Of a stretch of 64,000 bases of DNA, positions 1-64,000 are shown one piece after another; the stretch's first letter is position 1, and every line of letters starts with the position of its first letter. This DNA is from Natronococcus sp. CG52 (GTDB lineage Archaea; Halobacteriota; Halobacteria; Halobacteriales; Natrialbaceae), in the NCBI RefSeq assembly GCF_023913515.1, contig NZ_CP099391.1, positions 2,170,001 through 2,234,000 of the forward strand, read 5' to 3'. A program made the position numbers and the translations under genes. The notes under the pieces are model-generated. The model was not told where the DNA came from and ran no database searches. It saw only the letters and a program-made list of their open reading frames with translations.

Positions 1-526
1 TGGCCTCGAGGTTGCCGTGGGTGTGTTGGACGCCCTTCGGTCGGCCCGTCGTTCCGCTCGTAAAGAGAATTTCCGCGATATCGTCGCTTCGACGAGGACG
101 GAGTTCGTACTCGTCGTCGCTCTCCTCGAGCAACCGTTCGAACCGATCGCCGACGGAGCCGTCGATCGTCACCGGTGAGTCGACCGCGGTTGCGACGTCC
201 GCCCATCGCTCGTCCGTGACGAGAACGGAGACGTCGCTGGTCTCGAGGATGTACTCGATTTGCTGGTCGCTGAACTGTGTGTTGATCGGGACGGGAATCG
301 CACCCCGTTTCATCGCCCCTAGATAGCTGAGGAGTAACTCGAGGCGATTCTCGAGACAGATCGCGACCCACTCACCGCGCTCGACACCGAGTGTCTCGAG
401 CGCGTTTGCCACCCGGTTGGTTTCCGTCGCGAATTCTTCGTAGGTACGGAGACCGTTTGCGTCGCCGACCGCCGGTCTGGTGGGAACGTTTCGCGCGGCG
501 AAGTCGACGTGATTTGCGAAATTCAT
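1..526 (-). CDS. acyl-CoA synthetase (AMP-binding), N-terminal part only
   Basis: The reverse strand reads from an ATG at 526 and runs off the left edge, so about 175 N-terminal residues are visible. The protein begins MNFANHVDFAARNVP and carries the adenylate-forming signature LFTSGTTGRPKGV near its visible end, which is the ATP-binding P-loop-like motif of the ANL superfamily. The family activates a carboxylic acid to an acyl-AMP and then to the CoA thioester. The substrate cannot be told from this part. It lies on the same strand as the IclR regulator at 951-1727 and on the other side of it from a second acyl-CoA synthetase, so a shared catabolic function under IclR control is a reasonable inference. 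An AT-rich stretch near 565-600 could hold its promoter. Confidence 0.9.
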   Translation of the reverse strand, partial: MNFANHVDFAARNVPTRPAVGDANGLRTYEEFATETNRVANALETLGVERGEWVAICLENRLELLLSYLGAMKRGAIPVPINTQFSDQQIEYILETSDVSVLVTDERWADVATAVDSPVTIDGSVGDRFERLLEESDDEYELRPRRSDDIAEILFTSGTTGRPKGVQHTHGNLEA

Positions 527-950
527 ACTATCCTGTTACTGTGGACACCTATCCCGTTTTCTGATTTATACACCCGATCTCAGCTGAGAAATTAAAAATA
601 GGGTTAGTAGAACGCGTCTCCCGTCGCGTGGAGCGCTGTCCCGTATTATCGAACAATCGACGGGGGCAGGAAGTAATTGCGGAGGTGGAATAGTAGCTAC
701 TGAACGTCATGCACACCCGATCGCACAGCCCTCGTGCGATCGGTGTGAAAACCGGTTCAGTTGGTGTTATAAGAGCGGTCCGAGAGAGCAGGTCCCCACC
801 CGGCCTGGATTTCAAATTTATTGGCCGTCGATACCCTCTCGATCACACGACAGCTGTGGGGATCGGAAGAACAGCTCTTCGGGTGTTCGGAACGATCCCA
901 CATTGTCGAACAGCGTCGAACCGATTCCCTCCCGAACCCGCCCCTGAACC
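527..950. other. intergenic region
   Basis: This stretch lies between the end of the IclR regulator and the start of the acyl-CoA synthetase. It holds an AT-rich segment near 565-600 and one short copy of the interspersed palindromic repeat (689-772). I see no convincing gene; the open frames here are short and cross the repeat. Confidence 0.6.
689..772 (+). repeat. interspersed palindromic repeat, short form (copy 1)
   Basis: The copy has the family layout: an ATAGTAGCTACTGAACGTCA-like left end, CACACCCGATCGCAC, a short loop, GTGCGATCGGTGTG, and a CAGTTGGT right end. The inner CGATCGCAC/GTGCGATCG arms can fold into a hairpin. It lacks the GGTTCGGAGCGAGCGAA insert seen in the long copies. 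Related copies lie at 7819, 9239, 11304, 18700, 24165 and 43418. Confidence 0.75.
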
Positions 951-1727
951 CTATCTTTTCGACCCGAAGACGATGTCCGTCTGAATCGTGTCGGCGTGCT
1001 CTCGGACGAGTGAGACGATCTCTCCGCCCTCGAGTTCCTCCGCAATCTCAGCCGTAGGGCCGTAGACAGCGATGGCACCGTACACGCGGTCGTCGGTCGC
1101 GATCGCTGCGCCGACCCCCGTGCTTCCGTCGATCATCTCACCGCGATCCACCGCGTACCCCTGTGTACGAACGGTCTCCAGTTCGGCGCGGAGTGCCCGC
1201 TCGTCGGTTATCGTCCCCTCGGTTCGTCCCGGAAGGCCGTACCGATCGACGATCGACGATAGTCGTTCCGGGGGGAGTTGTGCGAGGATCGCCTTCCCCG
1301 GTGCGTTCGTGTGGAGGTGGACGCGCGTGAGCGAGAGGCCACCTGCGGCCGGCGTGTACTCGTCGTCTCTCCAGTGCGTTGCAAACAGGATCGCCCCCAT
1401 TCCGTTCTCTTCGGTGACCAACTGAACGTGCCCGTTCGACTCCCGTTCGAGGCGCTTGACCGTTTCGATCCCGTGAGCGAACACCTCGAGGGTAGCGCGC
1501 GATTCCCGGCCGATATGGAAGTATCGGGTACTGAGCCGGTAGTTCCCGTCCGTTTTGACGACGTATCCGAGCCGTTCGAGCGTCTGGAGATGATTGTGTA
1601 CCGTACTCTTCGGACGCTCGAGTGTCTCCGATAGCTCGGTCACTCCCGCTTGCCCGCGGTCGCGAATCGCGTCGATCACTTCGTAGGATCGCTTGACCGA
1701 ACTGATCGGAACGGACGGATCGTTCAT
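951..1727 (-). CDS. IclR family transcriptional regulator
   Basis: The product has 258 residues, the normal IclR size. Residues 7-70 form a winged helix-turn-helix with the usual spacing (GVTELSETLERPKSTVHNHL, then LGYVVKTDGNYRLS). The rest matches the IclR effector-binding GAF-like domain, including NAPGKAILAQLP and GVGAAIATDDRVYGAIAVYG. IclR proteins bind operators as dimers or tetramers and usually answer a catabolic intermediate. It is divergent from the acyl-CoA synthetase at 1960 and upstream, on the same strand, of the one ending at the left edge. Control of acyl-CoA or aromatic acid breakdown is therefore likely, though the ligand is unknown. Confidence 0.95.
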   Translation of the reverse strand: MNDPSVPISSVKRSYEVIDAIRDRGQAGVTELSETLERPKSTVHNHLQTLERLGYVVKTDGNYRLSTRYFHIGRESRATLEVFAHGIETVKRLERESNGHVQLVTEENGMGAILFATHWRDDEYTPAAGGLSLTRVHLHTNAPGKAILAQLPPERLSSIVDRYGLPGRTEGTITDERALRAELETVRTQGYAVDRGEMIDGSTGVGAAIATDDRVYGAIAVYGPTAEIAEELEGGEIVSLVREHADTIQTDIVFGSKR

Positions 1728-1959
1728 ACCTCAGTATGATCGTTCCGCTACTTAGGTTTGTTCGATAATGTGGTACGAGTTAGGGCGTTTCGGTATTCAG
1801 TCAGCTCTCGGACGCTCCTCTCGACTGGATCCGCCGGTTCACCACTCGCAGCGACGGTCGGCGGCGACGATCTGCCAACTCTCGAATCGAACCCGCGAGA
1901 GCTATAACCTATGTAATGAAAAATGTAATAACTCGGCTCTGTGTCTGAAGAGAGTGTAT

Positions 1960-3612
1960 ATGCCGGCCGGAACAGACCAGACACTCCGACCGTTTCTGTG
2001 GCGCGCAGCCAACCTGTATTCCGATACGGAGATCGTCTCCCGCAACCACGACGGAATGCAGCGATACACGTACGGCGAGTACGAGCAACGAACGAGTCGG
2101 CTCGCGAACGCACTCGACGAGCACGGCATCGAGGAAGGTGACCGAGTTGGGACGTTCTGCTGGAACCATTCCCGGCACTTCGAGACGTACTTCGGCGTGC
2201 CGTCGGTCGGCGCCCAGCTTCACACGATCAATCCGCTGCTCCCCGACGCGCACATCCAGTACATCGTCGACAACGCCGACGATCGGCTGATCTTCGTCGA
2301 CCACTCGCTCGCGCCGAAACTCGCGAGCGCGGTAGCCGACGCCGACGACGAGTTCGACGGCGTTGATTTCGTCGTGATGGGAAGCGAGCCCTCCGATGAC
2401 CTCGACGCGACGCCCTACGAATCGTTCATCGAAGGCCAGGAGACGGAGTACGACTGGCCCGATATCGACGAGGACCAGCCGGCGGGGATGTGTTACACCT
2501 CGGGGACGACCGGCAACCCGAAGGGCGTCGAGTACACCCAGCAGATGCTCTGGAGCCACACGATGGCGACCCTGACGCCACAGGGGATCCCGATGGCCGA
2601 CGACGACGTCGTCATGCCCGTCGTGCCGATGTTCCACGTCAACGCGTGGGGAATGCCGTTTACGGCGACCGCAGGCGGGTCCAAACACGTCTACCCGGGT
2701 CCGTCGCCCGAACCCGAAGACATCGCGAACCTCATCGAAAACGAGGGCGTGACCATCAGCGCAGGGGTTCCGACCGTCTGGCTCGGGCTGATGGAGTACT
2801 GTTCGGAGCACGACGTCGATCTCTCGACGCTCGAGACGGTGATCGTCGGCGGCTCGGCCGCCCCGAAATCGATGATCGAGTGGTTCGACGAGCAGGGCGT
2901 CGAGGTCCTCCACGCCTGGGGAATGACCGAGATGTCCCCGATCGGCTCGGTTTCCCACCTCAAATCCGATCTTCGGGATGCGGACTACGAGACCCAACTC
3001 GAGAAACGCGGCAAGCAGGGGCTGATGGTTCCGGGCCTCGAGTTCAAGGTGATCGACGAGAACAGCGAGGAGATCGCCTGGGATGGAGAGGAGTTCGGGG
3101 AACTGTGGATCCGCGGTCCCTGGGTCACGAAAGAGTACTTCAAGCGTCCCGAAGCTAACGAGGAAGACTTCGAGGACGGCTGGCTCAAGACCGGTGACGT
3201 CGTCACCGTCGACGAGGACGGCTACATCCAAATCGTCGATCGCGAAAAGGACGTGATCAAATCCGGCGGGGAGTGGATCTCGTCGGTCGAACTCGAGAAC
3301 GCGGTGATGGCTCACGGCGACGTCTCCGAAGCGGCCGTCGTCGGCGTTCCCCACGAACGCTGGCAGGAGCGACCGGTTGCGTTCGTCGTGCCGGGAGAGG
3401 GTGTCGATCGAGACACGCTCGTTTCGGAGATTACCGAGATGCTCGCCGACGACTACCCCAAGTGGTGGCTTCCGGACGAGATCGAGTTTATCGAGGAGGT
3501 ACCCAAGACGGCGACCGGCAAGTTCTCGAAGAAGGATATCCGCGAGGAGTACGCCGACCAGTCCCTCGTCGAGGGACAGGTGCCGGAGGATGCCGCACCG
3601 GATCGAGACTGA
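1960..3612 (+). CDS. long/medium-chain acyl-CoA synthetase (AMP-dependent ligase)
   Basis: The open frame extends upstream to 1768, but the 64 extra residues are not family-like, and the ATG at 1960 (MPAGTDQTLRPFLWRAANLY) gives a normal 550-residue enzyme. The motif CYTSGTTGNPKGVEYT lies near residue 177 and is the ATP/AMP-binding signature. HAWGMTEMSP is the A5 motif, LKTGDVVTVDEDGYIQIVDR is the A7/A8 hinge, and PKTATGKFSKKDI near the C-terminus carries the catalytic lysine of the second half-reaction. The family converts a free acid, CoA and ATP to acyl-CoA. The overall style resembles haloarchaeal fatty-acid CoA ligases, but substrate choice cannot be read. It is divergently paired with the IclR regulator. 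Confidence 0.93.
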   Translation: MPAGTDQTLRPFLWRAANLYSDTEIVSRNHDGMQRYTYGEYEQRTSRLANALDEHGIEEGDRVGTFCWNHSRHFETYFGVPSVGAQLHTINPLLPDAHIQYIVDNADDRLIFVDHSLAPKLASAVADADDEFDGVDFVVMGSEPSDDLDATPYESFIEGQETEYDWPDIDEDQPAGMCYTSGTTGNPKGVEYTQQMLWSHTMATLTPQGIPMADDDVVMPVVPMFHVNAWGMPFTATAGGSKHVYPGPSPEPEDIANLIENEGVTISAGVPTVWLGLMEYCSEHDVDLSTLETVIVGGSAAPKSMIEWFDEQGVEVLHAWGMTEMSPIGSVSHLKSDLRDADYETQLEKRGKQGLMVPGLEFKVIDENSEEIAWDGEEFGELWIRGPWVTKEYFKRPEANEEDFEDGWLKTGDVVTVDEDGYIQIVDREKDVIKSGGEWISSVELENAVMAHGDVSEAAVVGVPHERWQERPVAFVVPGEGVDRDTLVSEITEMLADDYPKWWLPDEIEFIEEVPKTATGKFSKKDIREEYADQSLVEGQVPEDAAPDRD

Positions 3613-3817
3613 GTAGCTCCCGCACGCCGTTCTCTCGCTGCGTGGAACCTGGACCACCGCGACCGTTGTTCTGACAGCCTCCGAGACGGCGACCGGTACG
3701 TTCAGTTCGTCGGTTCTAATAAGTAAAAATAAAGTATCATAAATAGATAAACAAGAAAGCAAAATATTAAGTGCTGCGTTACTGTTTGTGATACTGTGTT
3801 TCACGGTAGTACGCACC

Positions 3818-5023
3818 ATGTCAAGAGATAGTACCAACTCCGTCTCGAGGCGAACAGTCATGCAGGGCCTGGGCGGTCTGGCCGCCGTGTCGATGTCCGG
3901 CGCGACGGTCGCGGAGGCGGAGGAGGCGCTCACCGAAGCGCTCCCGACGGACCCCCACACTCGCGACACCTATCGGGCCATCGTCGACGCGATCATCCCC
4001 GAAACGCCACAGCTGGAGGACGAACTCGGACCGGAGCACGTCCCCGGCGGACTCGAGGTCGAACTCGAGAAGTTCCTCGTCTGGGACTTCAACCACTTCC
4101 ACGAGATTCGACTCGAGACCCTGGCCAACACCGGCGGAACCGATCCGGTGACCGACGACGCACCCTCGGCGGACCAGCTGGAGCTCAGCCTCGAGCCGGG
4201 AGAAGCAGACTCCGATCTCGATGCGCTGCTGGAGGTCGACGGCATCGATACCGCCGTCATCGACGCGGTGATCGACGACCTCAACGATCTGCTCGCAACC
4301 CTCAGCGGCGGGCTCCTCGGCTCATCCGACGAGATCACCACCGACGATTTCGAGGAGACCCTCGACTTCGGCACGATCGAGGCGCTCGAGATCACGATCG
4401 ACGAGACGGTCGACGAAGACGAAACTGGACCGGTCGATTTCGACGTGTTCGTCGAAACGGCCAACGAAACCAGTAACACGGCTATTCAGAACTACCCGTA
4501 CGCTTCACTGTTCACCATCGTCTTCGACATCGTCGCGACGGAGTTCATCCTCCTCGGAAAAAACGAGGATGCGATCGACCGCGGCAACGAGGAGTTCCCG
4601 GCCGGCGGGACCTTCGTCCAGCTCTCCCGAGAAGACCGGCTCCGCTGTCTCTGGAGCATCGTCGACGGCGGTGCGATCGACCGGCTCGACGGCCTCCTCG
4701 AGCCGATCGTCACGGACGTCGGTATCCTCAAATTCGTCGTGATGGCCGTCAACGGGCTTCACGGCTTCGGCTACTACACGGAGTGGTCGGGCTACGAGGA
4801 CACCAAGACCGCCACGCCGACGGATCGAGCGCTGAACGTGCCGCCGGGTAAAGTCCAGAGTCGGAGACAGACCGAGTATCCCGGCCCACAATCGGGCCAC
4901 GCAGCCGACTGGCGCCACGCTGTCCCCGGCGGGTTCGACGATCCCGAAGCGGACGAGTTGGATCTCGACAGCGATCTCAAAGGCGATGACGTTCTCGAGG
5001 GTATCGGAGGTGACACGCCGTGA
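3818..5023 (+). CDS. Tat-exported gluconate 2-dehydrogenase subunit 3-like protein
   Basis: An ATG ten codons into the frame (3818) starts a clean twin-arginine signal: SVSRRTVMQGLGGLAAVS, followed by AEAEEA as a likely cleavage zone. The mature part (DTYRAIVDAIIPETPQ) fits the small subunit family that partners membrane-bound GMC dehydrogenases. The protein has 401 residues, longer than bacterial homologues, with an acidic middle section (about residues 110-210). Its stop overlaps the start of the GMC oxidoreductase at 5020, so the two are co-translated and probably form one complex. The known role of this subunit type is to help export and mature the flavin subunit. An AT-rich block at 3717-3775 is the likely promoter region. 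Confidence 0.85.
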   Translation: MSRDSTNSVSRRTVMQGLGGLAAVSMSGATVAEAEEALTEALPTDPHTRDTYRAIVDAIIPETPQLEDELGPEHVPGGLEVELEKFLVWDFNHFHEIRLETLANTGGTDPVTDDAPSADQLELSLEPGEADSDLDALLEVDGIDTAVIDAVIDDLNDLLATLSGGLLGSSDEITTDDFEETLDFGTIEALEITIDETVDEDETGPVDFDVFVETANETSNTAIQNYPYASLFTIVFDIVATEFILLGKNEDAIDRGNEEFPAGGTFVQLSREDRLRCLWSIVDGGAIDRLDGLLEPIVTDVGILKFVVMAVNGLHGFGYYTEWSGYEDTKTATPTDRALNVPPGKVQSRRQTEYPGPQSGHAADWRHAVPGGFDDPEADELDLDSDLKGDDVLEGIGGDTP

Positions 5024-6753
5024 ACGATCCGGACGTCGTCATCATCGGTGCCGGTGCGGACGGTCCCGCGACTGCCTCACGCCTCGCACGGGAACACGGC
5101 CTCGACGTCCTCGTCCTCGAGGGCGGTGCGTGGCACGGTAACGAGAAGTGGCCGAAACCGCACGTGGACGCCGGTGGGACGGTGAGTACCGATCCCGACG
5201 ATCTCGACGGAAAGCTACTCGACGAGCAGTTCACCGTCCTGGAGGCCGGTGCGAACGACCCGACGTTCGGCTACCTTCGCGTCGGCCCCGCCGACCACTC
5301 TCGAGCCCCGTGGTTCCGAAACGTTCCACAGAACGCGTTCCTCTGGCAGGTGTCGGCCGTCGGCGGGACGTCGACTCACTACTTCGGGAACCATCCGCGC
5401 GGCTATCCGTACGCCTTCGACGAACAGCCACACTGGCCGATCGATTACGAGGACCTCGTTCCGTACTACCAGCTCAACGAGGCGGTGACGAGCACCCAGC
5501 AGGCCCCGATGACCAACAAGGAGGAGGTGTTCATCGAGGGTGCGGAGGGTGCCGGATACGACCGTCTCGACACGCTGAACGTGACCGAGACCGGCTGGCG
5601 GCCGCAGCCGAACGCGGTCGAAGACCCCCCGGACGAACTCAACTCGAACTTCGACGGCTCGTTCAGCTGGGACGACGGGTTCCGCGGTGACGCGCTCGCC
5701 GCCGACCACTTCCAGGGCGGACCGACGCCGGAGGGCGCGCCGGTTCGAGAGAAAGCGCGGAAATCGAGCAACACCAGTTGGGTGCCCCGGGCGCTGGATA
5801 CGAACGAAAACGAAAGCGTCGGCAACGTCGCCATCCGACCGAACGCCTACGTCACGGACATCAAAACCGACGAGGGTGCCGGCAATCTCGAGGCAACCGG
5901 CGTCGAGTTCCGCGATACCTGGTCCGGTTCGACCGTGACCGTCGAGGCGGACGTCACCGTCCTCGCGGCGGGCTGCATCGAGTCGCCCCGACTCTGGCTC
6001 AACTCCGGACTGCCGGACGACGGCTGGGTCGGCAAGGGACTCACCACGCACTGGTTCGACTGGATCGTCGGCGTCTACCCGGACGACGCGGTCGAAGACA
6101 TCAACGGCGAGCCGAACATGGATCCGTTCGTCGGGCACAACTCCGCGGTGCGATTCGACAAACCCGGCGTCGGCGGCATGGAAGACATCGGGATGTCGCC
6201 CGGCCTCGTCTCCTTCGCCAACTACCTGTTCAGCCAGGCGGGGTACAGCTTCGACGTCGAGGTCGACCCCGACGAGCCGTGGGACAGTCGCGGTTACGTG
6301 GTCGGCGAGGAACTCAAGCGACGGATGGCAGACTATCGCAACACCAAGGCGCTGCTCATCCTGACCGACGACCTGCCGCGACAGGACAACGGCGTCTCGC
6401 TGGACGACACGTTCGCCGACGAACACGGTGCGGTTCCCGAAATCAGGTGGGAGCCCCACCCCGACGACGACGCGAAGCGCGACGAACTCTCGCGGATCGC
6501 CGCGCGAATTCACAAGGAGGCCGGTGCAGAGCACGTCCACCGGTGTGACTGGCCGCCGCTGTTCCTCCACATGCAGTCTTCGATGCGGATGGGGAAAGTC
6601 GTCGATGAGAACGCCGAAGCCTACAACGTCGACCGGTTGTTCGTCGGCGATCACTCCGCGTTAGCCAACGGCGTCGGCGGACCGAATCCAACCAACAGCG
6701 GTCAAGCACTCTCACTCCGAACCGCTGATCGAATCGGAGAGCTGTACTTCTGA
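5020..6753 (+). CDS. GMC family FAD-dependent oxidoreductase (dehydrogenase large subunit)
   Basis: The gene starts with GTG overlapping the previous stop by 4 bases and gives 577 residues. The N-terminus VVIIGAGADGPATASRLA is a dinucleotide-binding fold for FAD, followed by VLVLEGG. The middle carries VSAVGGTSTHYFGN and VLAAGCIESPRLWLNSG. The C-terminal GMC_oxred_C region contains HMQSSMRMG and VGDHSALANGVGGPNPTNSG. The family oxidises alcohol groups of sugars or polyols. It has no signal peptide of its own, so it may travel with the Tat-signal subunit encoded upstream. No haem c subunit, the third partner in bacterial gluconate/fructose dehydrogenases, is encoded here. The electron acceptor and substrate are unknown. 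Confidence 0.9.
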   Translation: MNDPDVVIIGAGADGPATASRLAREHGLDVLVLEGGAWHGNEKWPKPHVDAGGTVSTDPDDLDGKLLDEQFTVLEAGANDPTFGYLRVGPADHSRAPWFRNVPQNAFLWQVSAVGGTSTHYFGNHPRGYPYAFDEQPHWPIDYEDLVPYYQLNEAVTSTQQAPMTNKEEVFIEGAEGAGYDRLDTLNVTETGWRPQPNAVEDPPDELNSNFDGSFSWDDGFRGDALAADHFQGGPTPEGAPVREKARKSSNTSWVPRALDTNENESVGNVAIRPNAYVTDIKTDEGAGNLEATGVEFRDTWSGSTVTVEADVTVLAAGCIESPRLWLNSGLPDDGWVGKGLTTHWFDWIVGVYPDDAVEDINGEPNMDPFVGHNSAVRFDKPGVGGMEDIGMSPGLVSFANYLFSQAGYSFDVEVDPDEPWDSRGYVVGEELKRRMADYRNTKALLILTDDLPRQDNGVSLDDTFADEHGAVPEIRWEPHPDDDAKRDELSRIAARIHKEAGAEHVHRCDWPPLFLHMQSSMRMGKVVDENAEAYNVDRLFVGDHSALANGVGGPNPTNSGQALSLRTADRIGELYF

Positions 6754-7818
6754 GGAAGACGCCGTTTCTGGCCGAACGATGCCAGAAGCCCGGAACCCCA
6801 GTCCGGGCCCGTCGCGCATCGCGGCTCCGAGACTGCTTCCCGCGGTGTCGTCGAAACCCGACCGTTCGTGGACCGCCGGGCGTTCGATACTGGGGGGTGG
6901 GACAGCCGGTCTCTGCTATTCCGAGAGTCTCGGTATACCTCGCTTCGGTGGTCGTAGCCTGTAAATTGCGGTGAACGGTGTGGGCCGAGGACGGGTACCG
7001 ACTTCGCCGATAGAGTTCGATGGCTTTCTACCGACCTCTCTACTTTATATACTGCTCGAGAACTATAGATATCTGGCGGCGAGCGTGTGCGGAAGGCGGG
7101 TCGCGACTGGCCGGCCGAGCGCGATCGACGGCCGCGGACGACCGATCGTCGAATCGCGTCACGCACGACAAACTGATCGGTTCGACGGGTAATACGTACG
7201 AACGGTGTCTGCGGAAGGAAACGCCGGTACCTGGGGATCCCCCGAAACGGAACCCGTTTCGACGATCAGAAACCGCCTCGAATCGTCCAGAAGATCCTGA
7301 TCTCCATAATCTGCTGATCTGTCCCCTATCAGGCGCTTAGAGATCGGGTTCTCTCTATCGTTTTCTGAGAACGACGGCGGCAAGACCGCTGTATTGCTTG
7401 GTCTGGCATATCAGAACTCGAGGCCACACCGTGTCATCATCGGCTCCGCTGTTACGCTTCTATCCCAGATTCGAACCGATATCAAACATATCTTCTGGTC
7501 GATATAATTACCAAACTATCTGTTCGAAGAACTCTTTGCTCTCGAGGGCATCGCCGCGACCCCAGCGGTGGAAAGACGCGGTGACCGAACGCATATCGTG
7601 ATCGTTCAATTCTGACCGAGACGGTCACCGTAGCGCGACTCGAGCGGACGGTGGCGTCGCGTGTGTAACTCCCAGTCACGACCCTCGGAGAGGCCTGTAT
7701 TCCCTGTTGTCTTTGTCCTGTCGTGATTTCATCGCTCGGAGACCGATACTAGGTGCCTCGGAACCCTCAGTACCGGCTGGGAGACGTCGTACCCGTGTGG
7801 TGACCATCGCCTTCCCGG
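6754..7818. other. long non-coding or decayed stretch
   Basis: More than 1 kb follows the GMC gene without a frame that looks like a real protein. Short open frames exist on both strands but are arginine/serine-rich and unlike haloarchaeal proteins, as expected for shadow frames. Weak promoter-like AT runs occur near 7040-7075 and 7490-7520. I cannot assign a function. Confidence 0.55.
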
Positions 7819-7904
7819 TTATAGCACCAACTGAAACGGGTTCCACACCGACCGCACGACGGCTGTGTGATCGGGTGTACCCTGACGTTCGGTGGCTACT
7901 ATAG
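7819..7904 (-). repeat. interspersed palindromic repeat, short form (copy 2)
   Basis: The copy reads in reverse: TTATAGCACCAACTGAAACG at the left, and TCGGTGGCTACTATAG at the right. The CACACCG/CGGGTGT arms are slightly degenerate. It is about 86 bases long and lacks the central insert. Confidence 0.75.
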
Positions 7905-8005
7905 GTTCCGACGGGAACTCGAGCGAGCGCTCACAGCCGTCGGCGTCGTCGGACTTGCAGTCTAGGATGAGGACCCCGACCGCAGAGGCTGTCGACTCGA
8001 TTCCT

Positions 8006-8337
8006 TTACCGGTCGGCTGGTCCTCGTCGGTCCGGAGTCGAGATGCCAGAGCAGATTTGCTCGAGGATGTGATCGAAACGCTCGGGTAAACGCGGATCAC
8101 GTAGACAGTCGAAAATCAGGCATCGCTCTCGGTAGAGGTGCGTACGCCGGGACGAAGCGCAGTCAATCCCTCCTTCCGATCGACGTACACCGTCTCGCAG
8201 TCGACGATACAGTCGACGCCGAACCCGTCACTCCACCGTGTCTCACCAAACGTGAATCGCCATCGCTCGTCGCCGTCCTCGAGATCGGCCTCCCTTCCCG
8301 ATCGACCGAAGGACGAGTTGCGGTCGTTATTCGACGC
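8006..8337 (-). pseudogene. possible gene remnant, open frame without a start
   Basis: On the reverse strand, about 110 codons are open between a TGA near 8340 and a TAA at 8006, with protein-like content such as DGDERWRFTFGETRW and VDCIVDCETVYVDRKGG. No ATG or GTG start is present at a sensible place, and the frame follows directly on the amphi-Trp gene in a shifted phase. It may be the decayed tail of a lost gene. I do not recognise the family, and chance openness in GC-rich DNA is possible. Confidence 0.25.
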
Positions 8338-8728
8338 TCAGTCCGTCGTCAGCCTCGACCTGCTCGGCGTCCCAGCGGATCGTAAACGTGGTACTCCGCT
8401 CCGCGCCGGTATCCAGCAGATCGGAGTCCGTATCGATCGCGACGTCGAGCGTGCACGTCTGGGGCGGGTTGATCGTCGCACTGTCGTTGCCCGCGATCAC
8501 CGTGACTTTCTCCCCGACGCTCGAGCCCTGGCCCTGGCCTCGATCGCTCGTCCCGGTCGTCATGTCGGTGCCCTGCACGCCCGGCTCCTGTCTGTCGGTT
8601 GAGAGCGTTCGATCATCCCGTTCACCGGAGTCCGGCTGACGACTCGGATCGAGTTCGTCGGCGAAGCTCCGGAGGTAGTCGGCGATTTCTGCGCGGGTAC
8701 GATCCTGCGTCGAGTCGAGAGATGCCAT
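8327..8728 (-). CDS. amphi-Trp domain-containing protein
   Basis: The product has 133 residues. The N-terminal part (RAEIADYLRSFADEL) is a short helix typical of this haloarchaeal family. A variable, Gly/Asp/Ser-rich linker covers about residues 30-70. The C-terminal half (VTVIAGNDSATINPPQTCTL, then FTIRWDAEQ) matches the amphi-Trp domain: strands carrying the charged-pair and Trp pattern. The role of the family is unknown; small amphi-Trp proteins are common and multi-copy in Halobacteria. It ends at the edge of a possible remnant frame and stands alone, so no operon context helps. Confidence 0.7.
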   Translation of the reverse strand: MASLDSTQDRTRAEIADYLRSFADELDPSRQPDSGERDDRTLSTDRQEPGVQGTDMTTGTSDRGQGQGSSVGEKVTVIAGNDSATINPPQTCTLDVAIDTDSDLLDTGAERSTTFTIRWDAEQVEADDGLSVE

Positions 8729-8835
8729 GCAGAGTGGTCAATAACGTGAACAATGAGTGTGGGGCTTGCAATATATACCAGCTTACCAGCGAATTCAGCG
8801 ATAGACAGCCGGTACCGAACCCCCAGCATCTGTTT

Positions 8836-9030
8836 TCAGCTCGCCCGGGCTATCGAACTACGAGCTAGCGCGGGTCTGGGAGAGGCCCACGACGGCGATC
8901 GAGACCAGCCGATCGCCCCGCTCAGGAGCGTATCGAACACCGTCTGCACCAACGTCGTCTCGACCACCAGCTCCTGGTACTCGATCGGCCAGACCACGCT
9001 CGCGCAGTCAGATATCGCGTCGACCACCAC
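8836..9030 (-). CDS. doubtful small ORF with a hydrophobic N-terminus
   Basis: The product would have 64 residues. The first 45 (including SDCASVVWPIEYQELVV) read as a plausible protein, while the tail is Ser/Arg/Ala-rich and looks non-coding. An AT-rich promoter-like stretch (9034-9052) lies just upstream and could equally serve the zinc-binding gene at 9061 on the other strand. It may be the start of a truncated gene. No family was recognised. Confidence 0.2.
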   Translation of the reverse strand: MVVDAISDCASVVWPIEYQELVVETTLVQTVFDTLLSGAIGWSRSPSWASPRPALARSSIARAS

Positions 9031-9060
9031 GGCTATTTGAATAGTATATGAGAGTTACGT

Positions 9061-9204
9061 ATGCCAACCTGTGGCAACTGTAGCGAGTACGTCACGCGCG
9101 ACTTCGTTCGGGTATTCGGCGTCGACAGCGAGGTCCAGGGCTGTCCGAACTGTACGACGTACCGCGAACTCTGCGACGGCGGCGCAGTGGGCTCCACCGA
9201 GTGA
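9061..9204 (+). CDS. small zinc-binding protein, DUF7563-like
   Basis: This 47-residue frame starts MPTCGNCSEYVTRDFVRVFG and has two CxxC pairs (CGNC at 4-7 and CPNC later), which would form one zinc ribbon. The pattern CGNC, FVRVFG, GCPNC, REL matches a family of tiny zinc proteins widespread in Halobacteria (DUF7563 as I recall it). A paralogue lies at 15479-15676. The start is supported by a TATA-like ATAGTATATG 12-20 bases upstream, suggesting a short leader or none. The function is unknown. Confidence 0.8.
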   Translation: MPTCGNCSEYVTRDFVRVFGVDSEVQGCPNCTTYRELCDGGAVGSTE

Positions 9205-9238
9205 GACGTTTTGACCGCCGGTCCCGTCAGGCTCTCCG

Positions 9239-9370
9239 CTATAGTAGCCGCTGACAGTCAGTGCACACCCGATCGCACGACGGGTGCGCGGTTCGGAGCG
9301 AGCGAAGCGAGCGAGAACCGCGCACAGTGCGATCGGTGTGGAAACCGTTCCAGTTGGTAGTAGAGCTATA
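9239..9370 (+). repeat. interspersed palindromic repeat, long form (copy 3)
   Basis: The copy starts CTATAGTAGCCGCTGACAGT and contains the GGTTCGGAGCGAGCGAAGCG insert and its partner GAGAACCGCG, so the centre is itself an inverted repeat. Its right end (CAGTTGGTAGTAGAG) is slightly altered compared with CAGTTGGTACTATAG of other copies. Confidence 0.8.
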
Positions 9371-9493
9371 ACGGCTTCGCTATCGCCGGCCGCGAGACGC
9401 CGCGGACGTACCGGCTGACGGTCGGTGGTGATGTCGTCCGTTCGCGTGAGAACGACGAGTCGGCTCGTCTCGGTCGTGGACGAGGAGTGATCG

Positions 9494-9772
9494 CTACTCC
9501 TGGCGAAGCGCCGCAGCGATCGACTCGAGTTCTGCCTTCCGGAAGGGGGCGCCGGAACCGTCCGGCTCGTCGTCATCTCGGAGGCCGACCTTCCAGCGAA
9601 TCCCCGCCCGCATCTTCGATTTCGGGGGCAGAGTCCCCGGCGGAATCTCGTAGTCGACGGCGTCACAGATGGCGGCGAGGGCCTCCTTCGTGAAGGCCGT
9701 CGATTCCTCACGTTTGTATCGCCCCACAGCCTGTCGGATCTCGTTCCGGAGGTCGTCGACCGTTCGTGTCAT
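9494..9772 (-). CDS. conserved hypothetical protein, 92 aa
   Basis: The frame is open from 9922, but the ATG at 9772 (MTRTVDDLRNEIRQAVGR) begins the protein-like part; the upstream 50 residues look untranslated. The product is a soluble alpha-helical protein with an N-terminal helix, then EALAAICDAVDYEIPPGTLP and an acidic C-terminal half that ends in a helix (AELESIAAALRQE). No catalytic motif is visible and I do not recognise the family. It stands alone, close to a copy of the palindromic repeat. Confidence 0.6.
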   Translation of the reverse strand: MTRTVDDLRNEIRQAVGRYKREESTAFTKEALAAICDAVDYEIPPGTLPPKSKMRAGIRWKVGLRDDDEPDGSGAPFRKAELESIAAALRQE

Positions 9773-10046
9773 ACGGCCGATAACGGACGAACGCGTTGTG
9801 TAGGTTGTGGTCGGCGGTCGACCAGACACCAGTCGTCGTGCAAGGCGTCCCGAGGGAGCGACCGAAAGTTCGCGAGCACGCCAGATGCTGTCACGTCCGA
9901 CGAGAACCCTCGGTTCGCTCATCGGTCGAGAAGAAGACTGCCGAGAGGATACGTCTGCCTCGGTTCGGTGATGGTCGGACGGAGCAGTAGACTGCCTATT
10001 CGAGAGGTCGATCAGAGGGGGAGGCTCCGTGCCGGCAGCGGGCCGT

Positions 10047-10196
10047 TCAGTAGCCGAAGTAGACGTCGACTGTGACGCCGAGGAAAAAGGTGAAGAGGAA
10101 CGCCGTCGCTGCGAGCAAGAGCAGGTTGTAGCGTGCGAGGACGGGTTCGTACTGCTGGACTTCGAGCGTTGCGGGGAGTGATAATTTACTACTCAT
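10047..10196 (-). CDS. small single-pass membrane protein
   Basis: The ATG at 10196 gives 49 residues: a polar N-terminus (MSSKLSLPATLEVQQYEPVL) and one hydrophobic segment (LLLLAATAFLFTFFLGVTV) ending DVYFGY. The longer open frame to 10262 adds residues with no protein character. Tiny single-span proteins of this shape are common in haloarchaea. The function is unknown. Confidence 0.55.
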   Translation of the reverse strand: MSSKLSLPATLEVQQYEPVLARYNLLLLAATAFLFTFFLGVTVDVYFGY

Positions 10197-10421
10197 ACAC
10201 GAGTGAACGAACCAGACGATTAAAACGCTGTTCCGAATCGCGTCACCATACAGCACGCTCACACGGCAGCAGGTGGCGTGTGACGGCTATTCACTGATTG
10301 GATCGAGAGCGTCGAGAGCCGGTGGGTGACTCCGCGAGGGCGATCCGGATCGCCAGAGCAACACGTTCGGCCGCGTCAGCGAGGGCGGTCAGTAGGGCCC
10401 GATCAGTAGCTTCCCCGGGCG

Positions 10422-10642
10422 AATCTCGTCACGAGTTCGTTCTACGACATCTCGGATCTCGAGAATCCGGAGCTCTTACACGAACTCGACGCGGTGAACG
10501 ATCTGACGCGACCGAACGACGTGGAGTTCGATCCGCTCCGCGAGGGGATCCGTGTTCGCTCCCCGAGGCTGCCGACGAGGGACCGATCGACGATCCGGTC
10601 GACGACACCGACGGCGTCGAGGGGATCGAAGTCGACCGATAG
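10422..10642 (+). pseudogene. frameshifted remnant of a protein gene
   Basis: From 10422 one frame reads NLVTSSFYDISDLENPELLH and ELDAVNDLTRPNDVEFDPLR, which is well-formed haloarchaeal protein sequence resembling a repeat unit of beta-propeller-type proteins. Near 10550 sense moves to another frame, which ends EAADEGPIDDPVDDTDGVEG and a TAG at 10640-10642. No intact N-terminus is found upstream. I read this as the 3' end of a decayed gene. The family assignment is a guess. Confidence 0.4.
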
Positions 10643-10743
10643 TGATACCCGTCGATGATGAGGTATCGGAGCGGGCCTCCATCGACGTCGAGGCTGTCGC
10701 TCGCGAGTCGATTTTCAACCAGCACCGGAGAGCCACAACACCA

Positions 10744-11148
10744 ATGTCATCCGGTGACATACTCCGTCGTATGACCACTGGCAACGGCACCCGCGTCGAG
10801 GACGTCATGTCGACCCCCCTGAAGACGATTTCGAAGAACGCCACGCTCGAAGCCGCGGCGACGGCGATGCGCGACAGCGATATCAAGGCCCTCGTCGTGA
10901 CGACGGATCCGCCGTCGATCATCACGAGCACCGACCTGGTCGCCGCCGCCGCCGAGGGCCGCGACCCTACCGAACTGCAGGTTTCGGCGGTGATGACCGA
11001 ATCGGTCGAGACCGTGCCGCCGGATCTCTACCTCGAGGAAGTGGCTGCAATGATGACGGGTCTAGGGATCAATCACCTCCCGGTCCTCGACGATGACGAC
11101 TACGTCGGGATGATCTCCTCGACCGATATCACCGCCGTACTCTCCTGA
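10744..11148 (+). CDS. CBS-domain pair protein
   Basis: The likely start is the ATG at 10744, giving 134 residues; an alternative is 10771. Two CBS motifs follow each other: VEDVMSTPLKTISKNATLEA with IKALVVT and IITSTDL, then VSAVMTESVETVPPDLYLEE with INHLPVLDDDDYVGMISSTD. Stand-alone CBS pairs bind adenosyl ligands (AMP, ATP, SAM) and report energy state, usually by acting on a partner protein. No partner is encoded nearby, so the target is unknown. Sequence upstream belongs to a decayed gene and is not part of this protein. Confidence 0.9.
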   Translation: MSSGDILRRMTTGNGTRVEDVMSTPLKTISKNATLEAAATAMRDSDIKALVVTTDPPSIITSTDLVAAAAEGRDPTELQVSAVMTESVETVPPDLYLEEVAAMMTGLGINHLPVLDDDDYVGMISSTDITAVLS

Positions 11149-11303
11149 GAGCCACCCGTTTCGGACGCTGCGGCGCTCGGGGGCCTGCAGTCCGCTCGAG
11201 CCGGGCCCAGACCCGTCCGGACCCGGCCAACCGGCAGAGTACGCGTAGAGCGGTGCTCGGACCGGTCGGTCTCGGACTTAGCGGGCTGTCGTTGCAGCTG
11301 TCA

Positions 11304-11389
11304 CTATAGTAGCCACCGAACGTCAGTGCACACCCGATCGCACAGCCGTCGTGCGATCCGTGTGGAAATCGCTCCAGTTGGTACTAGAG
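11304..11389 (+). repeat. interspersed palindromic repeat, short form (copy 4)
   Basis: The copy starts CTATAGTAGCCACCGAACGT, has CACACCCGATCGCAC and GTGCGATCCGTGTG as hairpin arms, and ends CCAGTTGGTACTAGAG. The length is about 86 bases, without the central insert. Confidence 0.8.
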
Positions 11390-11794
11390 GCGACGGAATC
11401 CCAATGGCCCGTAATCGTTTTCTCCCGCGCGATCACGCCTGCACGGGCCACGAAGACCAACGCTGACAACTGAGCGGGCCGCGCTGGCGAGCCGGCGCTC
11501 CGAACGGAGGCTCGGCTGCGGCAGCGCGCGCTGTATATCCGGAGCAGATTTTGGCCCGCACCGGAGATTCCGTCACGGTGAGCAAGCACGCTCTACAGCA
11601 GAACTACGCCGCGAGACGCCGGATCGGGGCTAAACCACCCATCACAACAGTATGTTCTACAACTGGCAGTTTCCACAAAACATACTACGTGTGGGAAGAA
11701 TGAAAGCTCCGATGGCAATGGTTCCGACTAACCGACGGGGGACGCCACCGATGTACGGTGATAGCGATTACGGCAGTCTCGAGACCCGCCCGCG
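11390..11794. other. intergenic region with an inverted repeat
   Basis: No protein is supported here. At 11649-11687 the sequence contains AGTATGTT and AACATACT as 8-base inverted arms separated by about 23 bases, in AT-richer DNA upstream of the gene at 11795. This could be a regulatory site or a hairpin. Confidence 0.45.
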
Positions 11795-12064
11795 ATGAGC
11801 GATACGATGTTCGCGGTTCACCTGGTCGACGGCCGCGTCGAGGAATTCGAGACGGTTACGATGCTCGAGCATCACGAGGACGGCTGGATCCGATGCGTAC
11901 GGTCGGCGCCCTCGCCTCGCGAAAAGCTCCCCGAAACGACGAAGTACTACCGGTGTGAGACCGTCGCGAGGATCGAGCGAACCGACCGGAACGGCAGTTC
12001 GCGCATCGTCAACAGCGATCAACTCGAGTTCAAGGACGCCCTCAAGAGCGTCCTGGGCAAGTGA
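11795..12064 (+). CDS. hypothetical protein, 89 aa
   Basis: The frame starts MSDTMFAVHLVDGRVEEFET and continues with well-formed sequence (DGWIRCVRSAPSPREKLPET, then YYRCETVARIERTDR). The composition is acidic and haloarchaeal. It looks like a small all-beta fold with a C-terminal helix (FKDALKSVLGK). Two cysteines (in IRCV and YYRC) are not in CxxC pairs. I do not recognise the family, and there is no operon partner. Confidence 0.65.
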   Translation: MSDTMFAVHLVDGRVEEFETVTMLEHHEDGWIRCVRSAPSPREKLPETTKYYRCETVARIERTDRNGSSRIVNSDQLEFKDALKSVLGK

Positions 12065-12205
12065 CCAGCGGATCTCCCGGTTCGATTCGCGTTGCAAAGG
12101 CCCAGGTGTGGAGATAGAGTCGGGACGGAGTTGGCGGGAACGGTGTGAGTGCTCGGATCACGGTAGTCGTGGCTGGATCGCCGCGTGGCGATGCAGCGGG
12201 ACCGG

Positions 12206-12703
12206 TTACTCGAATTCGAGTGTCCACTCGCCGTGAGCCTCGACACCGATGCACCCGAGACCGGTGTGGGAGAACGTCGCCTCGCCGGTGTAGGAACCGA
12301 CCTCGTTGACGACGAACTCGTCGAGCTGTCCTTCGGTCGGGAGGATCGCTACCTGAAAGTTGCGATCGCCACGGTGCGAGCACGTCGCCGTATACGACCC
12401 GCCGAACTCGAACGGCCCGACCACCCGCGGCTTGGTATCGTGGAGGGACTGTGGCAGATCCTCCACACTGGGAATCCGCGGCTGTCGGACCTCGAGCCAC
12501 CAGTCGCCGTCGGCTTCGACCTCGAGGGAGTAGGTGCCGGGCTCCAGGACCCGAGCGCTCTCACCGGCGTACTCTCCGATCTCGTTTACGAACAGTGCGT
12601 GCCGGTCGTCCGTCGACGAAGCGAGGTGTACCTGAAAGTTACTCGAGCCGCTGTGCACCGCATCGATCACGGTCAAACCGCCGTTGATTTCGATCTCCAC
12701 CAT
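12206..12703 (-). CDS. duplicated beta-sandwich-like hypothetical protein
   Basis: The product has 165 residues in two similar halves. The first has SGSSNFQVHL, FVNEIGEYAGESARVLEPGT and GDWWLEV. The second has RGDRNFQVAI, FVVNEVGSYTGEATFSHTGL and GEWTLEFE. This internal duplication indicates two copies of one beta-rich domain of about 75 residues. No signal peptide is visible, so it seems cytoplasmic unless the start is wrong. The pattern resembles haloarchaeal proteins that often follow a lipoprotein-type signal, absent here. The function is unknown. Confidence 0.65.
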   Translation of the reverse strand: MVEIEINGGLTVIDAVHSGSSNFQVHLASSTDDRHALFVNEIGEYAGESARVLEPGTYSLEVEADGDWWLEVRQPRIPSVEDLPQSLHDTKPRVVGPFEFGGSYTATCSHRGDRNFQVAILPTEGQLDEFVVNEVGSYTGEATFSHTGLGCIGVEAHGEWTLEFE

Positions 12704-12884
12704 CGCTCTGTTCGACCCGGATATATCCGCACCAGAGAGGGGTTGAATGCGGAGAGATACCCTCTCAAAGATACAAAAATGTACTGGGGAAATTCAGCGA
12801 CTGAGCCGACGGCAGCACGGGGAAAAGGTGCTCGGTCTCGGCGGGACGGCGGAAGCGATTTTCTGTGAAAAAAGGTGGTCGCGG

Positions 12885-13067
12885 TCAGGGGTGTGGATAC
12901 TCGAGTGCGGGGGTGATTTCGATCGTGCTCCGGTCCTCGAGCCCCGAAATACGTTCGAGCGCGTGCGCCTCACAGAAGTAGTGTGTCTTTGTCTCGCCGC
13001 GTGCGTTACTGTTGACGGCGATGCGGTGAGTGGCATCCGTCATACAGGAGGTCCGGCCACAGTGCAT
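12885..13067 (-). CDS. small cysteine/histidine-rich protein
   Basis: The ATG at 13067 gives 60 residues starting MHCGRTSCMTDATHRIAVNS. Cysteines at 3 and 8, and the later YFCEAHALERI, suggest a C-x4-C...C-x2-H zinc site. The longer open frame upstream is Arg/Ser-rich and looks non-coding. The product resembles other mini zinc proteins scattered over this part of the window. No specific function can be given. Confidence 0.55.
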   Translation of the reverse strand: MHCGRTSCMTDATHRIAVNSNARGETKTHYFCEAHALERISGLEDRSTIEITPALEYPHP

Positions 13068-13271
13068 ACGGCCGGCTTCCACATAATACAGTATAGATCT
13101 TTGCGTGGGCAAAAGGGACCGGCGACTGTCGGACCCCGAACCGGAACGGTTCGTCGAACGGGCGATCTCACGTGTTACGGAGGAACGCGTCCGCGGGTCA
13201 CTGCTGGAACGCCGGCGCGAACCGTTCGTTTGCCCCGTGGCGTGCACCCGTTGTGGCCGGACACGAGGAGA

Positions 13272-13617
13272 CCGTACTGCGTGGTCGTTCATCGCCGTGT
13301 TTGCGGTAGCCAGGGGGATTCGGCTCGTCGATTTTCTGTCGCAGGTCAAACCATGACTGGATAGCGTCGGAAAGTTCATCGATAACTTTCTGACTGAATT
13401 GTGCGTTCAAGTCTTTCCAGCACTCTCGGGTTTTCATATACGCTTTCAGCGGGCCTTCATCTGGGATTTCGCCGGTTTCGTCCCAGATTCGACCTGCTGT
13501 CCAGCGTGCGACGTTCCAGATTTTCGAGGCGGAATCACCGAGCGAATCGAGGCCGTCGCAAACCTGTCGGTGGTTCTGGATGGAACCGACGCAGGTGCGA
13601 GTGACCTCAACCGCCAT
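13272..13617 (-). pseudogene. truncated TnpB (IS200/IS605 family), N-terminal fragment
   Basis: The reverse frame from 13617 starts MAVEVTRTCVGSIQNHRQVC and continues with KIWNVARWTAGRIWDETGEI, CWKDLNAQFSQKVIDELSDA and PPGYRKHGDERPRSTV, the N-terminal region of haloarchaeal TnpB-type RNA-guided nucleases. After about 115 residues the similarity stops abruptly; the reading frame continues to 13198 in unrelated sequence. The RuvC-like catalytic domain and zinc finger are absent, so the protein is non-functional. No TnpA transposase is next to it. Confidence 0.8.
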
Positions 13618-13991
13618 ATATAGATCATGTAGATAAATTTATTTGATTGTGCGGATTCACGTTGAATATCCGGCATGCTATTGACGGTGGATTGTGTCGG
13701 AGTTGTCGGATTCACTCCCGCCGTGAACGGCGGGATTCTCTCCTCGAAGAAAGATAGATAGCACCTGATTTAATTGCTGAAAACCGTACGCTGAGTGCAG
13801 TCACAAACGGGAAGAGTGGATCAAATGGCTATCGGGATGCGGCGGTAGCTATTGCTGTTGTTGCTCAGAGATAACTCGAGCGAGGGACTGGACGTCGAGC
13901 GACCACAGCCGAGCACGATATCATCGAACATCGTGACAGCTACGCCGTTGCCTACCCGCGTTCGGGGGCGAACAGTGTAAGGCGAACCCAT
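13618..13991. other. intergenic region next to the TnpB fragment
   Basis: AT-richer DNA covers 13618-13680 just upstream of the TnpB fragment, then a perfect hairpin at 13717-13734. The rest shows no gene. Confidence 0.5.
13717..13734. repeat. perfect hairpin, likely insertion-sequence end
   Basis: CCCGCCG-TGAA-CGGCGGG is a 7-base-pair perfect stem with a four-base loop about 100 bases upstream of the TnpB start. IS200/IS605 elements carry such subterminal hairpins, so this probably marks an end of the lost element. Confidence 0.55.
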
Positions 13992-14528
13992 ATGCGGACG
14001 GTCCCCGACAGACCGAAAACGAGCATGGACCGACGGATGGCTCTCGGCGTGGTCGCTGGCGCGAGCCTTGCAGCCCTATCCGGCGGTTCTATCGACGAGT
14101 CCGACGCCGAATCGCCACCCGTCGCGGATGGACAACCGGAGACGGATGACGACGATCCGAACGCCAGCCCCGTCCTCGCCCGCGGGATGCCGGATGTCGC
14201 CTTCGAACTCGCGCCCGTTTCGCTGACCGAGTGTGGCGCTACCTGTCGTGAGGCGACGACCACCCTCCGCAACACCGGCGACGACGATGCAACCGACGTT
14301 CGTGTCTCCGTGACCGTCTTCACCGACGAGACGGTCGTCTGGGAGACCGACGACCGTCTCGGACGGCTCGCGGCCGGTGCCGGCGTCACCCGAACGTACC
14401 GCGTCGACGTCGACCCGGGAGCGGCGCTCGCGATTCGGGAGAACGACGGCTGGCTCACGATAGCGGTCACGATCGAATCAGACCAGCAGACGGAACGGAT
14501 CATCCGGGAAAAAGAGGTCGAGATCTGA
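13992..14528 (+). CDS. exported hypothetical protein with an N-terminal signal
   Basis: The product has 178 residues from 13992, or 167 from an in-frame ATG at 14025. A positively charged start is followed by a hydrophobic segment (MALGVVAGASLAALSGGS), which looks like a signal or anchor, then an acidic, low-complexity spacer (about 35-60). The C-terminal 110 residues (VAFELAPVSLTECGATCREA, TTTLRNTGDDDATDVRVSVT) resemble a CARDB-like or other Ig-fold domain found in haloarchaeal surface proteins. A Cys pair in this domain may form a disulfide. The role is unknown. Confidence 0.65.
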   Translation: MRTVPDRPKTSMDRRMALGVVAGASLAALSGGSIDESDAESPPVADGQPETDDDDPNASPVLARGMPDVAFELAPVSLTECGATCREATTTLRNTGDDDATDVRVSVTVFTDETVVWETDDRLGRLAAGAGVTRTYRVDVDPGAALAIRENDGWLTIAVTIESDQQTERIIREKEVEI

Positions 14529-14877
14529 TCGAGTAATCCTGTGCGGCCTCGAGCAGTCCCTCCTCGACCTATATCGGTTCCGTCGCCCTCGGTTCCGCTG
14601 GTGCTGGCTGGCTTCCGACCGCACACCGTTACAGCCGAGTCCACGAGCATCCGCGGTGCTCTCGTCCGAGTCGGCCCGTAGTGATCCCGAGGCCAGTACG
14701 CCTACCGGTAGAACAGGCCGACTGCCTCGAGGTCGTTCGGAAAAGTGAGCAAACGTGAAACGTTTGCGATCTCTGCAAGACCGACAGTTTCGCAGTATGA
14801 CGGACGCCTTCGGCGTCTCGAATCACTTGACACCGAGGCGGTTCACCTATTTACGCGGTGCCCCCAAACACCAACCG
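14529..14877. other. intergenic region
   Basis: No gene is supported between the exported protein and the start at 14878. The longer in-frame extension of the next gene to 14755 covers part of it but does not look coding. Confidence 0.5.
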
Positions 14878-15291
14878 ATGACCGAGACTGGCAGATTCAA
14901 AGTGTTCGGCGTGTACGTCTCGGAGCCAGTTCACGACGCCCTCCAAACGTCGGTGTACGAAGCGGCCGGAGTCGTCACCCTCGAGGACTACTTCGACGCA
15001 ACGGGGTCGGTTCCGGCCGACGATCCGGGCGCCGAAGCGACCGATGCGATCCTCGCCGACGTCATCGAGGCGTTCGCCGCGCTGTACGACGACGCGAACT
15101 TCGACGCCGTCAGTCGACTCGATCCCGACGGGTTCGAACTCGTTCAACTCGCTGCCAGCCCGGAGCAAGTCACACGCGCCCGCGAACAGTTCCGTGCCGC
15201 CGCGACGATCCGGGACACGGACCTGCGGACGGTTCACACTGCGATCCTCGCTGCGCACTTCGACGTCCCCGTAGCGACCGCCGACCGGTAA
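14878..15291 (+). CDS. hypothetical protein, 137 aa
   Basis: I place the start at 14878 (MTETGRFKVFGVYVSEPVHD), because the in-frame extension to 14755 has no protein-like content. The rest is acidic and helical (EDYFDATGSVPADDPGAEAT, DAILADVIEAFAALYDDANF). No cysteines, metal-site motifs or membrane spans are seen. I do not recognise the family. The gene stands alone. Confidence 0.6.
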   Translation: MTETGRFKVFGVYVSEPVHDALQTSVYEAAGVVTLEDYFDATGSVPADDPGAEATDAILADVIEAFAALYDDANFDAVSRLDPDGFELVQLAASPEQVTRAREQFRAAATIRDTDLRTVHTAILAAHFDVPVATADR

Positions 15292-15478
15292 CGGGTTCAA
15301 GAGAGCCTCGTGTCGACCGGGCCGCGATACTGTGAACCGTCTCAACCGGCCCTCTCGAGAACGCTCGCTCGAGAATTTCCTAGGACTGTTGCCGTGAGCA
15401 TGCGCTTTCGGATGAGATACTGCCGATAATGCTAAGTATGTGCATGCCAAGTGGTAACATGTAGCAAAGTGAGTGATC

Positions 15479-15676
15479 ATGGAGAACTGTCCAAACTGCA
15501 ACGAAATGGTCTCGGCGAATTTCGTCCGCGTATTTGGCGACAATAGGGGCCACCTCGAGGGATGTGTGCACTGTCTCAGTTCGGCAGAACTCACCGGAAC
15601 GACCGACGAGAACGAGTATCTGTCCTCTCTCTCGCGAGTGCGATCGCAGGCACCGCTCCCGCCGCAGACGGAGTGA
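15479..15676 (+). CDS. small zinc-binding protein, DUF7563-like (paralogue)
   Basis: The product has 65 residues from the ATG at 15479 (MENCPNCNEMVSANFVRVFG). The CPNC at 4-7, FVRVFG and GCVHC line up with the protein at 9061-9204, so these are paralogues. This copy carries a longer, Arg/Pro-rich tail after residue 45. Two CxxC pairs should bind one zinc ion. The function is unknown; nucleic acid or protein binding is typical of such ribbons. Confidence 0.75.
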   Translation: MENCPNCNEMVSANFVRVFGDNRGHLEGCVHCLSSAELTGTTDENEYLSSLSRVRSQAPLPPQTE

Positions 15677-15885
15677 GCAGCGGGAAGGACTGACGGCTTG
15701 TCGGAGGGGACTACACAGAAGAGTGTCCCTCAAGTCGGTGAGCAGTGCCGACAGATTCCGAAATGAGACTCTTAGCAGACGTGTTGTAGTTTGCGAGTAC
15801 GAGGAATGGGCTGAATCTCCGTGACACTGTACGCGAACGAAGTTTGGGACCTCACAGTACTGATCGGTCGAGGGCCCTCGAGACA

Positions 15886-16137
15886 TTAGGACCGATGTGC
15901 CGTCGCGGCAGTTTCGTCGACTGCGTCCGGCCGATTCGACGACTCGTTCATCTCCTCGACGCAGCAGGAAAGACAGGTGAGTTCGTGCGTGTTCGGATTC
16001 TGCCAGCGCTCCCGCTCGAGCCAGACTCCCTTTACGTTCTCGCCGTCGATCTCAACCCCGCAGTGAAAACAGTCGTTGGGCACGCCAGGGGGAGTCGGCT
16101 GGGGCCAGTAGAGTTGCATAGGCGGTGTCTCTATCAT
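15886..16137 (-). CDS. small zinc-ribbon protein
   Basis: The product has 83 residues with CFHC (about residues 23-26) and CLSC (about 55-58) plus a following cysteine, fitting a treble-clef or ribbon zinc site. The N-terminus (MIETPPMQLYWPQPTPPGVP) is proline-rich and the tail acidic. A TATA-like TATTATATATTT lies about 20-31 bases upstream of 16137, so I favour the first ATG and a leaderless transcript over the inner ATG at 16119. The gene lies near the direct repeat that borders the origin module. The function is unknown. Confidence 0.65.
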   Translation of the reverse strand: MIETPPMQLYWPQPTPPGVPNDCFHCGVEIDGENVKGVWLERERWQNPNTHELTCLSCCVEEMNESSNRPDAVDETAATAHRS

Positions 16138-16156
16138 TGAATATCATAGTTCTATC

Positions 16157-16168
16157 TATTATATATTT
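16157..16168 (-). promoter_or_regulatory. TATA-like promoter element for the gene at 15886-16137
   Basis: An AT-only run (TATTATATATTT) sits about 20-31 bases before the first codon, the normal distance for archaeal TATA boxes when the transcript is leaderless. Confidence 0.5.
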
Positions 16169-16349
16169 CGTTAATGTTCGTTCCGAATGGAGTTCCGGTA
16201 CTGCGGTTGTTGAGAATCGGCTCGGACTGCATTTATCGATTAACTCCGGACAGTAACTAGTCGTTCGGAGTCCGGCGGTTCTCGAACGGCCGGGCGCTTC
16301 GGGAAATTGAAGGGGAATGATAAGCGGCGGACACTCGACGCACGATAGG

Positions 16350-16502
16350 GAGTCGTCGAGTCGGGAGCGGGTGGATAGTGGCTGGTGGGTGACGGTCGAA
16401 CGACGCGGCAGGGTGTCGATCGGGTGGGTGCCTGATTTGGGGATTCCTGCCATCCATACCTAACAGGATATCTGTAAAATCATTCATTCCAAACTGTGTT
16501 GG
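16350..16502 (+). repeat. direct repeat bordering the origin module, left copy
   Basis: A 41-base core (16387-16427), beginning GGGTGACGGTCGAACGACGC, is identical to 19338-19378. Weaker similarity continues on both sides, ending with TTCATTCCAAACTGTGTTGG at 16483-16502 (right copy: TTCATTCCAAATTATGTTGG). Short frames through it are not conserved between copies, so it is probably not coding. The two copies lie about 2.95 kb apart with orc1 and the origin between them. Confidence 0.8.
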
Positions 16503-16649
16503 TCCGCTTCTGAGAGTGTCATTTCGAGAGCGTGACAGCGAAACGAATCTCTCGACCGGATGGCTTCCTGATCGGGTTCGCGAGCGGTCCTGTGTTACGG
16601 ATCCGAGAACGGCGAGACTGTCGTTCGGCTCGAGTCCCGTTTCGTCCGA

Positions 16650-17852
16650 TCAGACCTCGGTTTCGGCGCAGGCGGCCAGGATCACGTCGGGGTCGTCGAG
16701 GAGCCGATTCTCCATGTAGTTGCCCTTCCCCTTGCCGGCCCACTTGCGCTCCTGATCGATGATCGAGAGGAACTCGAGTTCGGAGAGTATATCGCGGACC
16801 CGGCGGAGTTTGAGCGGGTCGGAGCTCTCTTGGGCGCAGACGCGCTGGTAGACGTCGTAGATCCCGGTGGTGCGGACGGCGGCGTCGTTGTCGTCCGCCT
16901 GCTGGACCAGAAACGCCATCGCCTCGAGTACCATCTTCGCGTGACTCGGCGACTTCGAGATGAGTTCCGCGAGCCGGCTGGTCTCCTCGCGCTCGTGTGC
17001 CTGGTCGACGCAGTCTTCGGTCACGGCGTCCATCCCCTCCTCTTCGGCGATCTCGCCGGCGAATCGGAGGATGTCGATCGCCTTACGAGCGTCGCCGTGC
17101 TCGCGCGCCGAGAGCGCCGCCACCCGCGGGATGACGCTCTCCGAAAGGACGTCCTCGTGGAAGGCATCCGAGCGAGAGGTGAGGATTTCCTGGATCTGCG
17201 TGGCGTCGTAGGGAGCGAACACGTACTCGCGTTCGCAGAGACTCGATTTGACGCGCTCGTTCAGCGACTCCTTGTACCGAACCTTGTTGCTGATTCCGAT
17301 GACGCCGGCCTTGCTCGACTCGAGTTTGCCCGACTCGACGGCTCGCGAGAACTGCATCAGAACGTCGTCGTTTTCGATCTTGTCCACTTCGTCGAGGATG
17401 ACGAGGACGACGTCGTACAACGCGTCGGAGATCTGCCAGAGACGCCGGTAGTACTCGGCCGTACTCAACCCCGAGTGTGGAATCGATACGTTGGTCCGGT
17501 CGCGATCGTTGAGTTGGTGGGCGATCGACTGAACGACCTGCGTCTCCGTCGAGTCCTGGAGGCAGTCGATGTAGGTGACACCGATCGTGATGTCGTTCTG
17601 GTCGGCGCGGTCGACCGCCTGGTTGGTGATAAACTTCGCACAGAGCGATTTTCCGGTACCGGTCTTCCCGTAGACGAGCACGTTGTTCGGCGTGTTCCCG
17701 GTGGTCGCCGGTTTGATCGCCGTGGCGAGATTCTCGAGTTCCGCCTGCCGGCCGATGATTCGATCACCGTCCGGCAGATGTGAGACCTGCAAGAGTTCCT
17801 TGTTCCGGAAGATCGCCGTTTCGCTCCCGAAATAATCAACCGAGTCGGACAT
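16650..17852 (-). CDS. orc1: Orc1/Cdc6-type replication initiator
   Basis: The product has 400 residues, the normal length. GRQAELENLATAI leads into the Walker A motif GKTGTGKS (residues 62-69); VVLVILDEVDKI is Walker B and VIGISNK is sensor 1. GDARKAIDILRFAGEIAEEE is the sensor-2/lid region of AAA+ initiators. The C-terminal third (from about 310) is the winged-helix origin-binding domain, including GIYDVYQRVC and LSELEFLSIIDQ. In archaea this protein binds origin recognition boxes and loads MCM helicase. It starts 45 bases from the first of a series of repeated boxes, so it probably serves this adjacent origin. Halobacteria carry several orc genes; which number this is cannot be told. Confidence 0.96.
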   Translation of the reverse strand: MSDSVDYFGSETAIFRNKELLQVSHLPDGDRIIGRQAELENLATAIKPATTGNTPNNVLVYGKTGTGKSLCAKFITNQAVDRADQNDITIGVTYIDCLQDSTETQVVQSIAHQLNDRDRTNVSIPHSGLSTAEYYRRLWQISDALYDVVLVILDEVDKIENDDVLMQFSRAVESGKLESSKAGVIGISNKVRYKESLNERVKSSLCEREYVFAPYDATQIQEILTSRSDAFHEDVLSESVIPRVAALSAREHGDARKAIDILRFAGEIAEEEGMDAVTEDCVDQAHEREETSRLAELISKSPSHAKMVLEAMAFLVQQADDNDAAVRTTGIYDVYQRVCAQESSDPLKLRRVRDILSELEFLSIIDQERKWAGKGKGNYMENRLLDDPDVILAACAETEV

Positions 17853-17956
17853 TGCGTTGGCCGATCATTCCGCGGTACGATCTTAAAACGTTCGAACCGT
17901 GTTTCCGCTGTAAGAATTCGTGTCCGAGCGTCTCAGGCTCTCTCTCCCGTATAATA

Positions 17957-18194
17957 CACCCCGCGTTGCCGCTGTATAGTGTGAGAGAGGACCCCTCAGT
18001 TCCGCTGTATCTCTGGAGCAGAGACCCCGGAGTGCCGCTGTATGGAACGGACGGTTTCGGTCAACCGTACTCTCGAGACACCTCACTTCCGCTGTATAGG
18101 GTCGAATTCCAGGTTCTGAGAGAGTGTACCACGGTAATCCCACCCCGGAATGCCGCTGTATCGGTCGCACACACACCCCGCGTTGCCGCTGTAT
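17957..18194 (+). repeat. origin recognition box cluster, six same-direction copies
   Basis: Copies lie at 17957-17977, 17991-18010, 18023-18043, 18079-18097, 18141-18161 and 18174-18194. The consensus is roughly CACCCCGCGTTGCCGCTGTAT, with the last ten bases most conserved. The 17957 and 18174 copies are identical over 21 bases. Spacing is 32-62 bases from start to start. They lie just upstream of orc1. Confidence 0.88.
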
Positions 18195-18369
18195 GGCTCC
18201 GGTGATGGTCTCGAGTCGAACGGGAGGTGTAGACCGAGGGGTTGCACAATTATCGGCAGGCAGCGTACGGAAGAGCGGGCCAACGCTGAACGAGAGTGAG
18301 TGAGCACGCTCCTCCAGAGGGGTTTGAATTCACCTCGACTGGAAGAGCCGCGTTCGAGTCCGCTCGAAC

Positions 18370-18435
18370 ACATCTTTGTTCGAGATACTTAATGAGCTTT
18401 TACAAATCAGGTGTATTTATAAGTAACTATTACTC
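18370..18435. other. AT-rich candidate duplex-unwinding element
   Basis: This run, including GATACTTAATGAGCTTTTAC and GTGTATTTATAAGTAACTAT, is far AT-richer than its surroundings and lies between origin boxes of opposite orientation. Confidence 0.6.
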
Positions 18436-18628
18436 CGCGGTCTTACTACCCCGTCCGACCACGTCCGAAATCACGTGCCTACTGCTACACGTACTTGCCG
18501 TTCGACAGTCGCTCCGTCGGTCGAACCGCTGCTTCCGCCCCTAAACACTCAGATATCGGGTTTAGTTCCGGATGGGAGACAATCGAGTCGACGCGAGTCC
18601 CGCTCGGCGGACCCCACTTCCCCTTCGT

Positions 18629-18649
18629 ATACAGCGGCAACGCGGGGTG
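18629..18649 (-). repeat. origin recognition box, inverted copy
   Basis: This is an exact reverse complement of the 21-base box at 18174-18194 (reads ATACAGCGGCAACGCGGGGT and then G on the plus strand). It faces the left cluster across the AT-rich stretch. Confidence 0.88.
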
Positions 18650-18699
18650 TGTGCCACGGGTTTGCTAGAGGTGTTACCGAATCTGCCGGTCTGGTGCCC

Positions 18700-18821
18700 C
18701 TATAGTACCAACTGAAACGATTTACACCCGATCGCACGACAGGTGCGCGGTTCGGAGCAAAGCAAGCGAGAACCGCGGACAGTGCGATCGGGTGTGCATT
18801 GACTTTCAGCGGCTACTATAG
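18700..18821 (-). repeat. interspersed palindromic repeat, long form (copy 5)
   Basis: The copy reads in reverse: CTATAGTACCAACTGAAACG at the left and CTTTCAGCGGCTACTATAG at the right, with the central insert GGTTCGGAGCAAAGCAAGCG. It lies between the two inverted origin boxes. Both ends are CTATAG, in inverted orientation. Confidence 0.82.
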
Positions 18822-18866
18822 AATCAGGAAGCGGCTCCGAACGGATTGGGGTCAACTGCGGTCGTC

Positions 18867-19085
18867 TCACGGAACTGCGGGCAATTCCTCGAGGCAGTGC
18901 CGACAGTACGTGTAGAACTGTTCGTTCTTCGTACCGCACTTTCTGCACGTGACTGGTTGGTCGATTGAATCACGCTGGGTAGCCATTACCGACGGTAGCA
19001 AATCCAGCCACATACCCCTCGGGCATACGACTGCAAGGATGCTGAATATGCCCATTATAAGCGCCCATTCGACAGTTTTCCTCAC
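18867..19085 (-). CDS. small membrane-anchored zinc-ribbon protein
   Basis: The product has 72 residues. The N-terminal half is hydrophobic (VEWALIMGIFSILAVVCPRG, then MWLDLLPSVMA) and probably spans the membrane once. The C-terminal half holds CRKCGTKNEQFYTYCRHC, two CxxC pairs 11 residues apart, a classic zinc ribbon of the zinc_ribbon_2 kind. The gene lies between the two inverted origin boxes; nothing shows a link with replication. The function is unknown. Confidence 0.65.
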   Translation of the reverse strand: MRKTVEWALIMGIFSILAVVCPRGMWLDLLPSVMATQRDSIDQPVTCRKCGTKNEQFYTYCRHCLEELPAVP

Positions 19086-19172
19086 ACTCTTGATTTCCCG
19101 GCTTGATTCGGCGATATCCTCAACGAGAGAGCGATATCCTCAACGATACCGCGGTAACGCACACTGGGACCA

Positions 19173-19193
19173 ATACAGCGGCAACGCGGGGTG
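19173..19193 (-). repeat. origin recognition box, second inverted copy
   Basis: The 21 bases are the same as in the inverted box at 18629-18649. A degenerate relative (ATACCGCGGTAACGC) lies just before it at about 19146-19160. Confidence 0.82.
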
Positions 19194-19304
19194 TGCCGGA
19201 GAAGCATTGCAGCAAGGATCGAACACGCTAGGCAGCTCACCTCGAGCGATGTGGATTAGAACGTGAAAACGGCAGGTTGTGGGGTACTCGGCGTGGGGTG
19301 GTCG

Positions 19305-19457
19305 CCGAGTGGGGAGCGAGCAGGGGTGGGAACGGATGGGTGACGGTCGAACGACGCGGCAGGGTGTCGATCGGGTGGCAGGGTGCCTCGGGAGGGAACT
19401 CCCGCCATCTCTGGTTAGCGGGGGAATAGTAAAAACATTCATTCCAAATTATGTTGG
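19305..19457 (+). repeat. direct repeat bordering the origin module, right copy
   Basis: The core at 19338-19378 is identical over 41 bases to 16387-16427. The similarity ends with TTCATTCCAAATTATGTTGG at 19438-19457. The middle part is more diverged, so the duplication is not recent. Confidence 0.8.
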
Positions 19458-19534
19458 ACCGGCGCCTCGATCGTCCCGCGTCTCTCGAGACGGCACGGAA
19501 CCGCCAGCGAGCGCGCCGAGGTACCTCCCGATAC

Positions 19535-20044
19535 TCAACAGGTGTTCGACATCTTCGTTCGCATCCCGGATTCTCGGAACGCGATTACCGTCCGCCCACA
19601 GTCATTCTCCGAGTGTTCGAGTGTCGTTTCGTTTCGCGCGCCGTCGGTGGTGACGACCGTCTCGTAAGTCCCCGGCTCGAGCAGCGTGAGAACGAGATAC
19701 GCATCCGACGGGACAGTATCGGTCCGCTCGACCACCGTCTCGTCGTCGCGGGTAACGTGGACTTCGATCGAGCGCTCGTCGTCTCCGACGTTCCAGAGGT
19801 AGACGTTAGTTTCGCCGCTCTCGTCGGCCGCGTCGGCGTCGCCGATTGTGATATGCTCGAGCGGTTCGTCGGACTCCGAATCGGGAATCCCCGTCTCGTC
19901 GGCACTGTGCCCCGATTTCGACGATCCGTGTCCGTCGTCGGCGCCCGTAATCCCGATGAGTGTCCCGAGCCAGCCGGCGAGTGCGGCGAGTCCGCCACCG
20001 AGACCGAGCCAAACGAGGGTTCGTCGTTCCATATTCGTCGCCAC
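19535..20044 (-). CDS. exported or anchored hypothetical protein
   Basis: The product has 169 residues, or 165 from the inner ATG. The N-terminus has MERRTLVWLGLGGGLAALAG followed by WLGTLIGITG, a long hydrophobic signal or anchor after an RR pair, similar to a Tat-type signal though not perfect. An acidic Gly/Ser/Asp spacer covers about residues 35-70. The remaining domain (ETNVYLWNVGDDERSIEVHV, VPSDAYLVLTLLEPGTYETV) looks like a small beta-sandwich found in haloarchaeal cell-surface proteins. The function is unknown. Confidence 0.65.
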   Translation of the reverse strand: MATNMERRTLVWLGLGGGLAALAGWLGTLIGITGADDGHGSSKSGHSADETGIPDSESDEPLEHITIGDADAADESGETNVYLWNVGDDERSIEVHVTRDDETVVERTDTVPSDAYLVLTLLEPGTYETVVTTDGARNETTLEHSENDCGRTVIAFRESGMRTKMSNTC

Positions 20045-20184
20045 ATCGCCGTGACTGAAACGCTTTTTTCACGGGATGTGAACCGTCACAGTTCGATACT
20101 TCTGTATCCGGCTTCGGTTATCGAGTCTGATCTTCCATTCGTCCTCCGTTCTCGAGTAACCGATCGTCGTTCGTCGTGAACGGT

Positions 20185-21060
20185 CTACCAGACGAGCCAC
20201 TCGAGTGCGAGCACGACTCCTGCCAGGAAGACGTGCTCGCCATCGACGACAAACCCGTAGAATAGCGGCCCGCGACTGCGACTTGCGAACGGAATGTAAC
20301 AGCCGACGTAGCCGTGAAACGCGAACAGGGTCAAGAACGTCTCCGGAAGAGCCCCCACTGTGACGAGACCGACGACGATCGCCGCGGCGAGAAGATTGGC
20401 GGCCTGCGTGACGATCCGGGTCCGTCGCGGACCGTACCTGGTCGGGACGGTCGGAATCCCTTCCGCGCGATCGCCGACGATATCCTTGATATCGAAGATC
20501 ACCGCGGCGATCGTGATCATCGCGGCGACGTACGCGGCCAGAAACTGGATCTCGAGCGTCCAGAGCCGGCCGTAGTAGATCCCGACACCGAGCGGAATCA
20601 GCCCCCAGGCCAGCCCGACGAACAGGTTCTTCACGAGAAAGACGCGTTTGATCCCACCTAGCGAGTAGACGACGGCGACGACCGGCGGAATCAACAGGAA
20701 GCCGGCACCTGGCAGCGAGAGGGCGACGGCTGCGCCGACCGTGGCGAGGTAGAGCCCGGCGCCGATCGCCAGCCAGTACCGGCCGTACCGTTTGATGAAC
20801 GCTGCCCGCTGGGGGACGTTCTCCTCATCTTCCTCGAGGTCGGTGAATCGATTGACGGTGTAGACGAACAGCGTGACGGCGAAGACGATGAAAAACGGCA
20901 CCGGATCGAGCGGGAAACCGGCGAGGACGACCGTCGTAATCACGACGCTCGCGGCGGCCAGCGAGATGAAGAGGTTACTGTGGACGAGCAGCCGAAGCCC
21001 TGCTGCGAGCGACGACAGCCAGCGCCGTCGCCGCCGCGCCGCGATCGAGTTCGTCACCAC
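20185..21060 (-). CDS. UbiA family prenyltransferase
   Basis: The product has 291 residues with eight or nine hydrophobic spans. The first Asp-rich motif, NRFTDLEEDEEN, lies near residue 70 and the second, DIKDIVGDRAEGIPTVP, near residue 190; both match the Mg-diphosphate binding sites of the UbiA superfamily. Family members attach isoprenoid chains to aromatic rings, lipids or haem in the membrane. The weak similarity to 4-hydroxybenzoate or carotenoid-type members does not fix the substrate. It is transcribed alone. Confidence 0.88.
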   Translation of the reverse strand: MVTNSIAARRRRRWLSSLAAGLRLLVHSNLFISLAAASVVITTVVLAGFPLDPVPFFIVFAVTLFVYTVNRFTDLEEDEENVPQRAAFIKRYGRYWLAIGAGLYLATVGAAVALSLPGAGFLLIPPVVAVVYSLGGIKRVFLVKNLFVGLAWGLIPLGVGIYYGRLWTLEIQFLAAYVAAMITIAAVIFDIKDIVGDRAEGIPTVPTRYGPRRTRIVTQAANLLAAAIVVGLVTVGALPETFLTLFAFHGYVGCYIPFASRSRGPLFYGFVVDGEHVFLAGVVLALEWLVW

Positions 21061-21388
21061 GTCACCGCCTCCACCGGTGCGAGCGGGGTTCGAACAACGG
21101 TGCGAACCGGGACGAGGGAGACTCGGGTCTCCTCCGCGATCAGATCGCGCTGACGGCCCCTCCGCTGAGAGCCACAGCGTTCGCGACTATCGACGCCGAC
21201 GATTCCGGGGAGCACCGCTTGCCACTGGCTTGGAACTGTACGGAGTCAAGCGCTTCGGTGAGTGCGTCGTGACACTCGCGAGTGGCAACTCGTCGTGACA
21301 CAGTTACCGCTCGCGAGCGCGATATATCGGGAGAATTCACGAAGGCGTGGTTACGGCGGGTGGCGTGGTTATGACGGGCGGCGAGCTG

Positions 21389-21511
21389 CTACTGGTACTG
21401 TGACTCTCTGCGGGCCTGATACATCAGCTCCCACACCGCGTCCTCGATCGACTCGGGGTTCTCTTCCTCGAGTTTCTTGTACAGGGACTCGGAGACGGTG
21501 ACTTCGGGCAT
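21389..21511 (-). CDS. small DUF7557-like protein
   Basis: The ATG at 21511 gives 40 residues (MPEVTVSESLYKKLEEENPE). This opening, a beta strand then SLYKKLEEE and a helix (SIEDAVWELMYQARRES), matches a family of small haloarchaeal proteins with a ribbon-helix-like N-terminus, many of which look like antitoxin or regulator pieces. No toxin gene is next to it. The longer frame to 21697 reads through unlikely sequence. Confidence 0.65.
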   Translation of the reverse strand: MPEVTVSESLYKKLEEENPESIEDAVWELMYQARRESQYQ

Positions 21512-21722
21512 CACGTACTCGTATACCAGCGTTCCTAATAAAAGTACCCTAATACGAAACTGAGTTAATTTCCGCTCGAGCGCGGAGCGGCCGGCTATCG
21601 GGCGGAAGCGATGATTCTGCGCGGAGTCGCCGTCGCGCCGGCGAGAACGCGGCAAGCGCTGCCACGTGACGAACCGAAACTGGCAGGATTTAAGCAACGG
21701 CGGGACACCCGTTTGAATTGCT

Positions 21723-22877
21723 ATGAAATTGCACGAGTACCAGGCGAAGCAGGTCTTCGCCGACGCCGGGATTCCGACGCCGGAGTCGCAACTCGCCTCC
21801 GACGTCGACGGCGTACTGACCGCGGCCCGGGAGATCGGTTATCCCGTCGCGGTCAAGGCGCAGGTACAGGTCGGCGGCCGGGGGAAAGCTGGCGGAATCG
21901 AACTCGTCGACGACGACGACGAAGCCCGCGAGGCGGCCGAGTCGATCATCGGGATGGATCTCAAGGGCTACCGCGTCGACCAGGTTCTCGTCGAGGGGGC
22001 CGTCGACTTCGTCGACGAACTCTACGTCGGGATCACGATGGACCGCGGCGAGGGCAAACCCGTCGCGATGGTCTCGACCAAGGGTGGCGTCAACATCGAG
22101 GAAGTCGCCGAGGAGGACCCCGACGCCATCGCGCGCGAGCACATCGATCCCTCCTTCGGGATGCACCCCTACCAGGCGCGCAAGGCCGTCTACGACGCAG
22201 GTGTCGACGGTGCCGTCGCGCGCGACGTCTCGAACGTCCTCATGACCCTCTACGATCTCTGGGAGAACCGCGACGGCTCCGACGCCGAGATCAACCCGCT
22301 GATGGTCACGGGCGACGACGAGGTCATTGCGGCCGACGCCGTGATGAACATCGACGAGGACGCGCTGTTCCGCCAGCCCGAACTCGCCGAGATGGAGGCC
22401 GAAGCGGCCGGCAGTGGCGACGAACTCGAGCAAAAGGCCGACGAGTACGGCTTCGACTACGTCCGCCTCGAGGGCAACACGGGTATCATCGGCAACGGCG
22501 CGGGCCTCGTGATGACCACGCTCGACCTCGTCGACCACTACGGCGGCGAACCCGCCAACTTCCTCGACGTCGGTGGCGGCGCGAAGGCCGAACGCATCGC
22601 GAACGCGCTCGATATGGTCTTCTCGGACGACAACGTCGACAGCGTCGTCTTCAACATCTTCGGCGGGATCACGCGCGGCGACGAGGTCGCCCGCGGGATC
22701 AACGAGGCGCTCGAGCAGTTCGACGAGATCCCGAAGCCGGTCGTCGTCCGACTGGCCGGGACCAACTGGGAGGAAGGCATGGAGATTCTGAACGAGGACC
22801 TCGTGACGGTCGAACAGACCCTCGAGGACGCGGTCCAGCGTGCTGTCGAGTACGCTGAGGAGGTGAACGACCAATGA
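21723..22877 (+). CDS. sucC: succinate-CoA ligase, beta subunit
   Basis: The product has 384 residues, the family length. [20 protein letters not shown] is the typical start; [20 protein letters not shown] is the ATP-grasp nucleotide-binding region, EINPLMV a metal-binding motif, and [13 protein letters not shown] with [16 protein letters not shown] the CoA ligase domain. The enzyme forms ATP or GTP from succinyl-CoA in the citric acid cycle together with SucD. The sucD start overlaps its stop by 4 bases. A TATA-like GATTTAAG lies near 21687, about 28-36 bases upstream, fitting a short or absent leader. Confidence 0.98.
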
Positions 22878-23746
22878 GCGTACTAGTCGACGACGACACG
22901 CGCGTCGTGGTACAGGGCATCACCGGCGGGGAAGGGAAGTTCCACGCCGAGCAGATGATGGAGTACGGCACCAACATCGTGGCCGGCGCGGTCCCCGGCA
23001 AGGGCGGCCAGGAAGTCGAGGGTGTCCCCGTCTACGACACGGTTCACGAAGCCGTCGACGAAGAGAACGCCGACACGTCCGTGATCTTCGTCCCGCCGGC
23101 GTTCGCCGGCGACGCCGTCTTCGAGGCGCTCGACACCGACCTCGATCTCGCAGTCGCGATCACGGAGGGCATTCCGACCCAGGACATGGCCCGGGTCAAC
23201 AAGCGCCTCTCCGAGACCGACACGCGACTCATCGGTCCGAACTGTCCCGGCCTCATCACGCCCGGCGAGGCCAAACTCGGCATCCTTCCCGGCAACATCT
23301 TCGCCGAGGGGAACGTCGGTCTGGTCTCCCGCTCCGGGACGCTGACCTACCAGGTCGTCGACAGCCTGACCAACCGCGGCATCGGCCAGACCACCGCGAT
23401 CGGCATCGGCGGCGACCCGATTATCGGGACGGACTTCGTCGACGCCCTCGAACTGTTCGAGAACGACGACGATACCGACGCGATCGTCATGTGCGGCGAG
23501 ATCGGCGGCGAGGACGAGGAGGAAGCCGCTGCGTTCATCGACGAAAACGTCGACACGCCCGTCGCCGGCTTCATCGCCGGCCGCACGGCCCCGCCAGGAA
23601 AGCGGATGGGCCACGCGGGTGCGATCGTCTCCGGTTCCGGAACCGGCACCGCGGAGAGCAAGATCAGCGCGCTCAACGACGCCGGCGTCCCCGTCGGCGA
23701 CACCCCCGAAGAAGTCGCCGACCATATCGAAGAGTTCCTCGGGTAA
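22874..23746 (+). CDS. sucD: succinate-CoA ligase, alpha subunit
   Basis: The product has 290 residues and overlaps sucC by [25 protein letters not shown] is the Rossmann CoA-binding start; [18 protein letters not shown] is a family signature. The phosphorylated histidine is His247 in GHAGAIVSG, followed by [14 protein letters not shown]. It works as a heterodimer or heterotetramer with SucC. Nothing unusual is seen. Confidence 0.98.
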
Positions 23747-23990
23747 CGACGCCGTCACCCTCACGCGGGCGAGGGTCGTCGGATCGACGTTAGACATCCC
23801 CGAGTTTCGTTTTATTCGAGATCGACCAGAAGCGACGCGAAAGCGGCCAGCGGTCGATCGACGGTTCGATCGAAACCGTACTGGAGCACCCGATCGGGTG
23901 TACGGCCGTTCGAGCGAGAGCCAAGAGCGGCGGACGAGCAGTTTCCGGGCGGGAAATCATACGTCAGCGCGTCGTCGACGAGAGACAACC

Positions 23991-24146
23991 ATGCCGGTTA
24001 CCCTCGAGTGCGACGCCTGTGGCCACCGCCACACGATTCCGGAGCGGCCGGACGATCCGGACGGCGGGGGCACGGTCTGTCCGGAGTGTGGCGCCAAGCC
24101 GTACACGGTTCGCCGGGACGGGCTCACCTGGCACTCCGAATCGTAG
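23991..24146 (+). CDS. small zinc-ribbon protein
   Basis: The frame has 51 residues, starting MPVTLECDACGHRHTIPERP. CDAC (about 7-10) and CPEC (about 33-36) form a four-cysteine zinc ribbon. The pattern (ECDACGHRHTI, GTVCPECGAKPYTV) is that of small haloarchaeal rubredoxin-like or ribbon proteins. The function is unknown. A palindromic interspersed repeat begins 19 bases after the stop. Confidence 0.75.
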   Translation: MPVTLECDACGHRHTIPERPDDPDGGGTVCPECGAKPYTVRRDGLTWHSES

Positions 24147-24164
24147 CTCGCGGATCGGTACCCT

Positions 24165-24291
24165 CTATAGTAGCCGCTGAAAGTCAGTGCACACCCGATC
24201 GCACGACGGGAGCGCGGGTCGGAGCGAGCGAAGCAAGCGAGAACCGCGGACAGTGCGATCGGCGTGGAAACCGTTCCAGTTGGTACTATAG
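24165..24291 (+). repeat. interspersed palindromic repeat, long form (copy 6)
   Basis: This is the best-preserved copy: CTATAGTAGCCGCTGAAAGT at the left and CAGTTGGTACTATAG at the right. The CACACCCGATCGCAC and GTGCGATCGGCGTG arms and the GGTCGGAGCGAGCGAAGCAA centre are all present. Confidence 0.85.
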
Positions 24292-24381
24292 AAGCCGTAC
24301 TTCCGGGTAGGTGCCGGACAAGCGTCGGTACCGCGGTCGTCCGTCTCGGTCATGTCCGCGTCACCCACTCCGGAAAGACCG

Positions 24382-25170
24382 TTACGAGAGACCGAGTTTC
24401 GACCGTAGCCAGCCCAGAATCCCGGTCGATCGCTCCTCGTCAACGTCCTCCGTGGTCGCGAGTTCGGACTCGGTGGGGACGACGAGCGAGTTCTCTCTCG
24501 AGGCCGCCTCAGACTCGACGGAAGCGAGATCGAGGGGGCCGGACCCGACGGAACCGGACTCGCTCGAGGCCGCGTCGTCGCGCTCGGCGGCGGGGTCCGC
24601 CTGTTCGGTGTTGTCACGTGAGACCGCCGCCTCGGTCTCGGCCCGTTCGCGGGAGCTGCGGGCCGCCGGCTCGTCAGCGCCGGTCGTCACCTCGAGTGTC
24701 TCGCCCATCGTTTCCGACTCCTCGCTGGCCGGCCCGTCTCCGGCGAGCGACGCATCGGCTGACGGTTCCAGCGGCGCGTCGCCGGTGTCGACCCAGCGGA
24801 ACTCCTCGCCTTCGGTCCGGTCCGGAAGCAAGAGCGCCTCGAGCGCGTCCTCGTCGACGAGCAGCGCCGCGTCGAGTGCCGTCTCGTCCGTCGGCGGCTC
24901 CGACTCGTCCGCGCTCGCGATGATTTCGGTCGGTCGATCGTCGGCGAGAACCGCGTCGGCGTCGGCCGCACTATCGGTTTTGAGTCGATCGAAGACGGCC
25001 GTCGCCGTCTCGTCGTCGCATTTGTTGCCGCTCGCCTCCCAGGATGGATCGCGGCCGACCGGCCGCTCGTCGAGCGGTTCCTCGGCGACCGGCCCGAACA
25101 GTTCGTCGAGACTGGAGCCGACCTCGAGTCCACCGTCGCCCGCGGTGTCGTCCGTGGCACTGTCGGTCAT
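24382..25170 (-). CDS. acidic, low-complexity hypothetical protein
   Basis: The product has 262 residues and is extremely acidic, rich in Asp/Glu/Ser/Ala, with little fold signal. The N-terminal part includes GDGGLEVGSSLDELFGPVAE and a shared core (GNKCDDETATAVFDRLKT). The C-terminus ends in an amphipathic segment (STGILGWLRSKLGLS) that might touch the membrane. It is probably disordered for most of its length. I do not recognise a function. Upstream, 25195-25215 is AT-rich and could be its promoter. It is divergent from the biotin genes. Confidence 0.6.
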   Translation of the reverse strand: MTDSATDDTAGDGGLEVGSSLDELFGPVAEEPLDERPVGRDPSWEASGNKCDDETATAVFDRLKTDSAADADAVLADDRPTEIIASADESEPPTDETALDAALLVDEDALEALLLPDRTEGEEFRWVDTGDAPLEPSADASLAGDGPASEESETMGETLEVTTGADEPAARSSRERAETEAAVSRDNTEQADPAAERDDAASSESGSVGSGPLDLASVESEAASRENSLVVPTESELATTEDVDEERSTGILGWLRSKLGLS

Positions 25171-25557
25171 GGTTCGTTCTTCGTCGATAGATTATCACAC
25201 CCCTTTAACTTTTGGAATGTTTGATTATGCTCTGCAGTGACAAAAGTTTCGTATGAGTCTGACGGCCGTCTTCCATTCCGCTGATCGTCGCGTGTGACGA
25301 TCGGTCACTTTTCCGTATTGAGGGCGTAAATTGTCAGATTGCGATTCCGAGCTGGTGAGCAGGCCGGGACTCTCGAGGGATGCCTCGGTCCCCTCCGCGG
25401 CGCGCTCATCTCCCGCGCTGTCGGCGTTAGCGGGCGTCTAGTAGAGTCTACTGCCGAAACGGTTCTCGAGAACGAGACCGTCAACGTAGCCGTCGACGAG
25501 TCACAGCCGACGAAACTCTCCCCAATCGTTATATACTCGTCAACTACCTCTTCGAAT
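25171..25557. other. divergent promoter region
   Basis: This region separates the acidic protein (minus) from bioB (plus). It holds AT-rich DNA near 25195-25215 and, at 25528-25537, TATATACTCG-like sequence about 20-30 bases before the GTG of bioB. Frames crossing it are shadows or upstream extensions of bioB. Confidence 0.55.
25528..25537 (+). promoter_or_regulatory. TATA-like box for bioB
   Basis: TTATATACTC lies 21-30 bases before the GTG at 25558, the usual archaeal distance for a leaderless transcript. It supports the GTG as start over the longer frame from 25339. Confidence 0.55.
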
Positions 25558-26670
25558 GTGGTTTACGAGACAGGCAATCCGACGATCGACGACGCACTCG
25601 AGCGAGTGCTGGCCGGCGAGCGACTCGACCGCACCGACGGCCTCGCGCTGATCGCACAGCCGGTCGAACCGCTCGCGGCGGCTGGAGCGGCCCTACGTGA
25701 TCGCTTCGGTGACGGGACGGTCGACGCGTGTTCGATCGTCAACGCGAAGGCGGGCAACTGCGCCGAGGACTGCGGCTTCTGTGCCCAATCGGTCCACTTC
25801 GACACCGGCATTGACACCTACGGCTTCCTCGGCCCCGAGAAGATCCTCGAGGCGGCCAAACGCGCCGAACGCGACGGTGCCCAGCGCTTCGGCATCGTCG
25901 TCGCGGAGAAGGGCGTCTCGAAAGCGAACCGCCCCGAGGAGTGGGCGGAGGTCCTCGAGTCCATCCGCCTCGTCAGAGACGAGTGCGACCTCGAGGTCGA
26001 CGCCTCGCTGGGCATCCTGACCGAGGAGGAGGCCGTGATCCTCGCCGACGAGGGGATCAACCACTACAATCATAACATCGAGACCTCGCCGCGATACTTT
26101 CCCGAAATCGTTAACACGCACAGTTTCGAGGATCGGGTGAAAACGCTCGAGGTCGCCAAGGAGGCCGGCATGGACCTCTGTGCCGGCGTCATCCTCGGGA
26201 TGGGCGAGACGCCGACCGATCGCGTCGACGCCGCGATCGCACTGCAGGAGATCGGCATCTCCTCGCTGCCGGTGAACGTCCTCAACCCGGTCGAGGGGAC
26301 GCCACTCGCTGAACGGGACGTCGAGATCAGCACCGAAGAAATCGTCAAGACGGTCGCGGTGTACAAACTGCTCCACCCCGAGTCGCGAGTGCGCCTCACC
26401 GGCGGCCGCGAGGTCAACCTCGAGCCCGAGGAGCAGCACCTGCCGCTCGAGGCGGGCGCCGACGGCCTGCTGACGGGAGATTACCTCACGACGGAGGGCC
26501 AGTCACCCGGCGAGGACATCGAGATCATCGAACGCGCTGGCCTCGAGCCGAATCGGGACGTGAACGACTTCGATCCCGACGAGGTCAAAGCCCGTTCCAG
26601 CGCGGACGGATCGAACGAGACGGCGACCGACTCGAGCGCGAGTACAGGTCCCGAACCGAGCGACGACTGA
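25558..26670 (+). CDS. bioB: biotin synthase
   Basis: I place the start at the GTG (25558), giving 370 residues; the open frame to 25339 reads through the promoter. The radical-SAM cluster motif is CAEDCGFC, with Cys68, Cys72 and Cys75. NHNIETSPRYF and VNVLNPVEGTPL are typical of BioB. The enzyme inserts sulfur into dethiobiotin, the last step of biotin synthesis. The C-terminal 45 residues are acidic low-complexity sequence not found in most bacterial BioB. The gene starts a cluster with bioU, bioF and bioD, all on the same strand. Confidence 0.95.
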   Translation: MVYETGNPTIDDALERVLAGERLDRTDGLALIAQPVEPLAAAGAALRDRFGDGTVDACSIVNAKAGNCAEDCGFCAQSVHFDTGIDTYGFLGPEKILEAAKRAERDGAQRFGIVVAEKGVSKANRPEEWAEVLESIRLVRDECDLEVDASLGILTEEEAVILADEGINHYNHNIETSPRYFPEIVNTHSFEDRVKTLEVAKEAGMDLCAGVILGMGETPTDRVDAAIALQEIGISSLPVNVLNPVEGTPLAERDVEISTEEIVKTVAVYKLLHPESRVRLTGGREVNLEPEEQHLPLEAGADGLLTGDYLTTEGQSPGEDIEIIERAGLEPNRDVNDFDPDEVKARSSADGSNETATDSSASTGPEPSDD

Positions 26671-26706
26671 CGACCAGCGATCGAGACGACGACAACACAG
26701 CTACAC

Positions 26707-27774
26707 ATGAACGAAACGACGTTTGCGGTACTCGGCACCGGTGGTATCGGACGACGAGCGCTCGAAGTGAGCCAGCACAAGGACGCCTTGACGCCAGTCG
26801 CGGCGTGTGACCGTCACGGCACCGCGATCAACTTCGACGGACTGGACGTCGACGAACTGCTGGCGGCGACGGAGGGGAATATCGACAGCGAGCCGCGAGA
26901 CAACGAAGTCTCGACGGACGGGGGAACGACGGCCGTCGAAGGCGGCGTCAAACAGCACGGCGAGGACCGGGGCGTCGTCGCCTCCGAGCAGGCACGTCCC
27001 AGCGAGGACCCCATCCGGGACGTCATCGACCGCGGCGAACAGATCGACGCCGTGCTGCTCGCGCTGCCGAACTACGAACACGACTTCATCCCGCGCGTGG
27101 CCGATCGGTTCCTCGAGGGCGGCTACTCGGGCGTGCTGATCGACGTCCTCAAGCGCTCGCGCGTGATCGACATGCTCGACGAGCGCGGCGAGGCGTTCGA
27201 GGAGCAGGGGATCACGTTCGTCTGCGGCGCCGGTGCGACGCCCGGCTTCCTCACCGGCGCCGCCGCGCTGGCGGCCCAGTCGTTCGTCGAGGTCACGGAC
27301 GTCGACATCTGGTGGGGCGTCGGCCTCAAGTCGGGCTACGAGGACAACCGCGGCACCGTCCGCGAAGACCTCGCCCACCTCCCCGAGTACGATATCGAGG
27401 CCGCGCGCGACCTCTCCGACGAGGAAATCGAGGAGATCATCGACGATCAGAACGGCGTCATCGAGTTCGAGGACATGGAACACGCCGACGACGTCCTGCT
27501 CGAGCGCGCCGGGGTCTGCGACGCCGAAGACGTGACCGTCGGCGGGGTTCTCGACGTTCGCAGTGACGAGAAGCCGACGACCACGACCGTCTCGGTGACG
27601 GGAACGACCTTCGACGGCGAGACGGCGACGAACACGTTCCGACTCGACGACGCGACGAGCATGGAAGCCAACGTCAACGGTCCGGCGCTAGGATACCTGA
27701 AAACCGGCGTTCGTCGCAACCGCGCGGGCGAGTACGGGGTCTTCGGACCTGCCGAACTGATGCCGGGCTTCTGA
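26707..27774 (+). CDS. bioU: BioU-type enzyme (BioA replacement), saccharopine-dehydrogenase-like
   Basis: The product has 355 residues with an NAD(P)-binding start (FAVLGTGGIGRRALEVSQ). An acidic insert of about 35 residues follows residue 60. The core has ALPNYEHDFIPRVADRFL, then SGVLIDVLKRSRVI and FVCGAGATPGFLTGAAALAA. As I recall, cyanobacterial BioU makes diaminopelargonate from the BioF product in a single-turnover reaction, with a lysine (Lys124 in Synechocystis) as amine donor; Lys149 in DVLKRSR is the candidate here, allowing for the insert. Its place between bioB and bioF, with no bioA in the window, supports the call. The alternative is a plain saccharopine-dehydrogenase-like oxidoreductase. 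Confidence 0.75.
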   Translation: MNETTFAVLGTGGIGRRALEVSQHKDALTPVAACDRHGTAINFDGLDVDELLAATEGNIDSEPRDNEVSTDGGTTAVEGGVKQHGEDRGVVASEQARPSEDPIRDVIDRGEQIDAVLLALPNYEHDFIPRVADRFLEGGYSGVLIDVLKRSRVIDMLDERGEAFEEQGITFVCGAGATPGFLTGAAALAAQSFVEVTDVDIWWGVGLKSGYEDNRGTVREDLAHLPEYDIEAARDLSDEEIEEIIDDQNGVIEFEDMEHADDVLLERAGVCDAEDVTVGGVLDVRSDEKPTTTTVSVTGTTFDGETATNTFRLDDATSMEANVNGPALGYLKTGVRRNRAGEYGVFGPAELMPGF

Positions 27775-28049
27775 GTCCGCCGTCTCGTCGGCACCCACCC
27801 GGTTCCTCGCGGGGAACCGTTCCCGACGACGATGCACGCGGCTCGGACCGCGAGCTCGACGACAGAACCATCGGTCCGTTTCCGCCATCGCCGAACAGGG
27901 TAACATCTAGGAACGTCGGTGAAGAAATGTGCCGTTGACGACCAGCCAAATACCAGTATATGACACAGAAACCGCCGTCATCGGGCGCTCCGCATCTGGG
28001 AGATCGGAACCGTGACAGTGAAATCACACCGCTGTCACCGTTCACTCGA

Positions 28050-29258
28050 ATGGAAGACCGCGGGTTCGATCTCGAGGGGCGACTCGACGCCCGTTCGAGG
28101 AACGACCTGAAACGATCGCTCGCACCCGTCGATCGGGTCGCAGAGCGTGGGTACTTCGCGGCGCCATCGGGCGGTGACCTGCCGGTACTCGGCGCAGAGG
28201 AGTCGCTCGTATTCGGATCGAACAACTACCTCGGATTCACCGACGACCAGCGCGTCCAGGACGCAGCGCGGCAGGCCGCCGCTACCGTTGGAACGGGCGC
28301 GGGCGCGAGTCGACTCGTTACGGGCGATACGCTCGTTCACCAGGACCTCGAGCGTGTGCTCGCCGAAACGAAGCGGACGGACCGCGCGCTCGCGTTCTCC
28401 TCCGGCTACGCCGTCAACGTCGGGACGATCGCGGCGATGGAGCCGGACGTCGTCTTCTCGGACGAACTGAACCACGCGAGCATCATCGACGGCTGCCGCC
28501 TCTCGAACGCGGAGACGGTCGTCTACGATCACTGTGACGCGGCGAGCCTGCGGGAGAAGCTGGCGGCTCGAGCCGATCGAGACGGCGCTGCCGAGGAGTC
28601 GTGGCTGATCGTCACGGACTCCGTGTTCAGCATGGACGGAACCGTCGCTCCCCTGAACGCGATCTGTGACGCCGCAGAGGCGTTCGGCGCCTGGGTGATG
28701 GTCGACGAAGCCCACGCGACCGGCCTCTACGCGGACGGCGGCGGAGTCGTACAGGCCGAGGGCCTCGAGGACCGGATTCAGATCCAGATGGGAACGCTCT
28801 CGAAGGCGCTGGCGAGCCAGGGCGGCTACGTCGCGGGAAGCGACACCCTGATCGAGTATCTGGTCAACGACGCGCGTTCGTTCGTCTTCTCGACCGGTCT
28901 CACGCCGCCGGCCGCCGCGGCCGCCAGCGAGTCACTTCACCTCGCCCGGCACAGCGACGCTCGCGAGCGCCTCTGGGAGAACGTCGCTCACCTCCGGGAC
29001 GGCCTCGAGTCGATGGGGTTCGAGGTGCTCGGGGACTCCCAGATCCTCCCCGTTCTCGTCGGCGACCGTCGCGACGCGCTCGCCCTCGCCGCCGGCATCC
29101 GGGATCGGGACGTGGTCGCACCGGCGATCCGTCCGCCGACCGTTCCCGAGGGAACCTGCCGGCTTCGCGTCACGCCGATGGCGACGCACGATCAGGCGGA
29201 CATCATCGCCTGCCTCGAGGCGTTCCGGACGGTCGGCGAGGAGGTCGGATTGCTGTGA
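28050..29258 (+). CDS. bioF: 8-amino-7-oxononanoate synthase
   Basis: The ATG at 28050 (MEDRGFDLEGRLDARSRNDL) fits the family start and gives 402 residues; an upstream ATG at 27960 is possible but adds 30 atypical residues. The enzyme is PLP-dependent of the alpha-oxoamine synthase group: FGSNNYLGF, GTGAGASRLVTGDT, DELNHASIIDGCRLSNA, VDEAHATGLYADGGG. The PLP lysine is Lys252 in MGTLSKALASQGGYVAGS. It condenses pimeloyl donor and L-alanine. Its stop overlaps the bioD start by 4 bases. About 275 bases separate it from bioU, so a second promoter is possible. Confidence 0.93.
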   Translation: MEDRGFDLEGRLDARSRNDLKRSLAPVDRVAERGYFAAPSGGDLPVLGAEESLVFGSNNYLGFTDDQRVQDAARQAAATVGTGAGASRLVTGDTLVHQDLERVLAETKRTDRALAFSSGYAVNVGTIAAMEPDVVFSDELNHASIIDGCRLSNAETVVYDHCDAASLREKLAARADRDGAAEESWLIVTDSVFSMDGTVAPLNAICDAAEAFGAWVMVDEAHATGLYADGGGVVQAEGLEDRIQIQMGTLSKALASQGGYVAGSDTLIEYLVNDARSFVFSTGLTPPAAAAASESLHLARHSDARERLWENVAHLRDGLESMGFEVLGDSQILPVLVGDRRDALALAAGIRDRDVVAPAIRPPTVPEGTCRLRVTPMATHDQADIIACLEAFRTVGEEVGLL

Positions 29259-29935
29259 GCGACGCACCGCCGATTGCCGTCGTCGGTACCGGGACCGGCG
29301 TCGGGAAGACCGTCGTCACCGCCGGTCTCACGTCGTGGTTTCGCGAGACCGGTCTCGACGCGCGAGCGATCAAACCCGCCCAGACCGGCTTCCCGCCGGA
29401 CGACGACGCGGGATTCGTCGCCGAGGCCTGCGAGGACCCTGCGGCGGCGACGTGTCTCAGATATCTCGAGCCACCGCTCGCGCCTCGGGTTGCGGCCGAG
29501 CGGATGGACGAACGGCTCGAGTACGATGTCTTCCTCGAGGAGTGTCGACGCGAACTCGAACGCGCGCCCGTCTCGATCGTCGAGGGTATCGGCGGCCTGC
29601 GAGTCCCGCTGGCGGGCGAACACGAGGTGCTCGATCTGGTCGCCGACCTCTCGGCGGTCGCGGTCGTCGTCACGCGCTCCGGACTCGGAACGCTGAACCA
29701 CACCGCGCTTACGGTCGACGCGCTCGAACGTCGCGGCATCGACGTTCACGGAATCGTCTGCAACGAGTACCAGGGGGCGTCGGTCGCCGAGCGAACGAAC
29801 CCGCCGGAACTCGAGCGAATGACGGGACATCAGGTCGAGACGGTCCCGTCCCTCTCGAGCGACGATCCACGGGAACTCGCCGCGGGCGTTCGTAATGCAC
29901 TATCGTCCTTCTGTAGTCGACTCGGAGAATACTAG
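29255..29935 (+). CDS. bioD: dethiobiotin synthetase
   Basis: The GTG start (29255) overlaps bioF by 4 bases and gives 226 residues. The P-loop GTGTGVGKTVV lies at 10-20 and AIKPAQTGFP, a substrate-binding lysine motif, near residue 39. SIVEGIGGLRVPLAGEHEVL is the G2-like motif, and VVTRSGLGTLNHTALTVDAL follows. It carboxylates diaminopelargonate and closes the ureido ring with ATP. Together with bioB, bioU and bioF it completes the late biotin route without bioA. Confidence 0.93.
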   Translation: MSDAPPIAVVGTGTGVGKTVVTAGLTSWFRETGLDARAIKPAQTGFPPDDDAGFVAEACEDPAAATCLRYLEPPLAPRVAAERMDERLEYDVFLEECRRELERAPVSIVEGIGGLRVPLAGEHEVLDLVADLSAVAVVVTRSGLGTLNHTALTVDALERRGIDVHGIVCNEYQGASVAERTNPPELERMTGHQVETVPSLSSDDPRELAAGVRNALSSFCSRLGEY

Positions 29936-29943
29936 TTTCTCGG

Positions 29944-30135
29944 TCAGGCCGGCGGGGCCGGCGACTCGTCCTCGAATGCGGGTTCGCCGTCGGCCGCTGG
30001 GTTACCCGTCTCCGCCGAATCCTCGACGAGATACGCGACGATCTCCGACTTCCGGTGGCTCACCTCGAGGTGTACGCGGAGGTCCGTGCGTTCCTCGTAC
30101 GTCTCCGAACAGAGAGGGCAGTCGTGTGTACTCAT
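29944..30135 (-). CDS. C2H2-type zinc finger protein
   Basis: The product has 63 residues. DCPLCSETYEERTDLRVHLE and VSHR form one C2H2 finger: Cys6, Cys9, then His22 and His27. A helix follows (KSEIVAYLVED), then an acidic tail. Single-finger proteins of this kind are common in haloarchaea, several with regulatory roles. The gene is convergent with bioD, with only 8 bases between. The function is unknown. Confidence 0.8.
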   Translation of the reverse strand: MSTHDCPLCSETYEERTDLRVHLEVSHRKSEIVAYLVEDSAETGNPAADGEPAFEDESPAPPA

Positions 30136-30267
30136 GGTTGTTGGTCACCAACGAGTGTCGTCATCACACACCGACGTAGTAGTGTCGGTCAGTCTAGTTG
30201 TAGACAGGTCTCGACACGGTAACACGCAGTTCCGATACCTGTCAGCGCCGACGAACGGCGGTTCGTC

Positions 30268-31788
30268 TCAAAGGAAATCGGAGAGGCCCGACTGGTCGTC
30301 GTCCGCTTCCTCCACCGTCGACGCGGATTCCGCCGCCGCGTCGTCCGCCTCGGGGTCCGTGCTCGAGGCCTCGAGGGGTTGCTGGCCGCTATCCGCGGCC
30401 GTCTCGGTCTCGTCGTCGCTCGAGTCGTCGTCGCTGCCGCCGTCATCGCCGCCGTTGCTATCGCCGTTGCCGGACTCGCCCCCGAAGAAGGCGCTTCCGG
30501 AGTGTTCGACCGCTTCCTCCTCCCGGCGTTCCTCGGCGTCCTCGACGATCGACTGGATCTTGTTGGTGTCCTTTCCGCTGCCGGTGACGAACGACACCTC
30601 CGCCTCGTCGAGTTCGTAGATTGCGGCCATGCGCACGGTGAGATCGCGGTTCTTGCAGTGGTAAGTCATCGCCGAGAGGAACGGCAGGATCTCCCGGCGG
30701 GCCGTCGCGACGCTCGTCCCGTCGCGCTCGGCGATGCGCTCGGCGATGGCGTCGCGCGTGTTCCGCGTCCCCTTGGTGCGACCGAGCTTCGACCAGTAAC
30801 TCGGCGGTCCGTAGCGGGTCCAGCCGCCCTTCGATCCCCGTCGCGAGGCGGCGACGCCGGCGGTCATGTTGTCCGTCGCGTACCGCCAGTAGGAGTAGTC
30901 CTGCGTGGCGCGAACCCGACCGAGCCAGCGGTCGGCGTTCGAGAGGAACTCGTAGGCGTCGGCCAGTTCCTCGCCCTCGTAATCCTTCGGGACGTTGTCC
31001 TCGATCCAGTTGAGCAGGTCGTCGGGCGTCTCGTCGACGTCGTAAGAGGATCGAAGAGCGCCCTCGGCGTCCTCCTCCTTGATGAGCGCGTCGAGGAAGT
31101 CGAAGATCCCCTCCGTCGTGTCGCGCTCGCTCGTGACGACGTCGTCGACGGTCAGCCGTTCCGCCTCCTCGGCGACCGCCTGGAGGTCGTTGACCGCCGA
31201 CCGGAGGTCGCCGCTCGTGTTCTCGGCGATCTTCTCGAGGGCTTCCTCCTCGAACTCGACGCCCTCGCGACGGCAGATGTCCCGGAGCACGGGGACGATC
31301 GAGCGCTTCGAGACGTCGCGGAACTCGATCGTCTCGCAGGCGCTGCGCAGCGACTGGCTCATATCGTAGAACTCGTTCGCGACCAGGACGATCGGCTGAT
31401 TCGCATCTTTGACGACGCGGGTAACCTCTCGCGAGCCGCCGTAGTCCGCGTTGCCGTGGAAGTTGTCCGCCTCGTCGAGGATGACCAGTCGTCGACCGGC
31501 GCCGCCCGCGGTGAGCGTGCCGCTCTTCGAAGCCTCGCCTGCGATGCGTTCGATCACGTCGGCCCCACGGCTGTCGCTCGCGTTGAGTTCCATCACGGGC
31601 CAGCCCATGTCGTTCGCCAGCGCGTGCGTCGCGGAGGTCTTTCCGACTCCGGGACTGCCGTGGACGATCACCGAGTCACGGTGGTCCTCCCAGGTTTCGG
31701 CCCACTCCTTCAACTTGTCGCGGGCCTTGTTGTTTCCGCGCACCTCCGACAGCGTGGTCGGGCGGTACGTCTCGGTCCAGTCGCTCAT
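30268..31788 (-). CDS. rfcL: replication factor C large subunit
   Basis: The start is the ATG at 31788 (MSDWTETYRPTTLSEVRGNN), which gives 506 residues; the 44-residue upstream extension is not family-like. VHGSPGVGKTSATHAL holds Walker A (residues 44-51) and VILDEADNFHG Walker B. SLRSACETIEFRDVSKRSIV matches the clamp-loader AAA+ core, and a helical collar domain follows. The C-terminal 80 residues are acidic and disordered, ending QSGLSDFL, a PCNA-interacting (PIP box-like) motif. With the small subunit it loads the PCNA clamp onto primed DNA. It is divergent from the membrane protein at 31956. Confidence 0.96.
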   Translation of the reverse strand: MSDWTETYRPTTLSEVRGNNKARDKLKEWAETWEDHRDSVIVHGSPGVGKTSATHALANDMGWPVMELNASDSRGADVIERIAGEASKSGTLTAGGAGRRLVILDEADNFHGNADYGGSREVTRVVKDANQPIVLVANEFYDMSQSLRSACETIEFRDVSKRSIVPVLRDICRREGVEFEEEALEKIAENTSGDLRSAVNDLQAVAEEAERLTVDDVVTSERDTTEGIFDFLDALIKEEDAEGALRSSYDVDETPDDLLNWIEDNVPKDYEGEELADAYEFLSNADRWLGRVRATQDYSYWRYATDNMTAGVAASRRGSKGGWTRYGPPSYWSKLGRTKGTRNTRDAIAERIAERDGTSVATARREILPFLSAMTYHCKNRDLTVRMAAIYELDEAEVSFVTGSGKDTNKIQSIVEDAEERREEEAVEHSGSAFFGGESGNGDSNGGDDGGSDDDSSDDETETAADSGQQPLEASSTDPEADDAAAESASTVEEADDDQSGLSDFL

Positions 31789-31955
31789 TGACGAATCGTT
31801 GGGGTGAGTCGCGTTTAGTGGTTGCGGAGCGTCACTCCTCGGTAACCGTTTTCGGCTCGGGATTCCGTCTCGGATGGAAAACGACCAAAATGAAGGACTG
31901 GAAAAACGTACCCGGAACACGAAAACGAGGCTGTGCGAGAGATAACGAGACCAAA

Positions 31956-32444
31956 ATGAGTGATGGACAGAACACTACCGCGGCAGCCGGACCATCGGAT
32001 CAGCAGTTGCGGTATGCTGCCGGAGCCGTCGCACTCCTCGTCGCGGGCCTTCACCTATTTCATCCACAGTACGGCCTCGAGCGACTGGTAATTCTGCTCT
32101 CGACGGACCCGTCGCTGCTCGTCGCCCACCCGCGTCCGGTCGCGTTCGTCCTCTCGGCAGTCGCGATCGTCGTCGGCATCTACCTGGTGCTGTTCGGTGT
32201 GCTGGTACGACCGATCTACCTCGTCGGAATGGTCCTCATGGTGACGTACGTCGCCGGCTACTTCGCGTGGCACTTCACCGGACACGGCGGATTCTTGCCC
32301 GGACGCATACCGCAGTACCACGGGCTGGGACCGTACGAAACCGTCGTCGCTCACCTCAGGGGTGATCCCTGGGCGCGGGCGGCGATCGTTCTCGAGAGCG
32401 TGTTACTCGTCCTCCTCGCGGTTCTCTATCGCCGGGTGTCGTAA
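31956..32444 (+). CDS. four-span integral membrane protein
   Basis: I start at 31956 (MSDGQNTTAAAGPSDQQLRY), giving 162 residues; the frame back to 31788 is upstream sequence. Hydrophobic spans are near 22-40 (AAGAVALLVAGLHLFHP), 62-80 (PVAFVLSAVAIVVGIYLVLF), 85-105 (VRPIYLVGMVLMVTYVAGYF) and 140-160 (RAAIVLESVLLVLLAVLYRR). Histidines in LHLFHP and YFAWHFTGHGG might bind metal or quinone. I do not recognise the family. It is divergent from rfcL. Confidence 0.7.
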   Translation: MSDGQNTTAAAGPSDQQLRYAAGAVALLVAGLHLFHPQYGLERLVILLSTDPSLLVAHPRPVAFVLSAVAIVVGIYLVLFGVLVRPIYLVGMVLMVTYVAGYFAWHFTGHGGFLPGRIPQYHGLGPYETVVAHLRGDPWARAAIVLESVLLVLLAVLYRRVS

Positions 32445-32486
32445 ACGGTACCGCGATCGGCGGTCTACTGCGATCGTATTCGACGG

Positions 32487-32708
32487 ATGAACGACCGAAC
32501 GGACGCGATGGTCAACGGCGCGCTGATGGTGACCGGCGCGGCGGCGGTCGTCGATACCATCGTCTTTCACTGGGTGCTCGAGTGACACCGGTCGATCGAG
32601 AGTGCACCCGCCCCCGAACTCCTCCCCCTCGAGGGCGGCGTGGTCCTCGTCGACGGGATCCTGTTCGCGATCGGCGCGGTGCGCGAACGGCGAGCGAGAA
32701 GCCGCTAA
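32487..32708 (+). pseudogene. DUF2243-like membrane protein gene with an in-frame stop
   Basis: Reading from the ATG at 32487 gives MVNGALMVTGAAAVVDTIVF, then HWVLE and a TGA at 32583-32585, followed in the same frame by HRSIESAPAPELLPLEGG and VVLVDGILFAIGAVRERR to a TAA at 32706. The family normally has Trp before this His (a WHR-type motif), and TGG to TGA is a one-base change. The two halves together would make 73 residues. I call it a nonsense-mutated gene; a sequencing error is the alternative. Confidence 0.6.
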
Positions 32709-32832
32709 GGACGTGGTGAACCGCCTCGGGGTCGAGCCCCGAGGCACTCGCCCTGCTCAACCTATAGAACACCGCTCGCATCTCTCGTCGTGCCGGCGGA
32801 GCCGCTAACTGACTCGAGCTCGAACCGAACCC

Positions 32833-33588
32833 ATGAACGTCGCGATCGTCACCGTCGGCGACGAACTGCTCGCCGGCACGACGACCAACACCAACGCCTC
32901 GTGGCTGGCCGAGCGGCTCACCGAGCGCGGAACGACCGTCGAGCGCATTCTAACGATCCCCGACCATCACGACCTCATCGCTGAGTACGTCGCCCGCTGG
33001 AGCGACGAGTTCGACGCTGTGATCGTCACCGGCGGTCTCGGCGGGACGCCCGACGACGTGACCCTCGAGGCGGTCGCCGACGGCCTCGAGCGCGACCTCG
33101 TCGTTCACGAGCGGATCCGCGACCGTCTGGTCGGCAAAGCGCGCGCGTTTCGCGAGGAGAACCCCGACCTCGTCGCGGAGTACGACCTCCAGATCGATCT
33201 CGACGCGGCCGCCTCGATCCCCGAGGGAGCGACCCCGATCGTCGTCGACGAGGCGTGGGCGCCGGGCTGTACCGTCGAAAACGTTCACGTCTTCGCCGGC
33301 ATCCCCGAGGAGATGCGGGCGATGTTCCGCGAGGTGGCCGAGGAGTTCGCGGGTGAATCGACGACGCGGACGCTGTACACGCCCGCACCGGAGGGCGCGC
33401 TCACCGACGTCCTCGAGGGCGTGACCGACGAGTTCGACGTCGCCGTCGGGAGCTACCCGCGGAGCGAGGACCGACCGGGTCGAATCCGCCTCGTCGGTGC
33501 GGACGCGGAGACGCTCGACGCCGCGGCGGCCTGGATCGACGCGCGGATTACGACGGTCGAGTCGCCGGCGAGCGAGCCGTCCGACTGA
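32833..33588 (+). CDS. CinA-like molybdopterin-binding domain protein
   Basis: The product has 251 residues from MNVAIVTVGDELLAGTTTNT, which is the MoaB/Mog-like fold of the CinA N-terminal domain. VTGGLGGTPDDVTLEAVADG is the second signature. PIVVDEAWAPGCTVENVHVF and GIPEEMRAMF follow. The NMN deamidase C-terminal domain of full-length CinA is absent, as in many archaeal homologues. The exact reaction in archaea is not settled. It is on the plus strand, apart from the XRE regulator downstream by about 150 bases. Confidence 0.9.
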   Translation: MNVAIVTVGDELLAGTTTNTNASWLAERLTERGTTVERILTIPDHHDLIAEYVARWSDEFDAVIVTGGLGGTPDDVTLEAVADGLERDLVVHERIRDRLVGKARAFREENPDLVAEYDLQIDLDAAASIPEGATPIVVDEAWAPGCTVENVHVFAGIPEEMRAMFREVAEEFAGESTTRTLYTPAPEGALTDVLEGVTDEFDVAVGSYPRSEDRPGRIRLVGADAETLDAAAAWIDARITTVESPASEPSD

Positions 33589-33739
33589 GCGCAGTTCTGG
33601 CAGGAGTTCGAACGGAGTTCGGACCGGGCGTTCGCCACGGACGGTTTCCTCGAAGGATCGCCTCTCGAGCCGACGCGCTTTCTACCAGCGGGAACCGCGA
33701 CTCCGGTAGCTACTTGGGCCGACCACACAACCGTCGCAC

Positions 33740-34450
33740 ATGGGCGGTCGTGGACCGAAGCGGGAACTCGCAGAGAAGATCGCGGGAGAGATCACGCTGA
33801 GTGACGACCCCGGGGCGACGTTACGCAAGTGGCGGACGGACTTCGACGTCTCCCAGACCGACCTGGCGAACGAACTGGACGTCTCCTCCTCGGTGATCTC
33901 CGACTACGAGAGCGGACGGCGGGAGAGCCCCGGGATCGGCGTCGTCGGCCGACTCGTAGAGGGCCTCCTCTCCATCGACGAGCGCCGCGGCGGCGACCGG
34001 ATCCGCCAGTACGGTCGCGTCCTCTCGGCCGGCTTCGAGAGCGACGTCGTCTACGACCTGCGGGAGTACGCGACGTCGATGCCGCTGGTCAAACTCTACG
34101 ACGATATCGATGCAACCGAGGTCACGACCGGAACCACGGATCGAATCAGCGGACACACGGTGATCGACAGCATCGGCGCCATCACCCGGCTCTCGAGCGA
34201 GGAGTTCTTTCGGCTGTACGGACAGAGCACGAACCGCGCTCTGGTCTTTACCGGCGTCACGCGCGGTGAGGCGGTCGCGGTCGCGCTGCGGGTCGTCAAT
34301 CCGACGCCGAACGCCGTCATCCTCCACGGCATCGAGGAAGAAGACCTCTGGGAGCACGCCGCCGACCTGGCGCGGATCGACGGCTACTCGCTCGCCGTCA
34401 CGACCGCGCCGCTCGAGGACATGCTCGACCACCTCGTCACGATCGAGTGA
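33740..34450 (+). CDS. XRE-family helix-turn-helix regulator with C-terminal domain
   Basis: The product has 236 residues. RKWRTDFDVSQTDLANELDV and SSSVISDYESGRRESPGIGV form the helix-turn-helix (about residues 30-70). The remaining 150 residues (SGHTVIDSIGAITRLSSEEF, RALVFTGVTRGEAVAVALRV) form a conserved archaeal domain often placed with putative transcription factors. A role in general or stress transcription is likely but unproven. A small membrane protein gene begins 23 bases after it, probably in the same transcript. Confidence 0.88.
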   Translation: MGGRGPKRELAEKIAGEITLSDDPGATLRKWRTDFDVSQTDLANELDVSSSVISDYESGRRESPGIGVVGRLVEGLLSIDERRGGDRIRQYGRVLSAGFESDVVYDLREYATSMPLVKLYDDIDATEVTTGTTDRISGHTVIDSIGAITRLSSEEFFRLYGQSTNRALVFTGVTRGEAVAVALRVVNPTPNAVILHGIEEEDLWEHAADLARIDGYSLAVTTAPLEDMLDHLVTIE

Positions 34451-34472
34451 CGAAGCGCACTCCCGAATACGT

Positions 34473-34661
34473 ATGACGGACGATAGCACGCGTCGGAAGG
34501 ATCGCTGGACGCTCGCGCTGACGCTCGTTTTCACCGCGTCGCTCGCCGTCGTCTACGCCGTCGACGAGCCGGCGCTCTGGCTGTTCTGGGCCGTCCTCAC
34601 GGTCGTCGTTACGGGAACGTCGATGGCACTGCTCAATCGGGAGACGCCGCAGGAATCCTGA
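34473..34661 (+). CDS. small two-span membrane protein
   Basis: The ATG at 34473 (MTDDSTRRKDRWTLALTLVF) gives 62 residues. Two hydrophobic segments follow (WTLALTLVFTASLAVVYAV and LWLFWAVLTVVVTGTSMALL) separated by DEPA, with a short polar tail. It follows the XRE regulator by 23 bases. It is convergent with gcvH, with 6 bases between. The function is unknown. Confidence 0.65.
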   Translation: MTDDSTRRKDRWTLALTLVFTASLAVVYAVDEPALWLFWAVLTVVVTGTSMALLNRETPQES

Positions 34662-34667
34662 GCGCGC

Positions 34668-35051
34668 TCAGGCGATCTGGTCTTCGTACTCGTCGGCCGA
34701 GAGCAGGTTCTCGAGTTCGGTTTCGTCGGCGCCCTCGATCTCGAGCATCCAGCCCTCGCCGAACGGGTCGTCGTTGACGAGCTCGGGCGCGTCGAACAGT
34801 TCTTCGTTGATCGCGACGACCTCGCCGCCGACCGGCGCGTAGAGGTCGGATACCGCCTTTATCGATTCGATGACGCCGAACTCCTCTTCCTGGGCGACCG
34901 ACTCGCCCTCGTCGGGGAGTTCGACGAAGACGACGTCGCCGAGTTCGTCCTGCGCGAAGTCGGAGATGCCGACGCGGATGACCCCGTCGGTCTCGAGTGC
35001 CCATTCGTGCGATTCCAGATACCGTCGATCGTCGGGTGTATCGAAGCTCAT
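34668..35051 (-). CDS. gcvH: glycine cleavage system H protein
   Basis: The product has 127 residues. The lipoyl domain carries Lys65 in the motif [15 protein letters not shown], the usual lipoate attachment site, preceded by [21 protein letters not shown] protein carries the aminomethyl group between P, T and L proteins. It lies 2 bases downstream of gcvT in the same direction, so the two form an operon. The P protein genes sit about 12 kb away at 48591-51421. Confidence 0.97.
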
Positions 35052-35053
35052 TG

Positions 35054-36151
35054 TTATTCTGTCTCGATGAACGGCGTGGTTTCAACTCTTGCCTTTTTCG
35101 ACTGGCCGCGAACGACGACCTGTAGCGTCGTTCCCGGATCGGCGTACTCGACGGGGACGTACCCGAGCCCGATCGGTTTCTCGAGGGTCGGACTCATCGT
35201 TCCGCTCGTGACGGTGCCGACCACCCGGCCCTCGGTGTTCGTGATGTCGTAGCCGTGACGCGGAACGCCGCGGTCGATCAACTGGAAGCCGACGAGTTGC
35301 TCCTCGACGCCCGCCTCCTCGGCCGCCGCCAGCGCGTCTCGGCCGACGAACTCGGTGTCCAGATCGACCGTGAAGCCGATCCCTGCCTCGTACGGCGTCC
35401 GGGGGTCGGACTCGGCGTCGAAGTCCTGGCCTGCCAGCAGGAGTCCGGCCTCGATCCGAAGCGTGTCGCGGGCGCCGAGCCCGCAGGGCTGGCAGTCGAA
35501 GCGCGACCAGACCGTCTCGGCCGCCGACCGCGGCACGATGAGTTCGAAGCCGTCCTCGCCGGTGTACCCCGTTCGGGCGGTCCAGCACTCGGTATCGGCG
35601 ACGGTCGCGTACGCCGCCTCGAACCGGCTCAACGCCGTCGGCGATCCGTCGGCGACCTGCTCGAGGAGGTCCGAAGCGTTCGGACCCTGGACGGCGAACA
35701 TCGCGTACTCGTCGGTCTGGTTGTCGATAGTTGCCTCGAGATCCCACTCGTTGCGGTAGCTGATCCACCGCTCGTGGGTCGCCTCGTCGGTACCGGCGTT
35801 CGGAACGAAGAGATAGGTCGGATGGCCGGCCTCATCGGGAAGCCGGTAAATGACCGTGTCGTCGATGATGACTCCCTCCTCGTCGGTGATCGTCGCGTAC
35901 TGCGAGTCACCGACGCCGAGGCGACTCACGTCGTTCGAGGTGAGCCGTTGCATCAACGTCGCGGCATCCGGTCCGGTGACGTGGATCTGGCCCATGTGCG
36001 AGACGTCGAAGATGCCGACGTCCTCGCGAACGGCCCGGTGTTCCGCCTGGATCGAGTCGAACTCGACGGGCATGTCCCAGCCACCGAACTCCGTAAACTT
36101 CGCTCCACGCTCGTCGTGGATCCCACGTAACGGCGGCGTCTGAAGCGGCAT
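35054..36151 (-). CDS. gcvT: aminomethyltransferase (glycine cleavage T protein)
   Basis: The product has 365 residues starting [40 protein letters not shown] and [20 protein letters not shown] are the N-terminal GCV_T signatures. [14 protein letters not shown] and [15 protein letters not shown] follow, then the C-terminal barrel ([20 protein letters not shown]). It releases ammonia and passes the methylene group to the folate-type carrier. It leads the gcvT-gcvH operon. Confidence 0.97.
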
Positions 36152-36267
36152 AGTCGGCTTGACACTCCGGGGGTAGTAATGTCTTTTCGTCGCTGGTGGC
36201 CGAATTCACTCGACGGCGGCGACCGTTCCGACGAAACGGCAAAAAACGAGCGGAGTGGTCGTCGGAT

Positions 36268-37857
36268 CTAGCCGGCGTACTCGGTGATCGTCAGCGTGTA
36301 CTCGCCGCTGCCGTCGTAGGAGTCGACGAGAATGTGGAGGTCGGCCCGCGTGTCGGGATCCTCGATGACGATCTCCTCGTCGCTGCCCCACGTGTAGGAG
36401 ATGTGGTCGTAGTCGCTGGTCGTCGGACACTCGTCACGCTCGTTGGCGTAGAGGTCGAACGTAGCGTCGCTTGGCCCCTCGAGGTCGATGACGACCTTCC
36501 CTGGATCGGCGAACTCCCACGCGTACGCCCAGCAGTCGCTGTCCCAGGAACCGGCGAGGGAGTCGGTGACCGTGGTGGTCTCTTCGCCGTCCGGGTCGTC
36601 CGGGTCGTCCGGATCGTCCGGATTCTCGTCGGGAGCGGTATTGACGGCATTGTCGGCGTCGACCCGACCGTGGCCCTGTTCCTCGTCGGAGAGGCCGACG
36701 TCGACGGCGGTATTCTGCAGGTGCTCGCGGAGCTGCACGTTCGAGAGCCCCGAGTGCGCCGAGAGCGCGAGGCCGGCGACGCCGGCGGCGACCGGCGACG
36801 CCATCGACGTCCCGGAGAACTCGTCGTAGTCGTCCCAGGGAATCGCCGAGAGCACGTTGCTGCCGGGCGCGGCGAGTTCGATCTCGGGCCCGAGGTTCGA
36901 GAACGAGGAGAGGGACTCGTTCTCGTCGAGCGAGGAGACGGCCACGACCGTATCGTACGCCGCCGGGTAGGAGACGCTACCGCCGTAATCGTTGCCGGCC
37001 GCCGCGACCAGCAGGGAGCCCGCGTCGTACGCGTACTGGCAGGCGTCGTCCATCGTGCTCGAGTAGCCGCCACCGCCGAGAGACATGTTGATGACCTCGG
37101 CACCCTGGTCGGCCGACCACTGGATGGCGTCGGCGATGTCCGACAGCGAACCGCCGCCGCTGTCATCCAGCGCTCGGGCCGACAGCATCGAACAGTCCGA
37201 GATGCCGGCGTGACCCGTTCCGTTGTCGGTTCCGCCGGCTGCGATGCCGCCGACGTGCGTCCCGTGGTTTTCGTCTGCGCTCGCCGGATACGGGTCGTCG
37301 CTGTTGCCGGCGAAGTCGTAGCCGTAGTTCGAGACGCTCCCGTCCATGTTCTCCTCAAGGTTCGGGTGGTCGTACTGGATCCCCTGATCGATGATCGAGA
37401 TCGTGACACCCGGGTCGCCGAGGGTCGTCTCCCAGGCACCCTCACAGTTGACCTGCTGTGGGGCGTACTGGTCGCCGTACCGCGGATCGTTCGGCGTGTA
37501 GAACGCCTCGACCGTCGCGTTGTCCTCGGCGTAGGCGATGTCTCGATCCTCCAGGACGTTTTCCTTGAAGTTCTCCTTCGCCCGGTCGTCGGCGTTTTCG
37601 GGGAACTTCACCGCCACGTAGCCGAGCGTCTCGTTCGCGTGGACGATCTCCGCATTGTTCGGGATCTTCGGCTCGACGGTCCCCTCGGCGTTCGAGACCG
37701 AGTCGTCGACGCCGACGAGAATTTCGTCCTTCCGCGGACCCGGTTCTCGGCCCGGTGTTGCCGTCGTGACACCGCTGAGACCGAAGAACGCACCCAGTGC
37801 GCCGGCCGCTTGCAGTACTGTTCGCCGATTCGCGTGCGGAATGCCATCTTCTGCCAT
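36268..37857 (-). CDS. Tat-exported subtilisin-like protease (halolysin type) with PPC domain
   Basis: The ATG at 37857 gives 529 residues; the frame extends further upstream without protein character. The signal [20 protein letters not shown] (residues 10-29) is Tat type. A propeptide runs to about 118. The S8 catalytic residues are Asp157 ([12 protein letters not shown]), His198 ([15 protein letters not shown]) and Ser351 ([12 protein letters not shown]). An acidic DPDDPDDPD linker near 410 leads to a C-terminal pre-peptidase domain ([39 protein letters not shown]). The enzyme is an extracellular protease. A 14-base palindrome lies just upstream of the start. Confidence 0.95.
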
Positions 37858-38282
37858 GGTCCGAATATTCGGATGTCGGGAATGTATTAAATACTTATGG
37901 AACAAGGTACAATTTATTCTCCAGAGACAAATATGAGAGAGTATACTAGTATGAATTGCTCTATGTACGTCGTGGTAGGAACGGTTGCTTCTCGAGGGGC
38001 TCTCTCTTACAGAGTAAACTGATATAATGTTTTTCTGTGATTGCAATTCTTGCCAAGAGCTATAAACGCCGGCATTCGAGCTCGACGGAGGCGCCTGTTT
38101 CAGACCGAATAAACTCCTTCGTGGCCAACACTCCTTCCGAACAGAAATGGCCGATAGTAACTCAACCGAGAGTGTCGTATCGTACAGGCGACCGGAGTTG
38201 GCACGTAACTCCCGTCGAACTCGAGCGCTCCCCTCCCGCGGCGTTTCGTCACACCTTTTTCCGGATGCGCGAAAGCACAGCC
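37858..38282. other. divergent intergenic region
   Basis: The protease promoter and operator occupy 37860-37900. The rest (to 38282) is AT-richer near 37905-38050 and holds no frame I can support. The NYN-domain gene begins at 38283. Confidence 0.55.
37860..37873. promoter_or_regulatory. 14-base perfect palindrome upstream of the protease
   Basis: TCCGAATATTCGGA is self-complementary over 14 bases and lies 3-16 bases before the protease start codon, near the expected transcription start. A TATA-like TATTTAATAC (read on the minus strand) sits at about 37884-37894. The position fits a repressor operator. Confidence 0.5.
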
Positions 38283-38738
38283 ATGTTCGACCGACTTCGG
38301 GGCCAGTTCGGCGACGAAAACGACGCATCAACGGTCGGTCTCTTCGTCGACGGGCCGAACGTCTTTCGCGACGAGTTCGACGTCGATCTGAACGACCTCC
38401 GGACTGCCGCCGAGGACCTCGGCCGGGTCGGCGTCCTCCGGCTGTACCTCGACGAGCACGCGACCCCCGGGCTCATCCAGGCGGCGGAGGCGCGCGGCTT
38501 CGAGGTGATCGTTACCAGCGGCGACGTCGACGTCAAACTCGCCGTCGACGCGACCGCACTGGTCGGCGACGGGAGTATCAACCGGCTGGCGATCGCGTCC
38601 CGAGACACCGATTTCAAGCCCGTTCTCGAGCACGCCGGCAGAGCTGGCGTCGAGACGGTCGCTATCGCGCCGGGTACCCACGGTCGCTCCGACGCGCTCC
38701 GCAACGCTGCCGACCGGACGCTGACGCTGGGAGACTGA
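38283..38738 (+). CDS. NYN/PIN-like domain protein
   Basis: The ATG at 38283 gives 151 residues; upstream frame sequence is non-coding. The N-terminal [20 protein letters not shown] leads into FVDGPNVFR, the first acidic motif of the NYN fold. [17 protein letters not shown] and [19 protein letters not shown] carry the other conserved Asp residues. NYN proteins are metal-dependent ribonucleases or RNA-binding relatives of PIN domains. This archaeal form matches the LabA-like/TIGR00288 group by shape. Its RNA target is unknown. Confidence 0.85.
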
Positions 38739-38822
38739 GGCGGGGAGCGAGCGGGCGACGGCCGACACCTCGCGAGCGACGGAGTCGGTGACTTTTCACC
38801 TGCGGCGTCCCCACTTCGGTGT

Positions 38823-39674
38823 ATGATCGACGACGAGACGCCGGTTCTCGACAACCACCTCCACCTCGATCCGGACAACAACCGCGGGATCGACGCCGTG
38901 CGCGACTTCGCTAACATGGGCGGGACGCACATGCTCGTGGTGAACAAACCATCCTGGCATCTCGGGGTCGAAGCCGACGCCGGCGACGATTTCCGTGCCG
39001 TATTCGAGCGCACGATCGAGATCGTCGCCGATGCCTCGGACGAACTCGAGGGACGGGCCTGGCCCGTTCTCGGCGTTCATCCGGGGCTGATCTCGCGGCT
39101 CGTCGAAGAGCGCGACTACGCGCCCGACGAGGCCCGGGAGATCATGCAGGGCGGGATCGACGTCGCCGCGGAGTACGTCGAGTCGGGCGACGCGCTGGCG
39201 CTGAAGTCCGGACGTCCGCACTACGAGATCGACGGCGACGTCTGGGACGCCTCGAACGCGGTGATGCGCCGCGCGTTCGAGCGCGGTGCGGAGCTGGACT
39301 GTGCCGTCCAGCTCCACGCCGAAGCCAGCGAGGACCTGACCGAGGTGACCGACTGGGCCGAGGAAGTAGGGTTACCCGCACACCGCGTCGTCAAACACTA
39401 CGCGGGCGGCCGACTCGAGGGACCGATTCCGAGCGTCATCAGCGAGAAGGACGGGCTCGAACTCGCGGCCGAGCGCGGCGAGCCGTTCCTGATGGAGACC
39501 GACTACATCGACGATCCGGACCGTCCCGGGGCCGTTCTCGGTCCGAAGACGGTGCCCCGTCGGGTCGCGTGGCTGCTCGAGAACGGTCACGAGGAGGCCG
39601 TCCGGAACGCCCACGTCGAGACCCCGAAACGAGTGTACGAAATCGATACCGAAACGACGCTCGAGCGCGTCTGA
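38823..39674 (+). CDS. TatD-related metal-dependent hydrolase
   Basis: The product has 283 residues. DNHLHLDPDNNRGIDAV contains the HxH metal site near the start. LGVHPGLISRLVEERDY and CAVQLHAEASEDL supply further His/Glu ligands, and HRVVKHYAGGRLEGPIPSV and METDYIDDPDRPGAVLGPKT the later ones, typical of the TatD/amidohydrolase fold (the COG1099 archaeal branch). TatD enzymes are metal-dependent nucleases in bacteria; the archaeal substrate is untested. It follows the NYN gene by 85 bases on the same strand. Confidence 0.88.
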   Translation: MIDDETPVLDNHLHLDPDNNRGIDAVRDFANMGGTHMLVVNKPSWHLGVEADAGDDFRAVFERTIEIVADASDELEGRAWPVLGVHPGLISRLVEERDYAPDEAREIMQGGIDVAAEYVESGDALALKSGRPHYEIDGDVWDASNAVMRRAFERGAELDCAVQLHAEASEDLTEVTDWAEEVGLPAHRVVKHYAGGRLEGPIPSVISEKDGLELAAERGEPFLMETDYIDDPDRPGAVLGPKTVPRRVAWLLENGHEEAVRNAHVETPKRVYEIDTETTLERV

Positions 39675-39750
39675 AACGGCTCGTGCGGGCACAGTCGCGT
39701 CGACGTACAGGTAGAGAAAGGCATTTCAAGCGGCCGGTGTAGGTGTCTGT

Positions 39751-40329
39751 ATGAGCAATCCCCCTACCGAGTACTACTCGGAGGAACGCTGGCAGAACTG
39801 GATCGATCGCATCAAAGACGAAGACATCGATCCGGAAGACGAATCGTCGGCGCGTCTCCTGTTGAACCTGCAGGACGACACCGCGATCGCGATCGCGAAG
39901 ATCGTCGCCGCGTACGACGACGGCGAACTCGACCAGGAGGAGGCGCTCGCGGAGATAGAGGACGTCCGCAAGGTCGTCCTGGGCGAGGTCGACATCGAGG
40001 ACGAGGAGAAGCTGATTCTCGTCGACGGCGTCCAGACGAGCCTGGTTTGCGTCTTCTTCGCGTCAGAGGAGTACATCGCCAACGGTCCCGCGGAGGAAGG
40101 GAACGTCGGCGACTACCTCGGCGCGGCGGCGAACGCGGAGGCCGAAGAGGACCTCGACGCGGCCCTCGGCTACGCCGCCCAGGCCGGCACGCTCATCATC
40201 GACGGCGAGGAACTCGACATGAGCGTCGCCGAGGACCTCGAGTACGGTCTCGTTACCGAGTGGATCAACGGCCTCGACAGCCTCCAGAGCGCGATGAGCG
40301 ATCCGGAGGTCGTCGAGGAAGACGAATAA
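39751..40329 (+). CDS. DUF2150 family protein
   Basis: The product has 192 residues and is very acidic. EERWQNWIDRIKDEDIDPED, then LLLNLQDDTAIAIAKIVAAY and EALAEIEDVRKVVLGEVDIE match the conserved archaeal DUF2150 family. ILVDGVQTSLVCVFFASEEY is a hydrophobic middle portion. No catalytic motif stands out. It is 76 bases from the TatD-like gene on the same strand and may share its transcript. The function is unknown. Confidence 0.85.
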   Translation: MSNPPTEYYSEERWQNWIDRIKDEDIDPEDESSARLLLNLQDDTAIAIAKIVAAYDDGELDQEEALAEIEDVRKVVLGEVDIEDEEKLILVDGVQTSLVCVFFASEEYIANGPAEEGNVGDYLGAAANAEAEEDLDAALGYAAQAGTLIIDGEELDMSVAEDLEYGLVTEWINGLDSLQSAMSDPEVVEEDE

Positions 40330-40488
40330 CGTCGGACGCTCTCACGTTCTCGACCCCGGACGTCGATCGACAACTGATTCGGTCGTCGTGCGCCGACTCG
40401 ACCGCTCTAAGAGACGGATAACTGTCACGTTCCCGGGAGCTCGAGCGCTCGATACGAATTTCGTCGATCGTCGAAAGCTCGAACGACA

Positions 40489-40500
40489 ATATCATATAGA
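40489..40500 (+). promoter_or_regulatory. TATA-like box for the HMG-CoA synthase gene
   Basis: ATATCATATAGA lies 21-32 bases before the ATG at 40521, as expected for a leaderless haloarchaeal transcript. Confidence 0.5.
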
Positions 40501-40520
40501 TCGGACAATATTCGCATACC

Positions 40521-41858
40521 ATGACCACCGTCGGTATCGACGCCGTCGAGATATGGACCGGGAATCTCAAACTCGACCTGCCCGGCACTTTCGCACCCGA
40601 GAAGGGCGAGGATCCCGAGAAGTACACGAAAGGGCTCGGTCTCAACGCCAGTTCGTTTCCCGACAGCTACGAGGACATCGTCACGATGGGGGCGAACGCT
40701 GCCTATCGGCTGATGGACCGAAAGGGGCTCGAGCCGAGCGATATCGGCCGCATCGACGTCGCGACCGAGAGCGCGTTCGACAACTCGAAGCCGGTTTCGA
40801 CGTACATCGCCGGCTGTCTCGAGCAGGTCTACGAGAACGACTTCCACCACGCCAACAAGGGCGAGCGGAAGTTCGCCTGCATCGCGGGAACCCAGAGTCT
40901 GGACGACGCCTACAACTGGATCCGCGCGGGCCGCAACCGCGGTCGCGGTGCGCTCGTGATCGCGACCGATACGGCGCTGTACGCTCGCGGTGACGCCGGC
41001 GAGGCGACACAGGGCGCCGGTGCCGTTGCGATGCACATCTCCGAGGATCCGGACCTCGTCGAACTCTCCGCCGAACAGGGGTACGGCTCGGCCGACGAGA
41101 CGGACTTCCTCAAGCCCAACCAGCAGTTCCCTTCGGTCGACGGCAAGCGCTCGGTGCAGGTGTATCTCGCCCGCATGCGCGAGGCCCTCGAGGACTACGA
41201 GAGCGTCGCGGGCGACGTCCACCCGGACGACGTCGCGTTCGCCCCGTTCCACACCCCGTTCCCGGGAATGGTTCGGAAGGCGGCGATGCTCGCGTACCGA
41301 CACATCACGCGCGACACCGCGATCGAGGAGACGCTCGCCGAGGAGATCGGTCGCCAGCCTCGAGCCGAGGCGTTCGACGACGAGGAGTCGTTCCACGACG
41401 CCGTCCGCGAGTACATGGACGCGCTCAAGGAGACGGACCGCTACCAGGAGTGGTACGCCGAGACGATCGATCCGACGCTGACGATCGCGCGCGAGGTCGG
41501 TAACTGGTACACCGGCTCCGTTCACATCGCTCGCGTAAGCGCGATGAAACACGCCTTCGAAAACGGTCGCGACCTGACCGGCGAGCAGTTACTGGTCGGC
41601 TCCTACGGCAGCGGCGCCCAGGCGGAGATCCACGCGGAAACCGTCCAGGACACCTGGGCCGAGGAGATCGAGGCGCTGAACATCGACGGCCAGCTCGAGG
41701 CGCGCTACGATCTCAGCTGGGAGGACTACGAGGAGGTCCACGACGCCCACAACCACGAGATGGACGTCGACGTCGAGGAGTTCACGACCCCCGACGAGGA
41801 GTTCGTCTTCGACGGCTGGGGCCGCATGGGCGAGCGCAAGTACCGGTTCGTCGAGTAG
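40521..41858 (+). CDS. hmgB: hydroxymethylglutaryl-CoA synthase
   Basis: The product has 445 residues. VGIDAVEIWTGNLKLDLPGT is the typical start. The catalytic Glu is in ATESAFDNSKP (Glu83), and the nucleophile Cys120 is in KFACIAGTQSLDDAYNW. The later His is in FAPFHTPFPGMVRKA. The enzyme condenses acetyl-CoA with acetoacetyl-CoA in the mevalonate route that makes archaeal lipids. It has its own TATA-like box and is monocistronic. The hairpin-rich stretch behind it is probably a terminator. Confidence 0.96.
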   Translation: MTTVGIDAVEIWTGNLKLDLPGTFAPEKGEDPEKYTKGLGLNASSFPDSYEDIVTMGANAAYRLMDRKGLEPSDIGRIDVATESAFDNSKPVSTYIAGCLEQVYENDFHHANKGERKFACIAGTQSLDDAYNWIRAGRNRGRGALVIATDTALYARGDAGEATQGAGAVAMHISEDPDLVELSAEQGYGSADETDFLKPNQQFPSVDGKRSVQVYLARMREALEDYESVAGDVHPDDVAFAPFHTPFPGMVRKAAMLAYRHITRDTAIEETLAEEIGRQPRAEAFDDEESFHDAVREYMDALKETDRYQEWYAETIDPTLTIAREVGNWYTGSVHIARVSAMKHAFENGRDLTGEQLLVGSYGSGAQAEIHAETVQDTWAEEIEALNIDGQLEARYDLSWEDYEEVHDAHNHEMDVDVEEFTTPDEEFVFDGWGRMGERKYRFVE

Positions 41859-41871
41859 CGATTTTTGGCGA

Positions 41872-41945
41872 GCGAGACATCGTACGTCTCGCGGCACTCG
41901 CAAACGCGAAGCGTTTGCAAGATCGATTTTTGCGAGCGAGTGCCG
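41872..41945. terminator. nested hairpins between convergent genes
   Basis: Three stems lie here. GCGAGAC/GTCTCGC pairs at 41872-41878 with 41886-41892. A long outer stem CGGCACTCGC/GCGAGTGCCG pairs 41892-41901 with 41936-41945. Inside it, GCAAACGC-GAA-GCGTTTGC is perfect at 41900-41918. T runs at 41861-41866 and 41926-41931 lie around the stems. It separates hmgB (plus) from the gene at 42014 (minus), so it may stop transcription from both sides. Confidence 0.55.
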
Positions 41946-42013
41946 AGGCCGAGCGAGGAAAACGGTGCGTCTGTGTGGGCAGCGCGGAAGTCCCGATACG
42001 TCGAACGAATGCT

Positions 42014-42787
42014 CTACATAAACCGGGACCAGATCGATTCCCGTTCGACATCGCTCAGAATCGAGTGCATCTCCTCGAGATCAGTTTTGTCGGAACTCGG
42101 TGACTCGGCGTTCGACTCGTCTTGCGGATTGTGTCTGTAATCAGTCTCTCCGAACGGCTCCAGTTCGAGATCTGCGACCATCTCCGGAGGACTGATCGAA
42201 TCGATCAGTCGCAGAATCGACTTATTTACTCCTTTCATGGCTCGTCGCATCCGACGGAGTTCCGCCAGTCGTTGCCGGGTTTCCTCCGAAAGATCTTCTT
42301 CGGAGAGGGCTGTACCCGGCTCGACGTCCAGATCAGACGGATCGATAACGATGTGTACATTTCCGATATCGTCGAAGTGAATCCGCTCTCTGTGCTCTCG
42401 CAATCGATTGATCCGATCGATAGTATCGTACAACTCGAATAACGAACGGCGAATTTCGGGTGAGAGTCGTAGAAACATGCCGGTGTGTTTTAATTGTCCG
42501 AACGCGGCGGTGGAGAGAGAGCTGGGGAACGAGACCACGTATCGAATCTCAATCTTCGTTCCCGGCGGCACCTCAATTGGTAGATCGACCTGCTGTTGCT
42601 GTAAGTCTCCCGCGAGGAGGCTGGAAAGTTCCCGTATCCGTTCAGTGTTCTGTTCAAGTTCCGTCTGGATTGCCCGGAGGGATTGAATCTCCTGCCACTG
42701 GTTCCGCAAATAAAACGTGAGAAAGACGGCGAACAGCGCGGTAACCACTCCGGCAAGAATCGAAACGACTGACTCCGTCTCCACCAT
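42014..42787 (-). CDS. membrane-anchored coiled-coil hypothetical protein
   Basis: The product has 257 residues. One N-terminal span (VVSILAGVVTALFAVFLTFY) is followed by a basic/polar stretch and a coiled coil (QSLRAIQTELEQNTERIREL). A second helical region covers about 110-210 (ELYDTIDRINRLREHRERIH, RQRLAELRRMRRAMKGVNKS). The tail is acidic. The architecture resembles the protein at 57007-57438 in the integrated element (one span then a charged helix). The DNA is less GC-rich than its neighbours, which suggests transfer. The function is unknown. Confidence 0.65.
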   Translation of the reverse strand: MVETESVVSILAGVVTALFAVFLTFYLRNQWQEIQSLRAIQTELEQNTERIRELSSLLAGDLQQQQVDLPIEVPPGTKIEIRYVVSFPSSLSTAAFGQLKHTGMFLRLSPEIRRSLFELYDTIDRINRLREHRERIHFDDIGNVHIVIDPSDLDVEPGTALSEEDLSEETRQRLAELRRMRRAMKGVNKSILRLIDSISPPEMVADLELEPFGETDYRHNPQDESNAESPSSDKTDLEEMHSILSDVERESIWSRFM

Positions 42788-42894
42788 ATGCTAGTCAATC
42801 GGGATCGGCATACATATGCTTCGAGACCGACACCAGGGATGAACTGCTCTGGTACGGGCAGCAGGTACATGGCGCTTGCGCTACTCCGTAGCAC

Positions 42895-43065
42895 ATGGTC
42901 ACGGAACGGTATCGTTTCGAGTGCCGCGACGTCGCGGATTGCGACGTGGTGGTCTACAGCGAGTTCAAGGAATCGATATACGAGGCTGCAAGATCCCACC
43001 TGAAAGACGTACATGGACGAGATGCGTCTGACGAAGACGTCGCACCGTATATTAAGGAGCTTTGA
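42895..43065 (+). CDS. small DUF1059-like protein
   Basis: This 56-residue frame reads MVTERYRFECRDVADCDVVV and then YSEFKESIYEAARSHLKDVHG. The pattern ECRDV..DC..V......ES....A..HLKDVHG is that of the DUF1059 family, small cytoplasmic proteins common in haloarchaea. The two cysteines and final histidine may form a metal site. It is divergent from the coiled-coil protein. The function is unknown. Confidence 0.75.
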   Translation: MVTERYRFECRDVADCDVVVYSEFKESIYEAARSHLKDVHGRDASDEDVAPYIKEL

Positions 43066-43417
43066 TGGGTTTCCGCGCATGCGTGCAGTCTGGCGACGCT
43101 CCTGGTCACTGGTTATTCACTCGCCGGTGTGACCGCCACGTTACAGTTACGCTGACTATCAAAGTTTTACCGAATTCGGGCCGGTAAGCGTCCTTCCTGT
43201 ACCCACCGCTTCGGGTGCCGATCCTCTCAAATACGGAGGGTTTCGATGGAGCCTGCAAACCGTATTTTTCAGCTGCAGTACTCTCTGCGCGCTGCATCCA
43301 CCTTCTCTATTCAGCGCGCCGTTTTTAGCAGAGACTGGGTGGATTACGATCCGCAGCGTTACATCGTTCACCCGCACTGAACGGCAGGGTCTCACCCTCG
43401 GCTACGTCTCGAGGACC
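43066..43417. other. intergenic region
   Basis: About 350 bases lie between the small DUF1059-like gene and the palindromic repeat at 43418. Frames here contain stops in all phases or are Arg/Ser-rich. I see no gene. Confidence 0.5.
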
Positions 43418-43544
43418 CGATAGCAGCCACTGAAAGTCGGTGCACATCCGATCGCACGACGGGAGCGCGGTTCGGAGCGAGCCAAGCAAGCGAGAACCGC
43501 GGACAGTGCGATCGGCGTGGAAACCGTTTCAGTTGGTACTATAG
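43418..43544 (+). repeat. interspersed palindromic repeat, long form (copy 7)
   Basis: The copy has CGATAGCAGCCACTGAAAGT at the left and CAGTTGGTACTATAG at the right. The central GGTTCGGAGCGAGCCAAGCA insert and the GTGCGATCGGCGTGG arm are present. The left end is slightly degenerate compared with copy 6. Confidence 0.8.
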
Positions 43545-43701
43545 CAGCACCTCCCGAACAGGTACGGGAGTCACGACGACGACACCGCCAGCGAGGGGAG
43601 AAAGGGACCGAACACGTCTCGAGGCGAAACCGATTACCTTCTCGGGCCGATAGCTCGAGCAACGACAACCGGTCGCCAACCGCGCTCGACACTGATCACA
43701 C

Positions 43702-44496
43702 ATGGACCCGCTCACACTCTTCGGCATCGACGTGGCGCTCTTCCTCGTCATCGGCCTGCTGGCCGGAGCCCACTGTATCGGGATGTGTGGGCCGCTGGTC
43801 ACCGTCTACGCGAGCCGGATGGACGGCGGGTCGACGACCGGGAAGCGCGACGCACATCTGACGACCTACGAGGTTCGCCAGCACGCGCTGTTCAACCTCG
43901 GACGGACGGCGAGTTACACGCTCCTAGGTGCGGTCTTCGGCGCGCTCGGCGGACTCCTGTTCGTGACGACCGAATCGCTGACGCCGGTCGTCGAACCGAT
44001 TCGTGGTGGCGTCGGGCTCGCCGTCGGCGGGTTCGTCATCGCGACGGGCGTCTACTACCTGTTCGGGCGGACGACCGGCGGCGTCCACCTGCCCGGTCTC
44101 GAGCGCCTCACCGGCTGGCTCATGACACACGTCGATCGGCTCGCGAACGGCCCCGGAATCGTCGGCCTCGGCGCAGTCCACGGCCTGCTGCCCTGTCCGG
44201 TTCTCTACCCGGCGTTTCTGTACGCGTTCGCGACCGGCTCCCCGACCGGCGGTGCCCTCGCGCTGGCCGCACTCGGTATCGGGACGGTCCCTGCCGTCTT
44301 CGTCTACGGAACCGTGATCGACGCGGTGGACGTCGTCCACCGGCGTCGCGTCCACCGACTGCTCGGCGTCGCGTTCGTCGTCCTCGGCTACGTCCTCTTC
44401 GCGCACGGACTGATGAGTATCGGCGTCCACCTGCCGCACCCGGAGCTCCCGTTCTACGACGGGATCGACGTCCCGAGCGGCCACGATAACCACTGA
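43702..44496 (+). CDS. SafE/TauE-like (DsbD-like) membrane protein
   Basis: The product has 264 residues with about six hydrophobic spans. LLAGAHCIGMCGPLVTVYAS near residue 25 and HGLLPCPVLYPAFLYAFATG near 160 are the paired Cys/Pro motifs of the sulfite exporter TauE/SafE and UreH-type family. Its stop is 5 bases before the copper ATPase at 44502, so they form an operon. In bacteria, such proteins beside a FixI/CopA ATPase help mature copper oxidases. A role in copper handling or oxidase assembly is the best inference. Confidence 0.85.
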   Translation: MDPLTLFGIDVALFLVIGLLAGAHCIGMCGPLVTVYASRMDGGSTTGKRDAHLTTYEVRQHALFNLGRTASYTLLGAVFGALGGLLFVTTESLTPVVEPIRGGVGLAVGGFVIATGVYYLFGRTTGGVHLPGLERLTGWLMTHVDRLANGPGIVGLGAVHGLLPCPVLYPAFLYAFATGSPTGGALALAALGIGTVPAVFVYGTVIDAVDVVHRRRVHRLLGVAFVVLGYVLFAHGLMSIGVHLPHPELPFYDGIDVPSGHDNH

Positions 44497-44501
44497 GCAC
44501 G

Positions 44502-46973
44502 ATGACTGGCAACCAACCGACCGACGCCGGCTGTACGCTCTGCGAGCTCCCCGTCGAGGGCAGCGACGTCACCGACGACGATGGCAACCGCTTCTGCTGT
44601 GTGGGCTGTCGCGACGTCCACGACGCGCTCGGCGACGTCGACACCCTCGAGGCCGAGGACGTGCGTCGCAGGCGAGCGAACGCCGAACCGGAACGGACCG
44701 TGCCCGACGACCACGAGACGACGTTCCTCGAGGTCGACGGGATGCACTGTGCGACCTGCGAGGCGTTCATCGAGTCGGCCGCGACCGCGACCGAGGGCGT
44801 CAGCGACGCGAGCTCGAGTTACGTCACCGACACGGTGCGCATCGACCACGATCCGGACACCGTCTCGACGGACGAGCTCCAGGAGGCGATCAGCGGGCTC
44901 GGCTACAGCGCCTACTCGCGCGACGACTCGTTCAGCCGTCGCAAGGCCGACAACTGGATGATGGGCCGGGTCATCGTCGGCGTGCTCATGGGGATGATGG
45001 TAATGATGCAGTACTTGCTCATCATCTATCCCACCTACTTCGGCGGGCTGTTCTACGACGAGCGGACGACCGAGTTCTTCACGCAGGCGCTGGCGAGCGA
45101 CCTCGCGACGCCGTTCTATCTCGCGATCGCCGCGCTCACCACGATCGTGCTGGGCGTGACCGGCAAGCCGATCCTGCAGGGCGCCTACGTCGGCGTCAAG
45201 ACGCGTTCGCCGAACATGGACCTGCTCGTGGCGATCGCGGCCGTCAGCGCGTACCTCTACAGCACGCTGTCGGTCGCCGTCGGCGGCGACCACATCTACT
45301 ACGACGTGACCGTCGCCATCATCGTCATCGTCTCCGTCGGGAACTACTACGAGTCCACGATCAAAGACCGAGCGACGGAGCGGCTCTCGGATCTCACCTC
45401 CGTCCAGATCGACGAGGCCCGACGCGTCCGCACGGACGGCAGTCACGAGGAGGTCGTCGTCGACGATCTCGAGCCCGACGATCGCGTCCTGGTGCGGGCC
45501 GGCGAGCGCGTTCCCGTCGACGGCGAGGTCGTCGACGGTGAGGTCGCCGTCGACGAGGCGGTTATCACCGGCGAGTCTCTCCCCGTCGGCAAGACCGTCG
45601 GGGACGCCGTCGTCGGCGGCTCGATGGTCACCGACGGGGCCGTCACCGTCCGCGTCGGCGAGGACGCCACGAGCAGCCTCGATCGCGTCACCGAACTCGT
45701 CTGGGACCTCCAGAGCGGCACGCACGGGATCCAGAAGCTCGCGGACAAACTGGCAACGATCTTCGTCCCACTCGTACTCGTACTCTCGATCGCCGTCACG
45801 AGCGTCTACCTCGCGCTCGGAACCGGTGTCACCGCCGCCCTGCTCGTCGGTCTGACCGTCCTGATCGTCTCCTGTCCGTGCGCGCTCGGGCTGGCGACAC
45901 CGCTCGCGGTCGCCGCGGGGATTCGGGACGCGCTCGAGCGCTCGATCGTCGTCTTCGACGACAGCGTCTTCGAGCGGATTCGCGACGCCGACACCGTCGT
46001 CTTCGACAAGACCGGCACGCTGACGACCGGGGAGATGATCGTCGTCGACGCCGATCTCTCCGAGGAGTTGCTCGAGCGGGCGGCGCTGCTCGAGCGGCGC
46101 TCGTCCCATCCGGTCGGCCAGGCTATCGCCGCCGAGCGGCCGGTCGCCGACGGCGGTGCGGTCGAACCCGCGTCGGAGACGGATCCGGCGGCGATCGAGG
46201 AGGGGAGCGAGGGTGCCGAGGCTGACGGTGACGACGCCGTCGACTCGTTCGAAAGTCACCGCAACGGCGTCAGCGGCATCGTCGACGGCGAGGAGATCGT
46301 CGTCGGCCACCCGGACCTGTTCCGCGACCGCGGCTGGACGGTCCCCGACGAAATCGCCGGGAAAATCGACGAAAGCCGCGAGACCGGCCGAGTGCCGGTC
46401 GCGGTCGGACGCGACGGAACTGCCGAGGGAGTCATCGTCGTCGGCGACGACCTCCGCGAGGGGTGGGCGGAGACGCTGTCGGCGATCGCAGCGACCGACA
46501 CCGACGTGGTCGTCCTCACCGGCGACGACGCTCGCGCGGCGAGTCGGTTCCGGGAGGAGCCGTCGATCGATCGGGTGTTCGCGGGCGTCCCGCCGGAGGG
46601 CAAGGCCGAGACCGTCGAGCGGCTCAAGCGCACGGGCCGCACGGTCATGATCGGCGACGGGACGAACGACGCACCGGCGCTGGCGGCCGCCGATCTGGGC
46701 ATCGCACTCGGCGGCGGGACCGCGATGGCCGCGGACGCGGCCGACGTCGCGCTCGTCGACGACGACCTCTCCTCGGTCGACACCGTCTTCGAACTCGCGC
46801 GAGCGACCGACCGTCGCGTGAAGGGCAACATCGGCTGGGCCTTTTGCTACAACGGCATCGCGATTCCGCTCGCAATAACGGGACTGCTCAACCCGCTGTT
46901 CGCCGCGCTCGCGATGGGAGCGAGCAGCCTGCTCGTCGTCACGAACTCCTCCCGGCCGCTGCTCGAGGACTGA
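44502..46973 (+). CDS. copper-type heavy-metal P-type ATPase
   Basis: The product has 823 residues. The N-terminus has an unusual Cys-rich motif: CTLC (11-14) and CCVGC (32-36). A heavy-metal-associated domain follows with GMHCATC (Cys83, Cys86). The transport core has SCPCALG (Cys458 and Cys460), the phosphorylated Asp503 in DKTGTLTTG, and GDGTNDAPAL near 718. The CPC motif and HMA domain indicate Cu(I). It pumps copper across the membrane, either for efflux or for delivery to an oxidase. A low-complexity acidic insert lies near 550-590. It is encoded directly after the SafE-like gene. Confidence 0.93.
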   Translation: MTGNQPTDAGCTLCELPVEGSDVTDDDGNRFCCVGCRDVHDALGDVDTLEAEDVRRRRANAEPERTVPDDHETTFLEVDGMHCATCEAFIESAATATEGVSDASSSYVTDTVRIDHDPDTVSTDELQEAISGLGYSAYSRDDSFSRRKADNWMMGRVIVGVLMGMMVMMQYLLIIYPTYFGGLFYDERTTEFFTQALASDLATPFYLAIAALTTIVLGVTGKPILQGAYVGVKTRSPNMDLLVAIAAVSAYLYSTLSVAVGGDHIYYDVTVAIIVIVSVGNYYESTIKDRATERLSDLTSVQIDEARRVRTDGSHEEVVVDDLEPDDRVLVRAGERVPVDGEVVDGEVAVDEAVITGESLPVGKTVGDAVVGGSMVTDGAVTVRVGEDATSSLDRVTELVWDLQSGTHGIQKLADKLATIFVPLVLVLSIAVTSVYLALGTGVTAALLVGLTVLIVSCPCALGLATPLAVAAGIRDALERSIVVFDDSVFERIRDADTVVFDKTGTLTTGEMIVVDADLSEELLERAALLERRSSHPVGQAIAAERPVADGGAVEPASETDPAAIEEGSEGAEADGDDAVDSFESHRNGVSGIVDGEEIVVGHPDLFRDRGWTVPDEIAGKIDESRETGRVPVAVGRDGTAEGVIVVGDDLREGWAETLSAIAATDTDVVVLTGDDARAASRFREEPSIDRVFAGVPPEGKAETVERLKRTGRTVMIGDGTNDAPALAAADLGIALGGGTAMAADAADVALVDDDLSSVDTVFELARATDRRVKGNIGWAFCYNGIAIPLAITGLLNPLFAALAMGASSLLVVTNSSRPLLED

Positions 46974-47087
46974 GCGCGTTCGACGGTCCAGTCGTTTTAC
47001 CGCGGCGGCGACCGCGGTCGCGTCACCGACCGAGCCGACGATATTTCAGCCATGAAATAGTTAGTTCTGGACCGCCTATATCGAGTC

Positions 47088-48413
47088 ATGTCTACTCGTC
47101 CGTCCCTGTCGGAGTGGCTCTCCGACCGACTCGGGTTGGCCGCGCTCACAGTGGTGAGCGTTCTCCTCGCGCTGCTCATCGTCCTGCCGTACCTCCAGTA
47201 CGTGCTGCTCGGGGTGATCTTCGCGTACATCCTCATGCCCGTCCAGCGCCGCCTCGAGAACTACATGCGATCGATGACCGCCGCGCTCGTGCTCGTCGTC
47301 GTCGCCATCCTGACGATCCTGCTGCCGGTCATGTACGTCCTCACCGTCGCGTTCGGCCAGGCACTCGAGGTCGCCATAGCCGTCCAGGACGGCACGCTCA
47401 ACGTCGAGGACATCGAACAGCGGATCGCGGAGACGGGGTACACCGTCGATCTCCAGGATACGTACAGTACCTACCAGGACCCGATCGCGACCGGGTTGCA
47501 GGGGCTCGCGACCGGCGCGATCGAGTTCGTCGGCGGGGTCCCGGCGATCCTCATCGGTCTGACGGTGACGGTGTTCGTTCTCTTCGCCCTCCTGCGAGAC
47601 GGTGATCAGCTCGTGAACTGGATCCGGTACGTCCTCCCGCTCGAGGACCACGTCCAGCGCGAACTGCTCCGCGAACTCGACCAGCTCATGTGGGCGTCGG
47701 TCGTCGGCAACGTCGCAGTCGCGATTATCCAGGCCGTGCTGCTCGGCGTCGGGCTGGTGGCACTCGGCGTGCCGGCCGTCGTCCTCCTCACGGTCGGGGC
47801 GTTCGTCGCCGCGTTGCTCCCGCTGATCGGCGTCTTCGCCGTCTGGATGCCGATATCGCTCTACCTACTGGCTGTCGGTCAGCTCGTCCCCGCAGTGATC
47901 CTCGTCGGCTACGGCCTGCTCGTCAGCGCCTCGGACACGTACCTCCGGCCCGCCCTCATCGGCCGGACGAGCGCGTTCAACTCCGCGATCATCGTCGTCG
48001 GGATCTTCGGCGGCCTCGTCGTCTTCGGCGCGGTCGGCCTCTTCATCGGCCCGGTCGTTCTCGGCGGCGCGAAGATCACCCTCGACCTGTTCGCTCGAGA
48101 GTGGATGGCGAGCCAGGGGGCCCTTCCCGTCGCCCCCGAACCGGCAGCGGATCCCGCCGCCGATACGGCCGACGACACGGGAATCACTGACGAGTCGGCG
48201 ACGCCCGACACCCCGACGGAGCAGCAGTCAGAGGCCGACGCGGACGTGAACGCGAACACGAGTGTCGACGAGATGGCCGGTACCGGCGCCGAAGACGCGG
48301 GAGCCGACGGCGAGCGCGCGGTCGATACCGGCGGAAACACTCCCGCCGACGGGACGGACACTACCGAATCCGACGGCACTGAATCCGACACCGACACCGA
48401 TTTGACGCGCTGA
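47088..48413 (+). CDS. AI-2E family transporter-like membrane protein
   Basis: The product has 441 residues. Hydrophobic segments start at about 18 (LAALTVVSVLLALLIVLPYL), 37-58 and 68-90 (SMTAALVLVVVAILTILLPV), then 150-175, 200-260 and 285-320, as in the AI-2E/UPF0118 family. FALLRDGDQLVNWIRYVLPL and QAVLLGVGLVALGVPAVVLL are typical. After about residue 345 the tail is acidic, Asp/Thr-rich and disordered. Members include autoinducer-2 exporters and Na/H antiporters; the substrate here is unknown. It is transcribed alone. Confidence 0.88.
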   Translation: MSTRPSLSEWLSDRLGLAALTVVSVLLALLIVLPYLQYVLLGVIFAYILMPVQRRLENYMRSMTAALVLVVVAILTILLPVMYVLTVAFGQALEVAIAVQDGTLNVEDIEQRIAETGYTVDLQDTYSTYQDPIATGLQGLATGAIEFVGGVPAILIGLTVTVFVLFALLRDGDQLVNWIRYVLPLEDHVQRELLRELDQLMWASVVGNVAVAIIQAVLLGVGLVALGVPAVVLLTVGAFVAALLPLIGVFAVWMPISLYLLAVGQLVPAVILVGYGLLVSASDTYLRPALIGRTSAFNSAIIVVGIFGGLVVFGAVGLFIGPVVLGGAKITLDLFAREWMASQGALPVAPEPAADPAADTADDTGITDESATPDTPTEQQSEADADVNANTSVDEMAGTGAEDAGADGERAVDTGGNTPADGTDTTESDGTESDTDTDLTR

Positions 48414-48590
48414 TCGAGACCACGGCGTGAACTGAACCCAGTGACCGCGTTCCGCGCGTCGACCTCACGAGCGAAGAGGTGCGTTCATTATCCCCTATCC
48501 GTAACTACCTCGTATCGTGTCTCGGAACGAAGCCCGTGCTCGGCGCGAGTCCGACCAGCGAGCACCGGTCGACCGAGGCCCCCTCTAGCC

Positions 48591-49928
48591 ATGAACGGAT
48601 TACACGCCACGGGGAGCCCGTACGCTCCTCACACGGACGACGAACGCGCGGCGATGCTCGAGGCGGTCGACATCGATGCGGTCGAGGACCTCTTCGACAT
48701 CCCCGCTGACGTCCGGTTCGACGACGAGTTCGGGATCGACGCGCGAACAGAACGAGAGACGCGCCGGCTGGTACGCTCACTATTGGGTCGCAACGACGAC
48801 CTGACGGAACTGCTCGGTCGCGGCCACTACGGCTACTACGTGCCCTCCCTGGTCGATCACCTAGCGGACCGCTCGGAGTTTCTCACCTCCTACACGCAGT
48901 ACCAGCCCGAGGTCTCCCAGGGATTCCTCCAGGCGCTGTTCGAGTACCAGTCCCTGCTGGTCGAACTGACCGGACTCGAGGTCGCCAACTGTTCGATGTA
49001 CGACGCGGCGACGGCGCTCGGCGAGGCCGCGACGCTCGCCGAGCGCGTTCGGAGTACGAGCGGCCACCGCGTCCTCGTCCCTGATCTCTTGCTCGAGGGG
49101 CGGCGTAGTACGCTCGAGAACTACGTCGCCGGCACGGACCTCGAGGTCGAAACGTACCCGACAGACGACGCGAACGTCGACCTCGACGCGCTCGCGGACG
49201 CCGTCGACGAGGACACAGTGATGGTGTACGCCGAGAACCCGACCGTCCGCGGAACGATCGAGGGGGGACTCGAGCGCGTCGGCGATCTCGCTCACGAGGC
49301 CGACGCGCTGTTCGTCCTCGGCTCCGATCCAGTCGCGCTCTCCCTGCTCCAGCGGCCCGCCGACGTCGGCGCCGACGCGGTCGTCGGCGACGCGAGCGTG
49401 CTCGGCCTGCCGACGAGCTACGGGATGGGTCTCGGACTCTTCGCCTGCCGCGAGGACTACCTGCGACAGGTCCCCGGCCGACTGGTCGGTGCGAGCGAAG
49501 ACGCGACCGACCGACGGGCGTACACGTTGACGCTGCAGACCCGCGAGCAGCACATCCGACGGGAACGGGCGACGAGTAACATCTGCACGAACCAGGCCTG
49601 GGTCGCGCTGCGGACCGCGATGCACGCTGCATACCTCGGCCCGGACGGCATGGTCGACCTCGCGAAGCGCGGGGTGATGCGCGCGGAAGACCTCGCCGAC
49701 CGGCTGGACGAGATCGTCGGCGTCACCGCGCCGATCCACGACCGGCATCACTTCCGAGAGTTCGTCGCCCACGTCGACCAGCCCGCGCGGGCCGTCGCCG
49801 ACGATCTCGAGCAACTCGGCTTCGCGGTCCACGTCCTCGGTGAACACGAGATCCAGGTGTGCGTTGCAGGCGTCCCCGACGAGCAGATCGACCCGTTCGT
49901 CGACGCGTTCGCGGAGGTGGCACGATGA
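48591..49928 (+). CDS. gcvPA: glycine dehydrogenase (decarboxylating), subunit 1
   Basis: The ATG at 48591 ([20 protein letters not shown]) gives 445 residues; frame upstream to 48441 is non-coding. [40 protein letters not shown] and [20 protein letters not shown] are family motifs. This is the N-terminal half of P protein, as a separate subunit in archaea. Its stop overlaps the start of gcvPB by ATGA. The PLP-binding half is in gcvPB. Confidence 0.96.
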
Positions 49929-51421
49929 CCGACGACGCTCGAAACCACGACGGAGACGACGCAGGAGACGGTCGAGTGCGATACGACCAGGCCCGTTACG
50001 TCGAGGATGGCCAGTACGAGCCGCTGCTCTCGGAGAAGGACCGGACCACGGTCGAAATCGGTGACAGCGACGATTCGCCGCTGCCTGAGGACCTCACCCG
50101 GGACTCCCTCGAACTGCCGGGGCTCTCCGAACCCGAACTGGCCCGCCACTACACCCGACTCTCCCAGATGGTCTACGGGATCGACAGCGGCCCCTATCCG
50201 CTGGGCTCGTGTACGATGAAGTACAACCCGAAGTTCACCGAGGACGTCGCGGCGCTACCGAAGGCGGCCGTCCACCCCGACCGCTCGGAGCGGTCGATCC
50301 AGGGCACCCTCGAGCTTCTGTACCGGCTGCAGGACTACCTCGGCCGGATCGGCGGGATGGACGCGGTGACGCTCCAGCCGCCCGCCGGCGCGGCCGGCGA
50401 GTTCGTCGGAATCCGCGTCGCCGCAGCCTACCACGAACACAACGGCGAGGGCCACCGTAACGAGGTGATCGTCCCCGAGAGCGCCCACGGGACGAACTTT
50501 GCGACCGCCGCGCTGGGCGGCTACGACGTCGTCTCCCTGCCCAGCGACGACGGCGGGCGGGTCGACCTCGAGGCGCTCGAGGCCGCTCTCTCGGAGAACA
50601 CGGCGGCGCTCATGTTGACAAATCCGAACACGCTCGGGCTGTTCGAGCGCGATATCACCGAAATCGCCGAGATGGTCCACGACGTCGGCGGGTTGCTCTA
50701 CTACGACGGCGCCAACCTCAACGCGCTGCTCGGCCGCGCCCGACCCGGCGACATGGGGTTCGACGTGATGCACTACAACGTCCACAAGACGTTCGCGACG
50801 CCCCACGGCGGCGGCGGCCCCGGTGCCGGCCCCGTCGGCGTCGCCGACGAACTCGCGCCGTTCCTGCCGGCGCCTCGCGTTCGGAAGAACGGCCCCGGCG
50901 GAAGCGAGCCGACGTACGAACTGTTCGATCCCGACCACACAATCGGCAAGGTCCACGGCTACCAGGGCAACTGGCTCGTCCTCGTAAAGGCGTTCGCCTA
51001 CATCGCGCGACTGGGTGACGACGGCCTCAACGACGCCAGCGCGAAGGCGGTGCTCAACGCGAACTACCTCGCGAGCCAGATCGGCTACGACGTCCCCTAC
51101 GAGCCGTTCCACCACGAGTTCGTCGCCAGCGCGGGCGACCAGGACGCGGCCGACGTCGCAAAGCGGATGCTCGACTACGGCGTCCACCCGCCGACGACCA
51201 AGTGGCCCGAGATCGTTCCCGAGGCGCTGATGACGGAGCCGACGGAGGTCGAGAGCAAGAAGACGCTCGATCGACTCGCCGCCGCGTTCAACGCCGTCGC
51301 GGAGGAGGACGACGAGACGCTCGAAGCCGCGCCCGAACGGACGACCGCTCGCCGGATCGACCAGACCAGCGCGGCGCGCAACCCGCAGCTGTCCTGGCAC
51401 GCGCTCGAGGACGAGTCGTAG
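49925..51421 (+). CDS. gcvPB: glycine dehydrogenase (decarboxylating), subunit 2
   Basis: The ATG at 49925 gives 498 residues; the frame runs back to 49859 inside gcvPA but that is overlap. [20 protein letters not shown] and [20 protein letters not shown] are typical. The PLP lysine is Lys288 in [40 protein letters not shown] follows near the C-terminus. With GcvPA it decarboxylates glycine and loads the aminomethyl group on GcvH. Confidence 0.96.
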
Positions 51422-51583
51422 CGACCCGTCGTCTCGAAGGGTTAGTTGTAGGCCGACGGCCAACCCGCTGTGAACTGGACTGGTTGGCCAGTAGCTACCG
51501 TTCACCTGTTCTCGATCTTTGGCTGATACTACAGCCGACCGAATCGACATTCGGATACGCTGTCGGATTTCAACAGCGCCGGG

Positions 51584-53299
51584 CTACCGATTGTGGCTAT
51601 CGTGCCCGCTTTCGAGGTGCTCGAGCAGCGCCGGATGGAGCGGTCCGTTCGATCCGAGCAGTGCTGCCCGACCGTCGTCGTCCTCGAGGTCGAAGACGAA
51701 CGGCTCGCCGCGTTCGTCGGTGATCGTCGCCCCGGCGGCCCCGGCGATCACTAGTCCGGCGGCGATATCCCACGGGTAGGTATCGTACTCCCAGGTTGCG
51801 TCGGCGCTGCCGCTCGCGAGATAACAGAGATTGAGCGCGGCCGAACCGAGCCGGCGGACGCCGCGAGACTCCTGGTAGAACTGCGAGAGGAAGGAGCCGT
51901 CGGGGTCGTACCCCGAGATGAGCATGCTCTCGTCGAGCCGGTTGCGGTCGGTGGTCTCGATCGGCTCGCCGTCTCGACGGGCGCCCCGTCCGGCGATCGC
52001 GGTGAACAGCTCGTCCGTTTCGGGGACGTAGACGACGCCCATGACGGGCTCTCCGTCCTCGAGCAGAGCGATCGAGATCGAGTAGTTGGGGTTGCCGTGG
52101 GCGAAGTTCCCGGTCCCGTCGAGGGGGTCGACGACCCAGGTGTAGCCGTCCTCGCGAATTCGGCGGGGCTGTTCCTCGGAGACGATTCCGTGGTCGGGAA
52201 ACTCGTTGTCGATGACGGTCGTGATGATCCGGTTCGCCTGGTGGTCGGCCTCGGTGACGATGTCGGATTTGTCGCTCTTGACCGCAATCGACTCGACCTG
52301 GCCGTGGAGTTCCCGGAGGGGCTCGCCGGCGGCTTCGGCCGCCTCCGTGGCGATCGTGAGCGCGTGCTTGAGGGTATCGGGCTCTCCGGCTTCGGAATCG
52401 GCGTTGCCCTCGCTCGGCGGATTCACGGGCACGCGCGGCGGCTCGTCCACCCCGCGAATGTTCCAGCCGAGTTTCCTCGAGATCGCGGTGAAAAAGTGAT
52501 CGTCGTAGCTGGTGCGTACGATGTGGGCGAGTTTGTCGGCACCGGTTACCAAGATCTCCTCGCCGGTCTCGAGGATCACGTGGGCCCGCCCGCCGTCGAC
52601 GAGGAGACTCGCGGGTCCGCGGGTGACGATCCGGAGCTCCGTCTCGGGTGAGACCACGATCGGTCGCACCCCCAGCTGGTGGGTGTGTAACGGAACGAGC
52701 TGAAGCGTGTGGTTGTTCGCCGGGTAGTGGATGGGGCCGTTGGCCGACAGCGAGACGCCGGTCGATCCGGTCGGCGTCGAGACGGCGAGCCCCGTCCCCT
52801 CGAACTCGCCGACGTACTCGTCGTCGGCGTAGACGTCGAGTCGCGTGATCTTTCGATCCGTCGGGTTCTCCGGCGGGACGTGTTCGACCATGACGTCGTT
52901 GATCCCCGTCGCGTCGATCCTGGGCCCCCGGACCGCCACCTGCTGGCGGCTGTCGACCGTCGCCCGACCGCGGATCACCTCGTCGAGTGCGGCCTCTAGA
53001 TCTTCCGGTTCCACGCGGGCGAGAAACGAGAGCGTTCCGGTATTGACTCCCAGCTGCGGGACGTTGCGGGGAGCGAACGTCTTGATCCCCTCGAGAAAGG
53101 TGCCGTCGCCGCCGACCGTGACGCCCAGCGTCGCCCGATTCTCGTCGTAGACGTCGTCGATGTCGTCGCCTACGTCGACCGTCGACAGACCGATGCCGCG
53201 GTCGTCGGTCCAGGCTTCGAGGCGTGCGACGACGTCGTCGCTGTCGGGACTGACGATCGCGACGATCTCGTCCGTCGTCGCGAGCCTACGTCCTTGCAT
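51584..53299 (-). CDS. bifunctional NAD kinase / inositol-phosphatase-like (NADP phosphatase) fusion
   Basis: The product has 571 residues with two domains. The N-terminal NAD kinase domain (to about 275) has GGDGTFLE at 63-70, NTGTLSFLARV, and TPTGSTGVSLSANGPIHYP. An acidic linker (about 285-308) leads to an inositol-monophosphatase-family domain with KSDIVTEADHQ, VSEEQ, WVVDPLDGTGNFAHGN (Asp391) and YPWDIAAGLVIAGAAGATI. As I recall, MJ0917 of Methanocaldococcus has the same two activities in one chain, with the phosphatase acting on NADP. Whether both work here is inference. It is convergent with gcvPB. Confidence 0.92.
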   Translation of the reverse strand: MQGRRLATTDEIVAIVSPDSDDVVARLEAWTDDRGIGLSTVDVGDDIDDVYDENRATLGVTVGGDGTFLEGIKTFAPRNVPQLGVNTGTLSFLARVEPEDLEAALDEVIRGRATVDSRQQVAVRGPRIDATGINDVMVEHVPPENPTDRKITRLDVYADDEYVGEFEGTGLAVSTPTGSTGVSLSANGPIHYPANNHTLQLVPLHTHQLGVRPIVVSPETELRIVTRGPASLLVDGGRAHVILETGEEILVTGADKLAHIVRTSYDDHFFTAISRKLGWNIRGVDEPPRVPVNPPSEGNADSEAGEPDTLKHALTIATEAAEAAGEPLRELHGQVESIAVKSDKSDIVTEADHQANRIITTVIDNEFPDHGIVSEEQPRRIREDGYTWVVDPLDGTGNFAHGNPNYSISIALLEDGEPVMGVVYVPETDELFTAIAGRGARRDGEPIETTDRNRLDESMLISGYDPDGSFLSQFYQESRGVRRLGSAALNLCYLASGSADATWEYDTYPWDIAAGLVIAGAAGATITDERGEPFVFDLEDDDGRAALLGSNGPLHPALLEHLESGHDSHNR

Positions 53300-53442
53300 T
53301 GGTCGATTCGTCGGACCGGCCGACTATGGATCTTGGTGTTCGATCCGCGAAGAGAGGGTGACCCGCCCGTGGCTCGAGCGACGGAACGTCAAAGGCGAAG
53401 AAGTCGATCAGTGAACTGCGCTCGTCGGCGTATCCGGCCGAT

Positions 53443-53613
53443 TCAGGCGCTAGCTTCGCTCGAGTCGATGCCGTCGATCTGGACGAAGCCGTAGTCGCAG
53501 TCCGGACAGTGCCACTTGATCTTCGTGCCGAGGTGCAGCGTCGTGCTCGCGGCGCGGTAGAACGTCTTCCCGTCGCCGCAGTTCGGACACTCGTGATCGA
53601 GTTCCAGAGCCAT
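53443..53613 (-). CDS. small zinc beta-ribbon protein, DUF7838-like
   Basis: The product has 56 residues: MALELDHECPNCGDGKTFYR, then TKIKWHCPDCDYGFVQIDGI. CPNC (9-12) and CPDC (36-39) form a four-cysteine ribbon. The pattern matches a haloarchaeal family of putative zinc beta-ribbons (DUF7838 as I recall it). It lies upstream of the kinase fusion on the same strand, about 140 bases away, and is divergent from the adenosyltransferase at 53760. Confidence 0.8.
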   Translation of the reverse strand: MALELDHECPNCGDGKTFYRAASTTLHLGTKIKWHCPDCDYGFVQIDGIDSSEASA

Positions 53614-53759
53614 ATCGTAGGCTATCGTACGAGGCGTGTTTAACGTACTGATTTCTGCCCCGCTCCGCGGGTTGTCCGTCCCAAACGCGTCCGATTCGAG
53701 CCCGGTTCCAAACCACGATCGACGCCGAAGTTAAGTAATCACCCTCCGTCGATTCCGCT

Positions 53760-54293
53760 ATGACGATCTACACCGGACGCGGTGACGACGGCGAGACCGA
53801 TCTGCGGGATATGACTCGCGTCTCGAAGACGGATCCCCGAATTGAGGCCTACGGTACCGTCGACGAACTCAACGCGCTCGTCGGAACCGTGCGCCCGACG
53901 GGCCACGACGACGTCGACGAACGGCTGCGGACGATCCAGAATCACCTCCACGTCGTGCAGGCGGACTTCGCCAATCCGGATCCCGACGAGGACGACCCCG
54001 CGATCCGCGCCGACCACGTCGAGACGATCGAGGACTGGATCGACGAGTACGACGAGGAACTCGAACCGCTGACGTCGTTCATCCTGCCGACGGGCAGCGA
54101 CCGCGGCGCGCGGCTTCACCACGCTCGCGCCGTCTGTCGCCGCGCCGAGCGACGGGCCGTCGGCCTCGCGGGTGCGGAACAGATCAACGAGGAGGCGGTC
54201 CAGTACCTCAATCGGCTCTCCGACGGCCTGTTTACGTTCGCTCGCGTGATCAACCAGCGCGACGGCGAGCGCGAGGAGGAGCCCCGGTACTGA
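53760..54293 (+). CDS. cob(I)alamin adenosyltransferase, PduO type
   Basis: The product has 177 residues. MTIYTGRGDDGETDLRDMTR is the family start with the ATP-binding TGRGDDGET motif. VSKTDPRIEAYGTVDELNAL follows, then ILPTGSDRGARLHHARAVCR and RAERRAVGLAGAEQINEEAV, with the conserved Arg/Glu residues of PduO enzymes. It transfers the adenosyl group of ATP to cob(I)alamin, giving coenzyme B12. It is divergent from the small zinc gene. Confidence 0.95.
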   Translation: MTIYTGRGDDGETDLRDMTRVSKTDPRIEAYGTVDELNALVGTVRPTGHDDVDERLRTIQNHLHVVQADFANPDPDEDDPAIRADHVETIEDWIDEYDEELEPLTSFILPTGSDRGARLHHARAVCRRAERRAVGLAGAEQINEEAVQYLNRLSDGLFTFARVINQRDGEREEEPRY

Positions 54294-54329
54294 CCGCTCC
54301 ACCGGACGTTCTACCGCTACTTCGCCGAC

Positions 54330-56075
54330 CTACTCCTCGAGGCCGAGTCCGACGAGCGATCGATCGAGCACGTCCGCGTATCCCGATGACGTGAGCTTCA
54401 GAGTGGGAACTCCCAGAAACGTCAGCGTCTGGAGGGTCAGTAACGGGCGTTCGATATCGGTCCCGAGTTCGCGGAGCGCGTCCTCGAGCGCCCTGAACTC
54501 CTCGGCGACCTTCTCGAGGGGTGCTTCTGCGGCAGTCGCGCCGACGGGCATCGCGAGGTCGGCGACGACCGACCCGTCCCGAGCGATAGCGAAACCGCCG
54601 CCCATCGACGCGACGTGCTCGGCGGCGACGACGGCGTCGTCGGTGTCGGCCGCCACGGTGAGTAATCCGGGCACCTCCCACGTGCCGGTCGTGGCGACGG
54701 CACCCGTCTCGAGCCCGAACCCGGAGAGAAAGCCCGTGAACCCGCGATCGTCGGTTCCGGGAGCGCGGTCGATCAGCGTCGCCGTGAGCGCGTCGTGCTC
54801 CGGCGCCGGAACGAACCGATCGGTCTCGGCGTCGATTCCCGGTTCAGCGGTCGTCCCGGTCGTCACGAGCCCCCGCTCGACCGCCATCGCGCGAACGCTA
54901 TCGGTCCGTACGGATTCGCGAGGGACAGTGAACCGCTCGCGCTCGAGGTCGACCGAAACGGTATCGTAGACGTAGTCGGGGTAGGGATCCGTTCGCGGCT
55001 CGATCGCTGGAGCGCCGTCGTCGACGACGACCGATCCCTCGGAGACGACGGTGTCGACGGCGATCGTCTCGAGGTCGTCGACGACGACGAGATCCGCCAT
55101 CGCGCCCGGTGCGACGACGCCGCGATCCTCGAGTCCGAAGTGCTCGGCGGTGTTTCGCGTCGCGGCGTCGATCGCGTCCGCGGCGGGGACACCGGCGTCG
55201 ATCGTCCGGCGAACGACCTCGTGCATACCGAACCCGTCCTTGAGTTCGACGGGCCAGACGCCGTCGGTCGAGAGCGAGACGCTTCCGCGATCGAGATCGG
55301 GGAGGGCGTCGACGAGGGCTTCGAGATCGTCCCGGATCGTGCCGCAGCGACCGACGACGTGGATCCCGTTCGTCGCACGCTCGCGAATGCCCTCGGCTGC
55401 AATCGCCTCGTGGTCGTTGTCCGCGACCGTCGCGAACGCCCGCAGGGCCTCGCCGCGACAGCCCGCACCGTGACCGACAATTCGAGTGTTCGCCTCCCGT
55501 GCTCGTTCGTACAGCGCCTCGAGGGGCGCGCTCCGGCCGACGACGTGGATCCAGTCGATCTCGCCGACGCCGACGACGCGCTCGTGCTCGAGCAGCGCGG
55601 CGAGCGCATCGAGTTCGTCCTCGTCGCCCCTCGCGGGTTCGAAGGTGTCGACGAACCACTGCGGCGGTACCGTGAGATAGGTCGTAAGCGGTCCGTCCGC
55701 GGTCCGCTCGAGCGTCGTCTCGACGCCGCGACTCCCGAACAGGAGTCCGAGACCGGAGGTTTCCGTGACGATCGACGTCGTTCCGGCGGTGAGCAGGGAA
55801 GGAACGGCGCGCTCCGGGATGAGTTGGATATCCGCGTGCGTGTGCGCATCGATAAATCCGGGCAGGACGTACTGGCCGGCCGCCGAGACGACGGTCGTCT
55901 CCGGGCCGACGACCGACGTCGCATCCTCGAGCAGCGCTGCGATGCTGTCGTCGACGACAGCGACGTCCCGCTCGAGGAACTCGCGTCGATTGGAACAGTA
56001 GACTCGTCCGTCGGTGACCACCAGGTCCGCCGTCGCGTCGTCGCGCTCGAGGGCGATCGGCTGTAACTCGTTCAT
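54330..56075 (-). CDS. adenine deaminase-like amidohydrolase
   Basis: The product has 581 residues from the ATG at 56075 (a GTG two codons upstream is possible). YVLPGFIDAHTHADIQLIPE is the first metal motif; adenine deaminases normally have HxHIESS there. Later, STDGVWPVELKDGFGMHEVV and AATRNTAEHFGLEDRGVVAP match the family, and the C-terminal domain has GGGFAIARDGSVVADLAMPV. The usual HDSHN signature of adenine deaminase is replaced by GTWEVPG, and the ADPHEIAN motif by ETSGLG. I therefore call the family only; a changed substrate is likely. It is convergent with the adenosyltransferase. Confidence 0.75.
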   Translation of the reverse strand: MNELQPIALERDDATADLVVTDGRVYCSNRREFLERDVAVVDDSIAALLEDATSVVGPETTVVSAAGQYVLPGFIDAHTHADIQLIPERAVPSLLTAGTTSIVTETSGLGLLFGSRGVETTLERTADGPLTTYLTVPPQWFVDTFEPARGDEDELDALAALLEHERVVGVGEIDWIHVVGRSAPLEALYERAREANTRIVGHGAGCRGEALRAFATVADNDHEAIAAEGIRERATNGIHVVGRCGTIRDDLEALVDALPDLDRGSVSLSTDGVWPVELKDGFGMHEVVRRTIDAGVPAADAIDAATRNTAEHFGLEDRGVVAPGAMADLVVVDDLETIAVDTVVSEGSVVVDDGAPAIEPRTDPYPDYVYDTVSVDLERERFTVPRESVRTDSVRAMAVERGLVTTGTTAEPGIDAETDRFVPAPEHDALTATLIDRAPGTDDRGFTGFLSGFGLETGAVATTGTWEVPGLLTVAADTDDAVVAAEHVASMGGGFAIARDGSVVADLAMPVGATAAEAPLEKVAEEFRALEDALRELGTDIERPLLTLQTLTFLGVPTLKLTSSGYADVLDRSLVGLGLEE

Positions 56076-56218
56076 GGACACTCATTCACACGCAGGCTCG
56101 TATGTCGTCCGGTCGGCGTTCTCACTCGTCGGCTCGTACCGATCAGTCCGTTCCGCGACCGAGTTCTGTTGCTTACGAAAGAACTATTATCGATGAATGC
56201 TATTTGGTACCGAAGACC

Positions 56219-56491
56219 ATGAATAACCACTTCAAGGACAGTCGATACCATCTCGCTCGAGCCGCCGAACACGCGAAATGGGGCGTTATGACGGAAGTCG
56301 AACGGTCCAAGGCCCGCGTTCGGACGATGGCGGGACCTGAACCGGAGCCGAACCGTCTCCAGCGCGTTCGGGCAGCCGTGGCCGCTCGAGAGCAGGTGGC
56401 TACAGCGCGCGCTCGGCGGGCAGTCGGGGAGGTTCGGAAGGTCGTGTCAGGATCGCGAGACCGCTCGAGTGAGCGGGAGCAGTCCACCTGA
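56219..56491 (+). CDS. DUF7553-like small protein
   Basis: The ATG at 56219 gives 90 residues, starting MNNHFKDSRYHLARAAEHAK. This N-terminus (HF.DSRYHL.RAAEHAK.GV) matches a haloarchaeal family of small helical proteins (DUF7553 as I recall it). The second half is basic for a haloarchaeal protein (RVRAAVAAREQVATARARRA), perhaps a nucleic-acid-binding helix. It is immediately upstream of the tRNA gene and the last gene before the composition shift. The function is unknown. Confidence 0.65.
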   Translation: MNNHFKDSRYHLARAAEHAKWGVMTEVERSKARVRTMAGPEPEPNRLQRVRAAVAAREQVATARARRAVGEVRKVVSGSRDRSSEREQST

Positions 56492-56537
56492 CGGTGAAAG
56501 GAAGTCTTAAGTTGAACGCACGGATAGCACCCATTGC

Positions 56538-56612
56538 GGGTTGGTGATCTAGTCCGGTTATGATACCTCCTTCACACGGAGGAAGTCGGCAGTTCAAATC
56601 TGCCCCAACCCA
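56538..56612 (+). tRNA. tRNA-Val (CAC)
   Basis: The 75-base cloverleaf can be drawn fully. Acceptor arms GGGTTGG and CCAACCC pair, with discriminator A. The D-arm region is GATCTAGTCCGGTTATGATA. The anticodon arm CCTCC-TTCACAC-GGAGG gives anticodon CAC (valine, GTG codons). The T arm is GGCAG-TTCAAAT-CTGCC. No CCA is encoded. AT-richer DNA with foreign genes begins right after its 3' end, so the tRNA is a probable integration site. Confidence 0.95.
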
Positions 56613-57006
56613 CTCGGATTCCTACTCCTGACGAATTACGGGACGGCAGAGAGGTCCTTATGTATCCTCTCAGACTCCCGAGACGGCATTTCACCAGGTT
56701 CACTATGTTGGCCCTCCGCTGTGACGCGATTACGCTCAAAGGATGGACCTGCCATTGACAAATAGTTACTCGTCTCTCCCGTCAGCGTGCGTCAGGTCTC
56801 GACCTCGAGTTGGCCCATTGACATTCATCTGCTCGAGAAGCATTCTCACTTGCCGTAGAATCGGAATCGCCCTACAGGGCAGCGTCATTGGTCTGCTCAA
56901 GATAAAATGGCATGAGCGGCATTCTACTCGCTCTCACCGAGAAAGGGTCCAACCGAGTCAATCAGAAACAGATATTCTTTTAAAATTGATGAACTGAGGT
57001 TGAAAC
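56613..57006. other. gene-free DNA after the tRNA
   Basis: No convincing gene is present in 394 bases. An open frame at 56743-56997 is Ser/Arg-rich and has no protein character. AT-rich sequence at 56975-56995 (TCTTTTAAAATTGATG) is the likely promoter for the gene at 57007. Confidence 0.5.
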
Positions 57007-57438
57007 ATGAGTTTCGGTATTGAGACGAGTACTATGATCCTTGCCAGTGCGACTCTCTTCGGAGCAGTTGTTGGTTCTATTCTACCGAGGTATCTAAATC
57101 GCAGAAGTGAACGAAAGCATCTCAGACGTGGATTAAAGAAGGAAATAAAACTAAATACGGGTCACAATTGGGGCATTGACTTTATTCGTGAAACACAGCC
57201 AGAGAATCTTGGACCGACAGCAGTTTTTGAGGCGAATGCTGACAAGATTGGTCAGTTAACGGAGGGAGAAGTCAATGCAATCGTTGAATTCTATGGCTAT
57301 TTGCATAATTCGGAGACGCTACTCACAGACGCAGTTGGAAGTAGTGCTCCTCCAACAAAGGAAACGCTTGAAGTTACCTTAGAGGACCTTGGTGAGGCAC
57401 GTCAAGAAGCGATCGATGCTATCGAAAAGGAACTCTAA
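57007..57438 (+). CDS. membrane-anchored hypothetical protein in the element
   Basis: The product has 143 residues. One N-terminal span (MILASATLFGAVVGSILPRY) is followed by a basic patch (LNRRSERKHLRRGLKKEIKL), then an amphipathic helical domain (ANADKIGQLTEGEVNAIVEF, LEVTLEDLGEARQEAIDAIE). The codon use is AT-richer than the host genes before the tRNA. The layout resembles the protein at 42014-42787. The function is unknown. It is convergent with the HGG protein. Confidence 0.65.
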   Translation: MSFGIETSTMILASATLFGAVVGSILPRYLNRRSERKHLRRGLKKEIKLNTGHNWGIDFIRETQPENLGPTAVFEANADKIGQLTEGEVNAIVEFYGYLHNSETLLTDAVGSSAPPTKETLEVTLEDLGEARQEAIDAIEKEL

Positions 57439-57444
57439 GAAGTA

Positions 57445-58086
57445 CTACTGGTCGTGATTTGAGGATTCATTGATCCAGTCCCGCCAGTTCTCGAGCCGAT
57501 GTTCTTCGTCGGGTTCACCAAGGACGCCGAGTTCATCGAGTTCATCGAGAATCGACATATCGTATTGGGAGATTTCGTTGAGGAGCGCTGCCCTCTCCTC
57601 TCTTCCATCAATGATCTGGCTGATCGCGGCCTCGTTCTCGGCGTAATCGGACGCCTTCGAGATTATATGCAGTTTCACCGCGACTTGGTGCGCGAGTTCC
57701 TCGTCGAGCGAATCGTATCCGGCCCAGTAGCGACTCAAAATCGCCTCTGAGACGTCATCGACGAACGCCTGACCGTCATCGTCGAGCGACTCGTAGTAGT
57801 GCTCGAGGTCGGCATTGAGCCCGTGAGTCGTTCGATTCTGATTCCCCTCTGGCGCTCCCGTCGTACACCCTCCATGGTACATGCAACGACCCTCACCGAG
57901 ATGATCCGTCCCCAGTCCAGCCCCGAGCGAGCAGTATCCGCCAAAGAGAGCGTCCCCATCGTCGTCCCTGACTACCGAAGCGTCATCCTTCATCTTCGTC
58001 TTGCCGTTGCAGTCTTCACCAGAATCGATCTTCGGAACGTCGCTCAACTTCTCTCCGATCAGCTCGTCCTCATCCTCGTGACTCAT
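57445..58086 (-). CDS. HGG-motif protein, terminase small subunit-like
   Basis: The product has 213 residues. The N-terminal 45 residues are acidic. GYCSLGAGLGTDHLGEGRCM and YHGGCTTGAPEGNQNRTTHG follow, a Cys/His cluster with the HGG..TGAPEGN pattern. I know this layout from small terminase or DNA-packaging proteins of tailed viruses, including haloviruses. The C-terminal half is helical (YESLDDDGQAFVDDVSEAIL). No large terminase gene is seen next to it in the window. The family call rests on motif memory only; a generic zinc-binding protein is the alternative. Confidence 0.5.
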   Translation of the reverse strand: MSHEDEDELIGEKLSDVPKIDSGEDCNGKTKMKDDASVVRDDDGDALFGGYCSLGAGLGTDHLGEGRCMYHGGCTTGAPEGNQNRTTHGLNADLEHYYESLDDDGQAFVDDVSEAILSRYWAGYDSLDEELAHQVAVKLHIISKASDYAENEAAISQIIDGREERAALLNEISQYDMSILDELDELGVLGEPDEEHRLENWRDWINESSNHDQ

Positions 58087-58167
58087 ACCATCACCTCCGA
58101 CGAATCAGGTATGAGTTTGAACGCTGAAACGAGGGGAGCCCGTACAGATTGAGGGTTAGAGAGGGGT

Positions 58168-58272
58168 ACTGGGACTGATTTACTGGGAACTGGGCCTAAT
58201 AGACTCGAAGGCATCTCGACATTGGTTGATTCACTGAAGGCCATCCTATTGGGAAACTCGTCTACTGGGAAC
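58168..58272 (+). repeat. iteron-like short direct repeats
   Basis: Four copies of a TACTGGGAAC-like word lie at 58168-58176 (TACTGGGAC), 58181-58190 (TACTGGGAAC), 58247-58257 (TATTGGGAAAC) and 58263-58272 (TACTGGGAAC), in a 226-base gene-free gap. Spacing is in two close pairs of about 13-16 bases, the pairs about 65 bases apart. They could be binding sites for an initiator, ParB or a regulator. Confidence 0.5.
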
Positions 58273-58312
58273 CTGACAATCAGAGCATTATACTCTCGAG
58301 AGTACTCATCGG

Positions 58313-58552
58313 TTAGAAGAACACCTGGATATCGCCGACTTCCCTCGAGTGAACGAACTCCGACTCAATCAGTTTCTCCCGGGCTTCATCCTCGCTGAGG
58401 TCGAATTCATCGGCGACCTCCTCAACTGAGACGATGGGAGAATCCTTCCCTTCGATGAGTTCCTTGTAGCCTGTGTTCTTCTTTACCCAGACTGCTATCT
58501 CGTCGCCGTACCGCGTAGCGTTCATCAGATCGCGATCCTTCTGCGAAGACAT
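58313..58552 (-). CDS. small winged-helix-like hypothetical protein
   Basis: The product has 79 residues. SVEEVADEFDLSEDEAREKL followed by IESEFVHSREVGDIQVFF has the helix-helix-strand-strand look of a winged helix, with an N-terminal region (MSSQKDRDLMNATRYGDEIA). It starts at the last base of the preceding gene's stop (58552), so both are in one operon. No specific function can be given. Confidence 0.6.
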   Translation of the reverse strand: MSSQKDRDLMNATRYGDEIAVWVKKNTGYKELIEGKDSPIVSVEEVADEFDLSEDEAREKLIESEFVHSREVGDIQVFF

Positions 58553-59091
58553 TAGGAGTCACCTCCCTCATCGCTGGAGCGCTGACCGGCAACGGGAATG
58601 TTCGAATTGTCATCGTCGAATTCATCGACGTTCGTGTATCCGATGAAGATCTGACTGCTGTCCTGTCTCTCCCGACGACGTTCTGCCTGCTCCTCGCGGC
58701 GGCGCTTTTCCTTCTCCCGTAACTTCTTCATCTCCCGATTGAACTTCCCGTTCGTCACTTTCCACGGCTCGGATACTTCGCACTCCTTCGTAACCGTCGT
58801 TGACTCGCCTTTGCCGCTCGGTGCCGGTATCTCGACTTTTCGAGTGGTCGTATACGACCCGTCCCGGTTGGCCTTGACGTTGACCGTCGTCGCTTTCTCC
58901 TCGAACGCTGCGAGGAGTTCCCTCTTGTCCTCAGCACTCATCGAGTTTAGGGTCGAATCACTGTAGTCGACGTACTCTCTGATCTGCCGATTGAGCGCTT
59001 TCTTCTGATTCGTTACCGGGATTCCGTTCACCTTGACCTCTTTCTCCTCGAGTCCGGGCGTCATGTCAATAGGAACGAGTCGACGACCCAT
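58552..59091 (-). CDS. hypothetical protein with a charged coiled coil
   Basis: The product has 179 residues. The N-terminal half is a folded-looking domain (VKVNGIPVTNQKKALNRQIR, TTTRKVEIPAPSGKGESTTV). The second half is a highly charged helix (REMKKLREKEKRRREEQAER) and an acidic tail. It overlaps the next gene by one base (TAATG). The composition and lack of known family fit a viral or plasmid gene. The function is unknown. Confidence 0.6.
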   Translation of the reverse strand: MGRRLVPIDMTPGLEEKEVKVNGIPVTNQKKALNRQIREYVDYSDSTLNSMSAEDKRELLAAFEEKATTVNVKANRDGSYTTTRKVEIPAPSGKGESTTVTKECEVSEPWKVTNGKFNREMKKLREKEKRRREEQAERRRERQDSSQIFIGYTNVDEFDDDNSNIPVAGQRSSDEGGDS

Positions 59092-59146
59092 CAGAGTACC
59101 GGGAGAATTGCCTGAATAAACCAGATACAGACGCTCTCGCGGCAGT

Positions 59147-59308
59147 TCAGAAGATTTTCTCGGCGCTCATCTCGAGCGTAGCCGTCTCGAACTCGCTCCG
59201 AGAGATCTGACCGCCATGCGCCTGCATATGGTGGGTACGAACCGGCCCTATCTCGAGATAGCGAGCATCGCATTCGGGGCATACAAAGACGGTCGGCGTC
59301 GTACTCAT
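59147..59308 (-). CDS. small C2H2-like zinc finger protein in the element
   Basis: The product has 53 residues: MSTTPTVFVCPECDARYLEI and then GPVRTHHMQAHGGQISRSEF. CPEC at 10-13 with His26/His27 and His31 forms a C2H2-type finger. It lies upstream of the operon 58313-59091 on the same strand, 55 bases before it. Small single fingers like this are frequent in haloviruses and plasmids. It may regulate its own element. Confidence 0.7.
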   Translation of the reverse strand: MSTTPTVFVCPECDARYLEIGPVRTHHMQAHGGQISRSEFETATLEMSAEKIF

Positions 59309-59374
59309 GCCATCGTTTCGGCGAACTTACCCTTAAGCAGTCTGGATCGAGTGAGCCGCCATAGACGCAGCCCC

Positions 59375-59638
59375 ATGCCATTCTCCTACTGGTCGATGAT
59401 TCCCGCTGCTCTAATTATCAATCTGCTCTCACTGGCAATATGGCCGCCTCACTGGCAAAGAGGGACTCGAAGGAGCCCGGAACGCCCGGACTCCCGAATC
59501 AGACGGAAGTATGGGAGACCCCATTTCGACGACGAGACGGTCTGTCTCGACTACGATGCTGACGGCCTCAGTATCCCGAAGCCGGGCCAGCAGCGCGTCA
59601 GGGGTCATCTGAGGCGTCCTGCCTCAGACAGAGAATAA
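59375..59638 (+). CDS. doubtful small ORF with a hydrophobic start
   Basis: The product would have 87 residues from the ATG at 59375 (MPFSYWSMIPAALIINLLSL), one membrane span and then an Arg-rich tail (RSPERPDSRIRRKYGRPHFD). The tail is unusually basic for a haloarchaeal protein, so it may be a shadow. A second overlapping short frame is also open. I include it only as possible. Confidence 0.3.
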   Translation: MPFSYWSMIPAALIINLLSLAIWPPHWQRGTRRSPERPDSRIRRKYGRPHFDDETVCLDYDADGLSIPKPGQQRVRGHLRRPASDRE

Positions 59639-59814
59639 TTCGGGAGCAATCCGGATTAGGATACCGGCATTCAGACACTTTCGACCTCGACGGTTGGATT
59701 GGTAAAGCGATAACTGGTTATCTAAATCCGCAGTACAGCCCCGGATGACCCAAAAATATTGACTCGAGTAACTTGATGGGTCATGGAGAGAAAGAATAGA
59801 CAGAGGACAAACAA

Positions 59815-59976
59815 ATGCCCTACGCTGACCTCGACACAATCAAAATTCCACAGAAAACGAAGTACCAGGTCCGAGATACCAAAGACGAACTCGAACTGAC
59901 ATACAAGGAGTTCCTTGAGATAGCAGCCGCCGAGTTGGACGAGGAAGCCATTGAATCGTACGAGGAAGACCAATGA
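59815..59976 (+). CDS. small acidic protein in the element
   Basis: The product has 53 residues, starting MPYADLDTIKIPQKTKYQVR, then DTKDELELTYKEFLEIAAAE. Strand-then-helix shape suggests a ribbon-helix-helix-like or VapB-like DNA-binding protein. The next gene overlaps its stop by ATGA. It begins a chain of four closely packed small and large genes to 61780. The function is unknown. Confidence 0.6.
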   Translation: MPYADLDTIKIPQKTKYQVRDTKDELELTYKEFLEIAAAELDEEAIESYEEDQ

Positions 59977-60149
59977 AGAATACGACCAAGTACGCTATCT
60001 GCGTGACGGGCTGCGGGGCCATGATCGCGTACACGGCTCCTCAGATCGTTCCACAGTTCGCATTCAGCGTCTTAGCGGTCGTCGGCGTCCTCGCATGGCT
60101 TGAGACGGCATTAGGCGATCTCGAGGATACAGAGAAAACTGGGAGTTAG
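59973..60149 (+). CDS. small membrane protein in the element
   Basis: The product has 58 residues with one or two hydrophobic spans (YAICVTGCGAMIAYTA and FAFSVLAVVGVLAWLETA) and a short acidic tail. It overlaps the previous gene by 4 bases, so translation is coupled. Tiny membrane proteins of this kind are common in haloviral and plasmid operons. The function is unknown. Confidence 0.6.
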   Translation: MKNTTKYAICVTGCGAMIAYTAPQIVPQFAFSVLAVVGVLAWLETALGDLEDTEKTGS

Positions 60150-60152
60150 ACA

Positions 60153-60293
60153 ATGAAATGCAAGGTGAAGCACGGGAGATGGGCGCTCCCGTACAGCAGT
60201 AGCGTACTCGTGGAGTGTCGAGCAGGCGGATCCAGGAGGAACCCGAATCCAATGCGGAACTCAGGAGGTGGCCAAGTTCCATGTCAGAAATAG
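60153..60293 (+). CDS. very small basic ORF in the element
   Basis: The frame of 46 residues (MKCKVKHGRWALPYSSSVLV, then ECRAGGSRRNPNP) starts 3 bases after the previous stop and overlaps the start of the gene at 60281. Four cysteines are present. The tight packing supports it; the sequence itself is only partly protein-like. Confidence 0.4.
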   Translation: MKCKVKHGRWALPYSSSVLVECRAGGSRRNPNPMRNSGGGQVPCQK

Positions 60294-61780
60294 AGAGTCA
60301 ACCAAATAACGCTACCGGACCGAGCGAGCCGGAGGCGAACGGAGACGAACGAATAACCCGGAAGCAGTTAACCGAGATAACCCGTCGACTAGTCAAACAC
60401 AATCTCAACGACGATGACTGGTGGGGCGATATGGTCGCGCGAGGAGAGCAGAACCTCCGTGACTGGCAGGGAGAAGGCGAGACACAGGCTTTTAACGACA
60501 TTATGGGCCTTCTCTGTGGGGGAACTGGAACAATTGACGGGCTCTATAGAGATGACTCGAACGAGAAGCAGTACAAAGTCGACGCTGAGGCACTATGGTT
60601 GCTCTATGGGATTATGCGATATGTCGGAGAAAATCCCGAAGATGCCGCGAAACTGGCCTACATTGTCTACTATCACTATTGCGAGGAGAGTGATGGCGAT
60701 CGAAGATTCGTAAACTGGCCTGAGCGGTATCGGCAAGAGCAACTTCTCGGGGCAATCGATAACTTCGACCGTAATCGTTGGATCCACTGGCATCGGCGTA
60801 ACCATCCCGATGGCCGAGATAAAGACGACTGGGAGTACTGGAGTGGTGACTATGGTAGCGTCGGGTATGACCTCGTACTGGCAATGGTCGATATCGGTTG
60901 CGGATTGGCTGATCGAGAACTCGCCAGTCAAACCTACGATCTTGACCTTCCCGAGTTGAGCGATATAAGAGATACTCTCTCTATTAGTCAATCTAATCTA
61001 TTCCATAAGATACCACCCGGGGGGTCCTCCGGTCGGTCTTGCGATTCGAGTGATTGTGGATATCCGTCGACGCAAACTGTACAGGAGGCCGTCGTCGAAG
61101 CAGATGAGTCGACTGGTGGTGATCCGTTGGACTCCAGTTCAGTCAAAACGATTCGGCAACGTCTCCAGCGGAAAGGCGCTCTCAAGGTTGCAGAACTCAA
61201 GAAAGGAGTCGACTATCGTATATACCCCGCATCCCTCCCCGACCCGCAAGAAGCCAACCGAGTATGGTTCGAGGGTAAAGAGTACGAACCGGACGTCTCC
61301 GAGGAGGACGACGCCGAGAGCGACGATGGTGAGCAAGAGACTGAGGCGAAGATCATGACCGACGGAGGAACGAGACAGACGGAAGCAAGGGAAGATCTCG
61401 AGCGAATACGGCAGGCGAAGAACGGTGAGGCGGATACGAATGACGGCCCCGAGATCTACACTTGCCCGGTCTCAAACTGTTCCCGCGTCATTATCGACGA
61501 CCCATCTAATCTCAGACACCACGTGAGGCAGTTGAGCGACGACGACCATGCCGGACTCGAACTCACTGAAGACCTCGATATCGTTGAGTGCTCCGAGACT
61601 GCCGAGAGCCGCGATGAGACCGAGTCGTCAAACGAGGAGAATGATTCCCTTGCGACAGAGCAAGAATCGAGTGAGCAGCCGCTCAGCGAGCAGGCATATC
61701 TCGCGACATGGGGGCCGGGAACGACGACTGATCCGAGTCCATCGATGGTATCGGGGAGTGCAGCAGCGGTCGACTGGTAG
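60281..61780 (+). CDS. large hypothetical protein with a C-terminal zinc-finger-like motif
   Basis: The ATG at 60281 (MSEIESQPNNATGPSEPEAN) gives 499 residues. Residues about 20-250 form a helical, Trp/Tyr-rich domain (DDDWWGDMVARGEQNLRDWQ, WHRRNHPDGRDKDDWEYWSG). Acidic segments follow. YTCPVSNCSRVIIDDPSNLR and HHVRQLSDDDHAGLEL near 400 give a C-x4-C...H-H finger. The C-terminal 80 residues are Ser/Glu-rich. I do not recognise the family; replication or packaging roles are guesses. It ends about 100 bases before the ParB-like gene. Confidence 0.65.
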   Translation: MSEIESQPNNATGPSEPEANGDERITRKQLTEITRRLVKHNLNDDDWWGDMVARGEQNLRDWQGEGETQAFNDIMGLLCGGTGTIDGLYRDDSNEKQYKVDAEALWLLYGIMRYVGENPEDAAKLAYIVYYHYCEESDGDRRFVNWPERYRQEQLLGAIDNFDRNRWIHWHRRNHPDGRDKDDWEYWSGDYGSVGYDLVLAMVDIGCGLADRELASQTYDLDLPELSDIRDTLSISQSNLFHKIPPGGSSGRSCDSSDCGYPSTQTVQEAVVEADESTGGDPLDSSSVKTIRQRLQRKGALKVAELKKGVDYRIYPASLPDPQEANRVWFEGKEYEPDVSEEDDAESDDGEQETEAKIMTDGGTRQTEAREDLERIRQAKNGEADTNDGPEIYTCPVSNCSRVIIDDPSNLRHHVRQLSDDDHAGLELTEDLDIVECSETAESRDETESSNEENDSLATEQESSEQPLSEQAYLATWGPGTTTDPSPSMVSGSAAAVDW

Positions 61781-61879
61781 CGTACACCGCTGACGCCTCG
61801 AAGATGTTTCGCTAACAGGCAATAGCGAAAACCCCTCTTTCAATAAGGGTTTGAATTGTACTCCGATACGGTCTCAGAC

Positions 61880-63019
61880 ATGAGTAGCGCCACTGACGTC
61901 GAGACGCGCGACCCTAACGACTTGACGCCCCATCCGAAGAACGACGAGATATACGGAGATGGTGCCCCGGATTGGTTCGTAGAGAGTATTGAGAATAAGG
62001 GCATCCGCGAGCCCATCGTCATCACAGAGGAGAGTAATTTCGATGACAGCGAGGTGATTATCAGCGGTCACCGCCGCCATGATGCCGCAATGAAAGCCGG
62101 ACTCGAGGAGGTCCCGGTTAGGTTCGAGGAGTACGAAACAGCGGCTGAGGAACTTGAGGCGTTGGTCGATTACAACCAGCAGCGAGAAAAGAACTTCAGC
62201 CAAAAGATACGAGAAGCCCTCGAACTCGAGTCTGTAGAGCGTTCTCGGGCGAAAGGGCGTCAAGGAACTCGAACTGACCTCGACCAAAATTTTGGAGGAA
62301 GTCAATTCGGGACGTCCGCCGAGAAAGTCGCAGAGATGGTTGGCTTCGGAAATCCCGAAACGTACAGACAGGCACGGAAGGTCTGGGTCAAGAAAGAGGA
62401 GGGATACGACTGGGCAGAGGAGCTAGTCGAATCGCTGGACGAGGGCAAAGAATCCGTATACGGGGCCTTTCAGGAGGTCGAAAAGCGAGAGCAGTGGGCG
62501 GAGAACCGCGAAGCCGTCGAATGGGAAGAACTTGAAGGATTGGAATACGTCTATACTCCTGCTGACCTTGTACGCCTGTTCGATGAACTCCAGAGTGAAT
62601 CCAAGGAAAATGACTGGTGGGCTACGGTCGACTCGTTGTATGCCGAATTGGCGGATAGACACGAAGATCTCGATGGTGGATTCCATTTTGCCGTTGACCG
62701 TGGGAAGTATGAAGTATTTCAGGCGTTCCTCTACCTGCTCGAAAAAGAGGGTAAAGTGACGTTCGACGGAGACACTTCGAGTCCTGAACCGTCGTCCTTG
62801 GTCGATAAGAAACCGGATGCTGAAACCCTCGAAGAACTGTACTGGGATGAAGATATGCGCCGAGGAGAAATCGGACTACGGTATAACGTTCATCCGCTAC
62901 TCGTTGGCATCTGGATGTACGAGGAGGATATCCCAAGGAAACGAGGAGGCTTGAACGAGAGTACTCAGGAACGGATCGATGAGCAACGAGGAGATGCCGA
63001 GAATACCGATTCTTCGTAG
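61880..63019 (+). CDS. ParB/Spo0J-like nuclease-domain protein
   Basis: The inner ATG at 61880 gives 379 residues; 61856 is also possible. NDLTPHPKNDEIYGDGAPDW and FVESIENKGIREPIVITEES start the ParB N domain, and IISGHRRHDAAMKAGLEEVP carries the GHRR motif. A helix-turn-helix-like region follows (SAEKVAEMVGFGNPETYRQA). The C-terminal part is helical and acidic (WWATVDSLYAELADRHEDLD). ParB proteins bind centromere-like DNA and CTP; no ParA gene lies nearby. It may also act as a regulator or antirestriction protein. It supports the element being plasmid- or virus-like. Confidence 0.85.
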   Translation: MSSATDVETRDPNDLTPHPKNDEIYGDGAPDWFVESIENKGIREPIVITEESNFDDSEVIISGHRRHDAAMKAGLEEVPVRFEEYETAAEELEALVDYNQQREKNFSQKIREALELESVERSRAKGRQGTRTDLDQNFGGSQFGTSAEKVAEMVGFGNPETYRQARKVWVKKEEGYDWAEELVESLDEGKESVYGAFQEVEKREQWAENREAVEWEELEGLEYVYTPADLVRLFDELQSESKENDWWATVDSLYAELADRHEDLDGGFHFAVDRGKYEVFQAFLYLLEKEGKVTFDGDTSSPEPSSLVDKKPDAETLEELYWDEDMRRGEIGLRYNVHPLLVGIWMYEEDIPRKRGGLNESTQERIDEQRGDAENTDSS

Positions 63020-63234
63020 GCGGCACTCACGCGCCGTATGAGCAGCGATAATATTTAGCAGACTACCACGCTGCCTCTGATGGAGAAATTGTTCTCACGG
63101 CATTCTCATTCGTCTGACGCGATTCTGACCCTGCTACTTGATGATAGGCGTGCTTGATTCCGGTATTGTTTCTCGGAGGGACACCGACCAGTACATTCGT
63201 CACTATTTTGATGGCTGGATATCACCTATGACGT
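63020..63234. other. intergenic region before the last gene
   Basis: No gene is supported. AT-rich sequence with AGCGATAATATTTAGC (63043-63058) could hold a promoter for the gene at 63235 or a terminator for the ParB-like gene. Confidence 0.4.
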
Positions 63235-64000
63235 ATGTCCGCTAAGGAGGCCAAATTTCACGGGATTCTCTACACCCGACTTCTCGACTATATCGACGAG
63301 AACGAGACGCTATTCGAGGAGCCAGTGTCAGAAAAGACGACCGAATCTGGGTTCGCTGATATCTACATTCCCAGTGCACTGAACGGCGAAGTCGTGATCG
63401 AGGTCAAGCGGGACGATATCTATCCTCGAGAGCACGAAGTCGTAAAGCAGGCGCGAGGATACGCAGATGAGTTAGATGCCGAGTTCTACGCCACCTGCAA
63501 CTCAAACGACCTCTTTCTGTACCACGATCAAGGGGAGATCGAGATGCAGGACGTCGACTTCTACTACTTCAACCTCCGCGAGGTCCAACTCGAGGAGGCT
63601 ATCCCGCAACTACTTGGCGTCGTCGAGCACGTCCACGAGGAGCAGTCGCTACCGGATCAGTCAGAGCGTGAGCGAGTTGTCGGGGTCCTGCGCTCATTCC
63701 ATTCGTCGATTTGGCCGTCGTATGCAGCACTCGCCGAGAAAAAGCACGGTCGAAACGAACGCTTCACCCAACAGTTCGACGAATGGGTAGCAGAGAACGA
63801 TTACGGTAGTCTCGATGAGGATGAGCAGTTCGAGATTGCAGGTAAGCAGTACGCCTATCTACTCACCAACAAGGTCCTGTTCTACGAGGTCGTCAGGGAA
63901 AAGACGAAACCCCAGTACGATCCTGAAGTTGGAGATACGGTAGTTGAGATAGAGACGGAGAGTGGTTTTGAACTCGACTCGCTACACGAGCATACGACGC
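63235..64000 (+). CDS. restriction-methylase-like fusion (type IIG), N-terminal part
   Basis: The frame starts MSAKEAKFHGILYTRLLDYI and runs off the right edge after 255 residues. The PD-(D/E)xK nuclease motif is visible as GFADIYIPSALNGEVVIEVK, with Asp and the EVK pair. QARGYADELDAEFYATCNSN continues the fold. FEIAGKQYAYLLTNKVLFYE is like the region that leads into the methylase domain in haloarchaeal type IIG or Eco57I-like enzymes. Those enzymes cut and methylate DNA in one chain. The methylase motifs lie outside the window, so the call is provisional. It suits a defence gene carried by an integrated element. Confidence 0.6.
   Translation, partial: MSAKEAKFHGILYTRLLDYIDENETLFEEPVSEKTTESGFADIYIPSALNGEVVIEVKRDDIYPREHEVVKQARGYADELDAEFYATCNSNDLFLYHDQGEIEMQDVDFYYFNLREVQLEEAIPQLLGVVEHVHEEQSLPDQSERERVVGVLRSFHSSIWPSYAALAEKKHGRNERFTQQFDEWVAENDYGSLDEDEQFEIAGKQYAYLLTNKVLFYEVVREKTKPQYDPEVGDTVVEIETESGFELDSLHEHTT

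Follow-up and report, generated by a model that had tools for sequence, protein, structure and literature searches.

A predicted orc1-adjacent replication origin with a family-specific recognition box in Natronococcus sp. CG52

We propose, with a probability of about 0.87, that the locus described here is a haloarchaeal orc1/cdc6-adjacent replication origin of one Natrialbaceae Orc1 family, as predicted from its gene and repeat content. Judged by its letters, the repeated box of this putative origin is the canonical haloarchaeal origin recognition box (ORB) in a family-specific form, with an altered winged-helix half.

Results

An Orc1 gene, its boxes and an AT-rich core

The window, i.e. the whole 64,000-nucleotide stretch of DNA that was analysed (contig NZ_CP099391.1, positions 2,170,001 to 2,234,000), contains an orc1/cdc6 initiator gene on the minus strand (16650-17852). 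The encoded protein of 400 aa is composed of an AAA+ ATPase domain with Walker A (GKTGTGKS) and Walker B (VILDEVD) motifs, a lid and a C-terminal winged helix. It matched profile TIGR02928 (8e-125), exceeded the Pfam cut-offs for Cdc6_lid and Cdc6_C, and matched the structures 2qby_A (7e-60) and 2v1u_A (2e-57). As is characteristic of haloarchaeal orc/cdc6-adjacent origins, the gene is complete, encodes both AAA+ and winged-helix domains and directly adjoins the boxes. The genome encodes about a dozen Orc1/Cdc6 genes.

The boxes are located in the intergenic region that runs from orc1 to about 19.2 kb and, because orc1 lies on the minus strand, they stand upstream of the gene, as the first-pass annotation had stated. 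Each box has 21 bases, contains a 20-bp ORB frame and follows the pattern ACCCC-N4-T-N-CCGCTGTAT. Six of them form a direct array on the plus strand (17957-18194): box 1 (17957-17977, CACCCCGCGTTGCCGCTGTAT), box 2 (17990-18010, GACCCCTCAGTTCCGCTGTAT), box 3 (18023-18043, GACCCCGGAGTGCCGCTGTAT), box 4 (18077-18097, GACACCTCACTTCCGCTGTAT, with one mismatch), box 5 (18141-18161, CACCCCGGAATGCCGCTGTAT) and box 6 (18174-18194), which has the same letters as box 1. The box-to-box spacing is 33/33/54/64/33 bp, a grammar that is kept in relatives. Two inverted boxes are present on the minus strand, box 7 at 18629-18649 and box 8 at 19173-19193. That these six same-direction and two inverted copies, noted in the first-pass annotation, are real is evident from a comparison with dinucleotide shuffles: the 1.5-kb intergenic region contains eight copies with at most one mismatch, and each of 300 shuffles contained none. 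When up to three mismatches were allowed, the whole window contained 10 matches versus 1.03 expected. In the 4.74-Mb genome exact matches were confined to this cluster, and the sole other copy with at most one mismatch was an isolated site at C1:2964188; the genome-wide search that had been suggested earlier hence did not find copies scattered away from orc1. A degenerate box (GAACCGTGTTTCCGCTGTAA, 17895-17914, plus strand, four mismatches) precedes the start codon of orc1 by 43 bp.

The AT-rich stretch that had been claimed to precede the inverted copies was also recovered. The 60-bp segment lowest in G+C (27%, at about 18372-18431) separates the array from the first inverted box and constitutes a candidate duplex-unwinding element. 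The same layout was observed in relatives: in all 40 family loci the plus-strand boxes form an array that a gap separates from an inverted box, the CCGCTGTAT ends of array and inverted boxes point toward the gap, and the AT-rich minimum falls between array and inverted box in 38 of the 40. ORBs inverted around an AT-rich element are another characteristic of haloarchaeal orc/cdc6-adjacent origins. Most of these loci contain a weak box (one to three mismatches) 43 bp above the orc1 start. This weak box opens a triplet near orc1, whose second and third boxes follow after 63-64 bp and a further 32-33 bp, and a second triplet of this kind closes the array at its AT-rich side. In the window the two triplets are formed by the degenerate box with boxes 1 and 2, at 17895/17958/17991, and by boxes 4, 5 and 6, at 18078/18142/18175, box 4 opening this distal 64/33-bp triplet. 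Clear conservation is confined to the spacings of 32/33 and 63/64 bp; helical phasing calculated over all distinct spacings was not convincing, with a Rayleigh R of 0.18 or less.

The outer part of the region is less constant. Apart from the window, just its two closest relatives among the 40 loci have a second inverted box. In the window the two are separated by an inserted MITE-like element (18700-18821, inverted repeat I13), which is missing from the same place in N. pandeyae and in the relative G094 and lies outside the origin proper; further MITE-like copies of ~120 bp are found in the window at 9239-9365, 24157-24291 and 43416-43551, and many are present in sampled stretches of the chromosome. 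A 39-aa open reading frame on the minus strand (18867-18986) contains two CxxC pairs (MATQRDSIDQPVTCRKCGTKNEQFYTYCRHCLEELPAVP) and is 97% conserved in N. pandeyae; it was rejected as a part of the origin as it is present, among the named relatives, in N. pandeyae only. Just ahead of the outer inverted box there is a 20-bp tandem direct repeat (GCGATATCCTCAACGA, 19111-19150).

The box is a variant of the GGGGT-containing ORB

The first-pass annotation had held that the core of the box differs from the GGGGT-containing boxes of the main haloarchaeal origins. This was an error of orientation, since seven of the eight boxes contain ACCCC, which is GGGGT on the opposite strand (the remaining box has ACACC). 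Read on that strand the pattern is ATACAGCGGCAACGCGGGGT, which contradicts a class lacking GGGGT, and box CACCCCGCGTTGCCGCTGTAT becomes ATACAGCGGCAACGCGGGGTG. Among 328 boxes from 40 loci both ends were nearly invariant, ACCCC varying little more than CCGCTGTAT. No gaps are needed to align the box with the canonical 20-bp ORB located beside an orc1 gene on contig C2 of the same genome (ACACCGGATTTCCGGTGAAA), and it is in its last ten bases that it departs from the canonical TTTCCGGTGAAA half.

Several other Orc1 paralogs of this genome have boxes of their own that obey the same grammar. The paralog at 84862-85989 of contig C3 (L009) is flanked on both sides by its own box, CACCCCTCTATCGATGTGT, and further distinct boxes are found at L012, L014, L015 and L016. 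In addition, two loci of another family (L120 and L121, family f6) encode an Orc1 of 33-34% identity accompanied by boxes ACCCC-N4-TTCCGCTGTTT, near in sequence to the box studied; this resemblance possibly reflects convergence or an old shared core.

Boxes and Orc1 proteins form a graded series. Orc1 proteins that are 76-98% identical to the one studied are accompanied by boxes ending in CCGCTGTAT, and those that are 60-65% identical (Haladaptatus, Halorussus, Haloarcula, Halorubrum and Halobellus) by boxes ending in CCGCTGTAA. A Natrinema plasmid Orc1 (62% identical) has the box end CCGATGTAA. At 54-58% identity the canonical CCGGTGAAA is found (own contig C2, pHTUR04, pHALXA01, Haloarcula, Halomarina, Halorientalis and Haloterrigena). 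The wing of the winged helix, KWAGKGKGNYMEN in the protein studied, also shifts along the series. Within wing residues 366-382, nine of 17 positions discriminate the CCGCTGTAT class from the CCGGTGAAA class, versus 74 of 400 overall, an enrichment (hypergeometric 0.001) that applies to one chosen region and to class-specific residues that are confounded with phylogeny. It has been reported that the initiator-specific motif contacts the G-track and that the winged helix contacts the dyad part of the box (PMC9738581; PMC3936714). A constant G-string half combined with a variable winged-helix half would fit these published Orc1-DNA contacts.

The box travels with one Orc1 subtype

An ortholog of the Orc1 studied (76-98% identical) was detected in 62 of 125 family genomes, and exact boxes were present in all 62. 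Of the 63 genomes without a detected ortholog just seven have any box, and a control pattern gave no matches in the 125 genomes. Five of the seven box-only genomes were analysed (G115 and G118 were left out), and at least four of the seven contain damaged copies of the same locus. In the Natronoglomus genome G007 (L034/L115) orc1 lacks residues about 167-231 and lies alongside an intact array, so this Orc1 is possibly an inactive initiator whose origin is still in place. Genome G067 retains a C-terminal remnant of orc1, and in G023 and G053 boxes are present, without orc1, next to the genes that flank orc1 in relatives. For the lone box of G064 no kinship to the locus was found. Loci L137, L138 and L139 are decayed copies in which few boxes remain, orc1 is either gone or represented by a C-terminal remnant, and the flanking genes are those of intact relatives. 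Outside the family the pattern was nearly absent: of ~290 genomes sampled from the class four had it, and in each of these four the stretch analysed also contains an Orc1-like gene (33-67% identity).

These data answer the question, raised in the first-pass annotation, whether the box always pairs with this Orc1 subtype: all ortholog-bearing genomes have it, and most exceptions that were analysed are broken copies of the locus. The accompanying suggestion of a separate specificity class holds insofar as the box pairs with one Orc1 subtype (62/62), but not as an unheralded class set apart, because Orc-family-specific ORBs were reported in 2012 (PMC3528665). The locus was rejected as a candidate for oriC1, the ancestral origin common to all haloarchaea, given that within its own family just 62 of 125 genomes have the ortholog, and that the box is nearly absent outside this family. 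Some relatives that have lost this orc1 are alive, and the gene is therefore dispensable at least in those.

Initiator and boxes occupy a non-ancestral site

In most relatives compared the module is housed in the hisH-trm1 interval. Here, a distance of 2.3 kb separates hisH from trm1, and neither orc1 nor a box was found between them. The module adjoins ubiA and sucCD instead, an arrangement that among the named loci is common to N. pandeyae only, and in the Orc1 tree this copy clusters with N. pandeyae and G094, outside the clade of the other Natronococcus copies. Synteny and tree together show that initiator and predicted origin moved or arrived as one module at a non-ancestral site. The module is probably a transferred copy; as to the route, which we infer, the simplest reading is that the old copy was lost and the present one then came from another lineage, and relocation of the module accompanied by fast change is the alternative. 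The locus illustrates how an origin and its initiator can appear jointly at a new place in the chromosome, with the old place standing empty.

The same orc1 is present near both ends of contig C1 of genome G000 (positions 16490 and 3952782), indicating that the contig ends overlap and that this chromosome is probably circular, with a length of about 3.94 Mb.

Discussion

The arrangement suggests how the putative origin could work. Orc1 encoded by the adjoining gene would bind the 20-bp boxes, and published Orc1-DNA structures suggest that the initiator-specific motif of its AAA+ domain would read the GGGGT end and its winged helix the CCGCTGTAT half. Bound to the array and to the inverted box, Orc1 would face the AT-rich core from two sides, and may open it and load MCM there. 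Through the degenerate box just ahead of orc1, the protein probably tunes its own gene. A more elaborate scheme is that the locus is a mobile replicator-initiator cassette whose box and Orc1 wing have co-changed stepwise from CCGGTGAAA via CCGCTGTAA to CCGCTGTAT, and in which one ordered Orc1 assembly on both triplets, the first covering the orc1 promoter and the second lying at the AT-rich side, restrains orc1 and opens the origin; we regard this scheme as speculative and rather unlikely.

Structure alone is no proof of firing, as is illustrated by two predicted H. hispanica origins that did not support plasmid replication according to PMC3528665. GC skew, determined over 99 sampled 20-kb stretches, has no sharp extremum at the site and is uninformative for or against firing. 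The origin might be dormant or dead, with other origins normally starting replication and Orc1 acting mainly at the orc1 promoter or in a backup role. The dozen or so Orc1/Cdc6 genes of the genome would allow for this, dormant predicted origins have been described in H. hispanica (PMC3528665) and, according to PMC4595724, in Haloferax mediterranei, and degraded copies of this very locus occur in relatives. However, the intact Orc1 and the preservation of array, spacing, AT-rich core and inverted box over 40 loci suggest selection for use, and dormancy thus appears doubtful to us, though a serious contender.

The array could alternatively be a cluster that serves autoregulation or titration of Orc1 and is not a start site. 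Many boxes are indeed located in the orc1 promoter region, one of them 43 bp from the start codon, and in H. hispanica oriC2D is a known case of clustered boxes that lack origin activity (PMC3936714). Yet oriC2D lies downstream of its cdc6 whereas the array studied lies upstream, and here an AT-rich core and an inverted box round off an ordinary origin layout, which makes this explanation improbable. That the box is a separate kind unrelated to the haloarchaeal GGGGT boxes is more improbable by far: the unlikeness of its last ten bases to the canonical half speaks for it, but the ACCCC/GGGGT end and the gap-free fit to the canonical frame do not, intermediate boxes connect it to the canonical one, and a similar ORB had already been published (PMC3528665). 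An orc1-adjacent origin with a family-specific ORB is the reading that we prefer.

A haloarchaeal cell may contain up to a dozen initiators, each of which has to find its own origin alone. As the Orc1/box pairs of the graded series differ by one to few bases, the Orc1 residues that set origin specificity are directly testable.

We found no published assay of this Orc1/box family in the literature, and a search with the box letters retrieved unrelated primers only. Natrinema J7 oriC4, which has eight ORBs and gave no transformants (PMC5350488), was considered as a member of this Orc1 family and rejected, because its primer maps to genome G054, which is box-free.

Among origins studied elsewhere, H. 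hispanica oriC2-cdc6E with its ORB-rich oriC2D resembles the locus in having many boxes near one cdc6. H. hispanica origins, oriC2-cdc6E included, have been demonstrated experimentally to depend on their own cdc6 (PMC3936714); the extra H. hispanica cluster is situated downstream of cdc6, and the cluster studied upstream, within the origin layout. Sulfolobus oriC1 (ORB2-DUE-ORB3) likewise has an AT-rich core between inverted ORBs, but the locus has far more boxes, a gap of roughly 300-850 bp versus about 130 bp, and the haloarchaeal G-string (PMC12141716). With the canonical haloarchaeal ORB (ACACCGGGTTTCCGGTGAAA type; own contig C2 orc1, pHTUR04) the box shares the 20-bp frame, polarity, G-string end and inverted arrangement, and differs in its winged-helix half (CCGCTGTAT and not CCGGTGAAA), the respective Orc1 proteins being just 54-58% identical.

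The closest parallels are found in the work of Wu et al. (2012), who surveyed 15 haloarchaeal genomes, predicted 102 orc/cdc6-adjacent origins in them, described G-string-containing ORBs that follow Orc families, proposed that orc/origin modules move between genomes, and reported that two of seven predicted H. hispanica origins failed to replicate a plasmid (PMC3528665). With the origins described there the locus shares an Orc1 gene that has G-string ORBs upstream of it, an AT-rich region flanked by inverted ORBs, and boxes tied to the Orc family. The main text of that paper does not name this Orc family or the box ACCCC-N4-T-N-CCGCTGTAT, although the family may already be among those of its supplement, and it contains a very similar core, TAACAGCGGAAACAGTGGGGT. 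In Haloquadratum walsbyi and Halorubrum lacusprofundi the ORB of Origin II (TAACAGCGGAAACAGTGGGGTGGGGGGGT) has the ACAGCGG half and the GGGGT half in the same order, and is distinguished by one extra base between the halves, a longer G-string, and TAAC in place of ATAC (PMC3528665). The locus thus adds to a known kind, the haloarchaeal orc-adjacent origins with family-specific ORBs described in 2012.
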